From Candidatus Pelagibacter sp. RS40 (GTDB taxonomy: Bacteria > Pseudomonadota > Alphaproteobacteria > Pelagibacterales > Pelagibacteraceae): a stretch of 64,000 nucleotides of DNA. The notes beneath the pieces were generated by a model that worked only from the letters and a program-made list of their open reading frames with translations, was not told the origin of the DNA and did no database searches. Each line of letters opens with the position of its first letter. The stretch's first letter is position 1. This document shows, in pieces, positions 1 to 64,000 of the stretch. Where the stretch lies: positions 310,001 through 374,000 of the forward strand of contig NZ_CP020778.1 of NCBI RefSeq assembly GCF_002101295.1. Direction: 5' to 3'. Made by a program: the position numbers and the translations under genes.

Positions 1-135
1 AAAGTTTTAATTAATAATAGTAAACCTTTTGCACTAATTAAAATAAAAGAAAAAGAATTTGAATTTGATAAGGAGCTTAACTGCGAAAATGCTAAAGTCC
101 TATTTAAAAAACCCCAATGGTTAAGTATTATTTAA
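1..135 (+). CDS. 3' end of an unidentified protein gene (partial)
   Basis: An open frame runs from the first base to a TAA at 133-135 and gives 45 codons ending in KPQWLSII. The start lies outside the window. Codon use and AT content match the neighbouring genes. The tail is too short for a family call; a C-terminal domain such as a PUA-type tail is possible but not shown. It converges on the MazG-like gene and the two stop regions overlap by 8 bp. Confidence 0.5.
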   Translation, partial: KVLINNSKPFALIKIKEKEFEFDKELNCENAKVLFKKPQWLSII

Positions 136-499
136 CAAATTTTGACAAATCTGGTTTAAAATAATTAGGTCCCTTCATTACTTTTCCGGCTTCATTATAA
201 ATTGGTTTTCCATCAACTCCTAATTTGCTCATATTAGAGTTTTGGACTTCTTCAAAACATTTATCTAAATCAATCCCAAAAGCTATGCCTGCCCCATAAG
301 TCACATAAAGTATATCAGTAAGAGCATCAGCAACTTCTAATAGATCCTTATCGTCCATTGCTTGCTTTAATTCATCTAGTTCCTCTTTAATTAAATTATA
401 TCTTAAATCATTTATTTTTTCTGAACTAAAAGAAGGTTTTGATTTTACTTCTTGGCCAAATGTTTGCATAAATGTTTTTACCTTTTGAAAGTTAGTCAT
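128..499 (-). CDS. MazG-like nucleoside triphosphate pyrophosphohydrolase
   Basis: This 123-residue protein looks like a small all-alpha NTP pyrophosphatase of the MazG/DR2231-like group, which hydrolyses nucleotides to monophosphate and pyrophosphate and can clean the dNTP pool. The family metal-binding pattern is visible: EELDEL near residues 39-44 and EVADALTDILY near residues 55-65, giving the acidic ExxE and ExxD pairs on two helices. The length is normal for a single-domain member. It has its own promoter region facing fumC, which is divergent with about 60 bp between them. The exact nucleotide substrate cannot be read from the sequence. Confidence 0.75.
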   Translation of the reverse strand: MTNFQKVKTFMQTFGQEVKSKPSFSSEKINDLRYNLIKEELDELKQAMDDKDLLEVADALTDILYVTYGAGIAFGIDLDKCFEEVQNSNMSKLGVDGKPIYNEAGKVMKGPNYFKPDLSKFVK

Positions 500-560
500 T
501 TTACTCCTGTAAGATTATTAAATTCTAGTATATAAATAATTTGAAACTTTAATCAATTAA

Positions 561-1949
561 ATGAAAACTAGAAAAGAATACGATAGCATTGGATCTATAA
601 GTGTGCCTGATGATAAGTATTGGGGAGCATCTACCCAAAGATCAAATAAATATTTTAATATTGGAAAAATACTAGTTGATCTATCTATAATTAAATCAAT
701 AGCAATAATTAAAAGATCTGCTGCAATAGTTCATAAAAAAGATAAATCGATATCAAGTAAAGTAGCTAGTGCAATAATTAAAGCTTCAAATGAGGTTATT
801 GCTGGAAAGTTAGATCAAAATTTCCCCTTAAAAGTTTGGCAAACAGGATCTGGAACTCAAACAAATATGAATGTAAATGAAGTTATTGCTAATAGAGCAA
901 TCCAAATTCTTAAAGGTAAAAAAGGATCAAAAAAACCTGTTCACCCAAATGATCATGTAAATAAATCTCAATCTACAAATGATGTTTTTCCTACTGCTAT
1001 GCATATTTCAATAGCAAAAGAAACAATTGGAAAGTTAATTCCAAACTTAAAAATTTTAGAAAATTCTTTAAGGAGAAAGTCTGTTGAATTTAAGAAAATT
1101 GTTAAAATTGGAAGAACACATCTACAAGATGCAACGCCACTTACTCTAGGCCAAGAATTTTCTGGATACCATCAGCAAATAAAAAAGAGTTTGGATAGAA
1201 TAAAATATTGTCTTAATGACATTCTTTTTTTAGCGCAAGGTGGCACTGCAGTAGGAACAGGAATAAATACAAAAAAAAATTTTGATAAAAAAATAGTTAA
1301 AGAGATAGGAAGATTTTGTAAGATCAAGTTTAAAACTGCACCAAATAAATTCTCTGAACTTGCTGCACATGATGCAATAGTTAATTTTTCAGGATCTTTA
1401 AATACCTGTGCTGTTGCTTTGATGAAAATTTCCAACGACATAAGATTTTTAGGTTCAGGACCAAGAGCAGGTTATGGTGAATTAATTTTGCCAGAAAATG
1501 AACCTGGCTCATCAATTATGCCTGGCAAAGTAAATCCTACACAATGCGAAGCTGTAACAATGGTATGTGCTAAAGTAATTGGAAATCATACAGGAATTAC
1601 AGTTGCTGGTTCTCATGGACATTTTGAACTAAACGTTTTTAAACCTTTAATTGCACACAATATTCTTCAGTCTATTGATATTATTGCAGACAGCGTAAAA
1701 AACTTTAGTTTGTTTTGTGTGAATGGAATTAAAGCGGATAAATTAAAGATTAAAGAACACTTAGAAAATTCTTTAATGCTTGTAACAGCACTCGCCCCAA
1801 AGATTGGTTATGATAATGCTGCTAAAATTGCAAAAAAAGCTTTAAAGAATAGAACAAAACTTAAATACGAGACTTTAAAAACAGGACTTATTAATGAAAA
1901 GGAGTATGATCATATTGTAAATCCTTTTATAATGACCAAACCAAGTTAG
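561..1949 (+). CDS. fumC: Class II fumarate hydratase
   Basis: It converts fumarate to L-malate in the TCA cycle, in the cytoplasm, as a homotetramer without an iron-sulfur cluster. The 462 residues match FumC in length. The fumarase/aspartase signature GSSIMPGKVNPTQ lies near residues 316-328, the substrate-binding TGSGTQTNMN near residues 96-105, and GRTHLQDA with its catalytic His near residues 184-191. KSQSTNDVFP near residue 140 is also family-typical. Aspartase and argininosuccinate lyase share the superfamily, but the overall pattern favours fumarase. It is transcribed alone and its stop overlaps the stop of the convergent AsmA-like gene by 4 bp. Confidence 0.95.
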   Translation: MKTRKEYDSIGSISVPDDKYWGASTQRSNKYFNIGKILVDLSIIKSIAIIKRSAAIVHKKDKSISSKVASAIIKASNEVIAGKLDQNFPLKVWQTGSGTQTNMNVNEVIANRAIQILKGKKGSKKPVHPNDHVNKSQSTNDVFPTAMHISIAKETIGKLIPNLKILENSLRRKSVEFKKIVKIGRTHLQDATPLTLGQEFSGYHQQIKKSLDRIKYCLNDILFLAQGGTAVGTGINTKKNFDKKIVKEIGRFCKIKFKTAPNKFSELAAHDAIVNFSGSLNTCAVALMKISNDIRFLGSGPRAGYGELILPENEPGSSIMPGKVNPTQCEAVTMVCAKVIGNHTGITVAGSHGHFELNVFKPLIAHNILQSIDIIADSVKNFSLFCVNGIKADKLKIKEHLENSLMLVTALAPKIGYDNAAKIAKKALKNRTKLKYETLKTGLINEKEYDHIVNPFIMTKPS

Positions 1950-3313
1950 TTTAAAATATCTCTCAGAGTAGATTTGAGAACTAACATATTGTTAGTTTTA
2001 ATTATCTCCTCTAATAGATTTTGAGAGTTTTTATCATTAATAAATATATTTGATAAAAACATATCCCCTGTATCTATATTTCTAATAAAATCAAAATATA
2101 CTTTTTCAATATTTTTAATTTTTTTAAAATTAAGTTGAAATTTTCGAGCTAATTCTTTGTGGTTATTAATACTAAGAATATTGCTAGTCTCAAAAAAAAG
2201 CTCACCTTCTTTAATTAGATAATTATAAGAAGATTTAATTATGCCTATTTTATCCATCTCAAAAAACGAGTTTAGGGGTTTAATTTGCCCTTCATTGATA
2301 AGTAGTGAAATTTTTCCATTGCTTAATATTTTACTATCTAAATTTGATAATGATAGTTTCAATTCTCCATTTAAATTTTCTAACAATTTTTTATCAGCAT
2401 TAGAAATTGAATTTAATATGTAATCAGTCATAAAACTTATTTTTTTTTCTTCAAATATTATTTCTCCATCAAAATAAAATGGGTTGAGTTCTATTATTGA
2501 GTTGAATTTAATTTTTTGATTATTTTTTTTTTCCGGTGAGTTAATTTCAATTATAGAATCTTTATAATTATAATTTAATGAGATATTTTCATTCAAAAAA
2601 TCAATTGAACTACTGCCTTTAAACTCTTTTTTATTTTCATATTTAAATAAATTTTTTATATATATGTTTGGGTTTTTAAAATTTAATTCATTTAATGATG
2701 ATTTGGGTTCGTTATAGTTTCTTTTCCAATTAGATTTAAATTCAATATCAAATATAGATCCTTTTAATTGAAGCTCCTTTGTTGTAAAATTTTCGTTTAT
2801 CTGGTAATTAACTTTTTTAATTGGCGCAATTAAGATTACATTATTTTTATTATCATTTAAAAATAATTTTATTTTAGAAATATTTATTGGTTTATTAATT
2901 TTATAATAGAGATGATTTCTAATATCATTAATATCACTTATTTTAAGATTTAAATTAATATTTTGAAACTTTATATCAGTAATAATCATATTTTTTTTTG
3001 AATAAATCTTATTACTTGGTATAAAAAGTTTTAGGTTTTCTACCTCTGTAATTGCAGATTTTTCATCTTCTAAATTAAAGTCGAGATTCGCTTTTTTAAT
3101 TAATAAATGCGGTCTTGGAAGTACCCTGAAAGAAATATTATCTAAAATTTTTAGACTAATCTTAAAATCTGAAAAAAATTTATTTTCTATTTCATTTTGT
3201 ATACTTTTATAATTAAAAAAAACTGGTAATGATAAAAATATAATTATTGTAAAAACTACAATAATTGATGACAAAATAATTGTGGGAGAGTCTATTTTTT
3301 TTCTTTTCCTCAT
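1946..3313 (-). CDS. AsmA-like envelope protein
   Basis: This 455-residue protein starts with a positively charged N-terminus and one hydrophobic segment at about residues 14-34. A long beta-rich, asparagine- and lysine-rich periplasmic region follows. That layout, and the sequence after the membrane anchor (ILDNISFRVLPRPHLLIKKANLDF), fit the N-terminal part of AsmA-family proteins, which are linked to outer-membrane assembly and lipid transport. It is shorter than E. coli AsmA. It is divergent from the UvrD-type helicase with about 35 bp between starts. The assignment rests on architecture and the N-terminal AsmA-like stretch, so the precise role is inferred. Confidence 0.65.
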   Translation of the reverse strand: MRKRKKIDSPTIILSSIIVVFTIIIFLSLPVFFNYKSIQNEIENKFFSDFKISLKILDNISFRVLPRPHLLIKKANLDFNLEDEKSAITEVENLKLFIPSNKIYSKKNMIITDIKFQNINLNLKISDINDIRNHLYYKINKPINISKIKLFLNDNKNNVILIAPIKKVNYQINENFTTKELQLKGSIFDIEFKSNWKRNYNEPKSSLNELNFKNPNIYIKNLFKYENKKEFKGSSSIDFLNENISLNYNYKDSIIEINSPEKKNNQKIKFNSIIELNPFYFDGEIIFEEKKISFMTDYILNSISNADKKLLENLNGELKLSLSNLDSKILSNGKISLLINEGQIKPLNSFFEMDKIGIIKSSYNYLIKEGELFFETSNILSINNHKELARKFQLNFKKIKNIEKVYFDFIRNIDTGDMFLSNIFINDKNSQNLLEEIIKTNNMLVLKSTLRDILN

Positions 3314-3347
3314 AAAATTTAATATGGCTTATACTATAAAAAATTAG

Positions 3348-5367
3348 ATGTTAAATTCAGAATATTTAAAAAATTTAAATGAAAATCAGAGAAAAGCTGT
3401 AGAGTGTTTAGATGGTCCTCTTTTGATAGTAGCCGGTGCAGGATCAGGTAAAACTAAAGTTCTTACCTCAAGAATTGCACATATAATAAAAAAAAATAAA
3501 GCATTTCCAAACCAAATTTTAGCTGTCACCTTTACAAATAAAGCTGCAAAAGAAATGCAATTAAGAGTGTCTAAATTGCTCAGGAAAGATGCTACGGGAT
3601 TACCGTGGCTTGGAACATTTCATTCAATTAGTGCAAAACTTCTTAGAAAACACGCTGATGCTGTTGGACTCAAAAGTAATTTTACAATTATAGACCAAGA
3701 TGATCAAGTAAGACTTATTAAAAATATATGTAAAGCAGAGAATGTAGATATAAAAAAAATATCACCAAAGTATATTCTTGCAATTATTGATAAATGGAAA
3801 AATAAAGGTTTTTATCCTCAAGATGTTATTCTGAAAAGAAAAGATCCTTTAGAAAAAAACTTTTTAAGTATTTACAAAATTTACCAAGAAAAATTGGTAA
3901 ATCTAAATTCAGCAGATTTTAGTGATTTGATTTTGCATACAGTAAAAATATTTGAAAAATATACTGATATTGCTGAATTATATTCTAAGAAATTTAAATA
4001 TATTTTAGTTGATGAATATCAAGATACTAATTTTATTCAAAGTGAATGGTTAAGATATTTATCAGGTCATAATAAAAATATTTGTTGTGTTGGTGATGAT
4101 GACCAATCAATTTACAGTTGGAGAGGTGCGGAAATAAAAAACTTTCTAGAATTTGATAAAGTTTATGAAAATACAAAGGTTATTCGTTTGGAAAAGAATT
4201 ATAGATCAACACAAAATATTTTGAGTGTTGCGTCTAAATTAATTGAAAATAATCAAAATCGAGTAGGAAAAACTTTGTTCACTAATCATGATGATGGAGA
4301 GTTGGTAAGTTTAAGTTGTTTTAGAAATGTTAAAGATGAGGCAACTGAAGTTGGTGCAGAAATTGAGAGAATTAAAAAAAATTATTCTCTTAACGAAGTA
4401 GCAATTTTAGTTAGAGCTATATTCCAAACTAGAGAATTTGAAGAAAGATTTTTAAAAATAGGACTTCCTTACAGAATTGTAGGAGGTATTAAATTTTATG
4501 AAAGAGCTGAAATTAAAGATTGTGTTGCATATTTAAAGGTTATTCACCAACCTTTTGATGACTTATCTTTTGAACGAATAATTAATGTTCCCAAGAGGTC
4601 AATTGGAGATACAACTATCAAAATAATTAATGAGTACTCAAAAGTAAATAAAACTTCGTTGGAAAATGCAGCAAGAAAACTTATTGAAGAAAACAAAATT
4701 AAACCAAAAACTAAATTAGGATTAAATTTATTGTTAAATCTTTTGCAAAAATGGAGAGGAGATTTAAAAAATAAAATAAATCATAATAAACTTTTGCAAC
4801 TTGTTTTGGATGAATCTGGATACAGTGAAATGCTAAAAAACAAAAAAGACTTGGAAAATGAAAATAGATTAGAAAATATAAAGGAATTATTAAGTGCTAT
4901 GAAAGAATTTGATAATCTTGAAAGTTTCTTAGAACATGTTGCCCTTGCAACGTCTTTGGATCAAGATTGGGAAACTGAGAAAGTAAACCTTATGACCATG
5001 CACGCTTCAAAAGGTTTAGAATTTGACGTTGTATTTTTGCCAGGATGGGAGGAAGGTCTGTTTCCTCATCAAAAAAGCATAGAGGAGAAAGGTGAGAATG
5101 GTTTAGAAGAGGAAAGAAGACTGGCTTATGTGGGTATAACCAGAGCAAAAAAAATAGCGAAAATATCTTTTTCTATGAATAGATTTTATCAAGGTGATTG
5201 GATTGATAGCATGTCATCTAGGTTTATTGATGAATTGCCAGATGAAAATTTAAAAAAAAATAACAATTTTATTGATGAAAGCGAGGAAGATTTTGAATTT
5301 AACCAGGACATTGAATTCGATGAACCAATTAGAAGTCCTGGATGGCTGAGATATCAAAAAAAATTAA

Positions 5368-5378
<11 letters not shown>
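3348..5378 (+). CDS. uvrD: UvrD/PcrA-type superfamily 1 DNA helicase
   Basis: A 3'-5' DNA helicase of 676 residues, expected in nucleotide-excision repair, mismatch repair and clearing of stalled forks. The motifs are in order: NENQRKAV (Q motif) near residue 10, Walker A GAGSGKT near residue 30, AVTFTNKAAKEM (Ia), VDEYQDTN (II), GDDDQSIYSWRGA (III), LEKNYRST (IV), TMHASKGLEFDVVFLPG (V) and EEERRLAYVGITRAK (VI). The C-terminus is acidic and ends with an RSPGWLRYQ-like tail, as in UvrD/PcrA. It is slightly shorter than E. coli UvrD. The next gene starts 11 bp before its stop, so the two are probably co-transcribed. Rep is an alternative name for the same fold. Confidence 0.9.
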
Positions 5379-9069
<3,691 letters not shown>

Positions 9070-9909
9070 TTATTTAAGTAGATCTTTTAATTTATGCAAT
9101 ATTGATTGTTCTTTTTCTAAATTTTCTTTTTTTGCTGTATTAATATAATTCTTGTTAAAAATCTTATAACTTTCCTCATACCATTCACTTGATTGGTAAT
9201 TATACCCCAATAAATAAGCATATTTTTTTGATTCACCAACTAAACCCAATCTGTAATGTAACTCTACTAATCTATGAAGAGCTTCCTCGACGTATATAGT
9301 TGTTTCATATTCATTAACTACTGTTTTAAATCTATTTATTGCAGGTATCCATTTTTCCCTGTCTACATAATATCTTGCAAGGTACATTTCTTTTGAGGCA
9401 AGTATTTCTTGTATAAGTTCAAGTTTAAATTCTGCATCAACTGCAAACTCTGTATTTGGATAATCTTTAATAATAATTTTAAAATATTCTTTGGCTTTAA
9501 GTATTTCCTCTAAATCCTTAGTTTCATCAACTATTAGATTGTAATGACTTAAAGCTAGCAGATAGTAAGCATAATCTCTTCTAGGGTGATTTTTGTATTT
9601 TCGTAAAAATTTTTCTAATTCTATTATTGTATCATCATAATAAAGTTGGGAAAAATAAGCATAAGCAGCCATTAATGCTGCTCTTGGAGCCCAGATTGAT
9701 TGTGGGTAAATGATTTCAGCTTCATTAAATTTCTTAGCAGCAAAAATTACATCATTTTTTTCCAACTCTTCGAGACCTTCGTTATAAGCATCGATCATTT
9801 GCGTCTCTAAACTCTTTTCCTCTACTATTGAAATTTTTTCATCTTTTTTGGTGCAAGAATTAAGGTTTAGAAAAAATATTAAAATTACAATTTTATAAAA
9901 TAAATTCAT
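9070..9909 (-). CDS. bamD: Outer membrane assembly lipoprotein BamD
   Basis: BamD is the essential lipoprotein partner of BamA in folding outer-membrane beta-barrel proteins. The 279 residues begin with a lipoprotein signal ending in the lipobox LNSC (acylated Cys at about residue 19). Tetratricopeptide-type repeats follow, with the YfiO-like pattern YNEGLEELEKNDVIFAAKKF, ALLALSHYN-like and YPNTEFAVDAEFKLELI segments. The position directly downstream of lpxC is the usual alphaproteobacterial one. It has a 37-bp gap to lpxC and 9 bp to ligA, consistent with one transcript. Confidence 0.9.
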   Translation of the reverse strand: MNLFYKIVILIFFLNLNSCTKKDEKISIVEEKSLETQMIDAYNEGLEELEKNDVIFAAKKFNEAEIIYPQSIWAPRAALMAAYAYFSQLYYDDTIIELEKFLRKYKNHPRRDYAYYLLALSHYNLIVDETKDLEEILKAKEYFKIIIKDYPNTEFAVDAEFKLELIQEILASKEMYLARYYVDREKWIPAINRFKTVVNEYETTIYVEEALHRLVELHYRLGLVGESKKYAYLLGYNYQSSEWYEESYKIFNKNYINTAKKENLEKEQSILHKLKDLLK

Positions 9910-9946
9910 TCAAAAATTTAGCAGAATTTATGAAAATTTCTAATTA

Positions 9947-10867
9947 TTAAGCAATAGATCTCAATTGACTTCTGTTTGCAAACGAATGTGGAAGGTTTTT
10001 TCCCTTAATTTCAATCAAAGAATAATTTTTTTTATCTGCGAATAATTTTCTCAATAGTTTATTTGTTAAGCTATGTCCTCCTTGAGAACATTTTACCGAT
10101 CCAATTATTCTATAACCAGACAAATAAAGATCACCCATACAATCAAGAATTTTATGATTAACGAACTCTAAATTATTTCTAAGTCCTTCTTTATTTAAAA
10201 TAGTATTATCTTTTACAACAACTGCATTATCTAAGCTGCCACCTTTACCTAGCCCAAGTTCTTCTAATTTTTTTAAATCTTCATAAAGACAAAAAGTTCT
10301 TGAGTTAAAAATATCATTAAGATCATCCTCAAATAGACTGACTTTATTTCTTTGAGTTTGTATAGTTGGATTTTCATATTTTATTTCAAAATCAATTTCT
10401 GAAGTAACATTTGATTTATCAATTGAAATTGATTTGTTTCCCTCTCTAAGCTCTACTTTATTTTCAATTTTTATTAACTTGATGGGATCATCATAATTTC
10501 TAAAACCGGCTTTCAAAATTAATTCTACAAATTTTTTTGCTGAGCCGTCGATTATAGGAAGCTCTTGTGAATCTAATTCAACAATAGCATTATCAACTCC
10601 CAAACCATAAAATGCTCCCATCAAATGCTCAATAGTAGAAACTTTTACATCATATTGGTTTGATACCGCAGTGCACAGTGTTGCATCCATTACATTATTG
10701 TAATTGGGTATAATTAAGTTGTTATTTTTTAAGTCAATCCTCTTGAAAACTATACCTGTATTTGCTGAAGCAGGTAAAACATTCATGTTAACTTCAGCAC
10801 CAGTATGAACACCTATTCCACTGACTGAGAATTTTTTGCTTAAAGTTTTTTGAGTTAATAAAGACAC
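9947..10867 (-). CDS. lpxC: UDP-3-O-acyl-N-acetylglucosamine deacetylase
   Basis: It catalyses the committed zinc-dependent step of lipid A synthesis in the cytoplasm. The 306 residues contain the zinc ligands in TIEHLMGA (His near residue 78) and in NHKILDCMGD (His and Asp near residues 237-241), plus the late catalytic His in CSQGGHSLTNK near residue 265. GIGVHTG near the N-terminus is also typical. In most alphaproteobacteria ftsZ separates ftsA from lpxC; here only 62 bp lie between ftsA and lpxC. Its presence shows the cell is expected to make lipopolysaccharide. Confidence 0.95.
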   Translation of the reverse strand: MSLLTQKTLSKKFSVSGIGVHTGAEVNMNVLPASANTGIVFKRIDLKNNNLIIPNYNNVMDATLCTAVSNQYDVKVSTIEHLMGAFYGLGVDNAIVELDSQELPIIDGSAKKFVELILKAGFRNYDDPIKLIKIENKVELREGNKSISIDKSNVTSEIDFEIKYENPTIQTQRNKVSLFEDDLNDIFNSRTFCLYEDLKKLEELGLGKGGSLDNAVVVKDNTILNKEGLRNNLEFVNHKILDCMGDLYLSGYRIIGSVKCSQGGHSLTNKLLRKLFADKKNYSLIEIKGKNLPHSFANRSQLRSIA

Positions 10868-10929
10868 TCAAGACTTATAATAAATGGTTGATTAATTAGA
10901 CATACAAGTATTATTACAACAAAATACAA

Positions 10930-12093
10930 CTATATTTTTTGAAAAAGATTAAAAAATCTCTCAAAAATTCCTTTGTTTTTATTATTTTTAATGAAATTTT
11001 CCTTTTCTAGGTTGTATTTTAAAGCATACTCCAAACCTGATTTGCAAATCTCTTTATCTGTTTCGTCATAAAAAATTATGTCTTTGAAATTGTTAGAACT
11101 TTCAAAGTTAAAAGAATTTTTATCAAACAACTTAGCTCCACCGCCTATCAAAACTAACAAAATCTCATCTTTATCTATAGTTTCTGAAATTTTAACATCT
11201 TCAAACAACAAATTAAAAATTTCTTCAACACGGGCTAAAATAACTTTTTTTAATAAATCTATTGATATTTTTTTTGTAATTAATTTTTTTGTTAAATTGT
11301 CTTCCTTTTGTTTAATTTCATTAGCATAAGAGAATTCTGTTTCTGATTTATTAAAAAGATGTTTAATCTCCTCAGAGTCTTTTAGATCGATTTTCATTAT
11401 ATAAGAAATATCTTTTGTAATACTTTGCCCACCTATAGGTATATTTTTAAATAAGCGTAAACTGCCATCTCTAAATAGAATTAGAGAGCTTCTTAAAAAA
11501 CCAATATCTAAAAATGCGATATATTTTTCATTTTTAAAATTATTTATATAATTGAAAGACCTTACAACACTAGAACAAAAAGTATTTTTAATTTCTAAAT
11601 TATTTTTAGAAAAAATATTTTTTAAATGAGAATAATTTTCAATAGATATACACAAAAATTTGAATTCAAAAATAATATCTGAATGATCTTTAAGATCATT
11701 TGGTATTTTTTTTAATTCTATTTTATCTACTTTAATACAGCTTGTAAAAAATTGAATTATTTTAAGATCTTTATAGTAGCTATTTATAATTTGGATACAT
11801 TCTCGACAAGCTTCAGTCTTAAGGTCATTTGGTAATTTAATGTGATCAATTCTTTTTTTTATTGATATATCTATTGTGAAAAAATTAGAGTCATCAAACA
11901 ATAAATTAATATCTTCTATATGACTGGAAATTTCTTTTTCTGAATTCTTTATTAATTTTTTTATAATACTTGTGATTTCTTCAAATTTTTCATTATTATC
12001 GATTTTTTCTGATAAATGAGAAATTATTTTTTTTTTTTGATCAAATGTTATAATTTTTACTTTTGAAGAGCCAAGATCAATTACTGTATACAT
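10930..12093 (-). CDS. ftsA: Cell division protein FtsA (divergent)
   Basis: FtsA is an actin-like ATPase that ties the FtsZ ring to the membrane. This 387-residue copy is divergent but starts with the actin phosphate-1 motif IDLGSSKVKI. It has a second phosphate-binding region IAFLDIGFLRSS and an adenosine motif LLVLIGGGAKL. It ends in an amphipathic stretch, GIFERFFNLFQKI, matching the FtsA membrane-targeting helix. Position between ftsQ and lpxC supports the call. Many low-complexity Lys/Asn/Ile positions suggest fast evolution. The FtsZ gene is not adjacent but lies about 14 kb upstream in the same cluster. Confidence 0.85.
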   Translation of the reverse strand: MYTVIDLGSSKVKIITFDQKKKIISHLSEKIDNNEKFEEITSIIKKLIKNSEKEISSHIEDINLLFDDSNFFTIDISIKKRIDHIKLPNDLKTEACRECIQIINSYYKDLKIIQFFTSCIKVDKIELKKIPNDLKDHSDIIFEFKFLCISIENYSHLKNIFSKNNLEIKNTFCSSVVRSFNYINNFKNEKYIAFLDIGFLRSSLILFRDGSLRLFKNIPIGGQSITKDISYIMKIDLKDSEEIKHLFNKSETEFSYANEIKQKEDNLTKKLITKKISIDLLKKVILARVEEIFNLLFEDVKISETIDKDEILLVLIGGGAKLFDKNSFNFESSNNFKDIIFYDETDKEICKSGLEYALKYNLEKENFIKNNKNKGIFERFFNLFQKI

Positions 12094-12100
12094 GTTTACT

Positions 12101-12790
12101 TCATTTATAACTGATAATAATTTTTTTAGGAACTCTCAAATCAACAATACTATTTTTATAGATTTTGCCTTCATCCTCTAAAATTTTATATTGTTTTAAA
12201 GATTGCTCATAATTAGAAAATGGTAATTTAATTGTTATATTATCTTCTTTATTTAAATCCCATCGACTACTTTTAAAATAATAATAATTTTTAATTTCAT
12301 CTAAGTTGAAACTATTACTTCGTAAGTTATTTTGTAAAATTAACAATTCTTCGATCGAAAAATTACCAAATACAAAAGGAACATTTGGTTGAATATTAAT
12401 TTTTTTTTGTTCAATAAATTTTTTGTTATTTCCAATAAGATACACTCTGCCATTTTTCATAGTTTTGCCTACATAACTTGTTTTTTTGATATCTATATTT
12501 AACTCTGATGGAAAAATTTTCTTTATTTTAAAAGTTTCTATATGTTTTATATTATCTAAAATCGAATACATTTGATTGTTGTTAAGTAAAAAAATATTTT
12601 GATTTTTAAATAATTCTAAATCGCTTCTTAATGAATACTCCTCATCTAAATTTAATCCATTTATACTGATTTCATTTAATTTAAATATATTTGAAAATTT
12701 ACTCATTTGCTTAAAATTAAAAATTGTATTTAGAAATACGAATATAAATAAATAAAAATAAATTTTTTTTTTATTTATTGATAGAAGCAT
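12101..12790 (-). CDS. ftsQ: Cell division protein FtsQ
   Basis: FtsQ is a bitopic membrane protein linking early and late divisome proteins. The 229 residues have a short cytoplasmic tail with one transmembrane segment at about residues 9-26. A POTRA-like region follows (ISINGLNLDEEYSLRSDL), then a beta domain. It is small for the family and poorly conserved. The call leans on topology, the POTRA pattern and position between ddl and ftsA. The gene overlaps the end of ddl by 20 bp and lies 7 bp before ftsA. Confidence 0.82.
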   Translation of the reverse strand: MLLSINKKKIYFYLFIFVFLNTIFNFKQMSKFSNIFKLNEISINGLNLDEEYSLRSDLELFKNQNIFLLNNNQMYSILDNIKHIETFKIKKIFPSELNIDIKKTSYVGKTMKNGRVYLIGNNKKFIEQKKINIQPNVPFVFGNFSIEELLILQNNLRSNSFNLDEIKNYYYFKSSRWDLNKEDNITIKLPFSNYEQSLKQYKILEDEGKIYKNSIVDLRVPKKIIISYK

Positions 12791-13691
12791 CTAATAAAAT
12801 TTTATTTATTAATTGTGCAAAAGATATATTTCTATATTTAGCTATTTCTGGAACCAATGATAAAGATGTCATTCCTGGTTGAGTATTAGTCTCCAGGAGG
12901 TAAAATTTATTTCTATTAAATCTAAAATCTGACCTGGTTACTCCTCTACATTTTAGCAATTTATGTGCCTTCAATGCGATAGATGTAACTTTATCATAAT
13001 TTTTTTTACTTATATTTACAGGTATAATATGTTCTGTTTTAGCGTTTGGATTATATTTTGCCTCATAATCATAAAACATTCTCTTTGGCTTGAGTTCAAT
13101 TGCACCTAATTTTTCATTTCCAAGAATAGCTACCTGTATTTCTCTACCTGGAATAAATTTTTCAATTAATATTTCATCATAATGTCTCAATTTTTTCAAA
13201 TTACTTAAGAAATTATTTTTTTTACATATATAAACACTTACACTTGATCCTTCGTTAATTGGTTTAATTACAACAGGAAATTTGAGTTTTTTTTGAACTT
13301 CTTGAATAATTTTTTTCTCATTAAAATTTCTAAATTTAAATTTAATATACTCAGGAGTAAGGATGTTATTTTTAATATATATTTCTTTTGAAATTTCTTT
13401 GTCTATAGCTAGAGATGAAGATAAAACACCAGAGTGAGTATATTTAATTTTTTGTGACTCTAGTATAGCCTGTATATAACCATCCTCTCCGTATCTTCCG
13501 TGAAGTAAATTAAAAGCTATATCAGGTTTAAAAGTATTTATTTTTTTTACAAAATTTCCGTCAGGTTCCACGACATCTATTATGTATTTTTTATTTTTTT
13601 TTAATTCTAAGTAAACACTTCTTGCAGTTTTTAGACTTATTTCTCTTTCATTTGAATAACCACCTGCAATAATTAAAATTTTTTTCTTCAT
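12771..13691 (-). CDS. ddl: D-alanine--D-alanine ligase
   Basis: An ATP-grasp ligase that makes the D-Ala-D-Ala dipeptide for peptidoglycan. The 306 residues show the N-terminal GGYSNEREISLKTA motif, LLHGRYGEDG near residue 62, the ATP-binding VVIKPINEGSSVSV near residue 143, and the metal-binding end LLETNTQPGMTSLSLVPE near residue 267. The length is normal for DdlB. It overlaps murB by 4 bp and ftsQ by 20 bp, so translation is probably coupled along the cluster. Confidence 0.94.
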   Translation of the reverse strand: MKKKILIIAGGYSNEREISLKTARSVYLELKKNKKYIIDVVEPDGNFVKKINTFKPDIAFNLLHGRYGEDGYIQAILESQKIKYTHSGVLSSSLAIDKEISKEIYIKNNILTPEYIKFKFRNFNEKKIIQEVQKKLKFPVVIKPINEGSSVSVYICKKNNFLSNLKKLRHYDEILIEKFIPGREIQVAILGNEKLGAIELKPKRMFYDYEAKYNPNAKTEHIIPVNISKKNYDKVTSIALKAHKLLKCRGVTRSDFRFNRNKFYLLETNTQPGMTSLSLVPEIAKYRNISFAQLINKILLDASINK

Positions 13692-14593
13692 TCTACAATA
13701 ATTATTTCTGGATTAATGTTAATGCCAGTTTTTTTCTGAACTTTTTCTTGAACTGTATAAATTAATTTTTTCATATCTTTAAAGCTTGCATCTTTCTTAT
13801 TTACAAAAAAATTCATATGTTTTTCTGATATACTTGCATCTCCAAAACTCAAAGAATTTGGTACTGACTCATTTATTAACTCCCAAACTTTTTTTGAAGT
13901 TTGATCTATGGGATTTTTGAATGTGCTTCCTCCAGTTTTAATTTTAGTAGGTTGAGCTTTTTCTTTACTATTTTTCATTTGCTCCATAGTTTGTAAAATT
14001 TTATTTTGCTCAGTTTTTTTTCCTTCAAACGTCGCGCTTAGAAAAATTAGATCTTTTGATAAATCAGAACCTCTATACTTAAATTTGATATCATTTTTAT
14101 TTATCATTTTTACTGATCCATCAAAATCAATACATTGAACAGAAACTAATACATCTTTGAATTCATTATCAAAACATCCAGAGTTCATTCTAATTCCACC
14201 TCCAACTGAACCAGGGATACAGGACATGAATTCCATTCCTGTTAAACTATTTTCTTTAGAAAATTCAGATAATCTTTTTTGAGATATTCCGCATCCAGCT
14301 ATCACTAAGTTTTCGTTCAAAATTGAGAGATTTTGAAAATTTTTACCGAGCTTAATGACCACTCCATTAAAATCATCATCTGAAATCAATACGTTTGAGC
14401 CTGCCCCTAAAACGAATATTTTTCCTCTTTTTTTGAAGGTCTTTAAAAAATTTACTAATCCAGTTAAAGATTTTGCCTTAAAAAAAACTTTTGTTTTTCC
14501 TCCAATATTAAACCAATTCAATTTTTTTAAATCATAATCAAAATAAAGCTCATCATCATTAATTGGCAGTTTTTTTAGGTCATCAATTTGCAT
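13688..14593 (-). CDS. murB: UDP-N-acetylenolpyruvoylglucosamine reductase
   Basis: A flavoenzyme that reduces UDP-GlcNAc-enolpyruvate to UDP-MurNAc with NADPH. The 301 residues contain the FAD-binding VLGAGSNVLISD near residue 61, SCIPGSVGGGIRMNSG near residue 125, and the catalytic-serine region GGSTFKNP near residue 221. The C-terminal ISEKHMNFFVN matches type I/II MurB. It follows murC with 10 bp between and overlaps ddl by 4 bp. Confidence 0.95.
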   Translation of the reverse strand: MQIDDLKKLPINDDELYFDYDLKKLNWFNIGGKTKVFFKAKSLTGLVNFLKTFKKRGKIFVLGAGSNVLISDDDFNGVVIKLGKNFQNLSILNENLVIAGCGISQKRLSEFSKENSLTGMEFMSCIPGSVGGGIRMNSGCFDNEFKDVLVSVQCIDFDGSVKMINKNDIKFKYRGSDLSKDLIFLSATFEGKKTEQNKILQTMEQMKNSKEKAQPTKIKTGGSTFKNPIDQTSKKVWELINESVPNSLSFGDASISEKHMNFFVNKKDASFKDMKKLIYTVQEKVQKKTGININPEIIIVE

Positions 14594-14603
14594 TAATTTG
14601 TTT

Positions 14604-15983
14604 TTATAAATTCCTCATCCAATTAGAAATGCTTCCAGCGCCCATTCCTATATAAATTTTTTCACCATAGCCCGTTTGTTTAATTAATTTTTTTAGACTA
14701 TCTTCATTCTCAATTTTAATAAGATTAATATTTGAATTTTTAATTATTAATTTTGCAAATTTTTCATATGCAAAACCGAGTTTAATATTTTCACTTGCTT
14801 TATATATTGGGCAAAGAATTACGGTATCTGCTTTTTTAAAGGATCTAGAAAATTCAAATTTGAGGTTTTTTACTCTAGATATTCTGTGTGGCTGAAATAT
14901 GCATATAATTTCCCTTTTCTTATAAACTTCTTTTACTCCCTCGAGTACAGAAGATATTTCTGTTGGATGGTGAGCATAGTCATCAAAAAATAATGCATCA
15001 TTTTTTTTAAAAAGAAAATTAAATCTTCTTTGCACACCTTTAAAATTTTTTAGACCTTCTTTGATAGTCTTATCATTTATCCCAATTAAAAAAGCGACAG
15101 CTGCACATGAAGCTGCGTTTTTGATATTATGCATACCAATCAATGGTATCTTTATTTTTTTTATTTCTTTTTTACTGCCAGGTATTTTTATTTTTAAATT
15201 AAATTCAGAGTATTTTTCTTTTTGCAAAGTATTTGTTATATTAAAGTTTGCATCCTTTGATAATCCATATGTATAAAAATTTTTGTTGTTTGTCTTTTTG
15301 ATTACTTCTTTAATATTTTTATCATCAATACATATAAAGGTTTTCCCTAATGAGGGAGTTTTTTCTATAAAGCTTGAAAAATTTTTTTTCAAATTTTCAA
15401 GAGATTTATAAAAATCCAGATGTTCGGCATCAATATTTGTAATTATGGAATATGTAAAAGGTATTTTTAAAAAGCTTCCATCAGACTCATCAGACTCAAT
15501 TAAGCACCAATTACTTTTTCCAAGTTTAGCTGAGTTACCAAATGAATTTAAAACTCCTCCATTAATTATGGTTGGATCCAATTTGGCGCTTCCAAATATA
15601 CTAGACAGTAATGATGTTGTAGTTGTTTTTCCATGGGATCCTGTGACTACAATATTTTTCATTAAAGAAACAATATGACCAAGCATTTCTCCTCTTGTAT
15701 ATATTGGTAACTTTAATTTTTTTGCTTGAACTAATTCAGGATTATTCTTTTTTATTGCTGTTGAAATTACAAGAACAGTACTATTTTTTAAATTTTTTTT
15801 ATTATGATTTAGGAAGATTGGTATTTTTTTTTGTTTTAATCTATCAATATTTTTATTTTCTGAAATATCGCTACCTTGAACTCTGAAACCAAGACCGTTC
15901 ATTATTAAAGCCAAGCCACTCATACCTATTCCGCCTATTCCAATAAAATGAATTAGCTCTCTTTTTCCTAAATTAATTTTCAT
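14604..15983 (-). CDS. murC: UDP-N-acetylmuramate--L-alanine ligase
   Basis: It adds the first L-alanine to UDP-MurNAc using ATP. The 459 residues carry the dinucleotide-like N-terminus FIGIGGIGMSGLA, the ATP-binding GSHGKTTTTSL near residue 115, the ESDESDGSF region, and DDYAHHPTEI near residue 335, all typical of MurC. It overlaps murG by 11 bp. Its order murG-murC-murB-ddl is the standard alphaproteobacterial one. Confidence 0.96.
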   Translation of the reverse strand: MKINLGKRELIHFIGIGGIGMSGLALIMNGLGFRVQGSDISENKNIDRLKQKKIPIFLNHNKKNLKNSTVLVISTAIKKNNPELVQAKKLKLPIYTRGEMLGHIVSLMKNIVVTGSHGKTTTTSLLSSIFGSAKLDPTIINGGVLNSFGNSAKLGKSNWCLIESDESDGSFLKIPFTYSIITNIDAEHLDFYKSLENLKKNFSSFIEKTPSLGKTFICIDDKNIKEVIKKTNNKNFYTYGLSKDANFNITNTLQKEKYSEFNLKIKIPGSKKEIKKIKIPLIGMHNIKNAASCAAVAFLIGINDKTIKEGLKNFKGVQRRFNFLFKKNDALFFDDYAHHPTEISSVLEGVKEVYKKREIICIFQPHRISRVKNLKFEFSRSFKKADTVILCPIYKASENIKLGFAYEKFAKLIIKNSNINLIKIENEDSLKKLIKQTGYGEKIYIGMGAGSISNWMRNL

Positions 15984-17037
15984 TGATAAGGTCTATCAAT
16001 TTTTTATTTACATTATTCCAGCTGTTTTGGTTAGTAATTTTTGATAAATTATTTTTTTTTTCTTCATGATCTTTCTTATCTTTAAATAAATTTATAAAAT
16101 TCATGCTGTTAAGATCGTTTTGTTTTATTAACCAACAACAATTATTTTCCTCGTATACCTTGGCGTTATAAAATTGATGATTATCTTTAGCAAATGGGAA
16201 AGGTATTGCTAAAAAAGGTATGTTTAAATGTGCTAATTCTGCAATTGCAGAGGCGCCTGATCTTGTAATTGCGATATCTATATCATTAATTTTTGTATGA
16301 AGATTTTCATCAAAATCAAATAATTCATATTTAAAATTAGATTTTTGATAATAACCATTAATTCTTTTTCTTTCATTTATATTTAAAACTTGTTGCTTAA
16401 CTGCAATGTTAAGTTCTTTTGATAACTCCAAAATGTATTTTGTTATTTGTTTATCAAAAAAAATAGATCCTTGACTCCCTCCAACTATTAAAATTTTAAT
16501 AACTTTTTTTTGTAAATGTTGAGGATTTTTTTCTGCTTCATAAATTTCTTTTCTCAAAATTGGAGCAATCAATGCAATTTTACCAAAATATTTATTGGGA
16601 AATAATTTCAAGTTTTTATTGTAACATAAAATCTTTTTTGCAATTTTAATCATATATTTATTTGACCGTCCAATCACACTATTTGGTTCAAATAAAACAA
16701 TCTCACAATTTAAAAATAAAGATGCAAAACAAAATGGAAAGGACATATACCCACCTGTACTTATAATTTTGCTTATATTATTTTTTTTTAAGTAATTATA
16801 TGATTCGAATATTACATATATAAATTTAAATAATTTAAATGGTAGAGACCAAATATTACTAAATAAGTTTGGTACTTTTATTAAATTATATTCGTAATCT
16901 TGTTTATTTATAAATTTAGTACCCCTTTCATCTGTGGCTATACGAACATCAAAATTATTTTTTAAATGATCAAAAATTGTAAGGGCGGGTATTACATGGC
17001 CACCTGAGCCACCAGTTACGATTAAAATTTTTTTCAT
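15973..17037 (-). CDS. murG: Undecaprenyldiphospho-muramoylpentapeptide beta-N-acetylglucosaminyltransferase
   Basis: MurG is a membrane-associated GT-B glycosyltransferase that turns lipid I into lipid II. The 354 residues include the N-terminal glycine loop TGGSGGHVIPAL, the central loop STGGYMSFPF, and the UDP-GlcNAc-binding LIVGGSQGS near residue 183. The donor-site ITRSGASAIAELA appears near residue 261 and IPFPFAKDNHQ near residue 279. It overlaps ftsW by 4 bp (ATGA type) and murC by 11 bp. Confidence 0.95.
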   Translation of the reverse strand: MKKILIVTGGSGGHVIPALTIFDHLKNNFDVRIATDERGTKFINKQDYEYNLIKVPNLFSNIWSLPFKLFKFIYVIFESYNYLKKNNISKIISTGGYMSFPFCFASLFLNCEIVLFEPNSVIGRSNKYMIKIAKKILCYNKNLKLFPNKYFGKIALIAPILRKEIYEAEKNPQHLQKKVIKILIVGGSQGSIFFDKQITKYILELSKELNIAVKQQVLNINERKRINGYYQKSNFKYELFDFDENLHTKINDIDIAITRSGASAIAELAHLNIPFLAIPFPFAKDNHQFYNAKVYEENNCCWLIKQNDLNSMNFINLFKDKKDHEEKKNNLSKITNQNSWNNVNKKLIDLINEN

Positions 17038-18146
17038 ACCTCTGACAATCTTCTTTTTGTTAAGTTAAGTATTATACCTGAAACTAAAGCTGTACTAATT
17101 ATAGATGAGCCACCATAACTTAAAAATGGCAGGGTCATACCAGTAGTAGGCAACAATCTAATATTTACTCCAACATGTACAAATGTTTGTAACAATATCA
17201 ATGTTACACATCCAATTAAGATTAATTTATTTTTTTCTGAAATAGTATTATTAATTTTTTTGATCACATTATAAGAGAAGACTAAATATAAAATCATTAT
17301 CAAAATTACAATAATAGCTCCAAACTCTTCTGATATAACAGAGATTATATAATCTGTGTGCGCTTCAGGAACTTTTGAATTTAATGTTCCTTCACCGATC
17401 CCTCTACCAAAAAATCCTCCACCAGAAATTGCATCACTTGCTCGATCCGCTTGGTAATTATTTCCACTACTAGTATTCAAAAAAGAAAGAAGTCTTATTT
17501 TTATGTATTCAAACTTTGATACAAAAAATATTAAATATGTTGATATTGATATTGTAAAAATAAAAAACAAAAAGAATAAATATATGTTTATTCCTGAAAC
17601 GAATATTAGTGTTAACCATACCATTGTAATTAATAACGTCTGGCCAAGATCGGGCTGTGAGATTAAAAGAAGTATAACTGGCAAAAGAACAATGCCGCTT
17701 AATAAATATTTGTAAAAAATATTTTTATTTAAACAGAGCAAGATTGAGATAAATACAATAAAGTATGGCTTCAGCAATTCTATAGGTTGAAAACGTGGTA
17801 AAATCCACAAATCAAGCCATCTTTTTGAGCCTTTTACCTCTATGCCTACAAATGGAGTTATCAAAAGAAAAACTAGTGTGATAAAAAAAAAAGCTAGTGA
17901 GATTTTGATTAAGATATCTTCTTTCAAAATTGAGAGGAAAAACAGTATTAAGGCTCCAAGCCCAATAAAAATTAAGTGTTTAACAAAAAAGTAATATGAG
18001 TTCGTATCAAGTTTGTCAGAAGCAATTAAAGATGTCGATACTAAAGAGAAGAAAAGACCTAGAAAAAATAAAACTGAAATAAGAAAAAGGATAAATTTAT
18101 CTATATTCTTCCACCAATCATAAAAATTTTCAAAAAATCTATGCAT
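17034..18146 (-). CDS. ftsW: Lipid II polymerase of the divisome, FtsW
   Basis: A SEDS-family glycosyltransferase that polymerises lipid II at the septum. The 370 residues hold about ten transmembrane segments. Family hallmarks are visible: GSKRWLDL with FQPIELLKP near residue 108, LISQPDLGQT near residue 164, the large loop with GRGIGEGTLN..PEAHTDYIISVISEE, and the C-terminal LPTTGMTLPFLSYGGSS. RodA shares the fold; the position between murD and murG favours FtsW. Its partner FtsI is encoded in the same cluster. Confidence 0.93.
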   Translation of the reverse strand: MHRFFENFYDWWKNIDKFILFLISVLFFLGLFFSLVSTSLIASDKLDTNSYYFFVKHLIFIGLGALILFFLSILKEDILIKISLAFFFITLVFLLITPFVGIEVKGSKRWLDLWILPRFQPIELLKPYFIVFISILLCLNKNIFYKYLLSGIVLLPVILLLISQPDLGQTLLITMVWLTLIFVSGINIYLFFLFFIFTISISTYLIFFVSKFEYIKIRLLSFLNTSSGNNYQADRASDAISGGGFFGRGIGEGTLNSKVPEAHTDYIISVISEEFGAIIVILIMILYLVFSYNVIKKINNTISEKNKLILIGCVTLILLQTFVHVGVNIRLLPTTGMTLPFLSYGGSSIISTALVSGIILNLTKRRLSEV

Positions 18147-19437
18147 TTATATATTTTTTAAGCAGTTGATTAAAATATCTTCCTCTTTCTTCAAAATTTT
18201 TAAACTGATCAAATGAAGCTGCTGCAGGGCTAAATAAAATAGTTTTTTTTCCATTTTTATTTTTTTTAATATCTAAAAATAATTTAGAAAGAATATTCTT
18301 TAGATTTTTTGATGAATGTGATCTGCATTTATTTTTTAGTACATTTAAAAAAAATGCTTTGTTAGTTCCATAGATATAAGCTTTTATTTTCTTAAAATAT
18401 TTTTTATTTAAATTTAGTTTATCACCCTTCTTTGCTAAACCACCTAAAATCCAATAGATATTTTCGTATGATTGTAACAATGGCACTGTTGATGAAAATG
18501 ATGTTGATTTTGAGTCATTAATTATCAAAATTTTTTTTTTATTATAAACAATCTGTTGTCTATAATTTAATCCTTTGAAGTTGTTTACTACCTTTAAAAT
18601 TTTGGAATTATCGAGTTTTAAGATATTAGAAAGCGCTAATACAAATGAAAGATTTTTTATGTTTGATAAATTTTTAAAATAATTATTTTTTATTTTTTTG
18701 AAAAAACTATCATATTCTTTAAAGTCTACATTTTTTATTTTAGATTTAAACTTTTGCGATTTTAAAATATCTCTAATTAGCACGTTATTTTTTTCGATTA
18801 GCGCTATTGATTTCTTTTTCTGTTTTTTAATTAATTTTAATTTAGCGTTTACGTAATTTTGAAAAGTTTTATGCCTCTCTAAATGGTCGGGGGCTATATT
18901 CAAAATTAGAGCTATATTAGTTTCAAAATATTTGCTGTAGTCGATTTGATAGGATGATGCCTCAATAACAAAAATAGTATTTTTTTTTATATTTTTTTCT
19001 TTTAAAATTGGGTTTCCAATATTACCAACCAATCTAACATCTTTTTTATGGTATTTTAAAACTTCATAAATTAATTTAGATGTAGTTGATTTTCCATTTG
19101 TTCCTGTAATTGTAATTTTATTTAAATTTGGATATGTTTTATAAAAAATATCTAGCTCACTAATTATTTTAATTTTATTTTTTTTTAAAAACTTAGATAA
19201 AATACAGTTATTAATATCAATTCCAGGGCTTAAAAAAATAAAATCAAAGTTTATTTTTTTTATTCTATCTGGAGAAAAAAAGTAATTACTATATTTTTTA
19301 TTTTTTATAGAAAAATTATCATCAAAAACTAATATGTCATTATTTCTATTTAAAAATTCAAAACAAGCACTTCCAGATTTTCCTAATCCATAAATTAAAA
19401 TTTTTTTTTTATAAAAAAAATTTTCTTTTAATTTCAT
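18139..19437 (-). CDS. murD: UDP-N-acetylmuramoylalanine--D-glutamate ligase
   Basis: It adds D-glutamate to UDP-MurNAc-L-Ala. The N-terminal ILIYGLGKSGSA, the ATP-binding TGTNGKSTTS near residue 115, ASSYQID near residue 160 and a central NDSKSTS are typical of MurD. I start it at the ATG that shares a base with the mraY stop (TAATG at 19435-19439), giving 432 residues. A start 19 codons upstream is possible but would overlap mraY by 58 bp. A run of ten A on the coding strand (19401-19410) encodes part of the KKK just after the start. It overlaps ftsW by 8 bp. Confidence 0.92.
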   Translation of the reverse strand: MKLKENFFYKKKILIYGLGKSGSACFEFLNRNNDILVFDDNFSIKNKKYSNYFFSPDRIKKINFDFIFLSPGIDINNCILSKFLKKNKIKIISELDIFYKTYPNLNKITITGTNGKSTTSKLIYEVLKYHKKDVRLVGNIGNPILKEKNIKKNTIFVIEASSYQIDYSKYFETNIALILNIAPDHLERHKTFQNYVNAKLKLIKKQKKKSIALIEKNNVLIRDILKSQKFKSKIKNVDFKEYDSFFKKIKNNYFKNLSNIKNLSFVLALSNILKLDNSKILKVVNNFKGLNYRQQIVYNKKKILIINDSKSTSFSSTVPLLQSYENIYWILGGLAKKGDKLNLNKKYFKKIKAYIYGTNKAFFLNVLKNKCRSHSSKNLKNILSKLFLDIKKNKNGKKTILFSPAAASFDQFKNFEERGRYFNQLLKKYINA

Positions 19438-20522
19438 TATCTCAATTTTAGAGTTGCAATTCCTATTAATGCTAAAATTATAGATATAATCCAAAATCTA
19501 ATTACAACAGTTGACTCTGGCCATCCTTTTTTCTCAAAATGATGATGTATTGGAGCCATTCTAAAAATTCTTTTTCCAGTCAATTTAAATGAAATAACCT
19601 GAACAATTACAGATATAGCCTCCAAAACAAACAAACCACCCGTAATTGCTAAAACAATTTCATGTTTAGTTATAATCCCAACTGCTCCTAATGATCCGCC
19701 TAAAGAAAGTGACCCAGTATCACCCATAAAAATTTTTGCAGGTGGTGCATTAAACCAAAGAAAACCAAGGCACGCCCCTATTATAGCGCCGCAAAATATT
19801 GAGGCCTCTCCAACACCCTCTATGTAAGGAATTTGCAAATAACCTGAAAAAACCATATTTCCAGAAACATAGCTTATCAATGCAAAGCATGAAGCTACAA
19901 GTATCACTGGAACTGTTGCTAAGCCATCTAAACCATCGGTCAAGTTCACAGCATTAGATGAGCCTACAAGTACAAAAATATAAAAAGGTATAAAAAACCA
20001 ACCTAAATTAATAACTAAATTTTTTAAAAATGGAAAATATAGATTTTCTATTTCATCTGATACACCTGAATAATATAAAATTAATATCCCAACAATTGCT
20101 AAAAATATCTGAATTGAAATTTTAAATTTAGAAGAAACGCCATTTGAATTGTTAAATTTTATTTTTTTGTAATCATCATAGGCACCTAACAGTCCAAAAG
20201 TACCAGCAATATAAATAAGAAACCAATTATAAGGATTTGATAAATCTCCCCACAAAAAGACACCCGAAAAAACACCAATCAATATTAATAACCCTCCCAT
20301 TGTAGGTGTTCCAATTTTTTTTACTATATGTTCATCTGGTCCATCATCTCGGATTGGATTGTGTATTTTTTTTGATGAGAAATATCTTATAAATGGTCCA
20401 CCAGTTATAAATACGACTATCATTGCTGTAAACATTGATAATCCTGTTCGGACAGTCAGATATTTAAAGACATTAAAAAAACTAAAAGTATCAACTAAAT
20501 TTGAAAATAAAATATAAAGCAT
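19437..20522 (-). CDS. mraY: Phospho-N-acetylmuramoyl-pentapeptide-transferase
   Basis: An integral membrane enzyme that makes lipid I from UDP-MurNAc-pentapeptide and undecaprenyl phosphate. The 361 residues have about ten membrane segments and the hallmark motifs: GTPTMGG near residue 71, the aspartate pair in GAYDDYKK near residue 114, NAVNLTDGLDGLA near residue 189, and FMGDTGSLSLGG near residue 264. MAPIHHHFEKKGW near the C-terminus is highly specific. It follows the murE-murF fusion by 3 bp and is coupled to murD. Confidence 0.97.
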   Translation of the reverse strand: MLYILFSNLVDTFSFFNVFKYLTVRTGLSMFTAMIVVFITGGPFIRYFSSKKIHNPIRDDGPDEHIVKKIGTPTMGGLLILIGVFSGVFLWGDLSNPYNWFLIYIAGTFGLLGAYDDYKKIKFNNSNGVSSKFKISIQIFLAIVGILILYYSGVSDEIENLYFPFLKNLVINLGWFFIPFYIFVLVGSSNAVNLTDGLDGLATVPVILVASCFALISYVSGNMVFSGYLQIPYIEGVGEASIFCGAIIGACLGFLWFNAPPAKIFMGDTGSLSLGGSLGAVGIITKHEIVLAITGGLFVLEAISVIVQVISFKLTGKRIFRMAPIHHHFEKKGWPESTVVIRFWIISIILALIGIATLKLR

Positions 20523-20525
20523 AAA

Positions 20526-23348
20526 TTAATTTAATTTTTTTATTATTTCGTTTAATCCAGTCGAATTTGATCCTTTCACCATAAGATAATCATTATTATT
20601 AATTTCATTATTTATAAATCTCAATATTTCACTATTAGATTTAAAGATTTTGCCTTTCTTTTGTGTTCTTAATTTGTTGAAAGTATAAATGATATCTTTG
20701 CCATAAACATATACTTTGGATATTTGAGTTTTATTAATATTATTTGCAATATCGGAGTGCAATTTTTTTGAAAATTTACCAAGCTCTAACATATCTCCGA
20801 GCAGTAAATATTTAGCATTTCGTGTTTTAATTTTATCAAATTTTTCAATAGAAAATTTCAGTGATAATGGGTTTGAATTATAGCTTTCATCAATTAATTG
20901 GACTGTCTTTTTTTTAATTTTAATTTTTTTTAAGTTTCCTCTGCCTGATGGATGAATGTAATCCTTGAATATATTTTTATTCAATTTATCGATTTTTAAG
21001 AAATTCGAAATTACTGCAACGGCTGCTGCTAAATTAAGCTTATAATTATATAAATCTTTATTTATTTTAAATTTGTATTTTTTATTATTTGATTTTATTT
21101 CGAGAATTTTTTTTATTCTATTTTTTTTATTATCTATAAATTGAAAATCTGATTTATTTTTAATACTAAAGGAAATTATCTTTAATCCTCTATTTAATGC
21201 CCTCTCTTTAAAAAAATTATAAAAAACATCATCTGCATTTAAGATAATCCTGCCTCCACTAGTGATATTTTTTATAATTTCAGCTTTTGCCTCTGCAATT
21301 CCCTTAATTGAATTAAAGTTTTTAATATGAGCATAAGATATATTTGTTATTACTCCAATATCTGGTCGGATTAAATTAGACAACTTTTGAATTTCACCTT
21401 TCTTATCCATTCCAATTTCAAATACTCCAATTTTATGCTTCATATCAATATTAAATAACGACAATGGAACTCCATATTGATTGTTGAATGATTTTTTTGA
21501 ATATGAAGTTGGTATTAAAGTATTAAGACTCTGACCAATTAGTTCTTTTAAAGAAGTTTTACCAGCAGATCCTGTAATTGCGACAATGGGTGTTCCTAAT
21601 GATTTACGTATTATACATGATAAATTTGAGAAAGTATTAAGTGTATCTTTTACAAATATTTTTCTTGGATTTTTTTTTGAATAATTTTTATCTAATATAC
21701 AAATAGATGCTTTTTTCTTAAGAGCTTCATCGGCAAACTTGTTTCCATCAATATTCTTTCCTTTAATACCAAAAAAAATATTATTTTTTTTTATATCTTT
21801 TGAATTAATAGATGCTTTATTAATTAAAAAGTTATTGTTAATTTTTACATTTAAGTATTCATTAATGATATTTACCTTTAAATTCTTAGATAATTTTTTA
21901 TTTTTTTTATGAATAGCATCAATCATACAATCTTTATCTGAAAAAAATTTCTTAGTTTTGTATTCTTGGTAATTTTCGTGACCTTTTCCTGCCACTATCA
22001 ATATCTCATCAGATCTTAAATCTTTTATTGCCTTTTCAATTGCTTTTTTTCTTGAAGGAATTTCAACTAATTTTGATTTTAAGATCTTGGCTTTGATACT
22101 GTTTCTTATTTTTTTTGGACTTTCTGTTCTAGGATTGTCGTCAGTTAAATATATTTTATCACATAAATCATTAGCAATTTTGCCCATAATTGATCTCTTT
22201 GGTTTATCCCTATCTCCCCCGCAACCAAAAACTAAATTTACTTTTCGATGTTTAAACTGCTCTTTAATGTTTAAAACACAGGTCTTCAGTGCATCAGGTG
22301 TGTGAGCATAATCTAAAATAGCTATTGAATTATTTTTACAATTCCCAATTTCTTCAAAACGACCTGGTACAGCTTTAATATTTTCTACTGATTTAAGAAT
22401 ATTATCTAATTTTATATTACTTTTATGTGCGGCTAGAATTGACATTAAAAGATTTTTAATTTGGATCTTGCCAATCAATTGAGTTTTTAAATTATATTTT
22501 TTTTTATTAAATGAAAATGTTATTTCTTGTTTGTTATCAACTATAGAATATTTTTCAATTAATAAGTCGCCATTTAATTCTCCAATTGTAAATTTTTTAA
22601 TTTTATTTTTTTCACAAATATTTTTTAAAATTTCTGCACATTTTGTGTCTTCATCAAAAATAGCAACAGATCCTTTTTTCATCAATTTCTTAAACAAAAT
22701 TAATTTTGCATTTAAATAATCTTTTAAGGTTTTGTGATAATCTAAATGATCTCTGCTTAGATTTGTAAATATTCCAACGTCAAATTTTAATCCATCAAGC
22801 CGATGTTGTTTTAGCCCATGACTTGATGCTTCTAATATCACATTATTAATTTTTTTTTTTTCAAAATAATTTAAATTTTTTCCAATTTTTATTGGATCAA
22901 AAGTAGTATTGGATGTGTTTTCAATTTTTTTTTTTCCGCTAATTCCAAGGGTACCGAAAGATGCTACCTTTTTTTTGTTTTTTTTTAAAATTTGATAATA
23001 AAAATTTGCAATTGAAGTTTTTCCATTAGTACCTGTAACAGCAATTAGATTTTGTGGTTTTTTTTTAAAAATTTGTGAAGACAAATTAGATAATATTTGT
23101 CTTGGATTATTTTGTTTTAAATAAATAATATTATTTTTAATTTGATCTTTAAATTTTGAAGAAATAATAATTTTTGCGCCATTTTTGATTGCATCATTTA
23201 TATAATTGTTTCCATCAAACCTATCTCCTTTAATTGCAATAAATATGTAATTTTTTTTTACCTCTTTCGAATTAAATGCTAAGCCTGAGAAATTTAAATT
23301 TTTAAATTTTTTATTTATATTTGGAAGATAATCTTTAAGTAACATCAT
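20526..23348 (-). CDS. murEF: Fused MurE-MurF: two successive Mur ligases in one chain
   Basis: One 940-residue reading frame carries two complete Mur ligases. Residues 1 to about 480 match MurE, which adds meso-diaminopimelate: GTNGKTSIA near residue 105, HLDYHKTLKDY, GCGGDRDKPKR, and the diaminopimelate-recognition DNPRTESP. Residues from about 490 on match MurF, which adds D-Ala-D-Ala: a new N-terminal domain, ITGSAGKTSLKEL near residue 586, FEIGMDKKGEI, and a late LIDESYNSNPLS. No stop or frameshift is seen at the junction, so this is a real gene fusion. It should make UDP-MurNAc-pentapeptide from the dipeptide precursor in two consecutive steps. It lies between ftsI and mraY, the usual place of the separate genes. 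Confidence 0.95.
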   Translation of the reverse strand: MMLLKDYLPNINKKFKNLNFSGLAFNSKEVKKNYIFIAIKGDRFDGNNYINDAIKNGAKIIISSKFKDQIKNNIIYLKQNNPRQILSNLSSQIFKKKPQNLIAVTGTNGKTSIANFYYQILKKNKKKVASFGTLGISGKKKIENTSNTTFDPIKIGKNLNYFEKKKINNVILEASSHGLKQHRLDGLKFDVGIFTNLSRDHLDYHKTLKDYLNAKLILFKKLMKKGSVAIFDEDTKCAEILKNICEKNKIKKFTIGELNGDLLIEKYSIVDNKQEITFSFNKKKYNLKTQLIGKIQIKNLLMSILAAHKSNIKLDNILKSVENIKAVPGRFEEIGNCKNNSIAILDYAHTPDALKTCVLNIKEQFKHRKVNLVFGCGGDRDKPKRSIMGKIANDLCDKIYLTDDNPRTESPKKIRNSIKAKILKSKLVEIPSRKKAIEKAIKDLRSDEILIVAGKGHENYQEYKTKKFFSDKDCMIDAIHKKNKKLSKNLKVNIINEYLNVKINNNFLINKASINSKDIKKNNIFFGIKGKNIDGNKFADEALKKKASICILDKNYSKKNPRKIFVKDTLNTFSNLSCIIRKSLGTPIVAITGSAGKTSLKELIGQSLNTLIPTSYSKKSFNNQYGVPLSLFNIDMKHKIGVFEIGMDKKGEIQKLSNLIRPDIGVITNISYAHIKNFNSIKGIAEAKAEIIKNITSGGRIILNADDVFYNFFKERALNRGLKIISFSIKNKSDFQFIDNKKNRIKKILEIKSNNKKYKFKINKDLYNYKLNLAAAVAVISNFLKIDKLNKNIFKDYIHPSGRGNLKKIKIKKKTVQLIDESYNSNPLSLKFSIEKFDKIKTRNAKYLLLGDMLELGKFSKKLHSDIANNINKTQISKVYVYGKDIIYTFNKLRTQKKGKIFKSNSEILRFINNEINNNDYLMVKGSNSTGLNEIIKKLN

Positions 23349-23356
23349 TTACGCTC

Positions 23357-24970
23357 TTAATATTTTGTGGCTAAAATTGGCCCAATTTTATCAATTATTT
23401 GACCTGTAACCCAAACGGTAGTCCACCCAGCGGTGTTTCTCCAATTTCCTTTATAAGGTTGTCTTCCATCTCTATAATTATAAACAAACTCTTTATTTGG
23501 TTTTGGTTCATCTAACATTACCACTAAAGCAAACTTTGGATCTGAGGCAGGGAAAACAGAAGCAAAAGTATTTATTTTTTTTTTTGAATATTCCCCATCT
23601 GCTGGTTGATCAGCAGTACCTGTTTTTCCTCCAACTTCAAACCCAGCTACATTTGCAAATCCAGCCGTTCCCTCTTTTGTTGATACTATTTTTCTCAATA
23701 TTGGATTAATAAGATTTGAAACATCTTGATTGATTAATCTTACTTTATCGTTTTCATATTTTTTTTTAATCAATGTTGGGTTTATTTCGTATCCACCATT
23801 AGTAACAATAGAGTAACCTTTTGTGAGTTGTAAAAGTGTAGTAGCTATACCATGTCCAAATGCAACTGTAGCAAGTTTACATTTGCCCCATTTTCCAATT
23901 TGTGTAGTTCCAATTTCATCCGTATCAAATGTAAGTTGGTTTAATATTCCAATTTTTACTAAAAAATCCTCAAAATTATCTATTCCTACCTTTTGGGCGA
24001 TACGAACAGATCCTATATTTCCAGATCTTATTAAAATTTGTTCTGCGGTTAAATTTGAAGGAATTTTATTGTCATACTCCTCTATAGAATTTTTATTACA
24101 AGTAATTTTTTTTTTTAGATTGGTAAATTCTGTTTCTGGGCTAACTACATCATAATTTATTCCAGCAGCTAAAGTGAATGTTTTAAAAACTGATCCAAGT
24201 TCATAAACTCCCTTAGTTGCTCTATTTATATATTTTAAATCCTTAAGATTTTTTCTTTTGTTTAAATCAAAATCTGGAAGAGAAATCATTGATAGTATTT
24301 CTCCATTATGAATATTCATTAATATTGCTGCACTTCCAACGTTTTTGAAAATATCTTCAGCCTTTGCCAGCTCTTCTCTAATTAAGTATTGCAGTTCTTT
24401 ATCAACAGTAAGTTTTAAAGCCTCTTTTGAAGACCTTAACTCATAATCAAAACTTTTTTCTAATCCAGATATACCATTATTATCATTATCTATTTGACCA
24501 ATAATATGGCTAAATAATTCTCCGTTTGGATACACTCTTGCAATTTTTTCTTCTAATCTAAATGCCTTTTCTCCTAATTTTAAAACTGCTTCTAATTTTT
24601 CTGGTGATATTTTTTTTTTTACATAAAAAAATTTTTTTCCATTTATTTGATCTTTGAAGTTTTTATTAGGAAATAATAATTTTAGAGATAATAATAGTTT
24701 TTTTTTGTCGACAACTAACTTTGGATCTATTCCTAAGTTAGTTATTCTTACTGATTTAGCTAAAATATCACCTTCTCTGTCAATAATACTAGATCTGAAA
24801 TTTTCTTTTTTTTTTATAATTTTTTGTTCAGGCAGATCATTATAACTGAGAAATAAAATTTTAGCTGAAAACAACAAAGAAATAACAAAAAAAATAAAAA
24901 AAATAAAAGCAATTCTCTCAAAGGAGATTTTTAAATTTGATTTCTTTTCAACAAACTTAAATTCACTCAT
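23357..24970 (-). CDS. ftsI: Septal penicillin-binding protein FtsI (PBP3)
   Basis: The transpeptidase of the division septum, anchored by one N-terminal membrane segment at about residues 18-37. The 537 residues show a class B PBP dimerisation domain and then the catalytic motifs: SxxK in GSVFKTFTL near residue 257, SxN in RSGNIGS near residue 313, and KTG in VGGKTGTAD near residue 450. The length is normal. It overlaps ftsL by 8 bp and is 8 bp from the murE-murF fusion. Confidence 0.95.
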   Translation of the reverse strand: MSEFKFVEKKSNLKISFERIAFIFFIFFVISLLFSAKILFLSYNDLPEQKIIKKKENFRSSIIDREGDILAKSVRITNLGIDPKLVVDKKKLLLSLKLLFPNKNFKDQINGKKFFYVKKKISPEKLEAVLKLGEKAFRLEEKIARVYPNGELFSHIIGQIDNDNNGISGLEKSFDYELRSSKEALKLTVDKELQYLIREELAKAEDIFKNVGSAAILMNIHNGEILSMISLPDFDLNKRKNLKDLKYINRATKGVYELGSVFKTFTLAAGINYDVVSPETEFTNLKKKITCNKNSIEEYDNKIPSNLTAEQILIRSGNIGSVRIAQKVGIDNFEDFLVKIGILNQLTFDTDEIGTTQIGKWGKCKLATVAFGHGIATTLLQLTKGYSIVTNGGYEINPTLIKKKYENDKVRLINQDVSNLINPILRKIVSTKEGTAGFANVAGFEVGGKTGTADQPADGEYSKKKINTFASVFPASDPKFALVVMLDEPKPNKEFVYNYRDGRQPYKGNWRNTAGWTTVWVTGQIIDKIGPILATKY

Positions 24971-25250
24971 TGTTTATTATCTTATTATTTAAATCTTCTA
25001 AATTTTTAATGTTGCTAATTTTTAATTGAATAAGGTTATTTTCAAAAAATTTTGTTTGATATTCCATTAATTTTTTTGGAGAAGTGAGAAAATTATAATC
25101 TAAAAGTACCAGCTCTAGCCGATTTTCTAAGGCTCTTATATTTTCTTTTGTTTCAAATATTTTTTTATCTAGTTGCTTTGTTGAGTTTTTAGTTAAAGTT
25201 GTTGCCAATATTAAAAAAATAACAGGGATTAAAAAAATTAATTTTCTCAT
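24963..25250 (-). CDS. ftsL: FtsL-like cell division protein
   Basis: This 95-residue protein has a hydrophobic segment at about residues 3-20. A coiled-coil-like region follows (DKKIFETKENIRALENRLELVLLDYNFLTSP) that fits the FtsL/DivIC fold, which recruits FtsI and FtsW through FtsB. Sequence identity in this family is always low. The call therefore rests on size, topology and place between rsmH and ftsI. It overlaps rsmH by 4 bp and ftsI by 8 bp. Confidence 0.8.
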   Translation of the reverse strand: MRKLIFLIPVIFLILATTLTKNSTKQLDKKIFETKENIRALENRLELVLLDYNFLTSPKKLMEYQTKFFENNLIQLKISNIKNLEDLNNKIINNE

Positions 25251-26248
25251 GAATTATAACTTAAATTCTCAGTCTCAATTAAGTAATTAAATTTTTCATG
25301 CAATTCATTAAAATTATCATTTTCATCAGTTTTAATAGCATATCTAAGTTTTGCTGATCTTGATGCAGGATTAATCTTGATTTCGTGGTTACTTGGAACA
25401 ATTGGTTTTTTATTTCTCAATTTTAAACAATTATTTTTTATTACATTTGGTGTATATCGTGAGGAATTCTTTTTGTCAGAATAATTTTTAAAAAAAAATT
25501 TTACAATTTTATCTTCTATTGAGTGGAAAGTTACTACAACAATCATACCTCCAACTGGTAGAATCTTGAATGAATATATTAATCCATTAATCAATTCACT
25601 TATCTCTTTATTAATATAAATTCGTAAAGCTTGAAAAATTTTTGTTGATGGATTTGTTTTAAAAAACTTATACTTTTTAATTTCAGCAACAATATTGACT
25701 AAATCTTCAGTCTTAAGTTTATTTTTATTTCTATTTTGAATTATTCTTCTTGCAATTAATTTTGAGTTTTTTTCCTCACCAAATATTTTAAAAATTTTAT
25801 TTAAACTCTTTTCAGAGATATTTGAAATTACATCATCACATGAAAACTGATTTAAACCCAATCTCATATCTAATTTTCCAGTGCTTTGAAACGATAATCC
25901 TTTTTTAAAATCTAAAATCTGATTTAAGGAGTAACCTAAATCAAATATCACAGCTTTAAGATCATTATCTTTAATATTTAATTTATCGATTTCAGAAAAT
26001 TTACTATTAAAAAAATTAAATCGATTTTTATTTTGTTTTTCTATTTTTTTGGCAATCTGCAAAACGTCTGGATCTCTATCCAGAGCAATTACTTTATTTG
26101 ATTTTGCTTTTAATATTTCTTTTGAATATCCACCTTGACCTAAGGTGCAATCTATAAATGTGCCACCATAAAGAGGGGAAATAATGCTAATTAATTCATT
26201 TAGCAGAACTGGAAAATGATTTTTTTCCAGATTTATGGTGGCATTCAT
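25247..26248 (-). CDS. rsmH: 16S rRNA (cytosine-1402-N4) methyltransferase
   Basis: RsmH (MraW) methylates the exocyclic amine of C1402 in the 30S decoding centre. The 333 residues have the SAM-binding FIDCTLGQGGYSKEIL near residue 32, IALDRDPDV, AVIFDLGYSLNQI near residue 104, and the C-terminal VVTFHSIEDKIVKFFF near residue 238, all specific to this family. Its position is normally next to mraZ, but here ftsZ sits between the two (18-bp gap to ftsZ). Confidence 0.95.
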   Translation of the reverse strand: MNATINLEKNHFPVLLNELISIISPLYGGTFIDCTLGQGGYSKEILKAKSNKVIALDRDPDVLQIAKKIEKQNKNRFNFFNSKFSEIDKLNIKDNDLKAVIFDLGYSLNQILDFKKGLSFQSTGKLDMRLGLNQFSCDDVISNISEKSLNKIFKIFGEEKNSKLIARRIIQNRNKNKLKTEDLVNIVAEIKKYKFFKTNPSTKIFQALRIYINKEISELINGLIYSFKILPVGGMIVVVTFHSIEDKIVKFFFKNYSDKKNSSRYTPNVIKNNCLKLRNKKPIVPSNHEIKINPASRSAKLRYAIKTDENDNFNELHEKFNYLIETENLSYNS

Positions 26249-26266
26249 TTATTTTTTTGAAGAACA

Positions 26267-27694
26267 TTAATTTTTTTGTCTTCTCAAAAATGCTGGTATT
26301 TCTAGATCATCTTCTTCAGAAATTTGATCTTCTTCTGATTTTATTGAACTTTCTTCATTCATCGCCTCACTATCTGAGTTAAAAAGTTCAGGAGTTTTTT
26401 CCTCATTAAATTTAAAATTCTCAAGACCATTTGATGAAAAATCATTTTCCACTGTATTTGAGCTGTTTTTTACTTCTTGACTTTGAAAAGTCTCTTTTTC
26501 ACTTGAATTATCTTGATAAGTATCCAACTCATTTGAACTAACATCTAAATTTTCACTTTTTATCTCTTCTTCAATTTTAAGTGCATTCGCTCCATTAGTT
26601 ATTATTGAATTAGTTGGATTTGAAAATGTAAACGATTGAGATGAACCTGTATTAGAAAAATCTGTATAACCAGGATTTCTATTTTGTATTCTGTGTACCA
26701 TGTTGATAACTGATTTCGGTTCTGGTTGTTGACCATCAAGTGATGTTGCAACAATTGATACTCTCATTAGTCCATCTAAATTTTCATCTGTAATCGCTCC
26801 AATAATAAGTTCCGCCTCTGGATCAACTTCAGCTCTTACTTTGTTTACAGCTTCGTCTACTTCAAACAGTTTTAAATCTTTTCCTCCGGTTATGTTAACA
26901 AGCAAGCCTTTTGCACCTTTTAGTGTGTAATCATCAATTAGGGGATTATTAATTGCCATTTCAGCAGCTTTTACTGCTCTACCTTCGCCTTCTGCTTGAC
27001 CAGTACCCATCATTGCTTTACCCATTGAACTCATAACTGTCTCAACATCTGCAAAGTCTAAATTTATTAAACCCGGTCTGACCATTAAATCTGTAATACT
27101 TTGAACCCCATGTAACAAAACATCATTCGATAATTCAAAAGACTCTTCGAAAGTAGTTTGCTCGCTTGCAATTTTAAACAAGTTTTGGTTTGGAACTACA
27201 ATTATTGTATCAACATGTTTTCTTAGCTCCTCTAATCCTTGTTGAGCTTTTCTCATTCTTGATGGACCTTCATATAAAAATGGAAGAGTAACTACACCTA
27301 CCGTTAAAATGTTCAATTCTTTTGCAGCTCTTGCAATTACATGTGCGGCTCCAGTTCCAGTACCACCACCCATTCCTGCAGTTATGAAAACCATGTTTGA
27401 ACCTTGCAATACATTTATGATTTCATTTAAGGACTCATCAGCTGATGCTTCACCTATATCTAACTTTGCGCCTGCCCCTAAACCTTTTGTAAGGTTTAAA
27501 CCCATTTGTATTTTTGCTTGAGCTTTACTTAGTCTTAAATCCTGTGCATCTGTATTAACAGCAATAAATTCAACACCTTGGAGACCAGATTCAATCATCC
27601 CGTTAATTGCATTTCCTCCAGCTCCTCCAACTCCAAGAACTAATATTCTTGGTTTTAGCTCTTTAATGTCTGGTGTTTTAAAATTTATTGTCAT
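26267..27694 (-). CDS. ftsZ: Cell division GTPase FtsZ
   Basis: The tubulin-like GTPase that forms the division ring. The 475 residues carry the N-terminal [12 protein letters not shown], the GTP-binding signature GGGTGTG near residue 107, and the T7-loop NLDFADV near residue 210. A long acidic Ser/Asn-rich linker is followed by the conserved C-terminal peptide [10 protein letters not shown] that binds FtsA and other partners. A strong Shine-Dalgarno AAAGGGGG (27699-27706) lies a few bases upstream of the ATG. Its location between mraZ and rsmH, far from ftsA, is unusual. Confidence 0.97.
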
Positions 27695-27698
27695 TTAT

Positions 27699-27706
27699 CC
27701 CCCTTT
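27699..27706 (-). promoter_or_regulatory. Strong ribosome binding site of ftsZ
   Basis: On the minus strand AAAGGGGG ends 4 bases before the ftsZ ATG at 27694. Most neighbouring genes show weak or no Shine-Dalgarno sequence, so this one stands out and suggests high translation of ftsZ. Confidence 0.7.
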
Positions 27707-28161
27707 TAGTTATTAAGTTTTTTTTCCCATTTAAGGCTGTTTCTATTTATGTTTGATTTTTTTCTAGCATTGACCCTAAATTTTTCAAAAGAAGTTGGTT
27801 CCCATATTTGAAATGTTTTTCCCTGACCAACGAAAAGTATGCTGTTTCTAATTTTCGAATATTTTAATAATTTTTTTGTTAGTGCAATACGACCCTCACT
27901 ATCAAATTGTAGATTTATACTTTCTGATAAAATTGATGTTGCAAAATAATCCTTTTTTTCTTCAAATGGATCTAAAGAATCTATTGCATTTGATATTTTT
28001 TCTATTCTATCTTGTGGCCAAGCTTCGATCGATGAGTGATTAAAAGATGGGAAACAAACTATTCCATTATACCCAAGATTTGACAAATATGATCTAAAGG
28101 GAGCAGGCACAGAAACCCTCCCTTTTTTGTCTATTTTGTTTTCGTAAGTAGAAAGAAACAT
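27706..28161 (-). CDS. mraZ: Transcriptional regulator MraZ
   Basis: MraZ is a ring-forming DNA-binding protein with two SpoVT/AbrB-type domains that represses its own dcw operon. The 151 residues start with FLSTYENKIDKKGRVSVPAPFR (first domain) and repeat the pattern at about residues 84-96 (LQFDSEGRIALTKKLL). It is the first gene of the cluster. The expected TGGG operator repeats lie 29-53 bp upstream. Confidence 0.94.
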   Translation of the reverse strand: MFLSTYENKIDKKGRVSVPAPFRSYLSNLGYNGIVCFPSFNHSSIEAWPQDRIEKISNAIDSLDPFEEKKDYFATSILSESINLQFDSEGRIALTKKLLKYSKIRNSILFVGQGKTFQIWEPTSFEKFRVNARKKSNINRNSLKWEKKLNN

Positions 28162-28189
28162 TTTTATATAATTTTAATAATTCCATATT

Positions 28190-28214
28190 TGGGAATATAT
28201 GGGATATTATGGGT
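28190..28214 (+). promoter_or_regulatory. MraZ-binding boxes: three TGGG repeats at 10-bp spacing
   Basis: On the plus strand TGGGA, TGGGA and TGGGT start at 28190, 28200 and 28210, each separated by exactly 5 bases. Direct TGGGN repeats with 5-nt spacers are the known MraZ operator. Here they overlap the -10 element of the mraZ promoter, which fits autorepression. Confidence 0.8.
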
Positions 28215-28232
28215 TTTTACTACTATTTTCAA
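28204..28232 (-). promoter_or_regulatory. Sigma-70-type promoter of the mraZ/dcw cluster
   Basis: On the minus strand TTGAAA (28227-28232) and TAATAT (28204-28209) are separated by 17 bp. The -10 hexamer lies about 43 bp upstream of the mraZ ATG. The MraZ boxes overlap its downstream half. Confidence 0.65.
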
Positions 28233-28300
28233 TAGAAAATCCTGCGCGGAAATTCTACTTACAAGTCTTTAATAAGCTTTATTTTTTGATTAAATTTTTA

Positions 28301-28664
28301 ATGCCAGATAAACTATAAGCCGGGTTCTGTCGTTTAAACTTATCATTTATCTAGGCTTTAAATCACTTTAAAGCTCAAGCAACTAACCCTGATGACTAGC
28401 CAAAGACTACTTTTAGTTATTTCTAACAATGTCATCTCTACTCAGTCTTGCTCTCAGTGGGGTTTTCCATGCGCTAGCTGTTACCAACTTAGCCGGTGTG
28501 CTCTTACCACACCTTTTCACCCTTGCCTTGATAAGGCGGTTTATTTTCTGTGGCACTATCCCTAAGGTCTCCCCCGCCAGTCGTTAACTGGCACTGTGTC
28601 TTTGTAGAGCCCGGACTTTCCTCTTTAATTTTTTAAAGTGATAAGTCATTTATCTGGCAACTGG
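28301..28664 (-). ncRNA. rnpB: RNase P RNA (M1 RNA), bacterial type A
   Basis: The minus strand contains the universally conserved GAGGAAAGTCCGGGCT (28608-28623) near the 5' end. Near the 3' end it has ACAGAACCCGGCTTAT, including the CR-V ACAGAA (28325-28330). A perfect 10-bp P1 helix closes the molecule (28649-28658 with 28303-28312). These features identify the catalytic RNA that trims tRNA 5' leaders. Exact ends are estimated from P1. It lies upstream of mraZ on the same strand; the 140 bp between them hold the mraZ promoter. Confidence 0.95.
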
Positions 28665-28708
28665 AAAATATGAATTTTTATAAATTTTTCAATAATTTTA
28701 AATATAAG

Positions 28709-29434
28709 CTATTTAAGGGTTTTTGATATATTAAAAGTTTCAAGATCTAAAATACCACTTACCCTTTCAGGTCTAAACCTCATTTGAAATACTTTTATCA
28801 ATTTTTTTTTTTCTGAATAATTTTCAAATAAAATTGAATATCCAAATTTTTTCAAATTTGAAAAAAAATTTTTTTCCAATATTTTAGATTTTATTATCTT
28901 AAATTGATCTTCTTTATTTTTTTTATATTTGTGCCAAACACCAATATTTTTTTTATATAAAAAATGCCAAGGAAAATATTCACCTGGATCTTTTTTTCTC
29001 AATGGAGCTACATCAGAATGTCCTAGAATATTTTTATTTTTTATTGAATAATCTTTAATTAATTTTTTCGATAATTTAATTAAGCTTTCAATTTGTTTTT
29101 TACTAAATTTTTTGTACTTATAATCGTGGCCTGGATTTGAAATTTCTATACCAATAGAACTTTTATTTAACTTTTTGTCGTTTTTCCAAAATGATTTACC
29201 CGCATGCCAAGCAACGTATAAATCTGGCACCATTTGAATAATTCGACCTTTTTGATCGATATAATAATGACAGCTCACCTTTGAGTTTATGTCAGTTAGT
29301 CTTTCAATTGCAAATTTATCCCTCCTCATTCCAGTGTAATGAAATATTAAATATTTAATTTTTGATTTTTTTCTTCTCTTTAAATCAAAGTTTGGAGAAT
29401 AGTTTATAGTCATTTTTTCAACAATATTTGGCAT
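28709..29434 (-). CDS. AmpD-like N-acetylmuramoyl-L-alanine amidase
   Basis: An Amidase_2 domain protein that cuts the bond between muramic acid and the stem peptide, for wall recycling or remodelling. Zinc and catalytic residues are visible: LIFHYTGM (first His), VAWHAGKS, GIEISNPG, and GHSDVAPLRKKDPG (His, Asp). A C-terminal region with a peptidoglycan-binding look (FQMRFRPERVSGILDLET) follows. No signal peptide is evident, which suggests a cytoplasmic AmpD-type role. The start is uncertain: the frame opens at 29500, overlapping the divergent mlaA gene. I chose ATG 29434; 29413 is equally possible. Confidence 0.85.
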   Translation of the reverse strand: MPNIVEKMTINYSPNFDLKRRKKSKIKYLIFHYTGMRRDKFAIERLTDINSKVSCHYYIDQKGRIIQMVPDLYVAWHAGKSFWKNDKKLNKSSIGIEISNPGHDYKYKKFSKKQIESLIKLSKKLIKDYSIKNKNILGHSDVAPLRKKDPGEYFPWHFLYKKNIGVWHKYKKNKEDQFKIIKSKILEKNFFSNLKKFGYSILFENYSEKKKLIKVFQMRFRPERVSGILDLETFNISKTLK

Positions 29435-29488
29435 AAATTTAAACAATTTAATCTTTATATAATTTGAAGTTATAATATAAATCGTTTT

Positions 29489-30286
29489 ATGAGAAAGCAC
29501 TTTAAAATCATAATATTAATATTTGTGAGTAATATGTTGTTTTCAATTGCTAATGCTGGTTCTGATGGAAGTCTTGAAATAGAAAATAAATCTAGTTCTG
29601 GAGAAATTAATGATTGTTTCGAAAAAGTTAATCGTGGAATTTTTGCATTCAACCAAGGTTTAGACAAAGTAATTTTTAAACCGTTGGCAACTGGATATAG
29701 GAAGCTCCCTCAGCCTGTAAGATCTGGAGCAAGCAATGCTCTAGGCAATTTAGGAAATGTAGTAACAATTCCAAATAATATTTTGCAAGGTCAAATTAAA
29801 GATGCAGGAGTTAATACATTAAGGTTTGTTATTAATACGACATTAGGAATTGGTGGTTTGTTTGATGTTGCATCCTACTACGGTTTAGAAAAAAGAGAAA
29901 AAGAAGATTATGGTCAAACTCTTGGCACATGGGGTGTAGGTGAAGGATGTTATTTTGTTTTGCCGGTATTGGGTCCGACAACTGTAAGAGACTCATTAGG
30001 TTCGGTTGCTAACATAATGGGAGGTGATGCGTGGTACAACGTTACAATAGCTAATGATACTCAATATTTTAATGAAGCAGATTATTATTTAAGCAGAGTT
30101 ATGAGTGGTGTTGACTTTAGAGCCAAAAATTTAGAGTCTTTTGATAGTTTAGAGAGAACTTCATTAGATCTTTATTCCTCTGTAAGAAGTTTATACTTAC
30201 AAGATAGACGAAAAAAAATACAAAATCTTGATGAAATTACTGAAACATTGAGTGATGATGATTGGGAAGAAGTTGACGCCCAGTAA
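29489..30286 (+). CDS. mlaA: MlaA (VacJ)-family outer membrane lipid-trafficking protein
   Basis: MlaA removes mislocalised phospholipids from the outer leaflet and passes them to MlaC. The 265 residues have an N-terminal signal peptide (about 1-23, ending SIANA). The family core follows: DCFEKVNRGIFAFNQGLDKV near residue 42, FVINTTLGIGGLFDVA near residue 112, and the hallmark EDYGQTLGTWGVGEG near residue 138. No lipobox Cys is seen, so it may be processed by signal peptidase I rather than lipidated. It is followed 6 bp later by mlaC. Confidence 0.92.
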   Translation: MRKHFKIIILIFVSNMLFSIANAGSDGSLEIENKSSSGEINDCFEKVNRGIFAFNQGLDKVIFKPLATGYRKLPQPVRSGASNALGNLGNVVTIPNNILQGQIKDAGVNTLRFVINTTLGIGGLFDVASYYGLEKREKEDYGQTLGTWGVGEGCYFVLPVLGPTTVRDSLGSVANIMGGDAWYNVTIANDTQYFNEADYYLSRVMSGVDFRAKNLESFDSLERTSLDLYSSVRSLYLQDRRKKIQNLDEITETLSDDDWEEVDAQ

Positions 30287-30292
30287 AATTAA

Positions 30293-30883
30293 ATGAATTC
30301 TCTTAGAATAATATTTATAATCTTAATTTGTTTGATTATATCAAAGCCCACATATGCCAAAAATCCGAGTGATTTAATTAAGGAAATTGTTGATCAAGCT
30401 TCAATGATATTATCTAGTGATGATCCAGTTGAATCTAAAATAATAAAACTAAACGATATTGCAGAAAAAAGCGTAGATATTAATGGAATAGGTATGTACA
30501 CACTTGGCAAGTATAGAAAGACAATTTCAGAGGAAGAAAAGTCAAAATATCAAAAATTATTTAAAAGCTACTTTCTAAAGAGTTTCTCAAGTCGATTGGT
30601 AGATTATACTGATCCAAAAATAAATGTAGTCTCAGAAAAAAAAGTAAGTGATAAATATACAATAGTAAATAGTATACTTGAGGCAAGCAAAGGAAGGCCA
30701 GAAGTAAAAATTGATTGGAGAATTTATACAAAAAATCCAGAAAAACCTTTAATCAGGGATTTAATGGTAGAGGGACTAAGTTTGGCAAGAACTCAAAAAG
30801 AAGAATTTAATTCAGTAATTCAAAATAATAATGGAGATATTAATTCTTTATTTAAGGTTTTAGAGGAATTTATAATCAAATAA
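30293..30883 (+). CDS. mlaC: MlaC-family periplasmic phospholipid-binding protein
   Basis: The soluble carrier of the Mla pathway between MlaA and the inner-membrane MlaFEDB complex. The 196 residues begin with a signal peptide (about 1-22, ending TYA). They show the MlaC/Ttg2D pattern: GIGMYTLGKYRKTISEEEKSKYQKLFKSYF near residues 64-93, a central VNSIL strand, and VEGLSLARTQKEEFNSVI near the C-terminus. It forms a two-gene unit with mlaA. The mlaFED genes are not in this window. Confidence 0.9.
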   Translation: MNSLRIIFIILICLIISKPTYAKNPSDLIKEIVDQASMILSSDDPVESKIIKLNDIAEKSVDINGIGMYTLGKYRKTISEEEKSKYQKLFKSYFLKSFSSRLVDYTDPKINVVSEKKVSDKYTIVNSILEASKGRPEVKIDWRIYTKNPEKPLIRDLMVEGLSLARTQKEEFNSVIQNNNGDINSLFKVLEEFIIK

Positions 30884-31339
30884 TTATTTTTTATTTGCAA
30901 GCTTTTGTAATAGATATATTTCTTTATCTGTTAGAGTATTTCTCTCATCTTTAATTAAATCTTCAAGGCTAAACAACGATATTAGGTTTATTAAAGCAGC
31001 TACTCCACTCAAAACAATAAAGTGAATTAAGTTCGAATTCAAAATTACTAATATAATAAATAAACTTGACCATCCAATAAATATTCCTCTCAATATTGTC
31101 CGCTGACTTTGGAGATCTTTTATTTTTATAAACTGAAAAAAAAGAATAATTAATAAAAACATTATTCCAGCAAGTGCCGCTCTTAGGGATACTAATACAT
31201 CAATTCCATCTCCAAAAAGTTCTTTATGAATTAAATAAGCAATTGTAGCTTTGTATGCAAAGTTGCAAAAAAAAAGAAATGCAATACTTGAAGATGCTAG
31301 ATAAGCATATTTAGGAAACACCTTAATTTTTATGTTCAT
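30884..31339 (-). CDS. Small integral membrane protein of unknown function
   Basis: From the ATG at 31339 this is a 151-residue protein with about four hydrophobic segments (near residues 12-30, 45-65, 80-98 and 103-122) and a charged C-terminus ending KLANKK. I do not recognise a family. The frame stays open upstream to 31435, but that extension is low-complexity and I prefer the internal start. It converges with mlaC, directly abutting its stop. Confidence 0.55.
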   Translation of the reverse strand: MNIKIKVFPKYAYLASSSIAFLFFCNFAYKATIAYLIHKELFGDGIDVLVSLRAALAGIMFLLIILFFQFIKIKDLQSQRTILRGIFIGWSSLFIILVILNSNLIHFIVLSGVAALINLISLFSLEDLIKDERNTLTDKEIYLLQKLANKK

Positions 31340-31435
31340 AATTATTTTTAAGATAATAAATTTAAAAAAAATTATCAAAGACAGATTTTTTAAACCTAAA
31401 GTTGTATCACATATATTTTTGGAGAAGGTGGTCAA

Positions 31436-31726
31436 AACTTGGATAATTAAATTAGAGGGATTTTTTACAAAATCTTATTAAAGTTATGATTATAAATTAG
31501 ATGTAAATATCATCTTTATTTAAAGGATTGAGAGCGTACTAGTTAGTTAACGATTTCAAATCCATAAAATTAGATATTTTAATAATTTATATTTTAAAAA
31601 TTGAATTTTAAATTAAAGCCGAAAAATACAAACACTATCAAATATATTATTTTACTTAATGGTTGCGTAAAATAAAAAAAGAATTTAATTAAATTATATA
31701 AATATTGAAAGTAATAATTATATATT
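31436..31726. other. Intergenic region before the SGNH-like gene
   Basis: About 290 bp of very AT-rich sequence with no supported gene. A short dyad around 31521-31562 (GGATT and AATCC) and AT-rich promoter-like stretches just before 31727 are all I see. Confidence 0.4.
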
Positions 31727-32689
31727 TTGAGAAAAATTTTATCATCAGTAATACTGACAATTTCTAGCTTTCTATTTGTATTTTTTTTTCTTGAGATATT
31801 GCTAAGGTCTGGTTATTTTGAGCGATACTCTACAATTTGGGTATCACCAGATTCACTTAAAATACGTCATTCAATAGAGAATGAACTTTATAAAAGAGCA
31901 AAAAATAATGAAAAAAATGGTTATTTTTTTTTTAATGATGACATTCCTAAGAAACAAAAAAGTACTAAAAAAAGAATTATTGTTCTCGGTGATTCATTTG
32001 TTTTTGGAGAGGGACTTCCATATAAGCAATCTTGGCCCCATAAACTAAATAAATTGATAAATGTGGAGCATTCTGTAGAGACACTTGCTTGGGGGGTTGG
32101 GGGATGGAGTTCTAAAGATCAGTTCTTTTTTTTTAAGAAACATGGGCTTCAATACAAACCTGATTTTTTAATAATTGGTTTTGTTGATAACGATCCAGAA
32201 GAGTTGATGAAATTTCCAAAATGTAAATCTAAAGCTTTTCAAATTAGTAATTTTTGGAAAAGAGCAAGCAAATTTTATACAGTATTATTTATTGACCAAC
32301 ATTTAGTTAGACTTAATTATATAGCTAATTGTGAAGACCATATTAAAAGATTGTACACAAAAGAAAATTTAGAGTTATACGAAAAATTAATTATTGATTT
32401 TAAAATTTATTTAGAAAAAAATAAAGTTCCATTTGTATTCATTCTGACACCAAGCAATTATGATAAACATTTTAAGTTTGTAAACTCAAAAATTATACCC
32501 ATTCTTGAAAAACATAAGATAGATTTTATTAATACTTATCCTGAGGTAGTTAGAAAAACATCTCATATACCTTATCGCCTTTTGTGGGCAAATCCAGGAG
32601 ATCGTCATCCTGGAGAACAAATGACAGAAATCTTTGCTAAAGAGGCTTTTAAATTTCTAAAAAAGAATAATTTTTTTTCGACACAATAG
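31727..32689 (+). CDS. SGNH/GDSL-hydrolase-like membrane-anchored protein
   Basis: This 320-residue protein uses a TTG start. It has one N-terminal hydrophobic segment (about 7-27), then an SGNH fold: block I IIVLGDSFVFGEGL near residue 85 with the nucleophile Ser, block II glycine region LAWGVGGWSSKDQF, block III IIGFVDNDPEE, and block V PGDRHPGEQMTEIF with the Asp-x-x-His pair. Such proteins are esterases or carbohydrate O-acetyl transferases/esterases; the substrate is unknown. It stands alone between long gene-free stretches next to the tRNA/island junction, so it may belong to the variable part of the genome. Confidence 0.75.
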   Translation: MRKILSSVILTISSFLFVFFFLEILLRSGYFERYSTIWVSPDSLKIRHSIENELYKRAKNNEKNGYFFFNDDIPKKQKSTKKRIIVLGDSFVFGEGLPYKQSWPHKLNKLINVEHSVETLAWGVGGWSSKDQFFFFKKHGLQYKPDFLIIGFVDNDPEELMKFPKCKSKAFQISNFWKRASKFYTVLFIDQHLVRLNYIANCEDHIKRLYTKENLELYEKLIIDFKIYLEKNKVPFVFILTPSNYDKHFKFVNSKIIPILEKHKIDFINTYPEVVRKTSHIPYRLLWANPGDRHPGEQMTEIFAKEAFKFLKKNNFFSTQ

Positions 32690-32954
32690 ACACGGCTTAT
32701 TAAATGTAAAAAACTTTGAATAAATCTTTGAATACTAAATATTTGTTATTTATGCGAAAGACTTTGAAACTAAAAATTAAGTATTTAATGCATAATCTTA
32801 CTCTAACATTTAAGTTTAATTTTGTATTATAGAATAATTTAGTATAGTTCAAATCAGAATTGTCCATATTTTTTCTAATATACAAATTTTTTTTTTAGAA
32901 TTATTTTGTTTAAGAAGCATAAATATATTTAGATTTAAATATAGTTAACTTATT
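32690..32954. other. Gene-free stretch between the SGNH-like gene and the tRNA
   Basis: About 265 bp, very AT-rich. A 61-codon minus-strand frame (32700-32885) looks like low-complexity chance coding. I see no clear terminator after either flanking gene. Confidence 0.4.
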
Positions 32955-33031
32955 TGGTGGGCCCGCCAGGACTCGAACCTGGGACCAATACATTATGAGT
33001 GTACTGCTCTAACCAACTGAGCTACAGGCCC
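32955..33031 (-). tRNA. tRNA with anticodon CAT (tRNA-Ile2 or elongator tRNA-Met)
   Basis: A complete 77-nt cloverleaf reads on the minus strand: 7-bp acceptor (GGGCCTG/CGGGCCC), D-arm with TTGGTTA loop, anticodon loop with CAT, T-loop TTCGAGT, discriminator A and encoded CCA. The 5' half is identical in style to tRNA-Ile, so this could be the lysidine-modified Ile2 tRNA rather than elongator Met; the sequence alone does not settle it. Its 5' end faces the genomic island, so its promoter lies inside island DNA. Confidence 0.92.
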
Positions 33032-33033
33032 TT
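32992..33033. repeat. Left attachment-site direct repeat (42 bp) in the tRNA gene
   Basis: These 42 bases cover the anticodon region to the 5' end of the CAT tRNA plus 2 bases. They recur perfectly at 44268-44309 in the same orientation. Paired with the right copy it bounds an 11.2-kb accessory segment, as expected for site-specific integration. Confidence 0.88.
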
Positions 33034-33135
33034 GAAATTAAATAAGGTAATACAACAATTTTAAAATTCATACAAGTTTACTTTACAAATCATAGATTGT
33101 ACTTTTCTAGAATTTTAGACATAAAATTTGCATTC

Positions 33136-33155
33136 GTTGGTAAGTCCGTTGGTAA
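33136..33155. repeat. Pair of GTTGGTAA motifs inside the left island end
   Basis: GTTGGTAA occurs at 33136-33143 and 33148-33155, about 100 bp inside the left attachment repeat. A second pair in the same orientation lies at the right end (44174-44192). The layout resembles integrase arm-type sites. Confidence 0.55.
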
Positions 33156-33162
33156 AAAATTT

Positions 33163-35262
33163 TTATAAACTTTTAAAAGTTTTTTCAGAAATTCCATTAA
33201 TTTTTACTTTTCGATATTTTAAAATTTTTTTTGCTGCATCTATAAATTTTGTATTTCTAAGTTCGTTACTTTTCTTAAAATCATAACCATAAATCCAAAC
33301 ATCTTTAAGATTATTTAGGTTTTTTAAACTGCTTAAATCTAAGTACTCTGAACAAAGAATGTTAATTGCATTCCCCTCTTTGTGATCTACTGAAAAATAG
33401 TTATAATATCTGAGTTTTTCTAATGATTTAATTTTTCCAAAGTTTGGTAAATTGTGTACTTGTAATATTCGTGCCATATAATACTGCTCATGATCATTAG
33501 CAGCATATCCTTTGTGATCTGAATATTCATCTGTTGGTTTTTCATTTTTTAAATCTTTAGGTACAATCACCTCAAAATCCTTAAGCTTTTTTGGATAAAT
33601 ATTTTTAGGAAATTCACCAAATGGTTCTCTCAACCAAGTGTGAATATCCGTTGATAATTTTTCTAAATTTGGGAGTTTGTATATTGCTTTAAAAAAAGAG
33701 CTAGCTGTATTCCAATCAATGATACAGGTATCCAAATGTAAATGTTTCAATTTCTTTAATTTTGATAAAGGTGACCAATCTTTTATATAATTCATATTTG
33801 CCAATACTAAATGCTCAATATCTTTTAGTTTTTCAATTTCGTTTAAACTTTTTGAATCTCTTAAATCAATTTTATCTACCTGAGCATATTTAAGCTTTTT
33901 TTTAATCGCATTTCTTAAATATGGACTTTCCTTATTTACCTTATTTACTATTAATTTACCTTTTTTGCTTTTATTTAAATAACAACCCTTAATGCCTTCA
34001 ACCACAATTTTTACATATGCAAATTCTCCCCCTTCCCCGTCATCAAACTCTTTGTCTTTATAACAATGTAAATAAACTGGATACTGACCTTTGTTTACTG
34101 GAAAAATAATTCTGGAAAGTGAAAAACTAATATCCTCTCTAAAATTATATCCATCAAATAATTCGGCTACACCCTCTGTATGAGATATTTCAAGTTTTTT
34201 TTCACTAAGCTTCTTTTTTTGCTTTTTTTTACCAAACGTGGGTAAATCTAATTCTTGAGGTTCAATATCTTTAATTATTCCTATAATGAAATCTTCAAAT
34301 AGTTTTTTTCTTATTTCAAAAGCTTTTTTAAAATTTTCTTTAAACAAAATTTTAGTTTGTTTTTTTAGTATTTGTATAGCTTTTGGAAGTCTATTAGAGA
34401 TATACTCACCAGATAATTTTACGTTTTTGTTGATAATATAATTGAAATTTGAGTACATATTTGCATCTTCATTGTACTCATCAGTATTTATCTTTAATAA
34501 ATAGTCTTCAAAAATATATTTAGTTGGGTAACAACCCTCATCCAATAAATTACTAAAAAATTCAGTAAACGTATAATTTATAGGTTCCTGATGAGGTTCT
34601 AATTTTTTGTGTATAACTGAAGAACCAAAGCTTGAGGGCTGAGCCTTTGTGATAAGTCCATATGAGAATTTAACTATAAGTATTGGTGTTGTATTTTGAA
34701 AAATTCCATTTTTTTTAAAATAATTTAAATCAATGTGCTCTTTTAGTTCTGAGTTGCTATCGATATCAAAACCATCATCGTTCCGTCCTAACAAAGATCT
34801 TAATGGCCCTGCATGGTCACCAACAGCAATAAGACCAGATTTTGAATTTAAATCAAATAATTTAATTCTATTTTCAGGAACTTTGTTAAAAAACTGATCA
34901 TTAAAATCTTCTTTATCCCACCAAAAGGAGCAATAACTTTGTCTGTCTTCAGGATGATCTCGATATTCTGATACTGTGGCTTCGGCAAATATTTTTTTTA
35001 CTCTATTTTTAGAGTCTACGCCTACGTATACGGAGTATCCTCCATCAGCTCCATTACCATATGAAATAGAGTTATACTTTGATGCATCAATATTTTTGAA
35101 GTGTTCAGTAACCTCTTTGACGCTAGGGGAGTCTATACCTGTGTCGAAATCATTACTTAATCTTTCACATAAATCACCAACTGTAACAGTTGCTGCATCA
35201 ACAGCATTCATTTCCAATAAATAAACATCTGTTATTGGATATGGATCTCTAAGTTTTTTCAT
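33163..35262 (-). CDS. Large leucine-rich-repeat-like protein of unknown function
   Basis: This 699-residue protein is the last gene of the seven-gene island operon, 23 bp after its neighbour. I do not recognise the N-terminal half; it contains glycine/aspartate-rich stretches (YGNGADGGYSVYVG near residue 65, AVGDHAGPLRSLLGRNDDG near residue 150) and a lysine-rich spacer (FGKKKQKKKLSEKK) near residue 348. From about residue 470 a leucine-rich-repeat pattern appears: IDLRDSKSLNEIEKL, IEHLVLANMNYI, LKKLKHLHLDTC, LPNLEKLSTD and LKNLNNLKDVWIYGYD. Such repeats usually bind proteins, so a recognition or scaffold role is plausible. There is no signal peptide. Confidence 0.7.
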   Translation of the reverse strand: MKKLRDPYPITDVYLLEMNAVDAATVTVGDLCERLSNDFDTGIDSPSVKEVTEHFKNIDASKYNSISYGNGADGGYSVYVGVDSKNRVKKIFAEATVSEYRDHPEDRQSYCSFWWDKEDFNDQFFNKVPENRIKLFDLNSKSGLIAVGDHAGPLRSLLGRNDDGFDIDSNSELKEHIDLNYFKKNGIFQNTTPILIVKFSYGLITKAQPSSFGSSVIHKKLEPHQEPINYTFTEFFSNLLDEGCYPTKYIFEDYLLKINTDEYNEDANMYSNFNYIINKNVKLSGEYISNRLPKAIQILKKQTKILFKENFKKAFEIRKKLFEDFIIGIIKDIEPQELDLPTFGKKKQKKKLSEKKLEISHTEGVAELFDGYNFREDISFSLSRIIFPVNKGQYPVYLHCYKDKEFDDGEGGEFAYVKIVVEGIKGCYLNKSKKGKLIVNKVNKESPYLRNAIKKKLKYAQVDKIDLRDSKSLNEIEKLKDIEHLVLANMNYIKDWSPLSKLKKLKHLHLDTCIIDWNTASSFFKAIYKLPNLEKLSTDIHTWLREPFGEFPKNIYPKKLKDFEVIVPKDLKNEKPTDEYSDHKGYAANDHEQYYMARILQVHNLPNFGKIKSLEKLRYYNYFSVDHKEGNAINILCSEYLDLSSLKNLNNLKDVWIYGYDFKKSNELRNTKFIDAAKKILKYRKVKINGISEKTFKSL

Positions 35263-35285
35263 AATAAATTACTAATTTTTACACT

Positions 35286-35873
35286 CTACTTTCTATTTTC
35301 TTCTATGACTTTTTTTATTAACTTTAAACTATCATCGTTTGGAGGATAGGAGCTATCAGAAGTTTTAAATAATTCTCCCCCGGTTTTAAGTCTTAGAGTA
35401 TTTCCACCTCTCTGTGTAACCTCAATATATAAATAAACACCAGGCTCCCTTAGTTGTTTTAATTTTTTTCTAAATTCTTTGGAAATTTTAACATCATATG
35501 GAGCTGTTTTAGATACCTGATTATCAAGTGTTTGGGGTTTTAAATTATTAACATTAAAACTTGGATCCTCTAAGCGACTGTAGATTATAGTTTCACCAAT
35601 TATAATTCCTTTAGGCAATTCTTTCTGTATTTGTTTAGCTGCACCTTCCACGCTTATAAAGCTATCCTTAGGTTGTTTTGCAAAGTACTTTTTAATTTCT
35701 TTATTTTTAATCTCGGTGACTGATCCAAACTGAAATTTATCCCCATACTCTTTTAAAACTTTTACTGTATGGCCGCTTTGGGGGCTTCCAGATGCACGAA
35801 TAATTTCACTTCTACTTTCCCAACTTGTATTTCCTTTCTTAAGTTGAGTGTCTAAAAATTCTCTAAATTTCAT
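35286..35873 (-). CDS. Hypothetical 195-residue island protein
   Basis: I recognise no family. It is soluble, basic, mixed alpha/beta in appearance, with GSPQSGHTVKVLKEYG near residue 29 and TQRGGNTLRLKTGGELF near residue 156. Its start shares one base with the stop of the upstream 115-residue gene, implying tight translational coupling. It is conserved in place inside the seven-gene operon, so it is probably a component of that system. Confidence 0.65.
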   Translation of the reverse strand: MKFREFLDTQLKKGNTSWESRSEIIRASGSPQSGHTVKVLKEYGDKFQFGSVTEIKNKEIKKYFAKQPKDSFISVEGAAKQIQKELPKGIIIGETIIYSRLEDPSFNVNNLKPQTLDNQVSKTAPYDVKISKEFRKKLKQLREPGVYLYIEVTQRGGNTLRLKTGGELFKTSDSSYPPNDDSLKLIKKVIEENRK

Positions 35874-36220
35874 TAATTAGTACTCAGATCTCGTTGTTTT
35901 TTAGTTCTAGCTCTATTTCTAAAAGTATCTTCATCTATTTGTTTATTCTCAAATTCTTTAATACTTTCTCCCGTTGAGTGTTTATAAATTTCTTTAATAG
36001 ATATTTTCCTTTTTCCATAATGACCGAACTTTAACCCTGTTCTTTCTGTTTCTTTTCTACTTAACAAAGCATTTTGTTTTTTTGGATTTAATTTACCCTC
36101 ACCACGAAAATCTTTCTTAGTCCATGTAGGATGTTTATCAATTATCTTTTGAATTTCTTCATTACTTCTCAGCACCCATTGGTTCAAACCTTTAGGATTT
36201 CTGTTATAATTTTTTTTCAT
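35873..36220 (-). CDS. Hypothetical basic 115-residue island protein
   Basis: I recognise no family. It is strongly basic (KKNYNRNPKGLNQ at the N-terminus; RARTKKQRDLSTN at the C-terminus) and has no hydrophobic segment, which would suit nucleic-acid binding. It overlaps the secreted 118-residue gene by 17 bp upstream and the 195-residue gene by 1 bp downstream. Confidence 0.6.
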   Translation of the reverse strand: MKKNYNRNPKGLNQWVLRSNEEIQKIIDKHPTWTKKDFRGEGKLNPKKQNALLSRKETERTGLKFGHYGKRKISIKEIYKHSTGESIKEFENKQIDEDTFRNRARTKKQRDLSTN

Positions 36221-36560
36221 CTCTAAAATTTTTTGGAACCCAATTTATTGGTGGTGTTTCTATTTCTTTAAAAAGATCTCCAAATAATTCGTTAAAACTA
36301 TTTTCAAAATTTGGATTAATAAAATTCTCTCTATTTTTTGCAGAATTAATAAAACGATGTTCTTCCATTGTCTTGCCCTCATAAGCCACCACATTGATAT
36401 AGCATTCATTTTTTGAATAGATTACATCTTGAATATCTTTTGCTAACTCTTTTTTAAGATACGATATCCATTCCTTTCTTTCGATATTACAATGGCTATC
36501 CGCATAAGAGAAATTAATCGTGAATATAGATAGCAATACTATTAAAAAAAACTTTTTCAT
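36204..36560 (-). CDS. Hypothetical small exported protein in the island operon
   Basis: This 118-residue protein starts with a clear signal peptide (KKFFLIVLLSIFTINFSYA, cleavage about residue 20). The mature part of about 98 residues has two Cys (SHCNIE and KNECYIN) that could form a disulfide. I recognise no family. It overlaps the nuclease-helicase gene by 4 bp, so it is translated with it. An exported partner in an operon built around a cytoplasmic nuclease is odd. Confidence 0.65.
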   Translation of the reverse strand: MKKFFLIVLLSIFTINFSYADSHCNIERKEWISYLKKELAKDIQDVIYSKNECYINVVAYEGKTMEEHRFINSAKNRENFINPNFENSFNELFGDLFKEIETPPINWVPKNFRDEKKL

Positions 36561-39500
36561 TTCTTAACCTCAAACATAAGAAGCTTACAAAAGTTATTCA
36601 TTAACCTCATTTCATGTATACTGTTGGCAGATGCTAATAAAAGATTAGGATTGAAAAGAATGATAGCAACATTTTGAGCTCTGGAGATTGCAACATTAAG
36701 CCTATTTCTATTAAAGAAAAAATCTTTGTGTCTTGGAAGATTTTCTGCATCCGAACTAGTCATTGATATAAAGACTACTTTTGCTTCTTGCCCTTGAAAT
36801 AAATCTATCGTACCAATTCTTGTATCCTCAGAATGTTTTTTTAATAATTTTTGTTTAATATTATTTGTTTGAACATTAAAAGGTGCAACAACCATAATAT
36901 TTTCAATATCAATTTTTCCTTTTCCATTCTCATCTTCAAAATCTTTTTTTATTATTTTTGAGTAATAATTATGCACAATCTCAGCTTCCTCATCTGACCT
37001 TTGAGAGTTTCCAAAGTGATCAGTCGGGATAAAAAATATTCCTTCATCCTCAATATTTTTAAGACCTAGATTTACTGATCTACTTTCTGTAATTTTATGA
37101 GGAATTAGCCTAGAGTCATAAAAGCTATCAGATATATATTTGCATATTTGTTTATTTAATCGTCTTGTTTCTCTTAAAAATATCCCTTGTTCTGGTGGAA
37201 TTGTATCTCTATTTTCCAAAATATAATCAAGCGCACTTAGTTTGGCATATCCCTCATGCGTTCCTCTAATTGGTTGGGATAGCTGCATCTGGTCACCAAT
37301 AAGCACTAAATTTTTAGCACTAGTAGCCATAGAGATTGTATTTGCCAAAGAAACTTGTCCAGCCTCATCTATAAAAAGATAATCTAAAGTTTGATCCATT
37401 CTCATATTTGAAAAAAACCAAGCTGTCCCAGCAAATAAAGAAAAATCTTTTATATCTATTAACTTATCTTTAATTACATCGATGATGAATTCTCCTTCAA
37501 ATAAATTGGTATTACTACTCTTTTTAATTCCTTTGAATTTAAAGCTTTCAGCTTTTGCCTGCCTTTCAATTTCAAATAAAAGATTTTTTATTGCTTCATG
37601 TGAGTTACTAGAGACACCAACTTTTTTTCCATCTTTCATCAGCTCTATGATTATCTTAGCGCTGTTATAAGTTTTACCTGTTCCCGGAGGTCCTTGAATA
37701 CTTAAACAAGTATTTTTCATTTGTTTAATTATTTTTACAGACTCACTAGTAATATTTTCACTTTCATTAATTAATGGATCTCCAGATTTAATATCTTTTA
37801 GATCAGGGTTTCCTCTGTTCAGTAGGTCAATTATAGATTTATAGTTTGAACCTTTTTTGTTTATGTAATCTTCAACAAATCGATTTAAAGCTTGCTCGAG
37901 CACTGCAATATTAGGGGCTCCCCTTCTAGAAAGTGAGACTACACTTGGCATTTCACCCATAGAATTATATTTTTTTTCTGAAAGCTTAATTTTGACAATA
38001 TTCTTATTAGGTGATTGCTCAATTATTTCTTCAATTTTTCCAATTGAGGTATTCATATGAGCATCATAGACGCTCGAATCTTTTTTTAGTTTATAATCTT
38101 GATCGTTAAACTGGTATGTAAAAATAAAACTTTTATCTACTTTTTCAGGCTTAGGAGATTGAAGAATGCATTGTCCAATGCACTCAGCATCTTCTTCTAA
38201 CTCATCATGTGTTTTTTCCATTCTATCAAACATTTCCCACCATTCCGGTTTCTGCTCTCTTCTATGAAAGCCAACAAGATTCCTAATTGTTTGAGTTAAA
38301 GGATTTTTTGCTATTTCTTTTTTATCTAGTGCTTCGAGTAATTCTACTTCAGCCTCCTCCCAAGGTTTTTTATCGTATGATTTTTTCTCATCCTCTGGAG
38401 TAATAGAGTACCATTCAATTGTATCTGGTTTATTTTTAATTAAAAACTCTCTTAATTGATAAGTTGATACACAGTCTTCTTTATTGTACTCAATTATATC
38501 TTTCTTTGTGTCTTCATTTTTAGAAGTTAACCAGTAATCATAAAGTTTTACACTGTCTTCAGCTTTTTTAACATCTCCTTTTCTTTGAAAATTATATAAA
38601 ACTCCTTCAATAGATTTAAGAGACATATCTTTTTCTGAGGTTCTTGCGCATTGATTAATTATTAAAAATAGATCTACAAACTTCTCTGCTCTCAGAAGCG
38701 TGTCCACAAAATTACTTCCCTCTGGAAAATCAGATGAATAAAGACTTGCGAGTTGTCTTAATGAACGTTTTTCATAAGAGTTGTAGTGATAAAGATGGGC
38801 TTTTGGATACTTTTTAAAATGATTCTTGAGAAATTCTATTAATTCAACAAAGTTTTCTTTTTCATATTTCTTTTTAAAATCTTTTGCCCAGAAGAATTTA
38901 AACTCATAATCATTTTTATTTTTAAAATAAATACCATGTAGATATTCGAACCCGCGTCCATCTTCCTGAGGAAAACCTTCAATATCAAAAAATAGATCAC
39001 CGTCATCTGGTTCAGGTAACTTATAAAATCCTTTTCCTTTATCAGAGTCCAAAATAATGTATTTGCTTTGACCTGTTTCTCTTTTCTCCTCTTGGAGTTG
39101 AGCTTGTGAAATTCTATCCTTTAAAGCCTGTTTATTGATTTTAACTTTTAATTTATCTATATTTGCTTCTGCTAGCTGTTTAACTGTAGTTATTCCAACT
39201 TTTTTTAATTTTTCGATTTGAGATTTGTTAATTTTTGCAACTTGGTTAATATAATTATCCCTCTCCCAAATATTTTCACATACTTCTGTATAATCACATA
39301 CTGCACAATTAGAATTTTTTTCAGGATAAATATTTTCTTTAGAAATGTTTTTTAAATAAATTTCAAAATTGTTTTTTGTAAACAAATAAAAATCTAAAAA
39401 TTCTTTGGTTTTATATTTATGGATTATATCTGAACCATCAATTAAATACATTGCCTCGGGAAGAATTCCTTGTATTTTGCTGAGCATAGAAGAGTAGGCT

Positions 39501-39943
39501 GTTATCTGATAAATATGTCTAGGTCTTGGCTTTCTACTAACTTTTGTATCGTATACCTCGTAACTAAAATTACCTATGTTTGATTTGGTATCGTTTTTTA
39601 TAAGAAAGTCCGCTTCCCCTCTAAAGTTATCATCAATAAAATAGGCATGATAAATTAAATCAAATCCTTCCTTAATTGCCTTCACAGTTTGTTTGAATCT
39701 TTCTTCTTCTTTCAAATCCTGCTTAATCGATATGACATTTTTGTATTCTTCCTTAAGTAATTTGAAATGTTTGTTTTCATGCTTAAGACCAAATTCTTTC
39801 CAAAGCTTTTTGTCTATACTTTCCTGATTTCTTTGAATTTCCTTATTTAAAAATTTGATTTCATTTTTAATGAGATACTTGCAGCTAACAAAGTTATTTA
39901 AATCACTTGGTGACGTAAAAATTTTATTATTTAAAATCTTCAT
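36557..39943 (-). CDS. RecB-type nuclease / RNase H-like / SF1 helicase fusion (TM0106-like)
   Basis: This 1128-residue protein resembles the TM0106-like RecB-family nucleases fused to a Dna2/UPF1-type helicase. Residues 1-230 form a PD-(D/E)XK nuclease: GEAD at 109-112, D132-T-K134, and Q146 with Y150. Four Cys (21, 213, 216, 222) suit an iron-sulfur cluster as in AddB and Cas4. A DEDD-like RNase H region starts with DIE at 320-322 and includes YNKEDCVSTYQL further on. The C-terminal SF1 helicase has Walker A GPPGTGKT near residue 750, FIDEAGQ, IGDQMQLSQP, LRETRRLN, GTIDLFQGQEAKVV and NVAISRA. All catalytic motifs look intact. Members of this family have no settled role. It is the core of a tightly overlapping operon inside a tRNA-bounded island, which suggests nucleic-acid-targeting defence. 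Confidence 0.85.
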   Translation of the reverse strand: MKILNNKIFTSPSDLNNFVSCKYLIKNEIKFLNKEIQRNQESIDKKLWKEFGLKHENKHFKLLKEEYKNVISIKQDLKEEERFKQTVKAIKEGFDLIYHAYFIDDNFRGEADFLIKNDTKSNIGNFSYEVYDTKVSRKPRPRHIYQITAYSSMLSKIQGILPEAMYLIDGSDIIHKYKTKEFLDFYLFTKNNFEIYLKNISKENIYPEKNSNCAVCDYTEVCENIWERDNYINQVAKINKSQIEKLKKVGITTVKQLAEANIDKLKVKINKQALKDRISQAQLQEEKRETGQSKYIILDSDKGKGFYKLPEPDDGDLFFDIEGFPQEDGRGFEYLHGIYFKNKNDYEFKFFWAKDFKKKYEKENFVELIEFLKNHFKKYPKAHLYHYNSYEKRSLRQLASLYSSDFPEGSNFVDTLLRAEKFVDLFLIINQCARTSEKDMSLKSIEGVLYNFQRKGDVKKAEDSVKLYDYWLTSKNEDTKKDIIEYNKEDCVSTYQLREFLIKNKPDTIEWYSITPEDEKKSYDKKPWEEAEVELLEALDKKEIAKNPLTQTIRNLVGFHRREQKPEWWEMFDRMEKTHDELEEDAECIGQCILQSPKPEKVDKSFIFTYQFNDQDYKLKKDSSVYDAHMNTSIGKIEEIIEQSPNKNIVKIKLSEKKYNSMGEMPSVVSLSRRGAPNIAVLEQALNRFVEDYINKKGSNYKSIIDLLNRGNPDLKDIKSGDPLINESENITSESVKIIKQMKNTCLSIQGPPGTGKTYNSAKIIIELMKDGKKVGVSSNSHEAIKNLLFEIERQAKAESFKFKGIKKSSNTNLFEGEFIIDVIKDKLIDIKDFSLFAGTAWFFSNMRMDQTLDYLFIDEAGQVSLANTISMATSAKNLVLIGDQMQLSQPIRGTHEGYAKLSALDYILENRDTIPPEQGIFLRETRRLNKQICKYISDSFYDSRLIPHKITESRSVNLGLKNIEDEGIFFIPTDHFGNSQRSDEEAEIVHNYYSKIIKKDFEDENGKGKIDIENIMVVAPFNVQTNNIKQKLLKKHSEDTRIGTIDLFQGQEAKVVFISMTSSDAENLPRHKDFFFNRNRLNVAISRAQNVAIILFNPNLLLASANSIHEMRLMNNFCKLLMFEVKK

Positions 39944-40211
39944 AGTCTCCTAGTTCTTTAGATAGTACTTTTATTTCGACCTGATTTTTTTTGTACTCAT
40001 GAACCATTCTTAAATACCTAAATAATCTGAGTAAATTGTAAGGCAAAAAATAAATATCTAAAACTAATTTAAGTATAGGTTTTGACTTATAATATTCTTT
40101 ATCTGCTTTTTTAGTTATTTGTTTATTTGCAATATATAAATCAACTGAATTTTTCCAATCTTTGCAGTAGGACAGCCTATCTTTCATTTTATTCCTTAAA
40201 AAATTTTTCAT
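39927..40211 (-). CDS. Hypothetical 94-residue island protein
   Basis: I recognise no family. It is basic, with a moderately hydrophobic middle (ILKLVLDIYFLPYNLLRLFRYL near residues 46-67) that could be a membrane-associated amphipathic helix. A charged C-terminal helix follows (EYKKNQVEIKVLSKEL). It overlaps the nuclease-helicase start by 17 bp and shares one base with the upstream gene. Confidence 0.6.
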   Translation of the reverse strand: MKNFLRNKMKDRLSYCKDWKNSVDLYIANKQITKKADKEYYKSKPILKLVLDIYFLPYNLLRLFRYLRMVHEYKKNQVEIKVLSKELGDYEDFK

Positions 40212-40480
40212 TAATGAACCGTCCTTTCTTTTTGCATACTTTCGTATTCAATTTTTCCTATTATTAATCTTAAGTTTTTCATCAATTTTTCCCATTTCTC
40301 CTCATGTTTATTAGGATTTAACCAAGGCAGGTCATTTGGCTCAAGATCCAATATATTACAAAGTATGCCATCTATATTTTGTAAGAGCTTCTGCCTTTCA
40401 TCAGGAGTTTGAATGGATAGTAATTGTATTAAATTGTCATGACTTTGATTGTCATTTGATTGTTTGAGTTTTTTACTCAT
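40211..40480 (-). CDS. Hypothetical 89-residue protein, first gene of the island operon
   Basis: I recognise no family. It is a mostly helical, soluble protein (DNLIQLLSIQTPDERQKLL; a short LPWLNPNKHEEKW segment). A good Shine-Dalgarno (AGAGG, 5 bases before ATG) supports the start. As promoter-proximal gene next to a dyad-rich control region it might be regulatory, but no helix-turn-helix is evident. Confidence 0.6.
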   Translation of the reverse strand: MSKKLKQSNDNQSHDNLIQLLSIQTPDERQKLLQNIDGILCNILDLEPNDLPWLNPNKHEEKWEKLMKNLRLIIGKIEYESMQKERTVH

Positions 40481-40660
40481 TTTACCTCTTTCTGAACCAA
40501 ACGCATAAACGATAGCATTTAAATTCTTAAACGTTATTAATTAAGGTAAACTTAAGTGAGAATCATATCTATTCCGAACCCAACGTTAGCTAATAGCTAA
40601 GATTTGTCACCTACACTAAAAAGTCGTGATCAGCGTTGGTAGGTATGCGATATAATTTAT

Positions 40661-40728
40661 TATACAGGTTGTATATATACTCAGTGGTTAAGAGGTAGCT
40701 GAATGAAAGTATATATATAACCTGTATA
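40661..40728. repeat. Inverted repeat with 20-bp arms
   Basis: Arms at 40661-40680 and 40709-40728 pair over 20 positions with a single G-T wobble. The 28-base loop contains a further TCAG/CTGA 4-bp pairing (40681-40684 with 40699-40702). There is no T-run after either arm, so it does not look like a simple terminator. It could be an operator, a structured RNA or a replication/packaging site. Confidence 0.75.
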
Positions 40729-40865
40729 CATAATCACTAATTACCTTTGACTAATATAAACTTAAATTTAATTTTTTCAATTCTATTTTAATTTTTTTTA
40801 AACCACTTAACTTTACCGTTTAATGTGCTCTTATCCTATACTTTCCTATTTTTTTGATTTTCCTT

Positions 40866-40894
40866 TTGAAGCGGATCTTTTTACCTGGCATAAT
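40866..40894 (+). promoter_or_regulatory. Promoter of the HNH endonuclease gene
   Basis: TTGAAG (40866-40871) and CATAAT (40889-40894) are separated by 17 bp and end 28 bp before the ATG at 40923. This is a good sigma-70-type match. Confidence 0.6.
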
Positions 40895-40922
40895 GAAGAT
40901 CTTTGATAATTAATATTGTAAA

Positions 40923-41963
40923 ATGAATTTCTATGTAAGGAAACTTGGCCATCAAGAATTAAGCTATACTGAAGGAAAAGGCGGTAAGCAAAGAGGGAGA
41001 TACATACTCTTCTCAAAAAAATTTAGAGATTTTTTTCCTCCATTTGATCTAGATGTAGATGATAGATCCAGATTAATTGGAGTAATTGACGATACATCTA
41101 GAAAAGTAACTTATTGTTATTTTAATTGGCACAAGGGTAAAAAATTCAATCAAAGTAAACACTTAGGATCAGATTTAAGATTTTATTTAAATAAAGATTC
41201 CTTTCCCTCTCATGATCATTTCAGGCCAGGTGATTATGCTGTTTTTTTTAGATATCAAATTAAATCAAATGAGGAGATAGATAATTATTATAAAATTTTT
41301 CGATTTTCTCCATTAAATTCTGAGTATAATGAATTAGAAAAACTTACTTCAAAAGAGCATAGGGTAATTAAAAATCGCAGAACATATCATGGAACTTTCG
41401 AGGAACTTAACTTTATAAATACATCCGATATAGAACTTGAAAATTTTGTTTTTTCAAAAAAGGCCAAAATCAAATACAAAAATCCTGAGACGATCTGTAA
41501 TACACAAAATGAATTTAAGGAATATGTTAGAATAGCTTACAATTTTAAGTGTTGTGTCTTAGGAGATAAAATAGATCTCACCGTAGATAATGAGAATAAT
41601 GAAAAATCTTACATGAATGTGCAGGCTGCACATTTGTGGCCAGACTCATGGTTCGGACCTCTTAGACCAAGTAACGGAATATTGCTAAGTTTAGATCTTC
41701 ATTGGGCGTTTGATATAGGTCAGTTTACTATTGATAATGATTACAAAATATTAGTCCATGAAACTCTAAAAGATAAGCCTATAGGTAAATACCACGGAAA
41801 AAAAATATTTATACCTGAAGATGAGATATATCAGCCAGATCAAAGATATTTAGAAGTCCATAGAAAATTCGTTTTTGGAAGATTAAAACCATTAGGCGTA
41901 GATAAGCCAATTGGACTATCTCAATATTTAAGAGATAATTTTAAAATCACTTTAGATAAATAA
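40923..41963 (+). CDS. HNH endonuclease, probable restriction enzyme
   Basis: The 346-residue protein has an unrecognised N-terminal part and a C-terminal HNH_2-type nuclease domain: YNFKCCVLG near residue 207, VQAAHLWP with the first catalytic His near residue 236, then LRPSNGILLSLDLHWAFDIGQF near residues 248-269 supplying Asn and the last His. This NGLLL-x-LHWAFD pattern is common in restriction endonucleases. Its neighbour is a pair of C5-cytosine methyltransferases on the opposite strand, which supports a restriction-modification role. Its last 43 bp overlap the 3' end of the first methyltransferase gene in antisense. The target site is unknown. Confidence 0.82.
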   Translation: MNFYVRKLGHQELSYTEGKGGKQRGRYILFSKKFRDFFPPFDLDVDDRSRLIGVIDDTSRKVTYCYFNWHKGKKFNQSKHLGSDLRFYLNKDSFPSHDHFRPGDYAVFFRYQIKSNEEIDNYYKIFRFSPLNSEYNELEKLTSKEHRVIKNRRTYHGTFEELNFINTSDIELENFVFSKKAKIKYKNPETICNTQNEFKEYVRIAYNFKCCVLGDKIDLTVDNENNEKSYMNVQAAHLWPDSWFGPLRPSNGILLSLDLHWAFDIGQFTIDNDYKILVHETLKDKPIGKYHGKKIFIPEDEIYQPDQRYLEVHRKFVFGRLKPLGVDKPIGLSQYLRDNFKITLDK

Positions 41964-43075
41964 TCAGAAAATTTAGGCGGAACTGCATTACCAATCATTT
42001 TATATTGTTCAGTCATTGGTCCAACAAATTTAAAATTGTCGGGAAAAGATTGAAGCCTTGCTGCTTCTCTTACCGTAATTGATCGTGCTTGTTTAGAATC
42101 GTAATGAATATGTCTCAAGCCATCTTTATATAAATGTGAAGGTATAAGATTACTAGGCTCGTCTTTTCTAAGCACATAATATTTATGAATATTAGATTTT
42201 TTTCCAACAATTTTTGTATAAAGTTTTTGTAATTCTTTTACTGTTTTATACTTGAATTTCTTTTTCTCTATATCTTCAGCTAAAAGTTTAAAAATCTTTA
42301 TATCTCTCTCATTATGAAATCTTGGGTAATGATCTGGTTTATTTGAATTTGATTTGTGGGATAATTTTCTTCCTTTAATCTTTATAATTTTGTTTAAAGG
42401 ATAAAATTTATCCAAATCTCCAATAGCTTGTTTTACAGTAATTATTTTTTTTAGTTCTTGGGATCTTAATGTTTCGTAAAATTTCTTTGATATTGATTTG
42501 AAGTTTTTTAATTTTTTACTTACTCCAAATATAATCACTCTTTTCCTTTTCTGAGGTACGCCGTATTTAGATAAATCAAATACACATTCAGATAAATTTT
42601 CAGGGATATAATATTTGATTTTATCAGTTTCTTTTTTAATTCTAACTGTAACTTTGATATTTCCTGGTTTTGCACTCAGCATTCCTGGAACATTCTCCAT
42701 TACAAAGAACTTCGGTTGGCTGTAATTAATAATCTTGAGAAATGACTCAAAAAGGTAATTTCTATAATCTTTTTTCATACCATGCTTATCTCTAATTCTG
42801 CCTGCAACTGAATAAGCCTGACATGGAGGCCCTCCAATCACAATATCTGACTTAATGTTTTTGAAATCATTAATTGTTTTATTGCTTGAAATATCCTTTA
42901 GTTGCGCAATTTTTTCAGGATTTTTAAACTTAAGTTTTTTAAGTCTATGAATTGTAGTGTCGTAGCAAAATTTATCATTATCAATAATTTTTATTGGAGA
43001 GAATTTTTTATTGTTTAAAAAGGCCTCCGTTAAACCACCACAACCTGAAAATAAATCTATAAATTTAATACTCAT
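41921..43075 (-). CDS. C5-cytosine DNA methyltransferase (second of a pair)
   Basis: It transfers a methyl group from SAM to C5 of cytosine. The 384 residues show the ordered m5C motifs: I FIDLFSGCGGL, IV GGPPCQAYS with the catalytic Cys near residue 84, VI MENVPG, VIII YGVPQKRKRVIIFG, a target-recognition region at about 190-330, then IX-X with REAARLQSFPDNF and IGNAVPP. Motifs are intact, so it should be active. It follows the other methyltransferase with a 1-base overlap and is antisense to the HNH gene at its 3' end. Confidence 0.93.
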   Translation of the reverse strand: MSIKFIDLFSGCGGLTEAFLNNKKFSPIKIIDNDKFCYDTTIHRLKKLKFKNPEKIAQLKDISSNKTINDFKNIKSDIVIGGPPCQAYSVAGRIRDKHGMKKDYRNYLFESFLKIINYSQPKFFVMENVPGMLSAKPGNIKVTVRIKKETDKIKYYIPENLSECVFDLSKYGVPQKRKRVIIFGVSKKLKNFKSISKKFYETLRSQELKKIITVKQAIGDLDKFYPLNKIIKIKGRKLSHKSNSNKPDHYPRFHNERDIKIFKLLAEDIEKKKFKYKTVKELQKLYTKIVGKKSNIHKYYVLRKDEPSNLIPSHLYKDGLRHIHYDSKQARSITVREAARLQSFPDNFKFVGPMTEQYKMIGNAVPPKFSDYLSKVILKLSLKY

Positions 43076-44103
43076 TAAAGAAATTTCTTAAGTTCTTTCG
43101 CAATTTTAAATGCTAATAAAGGTGGCACAGCATTTCCTACCTGAACATTTTGAGAAGTTTTTGTTCCTAAAAATTCAAAACTATCTTTAAAAGATTGAAG
43201 TCTAGCATTTTCTCTTATTGTTGGCACTCTATTCCATTTGTAATGAAAATGATTTCTGTGACCTGTATCTATTGTTCTTGAGGGTTTTTTACTGTGATAT
43301 CTGGTCCAAGCCTCATTAAACTTTCTACTATCACCTACTCCTTTTGGTAGATCTTTATAATTACCACCTTCTGGGACTAAAGCTATTGTGTCTTTTACAA
43401 ATTGCTTATGCAATGTAGCTTCATGGTTATAAATTTTATTACTATCCATTACATACCTTTGATAGTTTGTTATTGGTTTTTCGTTATAATCATTACTTTT
43501 TAATTCTCCATTCTCAAGACTTGGTAGATTACCTATAGCCTCACCACATGTGATATAATCATCTTTATCAAATTCTGGTTTAGGAAATTCAAATTTTTTA
43601 TTAATTTCTTTTTTTATACCTACAATAAACACTCTATGTCTAATTTGTGGAACTCCATAATCAGCTGAATTTAATAAACTTTCGGTAACTATATATCCTG
43701 CACTTTCAAATTTTTTAATTATCTCCTTAAAAACATTTCCTTCCCACATGGTTTTTAAACCCCTTACATTCTCAACTACAAAAGCTTTTGGATTTGTTAA
43801 TTTTAAAGTTTCAAAAACTGATAAATATAATTTATTTCTTGGATCATCAATATTTCTAGGTCCAGTAAGAGAAAATCCTTGGCAAGGAGGACCAGCAACA
43901 ACTATATCTGACTTAGGAATATCTTTAAGAATATTGCTATCACCTAAGTCTAAATTTCTTGTTTGAGAATCTTTAAAGTTATGTGAAAAAGTTTTTAAAA
44001 ATGCTTCTTGATTGTCTACAGCGACTTGGATCTTAAATCCTGCTTCTTTAAAGCCTTGTGAAAGACCACCACAACCTGAAAAAAAATCATTAACTGAAAG
44101 CAT
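43075..44103 (-). CDS. C5-cytosine DNA methyltransferase (first of a pair)
   Basis: The 342 residues carry intact m5C motifs: FFSGCGGLSQGF, AGPPCQGFS (catalytic Cys near residue 74), VENVRG, YGVPQIRHRVFIVG, and late ENARLQSF with VGNAVPP. Its target-recognition region differs from its neighbour, so the two may modify different strands of an asymmetric site or different sites. It is the first island gene read from the right end, 164 bp inside the right attachment repeat. It may be driven by the promoter of the interrupted tRNA. Confidence 0.93.
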   Translation of the reverse strand: MLSVNDFFSGCGGLSQGFKEAGFKIQVAVDNQEAFLKTFSHNFKDSQTRNLDLGDSNILKDIPKSDIVVAGPPCQGFSLTGPRNIDDPRNKLYLSVFETLKLTNPKAFVVENVRGLKTMWEGNVFKEIIKKFESAGYIVTESLLNSADYGVPQIRHRVFIVGIKKEINKKFEFPKPEFDKDDYITCGEAIGNLPSLENGELKSNDYNEKPITNYQRYVMDSNKIYNHEATLHKQFVKDTIALVPEGGNYKDLPKGVGDSRKFNEAWTRYHSKKPSRTIDTGHRNHFHYKWNRVPTIRENARLQSFKDSFEFLGTKTSQNVQVGNAVPPLLAFKIAKELKKFL

Positions 44104-44173
44104 AAAGTCTTATACATCTCACAAAAAAATTTCCAAAATATAAAGCATTTAATTTGTGTGGATAATTGTTTTC

Positions 44174-44192
44174 GTTGGTAAATAGTTGGTAA
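44174..44192. repeat. Pair of GTTGGTAA motifs inside the right island end
   Basis: GTTGGTAA occurs at 44174-44181 and 44185-44192, 76 bp from the right attachment repeat. It matches the pair at 33136-33155 in sequence and orientation. Confidence 0.55.
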
Positions 44193-44267
44193 ATTTTAAT
44201 TGAAAAAAATTTTCTCTAATGGAGGTTGATTTTCAATACTTATTTGAGATATTTTTTTGAGACTTAA

Positions 44268-44307
44268 ATTATGAGTGTACTGCTCTAACCAACTGAGCTA
44301 CAGGCCC
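44268..44307 (-). pseudogene. Truncated tRNA (5' half only) left by integration
   Basis: On the minus strand this reads from the 5' end of the CAT tRNA through the anticodon and then stops matching. The next bases have no T-arm or acceptor 3' strand. It cannot form a tRNA. It keeps the original upstream flank, next to tRNA-Val and rpoD. Confidence 0.85.
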
Positions 44308-44309
44308 TT
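44268..44309. repeat. Right attachment-site direct repeat (42 bp)
   Basis: Perfect copy of 32992-33033. It marks the right boundary of the island. Confidence 0.88.
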
Positions 44310-44324
44310 TAATTGAAAAGACTA

Positions 44325-44330
44325 ATTATA
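44325..44330 (-). promoter_or_regulatory. -10 element of the former tRNA promoter
   Basis: TATAAT on the minus strand ends 17 bases before the truncated tRNA 5' end. TTGATA (44346-44351) lies 15 bp upstream, an imperfect spacing. It now points into the island towards the methyltransferase genes. Confidence 0.45.
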
Positions 44331-44368
44331 CTATTTTTATAAAGTTATCAATTCAAGATAGCGAAAAA

Positions 44369-44443
44369 TGGTGGGCCGTGTTGGTTACGCTCCAACTACC
44401 CCTGCAATGTCAATGCAGTACTCTACTATTGAGCTAACGGCCC
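44369..44443 (-). tRNA. Atypical tRNA-Val (anticodon GAC)
   Basis: A 75-nt cloverleaf with perfect acceptor (GGGCCGT/ACGGCCC), anticodon (CTGCA/TGCAG) and T stems (GTTGG/CCAAC), anticodon GAC, and encoded CCA. The D-loop (AATAGTA) lacks the usual GG, and the T-loop is AGCGTAA instead of a TTCRA-type loop, so both partners of the normal elbow contact are changed. Its 5' end is 2 bases after the rpoD stop, so it is probably cut from the rpoD transcript. Confidence 0.88.
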
Positions 44444-44445
44444 AA

Positions 44446-46281
44446 TTAGCTTTCTAAAAAACTTTTTAATTGTTTAGATCTACTCGGGTGTTTCAACTTT
44501 CTTAGTGCTTTTGCCTCAATCTGTCTAATTCTTTCTCTTGTGACTGAAAACTGCAATCCAACCTCTTCCAAAGTATGATCAGTATTCATTCCAACACCAA
44601 ATCTCATTCTTAAAACTCTCTCTTCTCTCGGTGTCAAGGTTGATAAAATTTTAGTAGTTGCTTCGCTTAGGTTAGATTTAATTGCTTGTTCTAATGGGGC
44701 CAGTGCTTTTGTGTCTTCAATAAAGTCTCCTAAACTACTATCCTCTTCGTCCCCAACTGGTTTTTCTAATGATACTGGTTCTTTTGAAATTTTTAGAACT
44801 TTTCTAACTTTTTCTAAGGGCATTCTTAACTTTTTGGCTAATTCTTCAGGAGTTGCCTCTCTTCCAAATTCGCTTAAAATTAATCTCTGAGTTCTTACTA
44901 TTTTATTTATTGTTTCAATCATATGAACTGGGATTCTTATTGTTCTTGCTTGGTCTGCAATTGATCTTGTAATTGCTTGTCTTATCCACCAAGTTGCATA
45001 GGTTGAAAACTTATAACCTCTTCTATATTCAAATTTATCTACTGCTTTCATCAAGCCTATATTTCCCTCTTGAATAAGGTCTAAAAACTGCAAACCTCTA
45101 TTGGTATATTTCTTAGCAATTGAAATAACTAATCTTAAGTTAGCTTCAACCATCTCTTTTTTGGCAATTCTTGACTCTTTTTCACCCTTTTGTACTCTAC
45201 TGACTAATTTTTTAAAATCTGTAACAGAAATTCCAAGCTTGTGGCTTATTTCAATAAGTCTTTCTCTAATATTTTTAAATTCATCTTTATTTTTTTGGAA
45301 GAATTTTTTCCATACTTCGTTTGTATCTAAGAAGCTTTTAAGATTTGGGTTTATCTCGTTCCCAATGTAAAATTTTATAAATTCATCCCTGCTAATTTTA
45401 GCATCAATTGCAAGTCTCAAAAGATTCCCTTCAAGGGAAATGATTTTTTTATTTTCTGAATAATGTTTCTGAACTAATTCTTCTAAAACTGACGGTGATA
45501 ATTGAAGTGATTTTATATTCTCTAAAATATCATCAACAATTTTTTTATAATTTTTTTCTTTCGAAGTTGAAAAAGCTTGTGAGTTTAAAACACACTCAAG
45601 TTTTTCTTTTTGATATTTTATAAGCTTATTATATTCTTTGGTTAAATTATGGACAGTTTGCAATACTTTTGGTTTAATTTCAGTTTCCATAGCAGCCAAA
45701 GTAGGGTTGAATTCATCATCATCATTTGAACTTGTATTCTGTTCCTCTCCTTCTTCATTGTCTGTATCAGACTTTTTTTGTTTTGCACTCTGACCTGTGT
45801 CTTCATCCTCCATATAATTAGTATCTATATCTATAATTTCTCTAACTAAGATTTCATCATTCTGTAATTTTGTGTTCCACTCAAAAAATTGTTGAGCTGT
45901 AATTGGACTTTGTGATAACGCATTAAGCATTACATCTTTTCCAGCTTCAATTCTCTTCGCTATTGCTATCTCACCCTCTCTAGATAAGAGTTCTACACCT
46001 CCCATCTCTCTAAGATACATTCTTATAGGATCATCACTTTTCTCAATTGTTTTTCCCTCTTCTTTAGAGGAAGAGTCTTTCTTTTTGAGAACTTTATAAT
46101 CTGATTTTTTTTCAACTAAAACGATGCTTTCATTTAAAATATGAATAAAAGCCTGTTCTAAATTTTCATTGGAAAGATTTCTTTTTCCTAAAGATTTATT
46201 TAATTCTTCGTGAGTAATGAAGCCTCTATGGATCCCTCGACCCATTAGTCTAGCAAATGATTTAGTAATTATCCGTTCCAC
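44446..46281 (-). CDS. rpoD: Primary RNA polymerase sigma factor RpoD (sigma-70)
   Basis: The housekeeping sigma factor. The 611 residues include a short region 1.1, region 1.2 ([29 protein letters not shown]), an acidic spacer, and region 2 with [62 protein letters not shown]. Regions 3 and 4 end with [25 protein letters not shown]. It follows dnaG with a 65-bp gap in the usual alphaproteobacterial dnaG-rpoD order. A tRNA-Val begins 2 bases after its stop. Confidence 0.97.
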
Positions 46282-46346
46282 AATTTATAGTTAGGAAGAC
46301 CTATATAATGCAGATTTAGAAAAAATCTATGCGATTTTTTCAGTAT

Positions 46347-48122
46347 TTAGTTAGTTTTTTGCTGTTTTTTCAACTCTTTTAGCTCGTTGAAAGTTGTTTC
46401 ACTTAGATCCTTTGAAAATTTCGATTCTAGGTCTGCGATCCTTAACTCTAATTCATAATTTTTCAGGTCTCGAATTATTTCATTGAAAATTTCGATTATT
46501 TTTTGATCGTCATCAAAATTTTTATCAAGAATATGCTTAACAGATGCATACTTATAAATTCTATTTATTAACGTTTCATCAATTTTTAAGTTTGAGATGT
46601 CAGAAGATTCAAAGTTATTTGTTTGATTGATTAATTCTTTAAAAATTAAATTATTCTCATTTGTAAATATTTTTACATCATTAATTAAATAAGAATTTTT
46701 TTTAATCAAGTTTGGTTTTTTTAAAATTATATAAAGTAAAGAAAACTCTTTCAACTCGACCGGCTTTAAAGTTTTAGTCTCATTATAATAATTTTGTGTT
46801 GACTGAAGAGATTTTGCTTTTTTTACAAAACTTTTTTTGTAAGTATTGTTAATATTGGGTGTAAGCTGACTTACTTTGTCTAAAAAAAATTCTAAAACAT
46901 ATTTTCTTATGAATTCATCTTTTATATTTGATGAAATTAATCTCAGTTTTTTTTCAAAAATAGCATAAGATGAAGGGTTTCCATCTACCTGTTTAAAATA
47001 ATGTTCAAAAATAAAATCATGTATCAATAAAGTGTTATTTTTGGAGTAATTTATAAAATGTTCTTTACCATATTTATTGGCATAACTGTCTGGATCTTCA
47101 TTTTCAGGTAGAAATAGAAATGATATTTTTTTTTCAGGTTTAAGTTCAACTATAGAACTTTCTGCTGCTCTTAAGGCTGCTTTATATCCGCTCTCATCTC
47201 CATCGAAACAAATAATAATATGATCAAAAAATTGATTGAGAATTAAAATTTGTTTTGTCGTTAAAGCTGTCCCGAGATTTGCTACTGAATTTTCAATTCC
47301 TGCTTTGCTTAAGCCAATAACATCCATATATCCCTCAACTAAATAAATAAAATCTTCTTTATTAGAAAGTTTTCTAGCTCTATCTAAATTATATAAATTT
47401 GAGCCTTTTTTGAAAAAAGGTGTTTCTGGTGAATTGATATATTTTGCAAGATAAGATGAGGATTTGATAGTTCTGCCACCTAATCCAATTGGATCTCCCG
47501 ATATATTATTTATTGGAAAAATAACCCGATCATTAAATCTCTCTTTAAATTTATTTTTTTTATCGTCAAAATAAAATAATCCAGTTTCTTTTAAAATTTT
47601 TTTGTCAAAATTTTTTGAATATTCCTCAAAAGTGTTTTGATTATTTGTGACAAAACCAATTTTAAATTTTTTAACTTCCTCAGCTGTTAAATTTCTGCTT
47701 TTCATATAATTCTTTGCTGATTCGGCGCTTGGATTTTTAAAAAGTTCATCGTGATATTTTTCAACATATCTTGCAAAAATACTTTTATATTCTTTCCAAT
47801 TTTTTTCTCTCTCTTCATCTTGTTTAGAAAAGGTATATGGTTGCATGCCTGCAAAGTTAGCAAGGGTTTTCACGGCTTCACCAAATTTAAGATTTTGAGT
47901 TTTCATTATAAAATCAAATATATTGCCATGCTCACTTGTGCTGAAGCAATGATAAAATCCTTTCTCATCATTAACTGTGAAAGATGGAGTTTTTTCATTT
48001 TTGAATGGTGAAAGCCCTACATATTCTTTTCCTCTTTTTTTTAAATTAACTGATTTTGAGACTACAGTTGAAACTTTAAGCCTTGTCTTTATTTCATCTA
48101 AGTATTCTTTTGGATATTTCAT
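46347..48122 (-). CDS. dnaG: DNA primase DnaG with degenerate zinc motif
   Basis: DnaG lays RNA primers for replication. The 591 residues have the primase N-terminus (YLDEIKTRLKVSTVVSKSV), the catalytic TOPRIM segment (LVEGYMDVIGLSKAGI and IIICFDGDESGYKAA) and a C-terminal helicase-binding region. The zinc-binding motif, normally Cys-His-Cys-Cys, reads LSPFKNEKTPSF then YHCFSTS, so only one ligand remains. I recall similar substitutions in other alphaproteobacterial primases, so this is probably lineage-wide. It overlaps the YqeY-like gene by 4 bp. Confidence 0.95.
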   Translation of the reverse strand: MKYPKEYLDEIKTRLKVSTVVSKSVNLKKRGKEYVGLSPFKNEKTPSFTVNDEKGFYHCFSTSEHGNIFDFIMKTQNLKFGEAVKTLANFAGMQPYTFSKQDEEREKNWKEYKSIFARYVEKYHDELFKNPSAESAKNYMKSRNLTAEEVKKFKIGFVTNNQNTFEEYSKNFDKKILKETGLFYFDDKKNKFKERFNDRVIFPINNISGDPIGLGGRTIKSSSYLAKYINSPETPFFKKGSNLYNLDRARKLSNKEDFIYLVEGYMDVIGLSKAGIENSVANLGTALTTKQILILNQFFDHIIICFDGDESGYKAALRAAESSIVELKPEKKISFLFLPENEDPDSYANKYGKEHFINYSKNNTLLIHDFIFEHYFKQVDGNPSSYAIFEKKLRLISSNIKDEFIRKYVLEFFLDKVSQLTPNINNTYKKSFVKKAKSLQSTQNYYNETKTLKPVELKEFSLLYIILKKPNLIKKNSYLINDVKIFTNENNLIFKELINQTNNFESSDISNLKIDETLINRIYKYASVKHILDKNFDDDQKIIEIFNEIIRDLKNYELELRIADLESKFSKDLSETTFNELKELKKQQKTN

Positions 48123-48583
48123 TTATTGGTAAGAAGATCTTTAATTAAAGCCCCAGCTTTTGAAAAATCTATGGTATCAGAATAATTTTGTTTTAATTTC
48201 CCCATAACTTTACCCATTTCTTTAATTGAGTTAGCCCCTGTTTTTTCAATAATTTTTTTGCAAATACTTATTGTCTCCTCCTCAGACATTTGTTTGGGTA
48301 AATATTCGGATAAAACATTCACTTCATTCTCTTCAATTTCTAAGAGATCATTTCTATTATTTTTTTTATAAACCTCTATAGATTCGGATCTTTGCTTAAT
48401 CATTTTTTTTAAAAGTTTTTTAATATCTTCGTCGTCTGTATCTTTTTTATTTGGTCCTGACCTATTATTTATATCCAGGTCTTTTATACCGGATAAAATT
48501 AACCTATAAGTTGATATTTTATTTTTATCTTTAGATTTTAAAGCATTTTTATAATCTGATTCAATTTTTTCTCTTAAGCTCAT
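48119..48583 (-). CDS. GatB/YqeY domain protein
   Basis: The 154-residue helical protein matches the YqeY family, related to the tail domain of GatB, the tRNA amidotransferase subunit. Typical stretches are LREKIESDYKNALKSKDK at the start, KKMIKQRSESIEVYKKNNR, and EYLPKQMSEEE near residue 92 with a C-terminal GKVMGKLKQNY. Its role is not well defined. It lies between carA and dnaG, as in many alphaproteobacteria, and overlaps dnaG by 4 bp. Confidence 0.9.
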   Translation of the reverse strand: MSLREKIESDYKNALKSKDKNKISTYRLILSGIKDLDINNRSGPNKKDTDDEDIKKLLKKMIKQRSESIEVYKKNNRNDLLEIEENEVNVLSEYLPKQMSEEETISICKKIIEKTGANSIKEMGKVMGKLKQNYSDTIDFSKAGALIKDLLTNK

Positions 48584-48705
48584 ATAAGTAATTTACTCGA
48601 TAGATGAATTTCTTCAAAAGATAAATTGTTTTTTTACGTAAATATATTAGAGAGGTTGAGGAAAAAGAGGTTTTATAATATTAACCTTTAACTTAAGAGT
48701 TGTAA

Positions 48706-49899
48706 TTGTATCTAAAACGTAAAAAAAATTTATCAATTAAATCTCAATTTACTCCAGCTATTTTAGTTCTTGAAAATAAGACAATTTTTAGAGGAATAGG
48801 ATTGGGTTATCAAGGTGAGGTAACTGGAGAAGTTTGTTTTAATACATCGTTAACTGGTTACCAGGAAATTATTTCCGATCCATCTTATGCGGGTCAAATT
48901 ATAAACTTTACTTTTCCACATATCGGCAATGTTGGGACTAATAATGAGGATCTAGAGTCTGAAAAAATTTGGACTAGAGGAGTTATTTTTAACTCAGAGA
49001 TAAGTAATCCATCAAATTATAGATCTCTGCTCGATTTAAATAATTGGCTAAAAAAAAATAAAATTGTTGGAATTACTGGTTTAGATACTAGAAGTTTGAC
49101 TAATTATATTAGAGATAAAGGCGCTCCCAAAGGAACAATTTCAAATAATAAAACAGGTAAATTTAATATAAATAAATTAATTAGAACCTCTATAAAATGG
49201 CCTGGTTTGAATGGAATGGATCTTGCCGAAGTTGTTACAACTCAAAAATCGTATATTTGGAAAGGTTTAAAAACATGGAATAAAAAATATGGATACTTAA
49301 AAAATAAAAAAAAACTTTTTAAAATAATTGCAATTGATTATGGAATAAAAAAAAATATTTTAAGATATTTTTCTAATTATAATTGTGAAGTAAAAGTAGT
49401 TAATTGTAAAACAGCAGCAAACAAAATATTAAGATTAAAGCCTCATGGAATTTTTCTTTCAAACGGTCCTGGGGATCCTGCGGCAACAGGAAAATATGCA
49501 ATTCCTATTATTAAAAAATTAATTAAATCAAACATCCCAATATTTGGTATTTGTTTAGGTCATCAAATATTAGCTTTATCTTTGAATGGTAAGACAAAAA
49601 AAATGAAACTGGGTCATAGAGGAGCAAATCATCCCGTTAAAAATCAATTTTCACAAAAAGTGGAAATAACAAGTCAAAACCATGGCTTTGAAGTTGTTAG
49701 AGAAAGTTTAAATAAAAATATAATTGTTACTCACACATCCTTATTTGACAATAGTATAGAGGGTATAAAATTAAAAAATAAACCAGTTTTTTCTGTTCAA
49801 TATCATCCAGAATCTAATCCTGGACCACAAGATAGTCATTACCTTTTTAGTGATTTTATTAAAGAAGTAAAAAAATATGCCAAAAAGAAAAGACATTAA
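48706..49899 (+). CDS. carA: Carbamoyl-phosphate synthase small subunit
   Basis: The glutaminase subunit that feeds ammonia to CarB for arginine and pyrimidine synthesis. The start is a TTG at 48706, giving 397 residues; no better start precedes the conserved [10 protein letters not shown]. The N-terminal part has [15 protein letters not shown], and the class I amidotransferase domain has NGPGDPAA, the nucleophile Cys in [12 protein letters not shown], and YHPESNPGP. The 3' end overlaps carB by 23 bp. A TATAAT at 48674-48679 is a plausible -10 element. Confidence 0.95.
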
Positions 49900-52800
49900 A
49901 AAAATTTTAGTTATAGGAGCTGGTCCAATTATAATAGGTCAAGCCTGCGAATTTGATTACTCAGGTACACAAGCATGTAAAGCTCTCAAAGATGAAGGTT
50001 TTAAAGTAGTTTTAATAAATTCAAATCCAGCCACAATAATGACTGATCCAGAAGTGGCTGACAAAACTTATATTGAGCCAATTTCTATAGAAATACTAGA
50101 AGAAGTTATTAAGAAAGAAAAGCCCCAAGCAATATTGCCAACCATGGGTGGTCAGACTGCCCTTAACCTTGCGATTAAAGCAGAAAAGAGTGGTCTATTA
50201 AAAAAATATAAAATTGAACTTATAGGTGCAAACTCAATGGCAATTGAAAATGCAGAGGATAGAAAGAAGTTCAGAAAGAATATGTCTGACATAGGTATCG
50301 ATTTACCTAAATCCGAAGTTTTAAATAATTTTGGTAATGCAAAAAAGTGTTTATCTAAAATCGGTCTCCCTGCAATAATAAGACCATCATTCACACTAGG
50401 AGGTTTAGGTGGGGGTATAGCAAGAACTAAAAAAGATTTTTTCAAAATTGTAAAAGAAGGAATGCACGAATCTCCACAGAACCAAGTTCTAGTTGAGGAG
50501 TGTTTAGATGGTTGGAAAGAATTTGAGATGGAGGTCGTAAGAGACAAAAATGATAACTGCATAATCATTTGCTCTATTGAAAATGTTGATCCAATGGGAA
50601 TTCATACAGGTGACTCTGTTACAATCGCACCAGCATTGACACTTACTGATAAAGAATATCAAGTAATGAGAAATGCTTCTATAGCATGTTTGAGAAAAAT
50701 TGGTGTTGAAACCGGTGGATCGAACGTTCAGTTTGCGATCAATCCTAAAGATGGAAGAATGGTTATCATTGAAATGAATCCAAGAGTCTCAAGGTCATCT
50801 GCTCTTGCCTCAAAAGCAACTGGGTTCCCGATTGCAAAAGTAGCTGCAAAATTGGCTGTTGGATATACGTTAGATGAACTTCAAAATGAGATAACAAAAG
50901 TAACACCAGCTTCTTTTGAGCCAACAATTGATTATGTGGTGACAAAAATACCAAGATTTACATTTGAAAAATTTGCAGACACTAAAGCACTATTAGGCAC
51001 CTCAATGAGATCGGTGGGTGAAGCAATGGCGATTGGAAGAAATTTTAAAGAGTCCTTTCAAAAAGCATTGGTTTCTCTTGAAACGGGCTTATCTGGTCTA
51101 GATGATATATTTGGGTATTCAAAGAGTGAGATTTTAAAACAATTAAAAATTAATATTCCAAACAAATTACTTTTAATAGCAGACGCATTTAGAAAGAAAA
51201 TATCTTTAGATAAAATTTACAGACTATCAAAGGTTGATCCTTGGTTCCTAAATCAAATTAAAGAAATTATAGATGAAGAAAATAATATAATAAAAAAGGG
51301 TATTCCAAAATCTTACCATGAGTTTAATAGAATAAAATCAATTGGTTTTTCTGACAAAAAATTATCAAACCTTACAAAAATAAAAGAAAATATAATCAGA
51401 TCTAAAAGAACAGCTTTAAAAGTATTTCCAGTTTATAAAAAAGTAGATACTTGCGCAGCTGAATTTAAATCTTTTACACCATATATGTATTCTACATATC
51501 AAAGGAATTTTTCAATTAAAACAGAATGTGAATCTGATCCATCGAGTAAAAAGAAAATTATAATTTTAGGTGGTGGTCCTAATAGAATAGGACAAGGAAT
51601 TGAATTTGACTATTGCTGCTGTCAGGCAAGTTTTTCTCTTAAAGAAGCAGGATTTGAAACAATAATGGTAAATTGTAATCCAGAGACAGTATCTACAGAT
51701 TATGATACTAGTGATAGATTATATTTTGAACCATTAGTTGAGGAGTATGTACAAAATATAATTTTAAAAGAGAAATCAAATGGTTCTTTGCTGGGAGTAA
51801 TTGCTCAATTTGGTGGACAAACCCCAATAAAACTTGCTAAATTTTTGCACGATAACAAATTACCTATTTTAGGAACACAATATTCCTCGATTGATCTTGC
51901 AGAAGATAGAGACAGATTTAGAGATTTGCTAATAAGACTTAAACTAAAACAAGCAGAAAGTGGAATTGCATACAACTTTAATCAAGCAATTAAATTGTCA
52001 GAAAAAATTGGGCTGCCAGTAGTGGTAAGACCTTCCTATGTGTTGGGAGGTAGAGCTATGGAAATTATTCATGATAAGAGCCAATTAACAAAGTTTATAA
52101 ATGATGCATTTAAAGCTTCAGAGCAAAATCCAATATTAATTGATAAATTTATCAATAATGCGATGGAAGTTGATGTGGATGCAATTTCAGACGGCAAAGA
52201 TGTTTATGTGGCTGGTATTATGCAACATATTGAGGAAGCAGGTATACATTCGGGGGACTCTGCGTGTTGTCTACCGCCTGTTTCAATTAAAGAAAATATT
52301 TTAAAAGAAATAAAAATTCAAACTAGAAAGCTAGCATTGGCCTTGAAAGTGAAGGGTTTATTAAATATTCAATTCGCAATCAAAAAGGATGAGATTTTTG
52401 TAATTGAGGTAAATCCTAGAGCCAGCAGAACGGTACCGTTTGTATCTAAAGCAAACAGAATTCCTTTAGCAAAAATTGCTTCAAGAGTTATGGCTGGAGA
52501 GAAACTTTCTAAGTATAAATTAAAATATAAAACAAATAAAAGATTTGCAGTTAAAGAAGCGGTTTTTCCATTCAATAAATTTCCTGATAGTGATCTTTTA
52601 CTTGGACCTGAAATGAAATCGACTGGTGAAGTAATGGGGTTTGATGATGATTTTGGTATTGCAATTGCAAAAAGTCAAATTGCTGCATCTAACTCTTTGC
52701 CAATCAAAGGTTTGGCTTTTTTATCAGTAAAAGATTCGCACAAACAGGAAGTGGTTGGTTTAGCTCAAAGATTAACAAAACTTGGATTTACGCTTTCTGC

Positions 52801-53107
52801 AACAAAAGGAACTGCAAAAGTTCTGGAGCAAAATGGAATGAAGTGTAAAAAAATAAACAAAGTTAGCAGTGGCAAACCTCATATTGTTGACATTTTAAAT
52901 TCAAATAAAATATCGTTAGTCATTAATACCGGTGGTGGAAATAGTGAACATAGAATTAGTGATGCAAGAGCATTAAGAAGAGGGACTTTGGCAAACAAAA
53001 TTCCTTACTGTACTAATATGTCAACAGCATATGCTTTTATTGAGGCGATTAGGTCACTTAAAACAAAGAAATTAACTGTTAAATCTCTCCAAGATGCCAA
53101 AAAATAA
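49877..53107 (+). CDS. carB: Carbamoyl-phosphate synthase large subunit
   Basis: It makes carbamoyl phosphate from bicarbonate, ammonia and two ATP. The 1076 residues show two homologous ATP-grasp halves: first with [20 protein letters not shown] and [12 protein letters not shown], second with [18 protein letters not shown] and [14 protein letters not shown]-terminal MGS-like allosteric domain follows ([22 protein letters not shown]). The length matches the family. It is translated with carA through a 23-bp overlap. Its last codons overlap the start of a tiny membrane ORF. Confidence 0.97.
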
Positions 53108-53225
53108 AAAAAAAAAAATTAAAGATGAACAATTAAGTGTGCCGAAAATGTTTGCAAAAAAATATATATATTATTATTACGCTTTTTTTTGGTTTTTATT
53201 AATAATGGTACTTTTATTAAAGTGA
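53094..53225 (+). CDS. Possible 43-residue membrane peptide overlapping the carB end
   Basis: An ATG inside the last codons of carB opens a 43-codon frame: a lysine-rich N-terminus followed by one hydrophobic segment ([14 protein letters not shown]) and a TGA at 53223-53225. The overlap with carB is consistent with coupled translation. A run of 13 A (53106-53118) lies within it and could cause slippage. No family is recognised; it could be chance in AT-rich DNA, but the coupled second frame makes it worth keeping. Confidence 0.35.
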
Positions 53226-53326
53226 ACAAAAGAATAATTTTTTTTGGAGCAATTATATTACTGATAGAGCTATCAGGTCATGGTATTTTTGCTTCGTTAT
53301 ATAGATTATTGATGTCAGCAAACTAA
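53222..53326 (+). CDS. Possible 34-residue membrane peptide, coupled to the previous one
   Basis: A GTG start overlaps the TGA of the preceding small frame (GTGA at 53222-53225). The peptide is a single hydrophobic stretch (IIFFGAIILLIEL) with a short tail, ending in TAA at 53324-53326. Its end overlaps the convergent oxygenase gene stop by 4 bp. No family is recognised. Confidence 0.3.
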   Translation: MNKRIIFFGAIILLIELSGHGIFASLYRLLMSAN

Positions 53327-53985
53327 AAGACTTTCCAATCTGTCTTGAAACTTACATAATTAACTTGTAAACACCTTCTCTCTTTTACTATCTCTTTCTT
53401 TTCCATTCCATGCCAAGTATTTGGTCCACTTGAAAAAAAATATCCATAATTATCTTTGTATGGAAGTGTTTTTATTTTGTTTAATTTTTCATCATAAAAA
53501 TCTGTGCCCAAATCTTCGCTTTCATTAAATTTGTTCACAAATAATAAACATGACATTTGTTTCTCTTTAATATCGCAATGAGGCTTTAGCCAAAAACCTT
53601 TTCTATCACAAATCACTTCTACTCTAACGTAAGAATTAGATAAATCTTTGTTTATCAAATCTGAAATCATTTTATGTGTATCTTTTGATCTAAGCTCTTC
53701 TATCAACTTTGTTAAAAATGGAAATTGTTGTGAATTTTCTTTAGTTACAAAACATCTGAATTTGAGTGCCTTGCCCCCATTTGAAATTCCCTCTCTAAAT
53801 ATTCCTTCTCCACCATCGATGGCTCTTGTACCATCATAATTTAAACTGTGTTTTGTGGGGTCGTCTATATCAGCTGTAATTATCTCTTTAATTTGTTCCT
53901 CTGTTAAAGGTTTATCTAATTCCCAATGTTGAAAAGGATCATCAAATTTTTTTGAATTATTTATTACAGAATTTAAAAATGACAT
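53323..53985 (-). CDS. 2-oxoglutarate/Fe(II)-dependent oxygenase-like protein
   Basis: The 220 residues contain the double-stranded beta-helix iron-binding triad: HxD in LKPHCDIKEKQ near residue 128, and the distal His in SSGPNTWHGM near residue 192. A basic residue that could hold 2-oxoglutarate follows (ERRCLQVNYV). Related proteins hydroxylate small molecules or protein side chains; the substrate is unknown. It shares one base with the upstream ELM1-like gene, so the two are co-translated. Confidence 0.75.
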   Translation of the reverse strand: MSFLNSVINNSKKFDDPFQHWELDKPLTEEQIKEIITADIDDPTKHSLNYDGTRAIDGGEGIFREGISNGGKALKFRCFVTKENSQQFPFLTKLIEELRSKDTHKMISDLINKDLSNSYVRVEVICDRKGFWLKPHCDIKEKQMSCLLFVNKFNESEDLGTDFYDEKLNKIKTLPYKDNYGYFFSSGPNTWHGMEKKEIVKERRCLQVNYVSFKTDWKVF

Positions 53986-54929
53986 TAAATATTTAATCTT
54001 TCTTTTATTATTTTAGCAACTCTGTTTGTTTCATCTAATGTTTCATAACTCCAATTTTCATGATTATCATCTAAATTTTTAATAATGTTTAAATCTTTAA
54101 ATAATTTTCTGAATTTTTGAAATCTTTTATCTTTTCTTTTTGGTAAAATATTGGCCACATATATTGGTTTACCAGTAAGAGCTGCCTCGGAAATCATTGA
54201 GCTAGAATCGCATGTAACAACAATAAATTCAGATAATGCTAAGGCTGACAAATATGCTTTTTTATCTACTTGCTCTATTACAGTATGATTTTCACCAAAA
54301 AATTCTTTAGCAGACTGTATTGTGTTTTTTGGTGTTCTCATAGAGGGTATCACCACTAATTGGAAGTCCTCTTTTTGAATCAAATTACTCAACTTATTAA
54401 ATATTTTTTCAATATTTTCTTTTGAATATTCATAATATTTTGTAGGACCACCTAAAATTAATGAAAAGATTTTTCTTTTGTCTGTTTTGATTAATGATTT
54501 AAGATATTCAGAATTAGATACAATTTCGGATTTATTTAAATAGTGTATTGCTCCTTTTGTAGAGATGACGTTTGAACCACTAATTTCATCATGCTCAGGT
54601 GCAATAATAAAATCAAATAATTTAAAGTTTATTTTAGGGTCCTGGATGTGAATGTTATAAATTTGTTTTCTTGATTTTTGCTTCAAATAAATTGACGGAA
54701 TTACACTTTTTCTTCCACAGGAAATAATTAAATCAAAGTCAGGTATTTCAAATTCTCTAAAAGAAATATTTGACTTTGGAGTAAGACTTGGTGGAATAAA
54801 TTTCCAAAAACTTTTAAGTTCAACTTTTCGGTGAGTAAAATTAATATTTAGGGCTTTGGCCAAACCTTCAACCTGGCTTATCATTCCATGCATACCTTCT
54901 GTCAACAATAAACCTTTTAATTTCGACAT
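53985..54929 (-). CDS. ELM1-like (mitochondrial fission ELM1 family) protein
   Basis: The 314 residues fit the bacterial ELM1 family, predicted GT-B-like proteins. Visible features are the N-terminal LLLTEGMHGMISQVEGLAKAL, LIISCGRKSVIPSIYLK near residue 69, FDFIIAPEHDEI near residue 105, LILGGPTKYYEYS near residue 156, and ALSEFIVVTCDSSSMISEAALTGKPIYV near residue 230. The bacterial function is not settled; a role in the cell surface has been proposed. It is divergent from trxB with 21 bp between starts. Confidence 0.8.
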   Translation of the reverse strand: MSKLKGLLLTEGMHGMISQVEGLAKALNINFTHRKVELKSFWKFIPPSLTPKSNISFREFEIPDFDLIISCGRKSVIPSIYLKQKSRKQIYNIHIQDPKINFKLFDFIIAPEHDEISGSNVISTKGAIHYLNKSEIVSNSEYLKSLIKTDKRKIFSLILGGPTKYYEYSKENIEKIFNKLSNLIQKEDFQLVVIPSMRTPKNTIQSAKEFFGENHTVIEQVDKKAYLSALALSEFIVVTCDSSSMISEAALTGKPIYVANILPKRKDKRFQKFRKLFKDLNIIKNLDDNHENWSYETLDETNRVAKIIKERLNI

Positions 54930-54950
54930 TTATTATTATATAGCTTCCAT

Positions 54951-55898
54951 ATGAGTGAAAATCCAACTAAACACACAAAAGTGTTAATAATTGGATCTGG
55001 CCCTGCCGGATATACTGCAGCAGTTTATGCTGCAAGAGCAATGCTTAACCCAATATTAGTTCATGGAATTCAGCCAGGTGGACAATTAACAACTACAACT
55101 GATGTTGAAAATTATCCAGGTTTTAAAGATGTAATTCAAGGCCCTTGGTTGATGGACCAAATGCGTGGACAAGCTGAAGCTGTTGGGACAGAGATGATTC
55201 AAGATCATATAAAATCTGTTGATCTCAAAAAAACACCATTTGTAGCAATTGGAGATAGTGGACAAACTTATACTGCTGACTCTATAATTATATCAACAGG
55301 CGCTCAAGCAAGATGGTTACAATTAGACTCCGAGCAAAATTTCAGAGGTTTTGGTGTTTCAGCTTGTGCGACATGTGATGGATTTTTTTTCAAAGATAAA
55401 ACAGTGGCAGTTGTTGGTGGGGGCAATGCAGCAGTAGAAGAGGCAATGTTTTTAACGAAATTTGCATCTAAGGTTAAATTAATTCATAGACGAGACTCTT
55501 TAAGAGCAGAAAAAATGCTTCAGAAAAAATTAATGGAAAACAAAAAAATTGAAATTATTTGGGATTCTGTTGTAGAGGAAGTGTTAGGTGATAAAGAGCC
55601 AAAAAATGTAACCGGTCTTAAAATAAAAAATGTAAAATCGAATGATATTAAAGAATTAAAGATTGATGGTCTATTTATTGCTATCGGTCATGATCCTGCT
55701 ACAGAATTATTCAAAGATCAACTAGAAATGGATAAAGAGGGTTATTTGATAACAAAAGCCGACTCAACTTCAACAAATATTCCTGGAGTTTATGCGGCTG
55801 GAGATGTTAAAGATAAAACATTTAGACAAGCGGTAACAGCGGCTGGAATGGGATGTATGGCTGCTTTAGAGGCTGAAAAACATTTATCTCATAGTTAA
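54951..55898 (+). CDS. trxB: Thioredoxin reductase
   Basis: A flavoenzyme that reduces thioredoxin with NADPH. The 315 residues show FAD-binding IIGSGPAGYTAAVYAARA at the N-terminus, the redox-active CATCDG near residue 140, NADPH-binding VGGGNAAVEEA near residue 157, and the C-terminal FAD motif GVYAAGDV near residue 281. It is complete and of standard length. Confidence 0.96.
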   Translation: MSENPTKHTKVLIIGSGPAGYTAAVYAARAMLNPILVHGIQPGGQLTTTTDVENYPGFKDVIQGPWLMDQMRGQAEAVGTEMIQDHIKSVDLKKTPFVAIGDSGQTYTADSIIISTGAQARWLQLDSEQNFRGFGVSACATCDGFFFKDKTVAVVGGGNAAVEEAMFLTKFASKVKLIHRRDSLRAEKMLQKKLMENKKIEIIWDSVVEEVLGDKEPKNVTGLKIKNVKSNDIKELKIDGLFIAIGHDPATELFKDQLEMDKEGYLITKADSTSTNIPGVYAAGDVKDKTFRQAVTAAGMGCMAALEAEKHLSHS

Positions 55899-55909
55899 TT
55901 AGAAAAAAT

Positions 55910-57109
55910 TTAACTTAAACTCTCACAAAATTCTTTAAGTCTTTTCATTGCAGTTTCTAAATTCTTCATTGATGTAGCATAAGAAATTCTAAAAAAACCA
56001 TCTAGACCAAATGCCGATCCTTGAACAACAGCTACATTATTATTTTCCAACAAAGACTGAACAAAATCAGTATCATTTTCTAATTTTTTCCCTAATTTAT
56101 CCTTTTTTCCTAAAAGTGCCTTGCAATTTGGGAAAACATAAAATGCTCCATCAGGTTTAATGCAGCTAATTCCATTAATTTCGTTTAATGAATTCACTAC
56201 AAAATCTCTTCTTTCTTGAAAAGCCTTAGATCTAATTGATATAAAATCTTGATTACCATTCAAAGCTTCTACTGCCGCCGCTTGACTTATAGAAGATGGA
56301 TTTGTTGTAGATTGAGATTGAATTTTTGCAATAGCTTTTATCAATTCTTTTGAACCTCCAGCATATCCAATTCTCCACCCTGTCATCGCATAAGATTTAC
56401 TAACGCCATTCATTGTAACAACTTTATTTTTTAATTCGGGTATCTGTGCCATTGTAAAAAATTTGAAATCTTCATAGACTACATGTTCATAGATATCATC
56501 ACTTAAAATATTTACGTGAGGATTTCTTTTTAAAACCATTGCTAAATTTTTTATCTCTTGTTCTGAATAGCAAGCGCCTGTTGGATTTGAAGGTGAATTT
56601 AAAATTAACCACTTAGTGTTATTGGTTATTGCGCTTTCTAAATCTTTAGCTGTAAGTTTAAATCCTTGATCCTCTGAGCATTCAATTACAACAGGATTTG
56701 CTCCAGCCAATAATACTATATCAGGATAGGACACCCAATAGGGCGCTGGAATTATAACCTCATCATCCTTATTTAATGTTGCCATCATTAAATTATAAAT
56801 TACATGCTTGCCACCAGCACCTACTGTAATTTCATCAGTATTATAGTTTATATTATTTTCTCTCTTAAACTTTTCTGAAATAGCTTTTTTTAATGCTGGT
56901 GTTCCATCAACAGCAGTATATTTTGTGTCACCATCTTTTATTGCTTTAATAGCAGCATCCTTTACGTTATCTGGAGTATCAAAATCGGGTTCTCCCGCTC
57001 CAAGAGCAATTACATCTTTGCCAGCTGCTTTCAATTCTCTAGCTTTTTGAGTTACTGCAAGCGTGGGTGATGGTTTAATTCTTTTAAGACTGTCTGATAT
57101 AATGCTCAT
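55910..57109 (-). CDS. aspC: PLP-dependent aminotransferase, aspartate aminotransferase type
   Basis: A class I aminotransferase of subgroup I-beta, probably acting on aspartate or a related amino acid. The 399 residues have LGAGEPDFDTP near residue 37, the cofactor region VGAGGKHVIYN, SPSNPTGACYS with the PLP-ring residues near residue 170, and the PLP-lysine motif GVSKSYAMTGWRIGY near residue 234. It also ends with a typical FRISYATS. Neighbours give no further hint. Prephenate aminotransferase activity is possible in this subgroup. Confidence 0.9.
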   Translation of the reverse strand: MSIISDSLKRIKPSPTLAVTQKARELKAAGKDVIALGAGEPDFDTPDNVKDAAIKAIKDGDTKYTAVDGTPALKKAISEKFKRENNINYNTDEITVGAGGKHVIYNLMMATLNKDDEVIIPAPYWVSYPDIVLLAGANPVVIECSEDQGFKLTAKDLESAITNNTKWLILNSPSNPTGACYSEQEIKNLAMVLKRNPHVNILSDDIYEHVVYEDFKFFTMAQIPELKNKVVTMNGVSKSYAMTGWRIGYAGGSKELIKAIAKIQSQSTTNPSSISQAAAVEALNGNQDFISIRSKAFQERRDFVVNSLNEINGISCIKPDGAFYVFPNCKALLGKKDKLGKKLENDTDFVQSLLENNNVAVVQGSAFGLDGFFRISYATSMKNLETAMKRLKEFCESLS

Positions 57110-57145
57110 TGAAATATTATATTATTTTAATACGCTGTTTAATAT

Positions 57146-59323
57146 ATGCAAAATACTTATCAAGATTTAATTACAGATATTCAGAGCAAAAATCCTGAAA
57201 TAAGTGGAAAACTTGAAGGTGGAAAAAAATTCAAAATTAAGTCTGAATTTAAACCTGCAGGAGATCAGCCTGAGGCGATTAAAAGATTAGTTAAAGGTGC
57301 AAAAAAAAACGAATTTAACCAAGTATTGCTTGGTGTTACTGGCTCAGGAAAAACTTTTACTATGGCAAAAGTTATCGAAGAAACAAATAGACCTGCATTA
57401 ATCCTCGCACCAAACAAAACATTAGCAGCTCAACTTTATGGAGAGATGAAAACTTTTTTTCCTAACAATGCCGTTGAATATTTTGTTTCATATTATGATT
57501 ACTACACACCAGAAGCTTATGTTCCAAGATCAGACACATACATTGAAAAAGAAGCATCCATCAATGAACAAATAGATAGAATGAGGCACTCTGCAACAAG
57601 ATCGTTGTTAGAAAGAGACGATGTTTTAATTGTTGCAAGTGTGTCATGTATATACGGACTTGGTTCTGTTGAGGCATATAGTAAAATGACTTTAACACTT
57701 CAAAAAAATTATGAATACAATAGAGAGCAAATCATAAAATCTTTAGTTGCTTTACAATATAAAAGAAATGATCAGAATTTTTTTAGAGGAACTTTTAGAG
57801 CTAGAGGTGAGAATTTAGAGATTTTTCCCTCACATTTAGAGGATAGAGCTTGGAGATTAAGTTTATTTGGAGATAAACTAGAGCAAATAGAAGAATTTGA
57901 TCCTTTAACTGGGGATACTGTAAGAGAACTAAATCTAGTAAAAGTTTACGCAAACAGTCATTACATAACTCCAAAACCAACTATAGAACAAGCGGTTATA
58001 AATATCAGGAAAGAATTAGAAATTACTCTAAAAAAACACAAAGCAGAAAATAAATTGCTTGAGGCACAAAGGTTGGAGGAAAGAACAAAATTTGATCTTG
58101 AAATGATTGAGGCTACCGGATCTTGCGCAGGAATTGAAAACTACTCAAGATTTTTATCTGGAAGAAGGCCTGGGGAACCCCCACCAACACTTTTTGAGTA
58201 TTTTCCAGATAACACTTTAGTTTTTGTTGACGAGTCTCATGTTACTGTTCCTCAACTAAATGGGATGTTTAAGGGGGATAGATCAAGGAAAAGCACTTTG
58301 GCTGAATATGGTTTTAGACTTCCATCATGCATGGATAATAGACCACTTAAATTTGAAGAATGGGATTTAATGAGAACCCAAACAGTATTTGTATCTGCAA
58401 CTCCAGGACCATGGGAACTAGAGCAAACTAAAGGTCAATTCATAGATCAAGTGATAAGACCTACGGGATTAATAGATCCTGAAGTAGAAATAAGGCCTGC
58501 TAAAAATCAGGTCGATGACTTAATGCATGAATGCAAAAAGGTTATTGAAAATAATTTTAGAGTTTTGGTCACAACTCTTACAAAAAAAATGGCAGAAGAC
58601 TTAACAGAATATTTACACGAAAATGGAGTAAAAGTAAGATATCTGCATTCCGATATAGACACACTGGAAAGAATAGAAATTATGCGAGATCTTAGAATGG
58701 GTGTATTTGATGTTTTGGTCGGTATAAATTTATTGAGAGAAGGTTTAGATATTCCTGAATGTGCATTAGTAGGTATTTTAGATGCTGACAAGGAAGGTTT
58801 TTTAAGATCAGAGACCTCTCTAATTCAAACTATAGGAAGAGCCGCAAGGAATGTAGAAGGTAAAGTAATTTTATATGCAGATAAGGAGACAAAAAGTATA
58901 AAAAAAGCAATCAAAGAAACAGAAAGAAGAAGGCAAATTCAAATTGATTATAATAAGAAAAATAAAATTGATGCGAAATCAGTTAAAAAAGAAATCAGTG
59001 ATATTTTAGAAAGTGTCTATGAAAAAGATTACGTAAAAATAAGTGAAGGATCAAATATTGGGGGAAATCTTAAAAAACATCTTAAAGCTTTAGATAAAAA
59101 AATGAAGGATGCAGCATCGAATTTAGAATTTGAGGAAGCGGCTAAAATTAGGGATGAAATAAGGAAACTTGAGAGCACTGAACTTGAAATAACTTTAAAT
59201 CCTAAGATTAGACAGTACGATGTTAAAAATAAGCTATATCCAAAAGGTAGATCCACTATGGGAATGCCAGGTACAAAAGTTACTAAAAAAAGAGATAAAA
59301 AATGGAAGCACGTAAGATCATAA
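57146..59323 (+). CDS. uvrB: Excinuclease ABC subunit B
   Basis: UvrB is the damage-verifying helicase-like subunit of nucleotide-excision repair. The 725 residues have Walker [11 protein letters not shown] near residue 63, the beta-hairpin [16 protein letters not shown] near residue 111, DEXX box VDESHVT, and helicase motif [11 protein letters not shown]. The C-terminal UVR domain ([17 protein letters not shown]) binds UvrC. It is slightly long at the N-terminus. The next gene starts 22 bp before its stop, and uvrC is two genes downstream. Confidence 0.96.
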
Positions 59324-60057
59324 TCACTGGTGGAGCCACAAGAATTGGGGCAGCCATTGCAAAAAAATTATCTGGTAAAGGAATAGAAATTTTAATTCAT
59401 TACAACAAATCAAAATCAAAGGCGGAAAACCTAAAAAAAGAATTACAAATAAAGGGTTCAAAAGTTTTTTTGGTAAGAGGTGATCTAAGTAAAGAAAATG
59501 ACGTAAATAAAATAATAAAATTTGCTAAATCTAAATTAAAATTCTTTGACTGCCTTATTAACAATGCTTCACTATTCGAAAATGATAAAATTGAAAATTT
59601 TACAACTGATAGTTGGGGAAAACATCTAAGAACTAATTTAAGAACGCCCGCACTTTTATCAAAAGCGTTTGCAAGAAATATAAAAGGTAAAAATAACAAC
59701 ATAATTAACATTATTGATCAAAGAGTTTTTAAGCTAACTCCATTTTTTTTCTCTTATACTATAAGTAAGACAGGACTTTATACCCTTACCAAAACAAGTG
59801 CTATGAGTCTTGCACCAAATATTAGAGTAAATGGTATTGCACCAGGTCCAACTTTAAAAAATAAAAGACAATCTGAAAAACATTTTAAAAAGCAATACAT
59901 GGCGACACCTCTTAAAAGGAAAGTAGATGTTGAGCAAATATGTAGTGCTGTTGACTTTTTTATTAAAAATAGATCTATTACAGGACAAGTAATTTCTATT
60001 GACAGTGGTCAAAGTTTAAACTGGCAGACACCTGACATAATGGGTGGAAAGGAATAA
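59302..60057 (+). CDS. Short-chain dehydrogenase, probably pteridine reductase-like
   Basis: The 251 residues form a classical SDR: cofactor loop [11 protein letters not shown] with an Arg typical of NADPH users, NNAS near residue 89, and the catalytic YTISK near residue 151. [11 protein letters not shown] follows near residue 175. The TRIG motif and the adjoining folB gene favour a pteridine or dihydromonapterin reductase (FolM-like), but this is inference. It overlaps uvrB by 22 bp. Confidence 0.8.
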
Positions 60058-60070
60058 AAAATTTAAATTA

Positions 60071-60496
60071 ATGAAAAAAAATAATCTAAAGGTCATTAAG
60101 ATAAATAAAACTAAAAGCTTATTTAATTACGAAAAAAAAGTTTTAATTAAGGAATTAGTGCTAGGATTAAAACTTGGATATTTTGATTTTGAAAAGGAAA
60201 AACCCCAAAAAGTAAAATTTAATTTAGAGGTAAATTATCAAGATAAACAACCCTCGAACGACAAAGATATTAAATCTATAGTTAATTATGCCAAGATAGT
60301 CAGATTAATAAAAAAATTAGTAAAAAATAAACATTACAATTTTCTTGAAACATTGGCAGAAGATGTTTTTGATGAGCTATTCAAAGATAAGAGAATAGAT
60401 AAAATTGCTCTTCAAATTGAAAAGTTAGAAATAATGAAGGATTGCAGCTCAGTTGGGATCCAAATTTCTAAAAAAAGAAGCCATGATCAGCTCTGA
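60071..60496 (+). CDS. folB: Dihydroneopterin aldolase-like protein
   Basis: FolB converts dihydroneopterin to 6-hydroxymethyl-dihydropterin in folate synthesis. From ATG 60071 it is 141 residues; a GTG at 60044 would overlap the SDR gene. Visible features are [31 protein letters not shown], the family strand region, [13 protein letters not shown], and [12 protein letters not shown] near residue 94 with the conserved Glu. It sits between an SDR and uvrC, as in several alphaproteobacteria. Confidence 0.8.
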
Positions 60497-62318
60497 TATA
60501 GGCAAAGAAGTAATAAAAAAAGAATTACCCTTAGTTCCTAAGCTGCCAGGTGTTTATCGAATGTTAAATTCTAAAGGTGACATCCTTTATGTTGGTAAAG
60601 CAAAAAACCTTCCCAACAGATTGAAAAGTTATGTTTCAGAAAAAAATCATATCATTAGAACAGAGAGGATGCTCTCTCAAACAAAAAGGCTAGAAATCAC
60701 AACTACTTCAAATGAGAGTGAAGCTTTGCTTTTAGAGGCAAATTTAATTAAAAAATTCAAACCAAAATTTAATATTTTATTAAGAGATGATAAATCGTTT
60801 CCTTTTATTTTTATAGGTAACAAGGATAAATGGCCACAAATTAAAAGACACCGAGGAAAAAAAAGTAAAGATGGATTTTACTTTGGACCATTTGCATCTG
60901 CTGGATCTGCAAATTGGACTATAAAAATGATTCAAAAAATATTTCATCTAAGAATTTGTGATGATACTGTTTTCAAAAAAAGAGAGAGACCTTGCATACT
61001 TTATCAAATTAAAAGATGCTCCGGCCCGTGTGTTGGTTACGTAGAAGAAGGAGATTATAAGCAGACCGTAGACGATGCAATTGAGTTCGTATCAGGTAAA
61101 TCAAGAAAAATACAAAAAAGTTTGTCTAATCAAATGGAAAGAGCTAGTGAGGACCTAGATTTTGAGAAAGCAGCAATATTAAGAGATCGAATTAAATCAT
61201 TAAATATAATCCAATCGTCTCAAAGAATTAATGAAGCAAATTTAGTCGAAGCGGATGTAATCGCTGGATACAAAGAATCTGGAAAAACCTGTATTCAAGT
61301 TTTTTTCTACAGGTCAAAACAAAATTGGGGTAATCAAGCATTTTTTCCAAAGCATGATCCAGACGAAAATTTAAATGATATAATTAATTCTTTTATTTCT
61401 CAATTTTATGAAAATAAAAGTGTGCCATCATCAATAATTTTATCAAATGAAATTAAAGAAAAAGAACTCATTGAAAAAACACTTACTCAAAAAGAGGGTA
61501 AGCAAATTACAATTACTGTTGCAAAAAAAGGCATTAAATTAAAAGTAATAAATCAGGCAATAAGTAATGCTAAAGAAAGTTTGAATAGAAAACTTTATGA
61601 AAGTCAAAACAATAGAGATCTTTTTGATGCAGTATCGAAAAAATTCAATCTTGAGACTAATATAAATTTAGTGGAGGTATATGATAATAGTCACATTCAA
61701 GGAACAAATAGTGTTGGTGCCTTAATTACATACGGTGATGAAGGCTTTATTAAAAAAAGGTACAGAAAATTTAATATAAAGATACAAAAAAATTCTCAAG
61801 ATGATTATGGAATGATGAAAGAAGTCCTTAACAGAAGATTTAAGAGGGCTGTTCAAGAGAAAGATAACTACCTAACTTTCCCCGATTTAGTTTTAATTGA
61901 TGGGGGTAAAGGTCAATATTCTGTGGCAAGAGAAACCATGAATGAACTAGGTCTACATGAAATTCCAATTGTAGCTATTGCTAAAGGTAAACAGAGAAAT
62001 AGTGGTGATGAAACTTTTTTTCACAACGGAAAAGAATTTAAATTTGAAAAGAATGACCCAACTTTGTTTTTTCTTCAGAGAATAAGAGATGAAAGTCATA
62101 GATTTGCCATAAGTGCTCACAGAGCAAAAAGGAAAAAAGGAATAAGCAAATCCTTGCTTGATCAAATAGAGGGGATTGGTGCTGTAAGAAAAAGGTCACT
62201 TTTAAATCATTTTGGATCTGCAAGGGCTGTTGAATCCGCCAGTTTAGATGAAATAAAATCTGTTGAAGGAGTTGAGGAAAAGGTAGCAAAAAAAATATAT
62301 AACTTCTTTCACGAATGA
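60483..62318 (+). CDS. uvrC: Excinuclease ABC subunit C
   Basis: UvrC makes both incisions in nucleotide-excision repair. From ATG 60483 (a TTG at 60453 is less likely) it is 611 residues. It has the GIY-YIG nuclease ([22 protein letters not shown]), a Cys-rich segment ([15 protein letters not shown]), a UVR motif ([12 protein letters not shown]), the RNase H-like second nuclease ([10 protein letters not shown] and VLIDGGKGQ), and a C-terminal helix-hairpin-helix. It overlaps folB by 14 bp and pgsA by 4 bp. Confidence 0.96.
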
Positions 62319-62899
62319 GATTTAAATTTCCTAATTATCTAACAATTGGACGAATAATAATTGTTCCTATATTTGTTTTTACTTTCTATTTGCCAGGACT
62401 TTATGGAGATATTTTGCCATTTGCACTTTTTGTAATTGCTTCATTCACAGATTTTTTAGATGGTTTATTAGCAAGAATGTATAAGGAAGAGTCTAAGCTT
62501 GGAGAACTTCTTGATCCTATTGCAGATAAAATCATAGTAGCTACTGCCTTATTACTTTTAGTCATGGATCAGACTATAAAAAATTATGAAGTAATCGCAG
62601 CAATTATAATATTAACAAGAGAAGTGCTAATATCTGGATTAAGAGAATTTCTAGCTAAAGGCAAAATTAAATTGCCAGTTTCAAATTTAGCTAAACTAAA
62701 AACTTTTTTACAAATGTTTTCAATATCTTTACTTTTACTAGGTGATACTGGAAATAAAATTTTAAACTTTCAGGATTATAACGCGCAAACAATTGGGATT
62801 ATTCTTTTATGGCTTTCAGCTTTTCTTACTTTATATACTGGTTACGATTATCTAAGAAAAGGTATAGATCATGCTATCTCTGAGGATAGCAAAGATTAA
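62315..62899 (+). CDS. pgsA: CDP-diacylglycerol--glycerol-3-phosphate 3-phosphatidyltransferase
   Basis: It makes phosphatidylglycerol phosphate at the inner membrane. The 194 residues hold about five to six membrane segments and the CDP-alcohol phosphotransferase signature DFLDGLLAR followed by [10 protein letters not shown] (residues about 47-71), with all conserved Asp. [15 protein letters not shown] near residue 100 is typical of PgsA. It ends the uvrB-SDR-folB-uvrC-pgsA unit and converges on ilvE with a 4-bp overlap. Confidence 0.94.
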
Positions 62900-63777
62900 G
62901 CAGCTTTCTTATTTCTTACTACTTTTTGATAGCTATCAGAAAGATCTAAAATTGTGTCACAAACTTTAAAGTTATGCTGTGCTATTTGAGACACAGGTGT
63001 AACTTCTGCGGCAGTTCCCGTTAGAAAACAACCTACGAAATTTGACATCTCATCGGGTTTAATTTTTCTCTCATTTACTTTTAAATTTTTAGATTTTGCG
63101 ATCTCAATTACAGTCCTTCTTGTAATTCCATCCAAAAATGAGTCTGGAATTGGAGTATGCAAATCATTATTTTTATCTTTAAAAAAAACGTTTGCTCCTG
63201 TGGCCTCTGCAATGTTTCCCTCATGATCTAACATAAGAGAATCTGTGTAACCTTGTGCTTCTGCCTCGTGCTTTGACAATGTGCAAATCATATATAGACC
63301 TGATGCTTTTGTATCCCATGGTATTGTGTTAGGGGCAGGTCTTCTCCAATTAGATATGTTTAATTTAATTCCCTTTATTTTTAAATTTGGATCAAAATAG
63401 GAACCCCACTCCCATGTAGCTATAGCAACATGAATTTTAGTTTGTTGCGCCGAGATAGCCATCATTTCACTACCTCTCCAAGCAACAGGTCTTACGTAAC
63501 CATTTTGAACATTTTGAGCTGAAATTATTTTATTGCTTGCTAAATTAATTTCTTCTTTTGAATATGGAATTTTAAAACCCAATCTCTCAGCTGAGTAAAA
63601 AAATCTATCGGTATGTTCCTCTAACTTAAAAATACTTCCATCATAAACTCTCTCTCCCTCGAATACACAACTACCATAATGCAATCCATGACTTAAAACA
63701 TGAACCTTTACATCTTGCCAATCTACAAGTTCATTATTATACCAGATTTTTCCAGAGCGTTTATCGTAAGGTATCAT
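62896..63777 (-). CDS. ilvE: Branched-chain amino acid aminotransferase
   Basis: A class IV PLP aminotransferase acting on leucine, isoleucine and valine. The 293 residues show HVLSHGLHYGSCVFEGERVY near residue 29, the PLP lysine in PWDTKASGLYM near residue 158, EAQGYTDSLMLDHEGNIAEATGANVFF near residue 174, and GCFLTGTAAEVTPV near residue 262. D-amino-acid transaminase and ADC lyase share the fold, but the FEG and TDSLMLD patterns favour IlvE. It is divergent from a probable regulator with 60 bp between starts. Confidence 0.93.
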   Translation of the reverse strand: MIPYDKRSGKIWYNNELVDWQDVKVHVLSHGLHYGSCVFEGERVYDGSIFKLEEHTDRFFYSAERLGFKIPYSKEEINLASNKIISAQNVQNGYVRPVAWRGSEMMAISAQQTKIHVAIATWEWGSYFDPNLKIKGIKLNISNWRRPAPNTIPWDTKASGLYMICTLSKHEAEAQGYTDSLMLDHEGNIAEATGANVFFKDKNNDLHTPIPDSFLDGITRRTVIEIAKSKNLKVNERKIKPDEMSNFVGCFLTGTAAEVTPVSQIAQHNFKVCDTILDLSDSYQKVVRNKKAA

Positions 63778-63837
63778 TAAAAAAATATTTTTTAAAAATA
63801 TATTTGTATATATGATATGTCAATATAACTTACCAAT

Positions 63838-64000
63838 ATGAAAAAACTTTTATATCTTAAAGATCATGAGCTCAAACAATACATTGAAAAAATATTTATG
63901 GGATATAGAGAGACTGTATCAGACGCCAAAAAAGTACTGGATAAATACTCTATTGGAGTTGCACATAATAAAGTTATTCATCTAATTTCTTTATACGAAG
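63838..64000 (+). CDS. Probable MarR-type regulator (5' part only)
   Basis: An ATG at 63838 opens a frame that runs off the window after 54 codons. The visible part (HELKQYIEKIFMGYRETVSDAKKVLDKYSIG then AHNKVIHLI) looks like the N-terminal dimerisation helices of an alphaproteobacterial MarR-family protein; the winged helix itself is outside. Divergence from ilvE is common for such regulators. Confidence 0.6.
   Translation, partial: MKKLLYLKDHELKQYIEKIFMGYRETVSDAKKVLDKYSIGVAHNKVIHLISLYE

Follow-up and report, generated by a model that had tools for sequence, protein, structure and literature searches.

Seven minus-strand open reading frames (33163-40480), built around a nuclease-helicase gene, lie in the window, by which we mean the whole stretch of 64,000 nucleotides analysed here. 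They raise two questions: do they form one system, and does this system defend its SAR11 host against phages or plasmids, as a preliminary description made from the sequence had guessed?

Layout and conservation of the operon

The seven ORFs are joined by overlaps of 1, 17, 4, 17 and 1 bp and by one gap of 23 bp, exactly as first described; the interval then given for the system (36557-40480) has the right ORF positions but covers the first three genes only. Read along the minus strand, they encode p89 (89 aa, 40211-40480), p94 (94 aa, a coiled-coil hairpin according to its predicted structure, 39927-40211), the core (1128 aa, 36557-39943), in which profile matches point to a nuclease, a DEDDy exonuclease and an SF1 helicase, p118 (118 aa, 36204-36560), p115 (115 aa, basic, 35873-36220), p195 (195 aa, conserved, 35286-35873) and an LRR-like protein (699 aa, 33163-35262).

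The first six genes are found again in a SAR11 single-cell genome (AG-894-A03, locus L167), where the order p89-p94-core-p118-p115-p195 is the same as in the window and the core again has 1128 residues. Between the two loci, dN/dS amounts to 0.054 for p89, 0.073 for p94, 0.059 for the core, 0.187 for p118, 0.066 for p115 and 0.051 for p195. This six-gene set, which is the operon of the window minus the LRR gene, is under purifying selection and, since its genes keep their order in AG-894-A03 under this selection, it is not a product of chance. A further genome (G010) carries p53-p94-core, with a core 85% identical to ours, up to the end of its contig. The pattern scan for p195 over 85,000 species genomes returned 15 loci, L167 among them, and all lie in Pelagibacteraceae. 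At the rpoD site the usual order is p89-p53-p94-nuclease-p51-p115-p195, with an optional LRR gene at the end.

All seven genes had been taken for one system. This does not hold as stated: six of them recur in order in L167, and the LRR gene falls outside the set. It is replaced by two unrelated short ORFs downstream of p195 in L167 and occupies a different position in L051, and for this reason we rejected it as an obligatory part. In another genome (G012) a gene 64% identical to it lies at another hotspot, between DUF2130 and another gene, and no match to the LRR protein was found in plasmids. The LRR-like protein is a variable accessory. It gave weak LRR matches, and p89, p94, p118, p115 and p195 gave no convincing match in Pfam, NCBIfam, PADLOC or PHROGs, which agrees with the first reading, where none of the partners had been recognised.

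The core enzyme

The core scores 234 bits against TIGR03491, the model of the TM0106 family of RecB-like nucleases, whose cut-off is 97.45, and the alignment joins residues 13-501 to positions 4-462 of the 462 in the model. The Pfam domains RNase_H_2 (E 5e-24), AAA_11 (E 2e-11) and AAA_12 (E 2e-24) were also detected. The resulting architecture combines a RecB/Cas4-like nuclease with four cysteines, a DEDDy exonuclease of RNase-H fold and an SF1 helicase of the Upf1/IGHMBP2/Dna2 type, to which the nearest PDB sequences are IGHMBP2/SMUBP-2, Upf1 and Dna2.

We followed the conservation of residues in 24 homologues of the core, both from SAR11 and plasmid-borne. The nuclease residues D112, D132 and K134, the DEDDy residues D320, E322, D424, Y486 and D490, as well as the Walker A K757 and the Walker B D859-E860, are invariant or nearly so, and the majority of the homologues retain the four cysteines C21, C213, C216 and C222. 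As far as profiles and residues can tell, the core is a full-length member of the TM0106/TIGR03491 family with intact predicted catalytic sites; the intact RecB-type nuclease, four-Cys cluster, RNase H-like region and SF1 helicase announced by the preliminary description are all recovered.

The partner proteins

The AlphaFold2 model of p94 (pLDDT 92) places helices at residues 2-41, 45-54 and 56-93, that is, a predicted helical (coiled-coil) hairpin, and that of p195 (pLDDT 82) has a helical N-terminal half and a C-terminus of three strands and a helix. Neither a PDB sequence search nor Foldseek yielded a relative of use for p94 or p195, and the PDB sequence search yielded none for p115 and p89 either. 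The match of p89 to borealin was rejected and taken as a coincidence between coiled coils.

Longer relatives of p89 have an N-terminal segment which on inspection looks like a ribbon-helix-helix (RHH), with no match in a Pfam search, and p89 is probably a regulator or an antitoxin-like partner. One could go further and imagine a toxin-antitoxin-like abortive system, in which an RHH-derived p89 would hold back a nuclease which, once released by infection, breaks down the chromosome of its own host. The likeness of these relatives to RHH antitoxins and the position of the small genes upstream of the nuclease, as in toxin-antitoxin operons, speak for such a system, but the short forms of p89, including that of the window, are devoid of the RHH part and the core family does without p89 outside SAR11. 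We hold this reading to be very improbable.

An apparent signal peptide (MKKFFLIVLLSIFTINFSYA) is present in p118, which was seen outside the window in L167 only. At its start, p115 has a stretch of ~73 residues with up to 64% identity to a domain found in marine viral contigs (L148-L160), in a protein whose gene lies between those of the large terminase subunit and the portal. The phage and host forms of this domain fall into separate clades, hence its sharing does not result from a recent transfer. Several relatives of p115, longer host forms, have an added zinc motif of the endonuclease VII type; the one tested matched an endonuclease VII PHROG (E 6e-8) and a Lar-like PHROG (E 3e-5). In two of the viral contigs with the p115-type domain we also noticed a c17-like exonuclease related to exonucleases of SAR11 hotspots. 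Searches of viral contigs gave no match for p94 and p195, and those of annotated phages gave none for p94, p115, p195 and the core.

A constant module with exchanged nucleases

The p94 gene is present in 44 of the 397 genomes sampled from the order (SAR11); in a class-wide sample its single match outside SAR11 was weak and contained a stop, and none was convincing. Among the 48 p94 loci fetched, 42 have a nuclease of the swapping families in the same operon: TM0106-helicase, RmuC, DUF2130, DUF2779 or one of three Cas4-like or MGME1-like PD-(D/E)XK families. We take RmuC and DUF2130 to be members of the PD-(D/E)XK superfamily too. An SbcB-like (DEDDh) exonuclease is found in 15 of the 48 operons. 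Nuclease genes account for 60/292 inside p94 operons versus 18/727 outside (Fisher 4e-20, a value which is indicative only, as the genomes are related). TIGR03491 is present in 15 of the 397 SAR11 genomes, that is, in 8 of the 44 carriers of p94 versus 7 of the 353 others (Fisher 4e-5, again indicative only, since related genomes are not independent), and p94 is near the TM0106 nuclease gene in all eight genomes having both. At least three of the TM0106 genomes lacking p94 have the gene at the trx-folC hotspot, near it, or in company with the same partners (RmuC, SbcB-like, p186 or p157).

The constant part is p94, often accompanied by p89, p53, p115 and p195, and the nuclease swaps. The small genes had been tied to the nuclease-helicase, with the expectation that they would be conserved with it elsewhere. 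They are indeed conserved, but they are common to operons with other nucleases and the core occurs without them outside SAR11, so that only half of the expectation came true.

The second SAR11 hotspot (L104-L123) lies on the trx-folC-accD side, between thioredoxin/folC and the genes upstream, and is occupied by many different combinations of RmuC, SbcB-like, WGR, GHKL and TM0106 genes. Three loci (L112, L113, L114) associate p94 with a GHKL-type ATPase, two or three unknown proteins, a Vsr endonuclease and a C5-methyltransferase, which makes them a different type of cassette. In one genome (locus L143) a TM0106 nuclease-helicase is located away from both hotspots and adjoins a DNA methyltransferase-like gene and the gene of a GIY-YIG-like protein. 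Six other loci (L047, L085, L091, L141, L144 and L172) share a neighbouring module of a DnaK-like ATPase, an M48-type peptidase and a long LRR-like protein, completed in some of them by a PDZ-like protein; this looks like another undescribed SAR11 island system.

An island between two tRNA genes

The island that contains the operon lies in the window within the 11.3 kb that separate tRNA-Val (44369-44443, minus strand) from an intact tRNA-Met (32955-33031, minus strand), the latter being one of its boundaries. Comparison with other genomes shows that it is a real insertion: in four of the seven genomes checked the two tRNA genes are spaced by 58-66 bp, which is the empty site, and in the three others a different cargo is found between them. 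The end of the island on the rpoD side bears an attachment-site-like partial copy of tRNA-Met, consisting of its 5' ~43 nt (44265-44307, minus strand), which repeats 32989-33031; an exact 28-mer of this direct repeat occurs at these two places only, with 0 expected. The 5' half of tRNA-Met is duplicated in two other genomes as well, G107 (L195) and G216 (L099), and in the second it surrounds a p89-p53-Cas4-like-p94 cassette.

Next to the operon are the gene of an HNH endonuclease (40923-41963, plus strand; HNH_2 E 4e-9, NF045808 E 2e-14, which is below its cut-off) and those of two C5-cytosine methyltransferases (41921-44103, minus strand). The corresponding interval of G107 contains only a methyltransferase pair, two small ORFs and an HNH gene unlike that of the window. 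Because G107 possesses methyltransferases and HNH without the nuclease operon, the restriction-modification module is separate from the operon, and the island is a mobile insertion in which the two are distinct cargo. The location in a tRNA-bounded island beside restriction-modification genes, already proposed from the sequence, is thereby established. Within the restriction module itself (40923-44103 compared with G107/L195), the methyltransferases are 96% identical and the accompanying HNH genes only 37%: the nuclease part has been exchanged and the methyltransferases kept. A search for an RNA component found none.

The operon might also be cargo of a tRNA-Met-integrating element, similar to a phage satellite, with its integrase lost or provided in trans, which would exclude rival phages or elements to its own benefit. 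The duplication of the tRNA-Met half at the ends of the island speaks for such an element, and the p115 domain held in common with a phage packaging-region protein, together with the c17-like exonucleases of two of those phage contigs, points the same way. Yet no integrase or packaging gene was recognised among the ORFs of the island, and the same types of cassette are also present at the trx-folC site. We consider such competition between elements improbable.

Relatives of the core outside SAR11

Relatives of the core with at least 80% coverage are carried by 59 plasmid records, the best 40 of the 59 being 31-35% identical to it; the plasmid proteins annotated as TM0106 family are 33-35% identical over 98-99% of its length. 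We inspected 16 plasmid neighbourhoods, hand-picked for diversity, so that the counts are raw counts within this sample. A divergent WYL-domain regulator is adjacent or one gene away in 8 of these 16 hand-picked neighbourhoods, and WYL regulators accompany defence systems (PMC9122601, PMC4012209). Other plasmid neighbourhoods contain BrxL (BREX), McrC (McrBC), HEPN, SIR2 or Abi genes, or else ubiquitin-like/ThiF, RmuC, dGTPase or DUF3883 genes. None of p89, p94, p118, p115 and p195 is annotated beside the 16 sampled copies. In this sample of 16, full-length TM0106-helicases outside SAR11 occupy defence neighbourhoods, and these contexts support the early best guess of defence.

The main rival to defence is a DNA repair or recombination module, in which a Dna2/AddB-like end-resection enzyme and its partners would act on broken or stalled DNA and SAR11 lineages would exchange equivalent nucleases (RmuC, SbcB, Cas4-like). 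All these members are repair-type enzymes; RmuC, SbcB and RecB-like proteins serve in repair too, which counts against the defence reading. The kinship of the helicase with IGHMBP2, Upf1 and Dna2 agrees with repair, as does one plasmid copy of the core family located near SOS and polymerase genes. One of the hotspots adjoins the housekeeping genes trx-folC-accD, and this second hotspot could be a repair locus. However, a presence as patchy as that of p94 (44/397) and TM0106 (15/397), the insertion at a tRNA site which is otherwise empty, the restriction genes nearby and the defence-type neighbours elsewhere are at odds with a housekeeping role. We judge it unlikely, and the least unlikely of the rivals.

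A proposed mobile cassette with an exchangeable effector

Our preferred reading, to which we give a probability of about 60%, is that the operon is a mobile SAR11 anti-phage or anti-plasmid cassette, in which a fixed module of small proteins would be combined with an exchangeable DNA-degrading effector. We infer defence from the conserved order of six genes with dN/dS of 0.05-0.19, from the swapping of nucleases around p94 and the enrichment of TM0106 with p94, from the intact catalytic residues, the insertion at a tRNA site and the defence-type neighbours of core relatives elsewhere, and also because RmuC is the core of Shield and the RmuC and SbcB-like partners of SAR11 match reverse transcriptase-associated models of PADLOC.

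The cassette of the window, a Dna2-like effector within the set of small genes, probably destroys the DNA of phages or plasmids in a manner not described before. In such a mechanism p115 and p195, which look nucleic-acid-binding, and the p94 hairpin would guide the enzyme to foreign DNA or hold it there, for instance at free ends or unusual structures in phage DNA that is being injected or replicated; the SF1 helicase would unwind this DNA and the Cas4-like and DEDDy nuclease sites would cut its strands. The p89 protein, some relatives of which are RHH-like, may restrain either the cassette or the effector, and in sister loci RmuC, DUF2130, DUF2779 or Cas4-like nucleases would be driven by this same module.

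A more specific version, which we put forward tentatively and find somewhat less probable than its negation, is that of a new SAR11 defence family with p94 as the constant adaptor, accessory recognition proteins and swapped nuclease effectors (TM0106-helicase, RmuC, DUF2130, DUF2779, Cas4-like); p115 would have a phage-related origin, common with that of the phage packaging-region protein, and would perhaps recognise phage DNA or particles. SAR11 bacteria are among the most abundant organisms on Earth. A small constant module accepting many types of nuclease would amount to a new principle in the organisation of defence operons, and it would give testable partners for nuclease families without a settled function (TM0106, DUF2130, DUF2779).

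Comparison with known systems

In the operon and the neighbouring genes, PADLOC matched generic helicase, nuclease and methyltransferase parts only, and the expectation that no named defence system would be matched was borne out. Mokosh was rejected because the best MkoA/MkoC matches do not go beyond the helicase region (about residues 833-1114). A link with CRISPR Cas4 was rejected as well, the Cas4 profile matches being weak (E 1e-5); apart from these, neither the operon nor the proteins around it gave a convincing cas match, and no repeat array was seen within the island. So was membership in BREX or restriction-modification, as there is no BREX match in the operon and the methyltransferases and HNH are separate cargo. 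In sister SAR11 loci the RmuC and SbcB-like proteins match the PADLOC models RTasRmuC (E 2e-49) and RTasSbcB (E 3e-24), which describe partners of defence-associated reverse transcriptases, but these proteins are absent from the operon of the window, and a scan for the YxDD motif near SAR11 RmuC/SbcB gave no convincing reverse transcriptase. Since no PADLOC system matched and our literature searches for TM0106 and TIGR03491 found no biology paper on the family and its function, the operon corresponds to no named system and is new at least as a combination.

With the TM0106/TIGR03491 family the operon shares the full-length core and the same catalytic residues; elsewhere TM0106 stands alone or beside a WYL regulator, whereas the SAR11 copy has p89, p94, p118, p115 and p195 as partners. 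As in Dna2, AddB and the Cas4-helicases, the core joins in one chain an SF1 helicase from the Upf1/Dna2 group and a Cas4-type nuclease, the latter having a Cx2Cx5C motif and a further Cys upstream of it; unlike them, the core has a DEDDy exonuclease domain between nuclease and helicase and sits in accessory islands. Gabija and Hachiman pair a helicase, which senses or unwinds DNA, with a nuclease for its degradation (PMC12407980, PMC12278908). They would be work-alikes of the SAR11 cassette made of different proteins, and neither Gabija (GajA-GajB) nor Hachiman (HamA-HamB) has a PADLOC match in the operon.

Finally, the RmuC domain (ShdA) is the core of Shield, a proven anti-phage system (PMC10270631). 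The operon of the window does not belong to Shield, as it has no RmuC match and RmuC occurs in sister loci only. Both are nevertheless small multi-gene systems with a DNA-degrading core and variable partners, and some sister SAR11 cassettes contain RmuC itself. Shield keeps RmuC and varies the partners, while the SAR11 cassette keeps the small partner and varies the nuclease. By analogy, Shield is the nearest counterpart of this cassette, with the constant and the variable parts exchanged.
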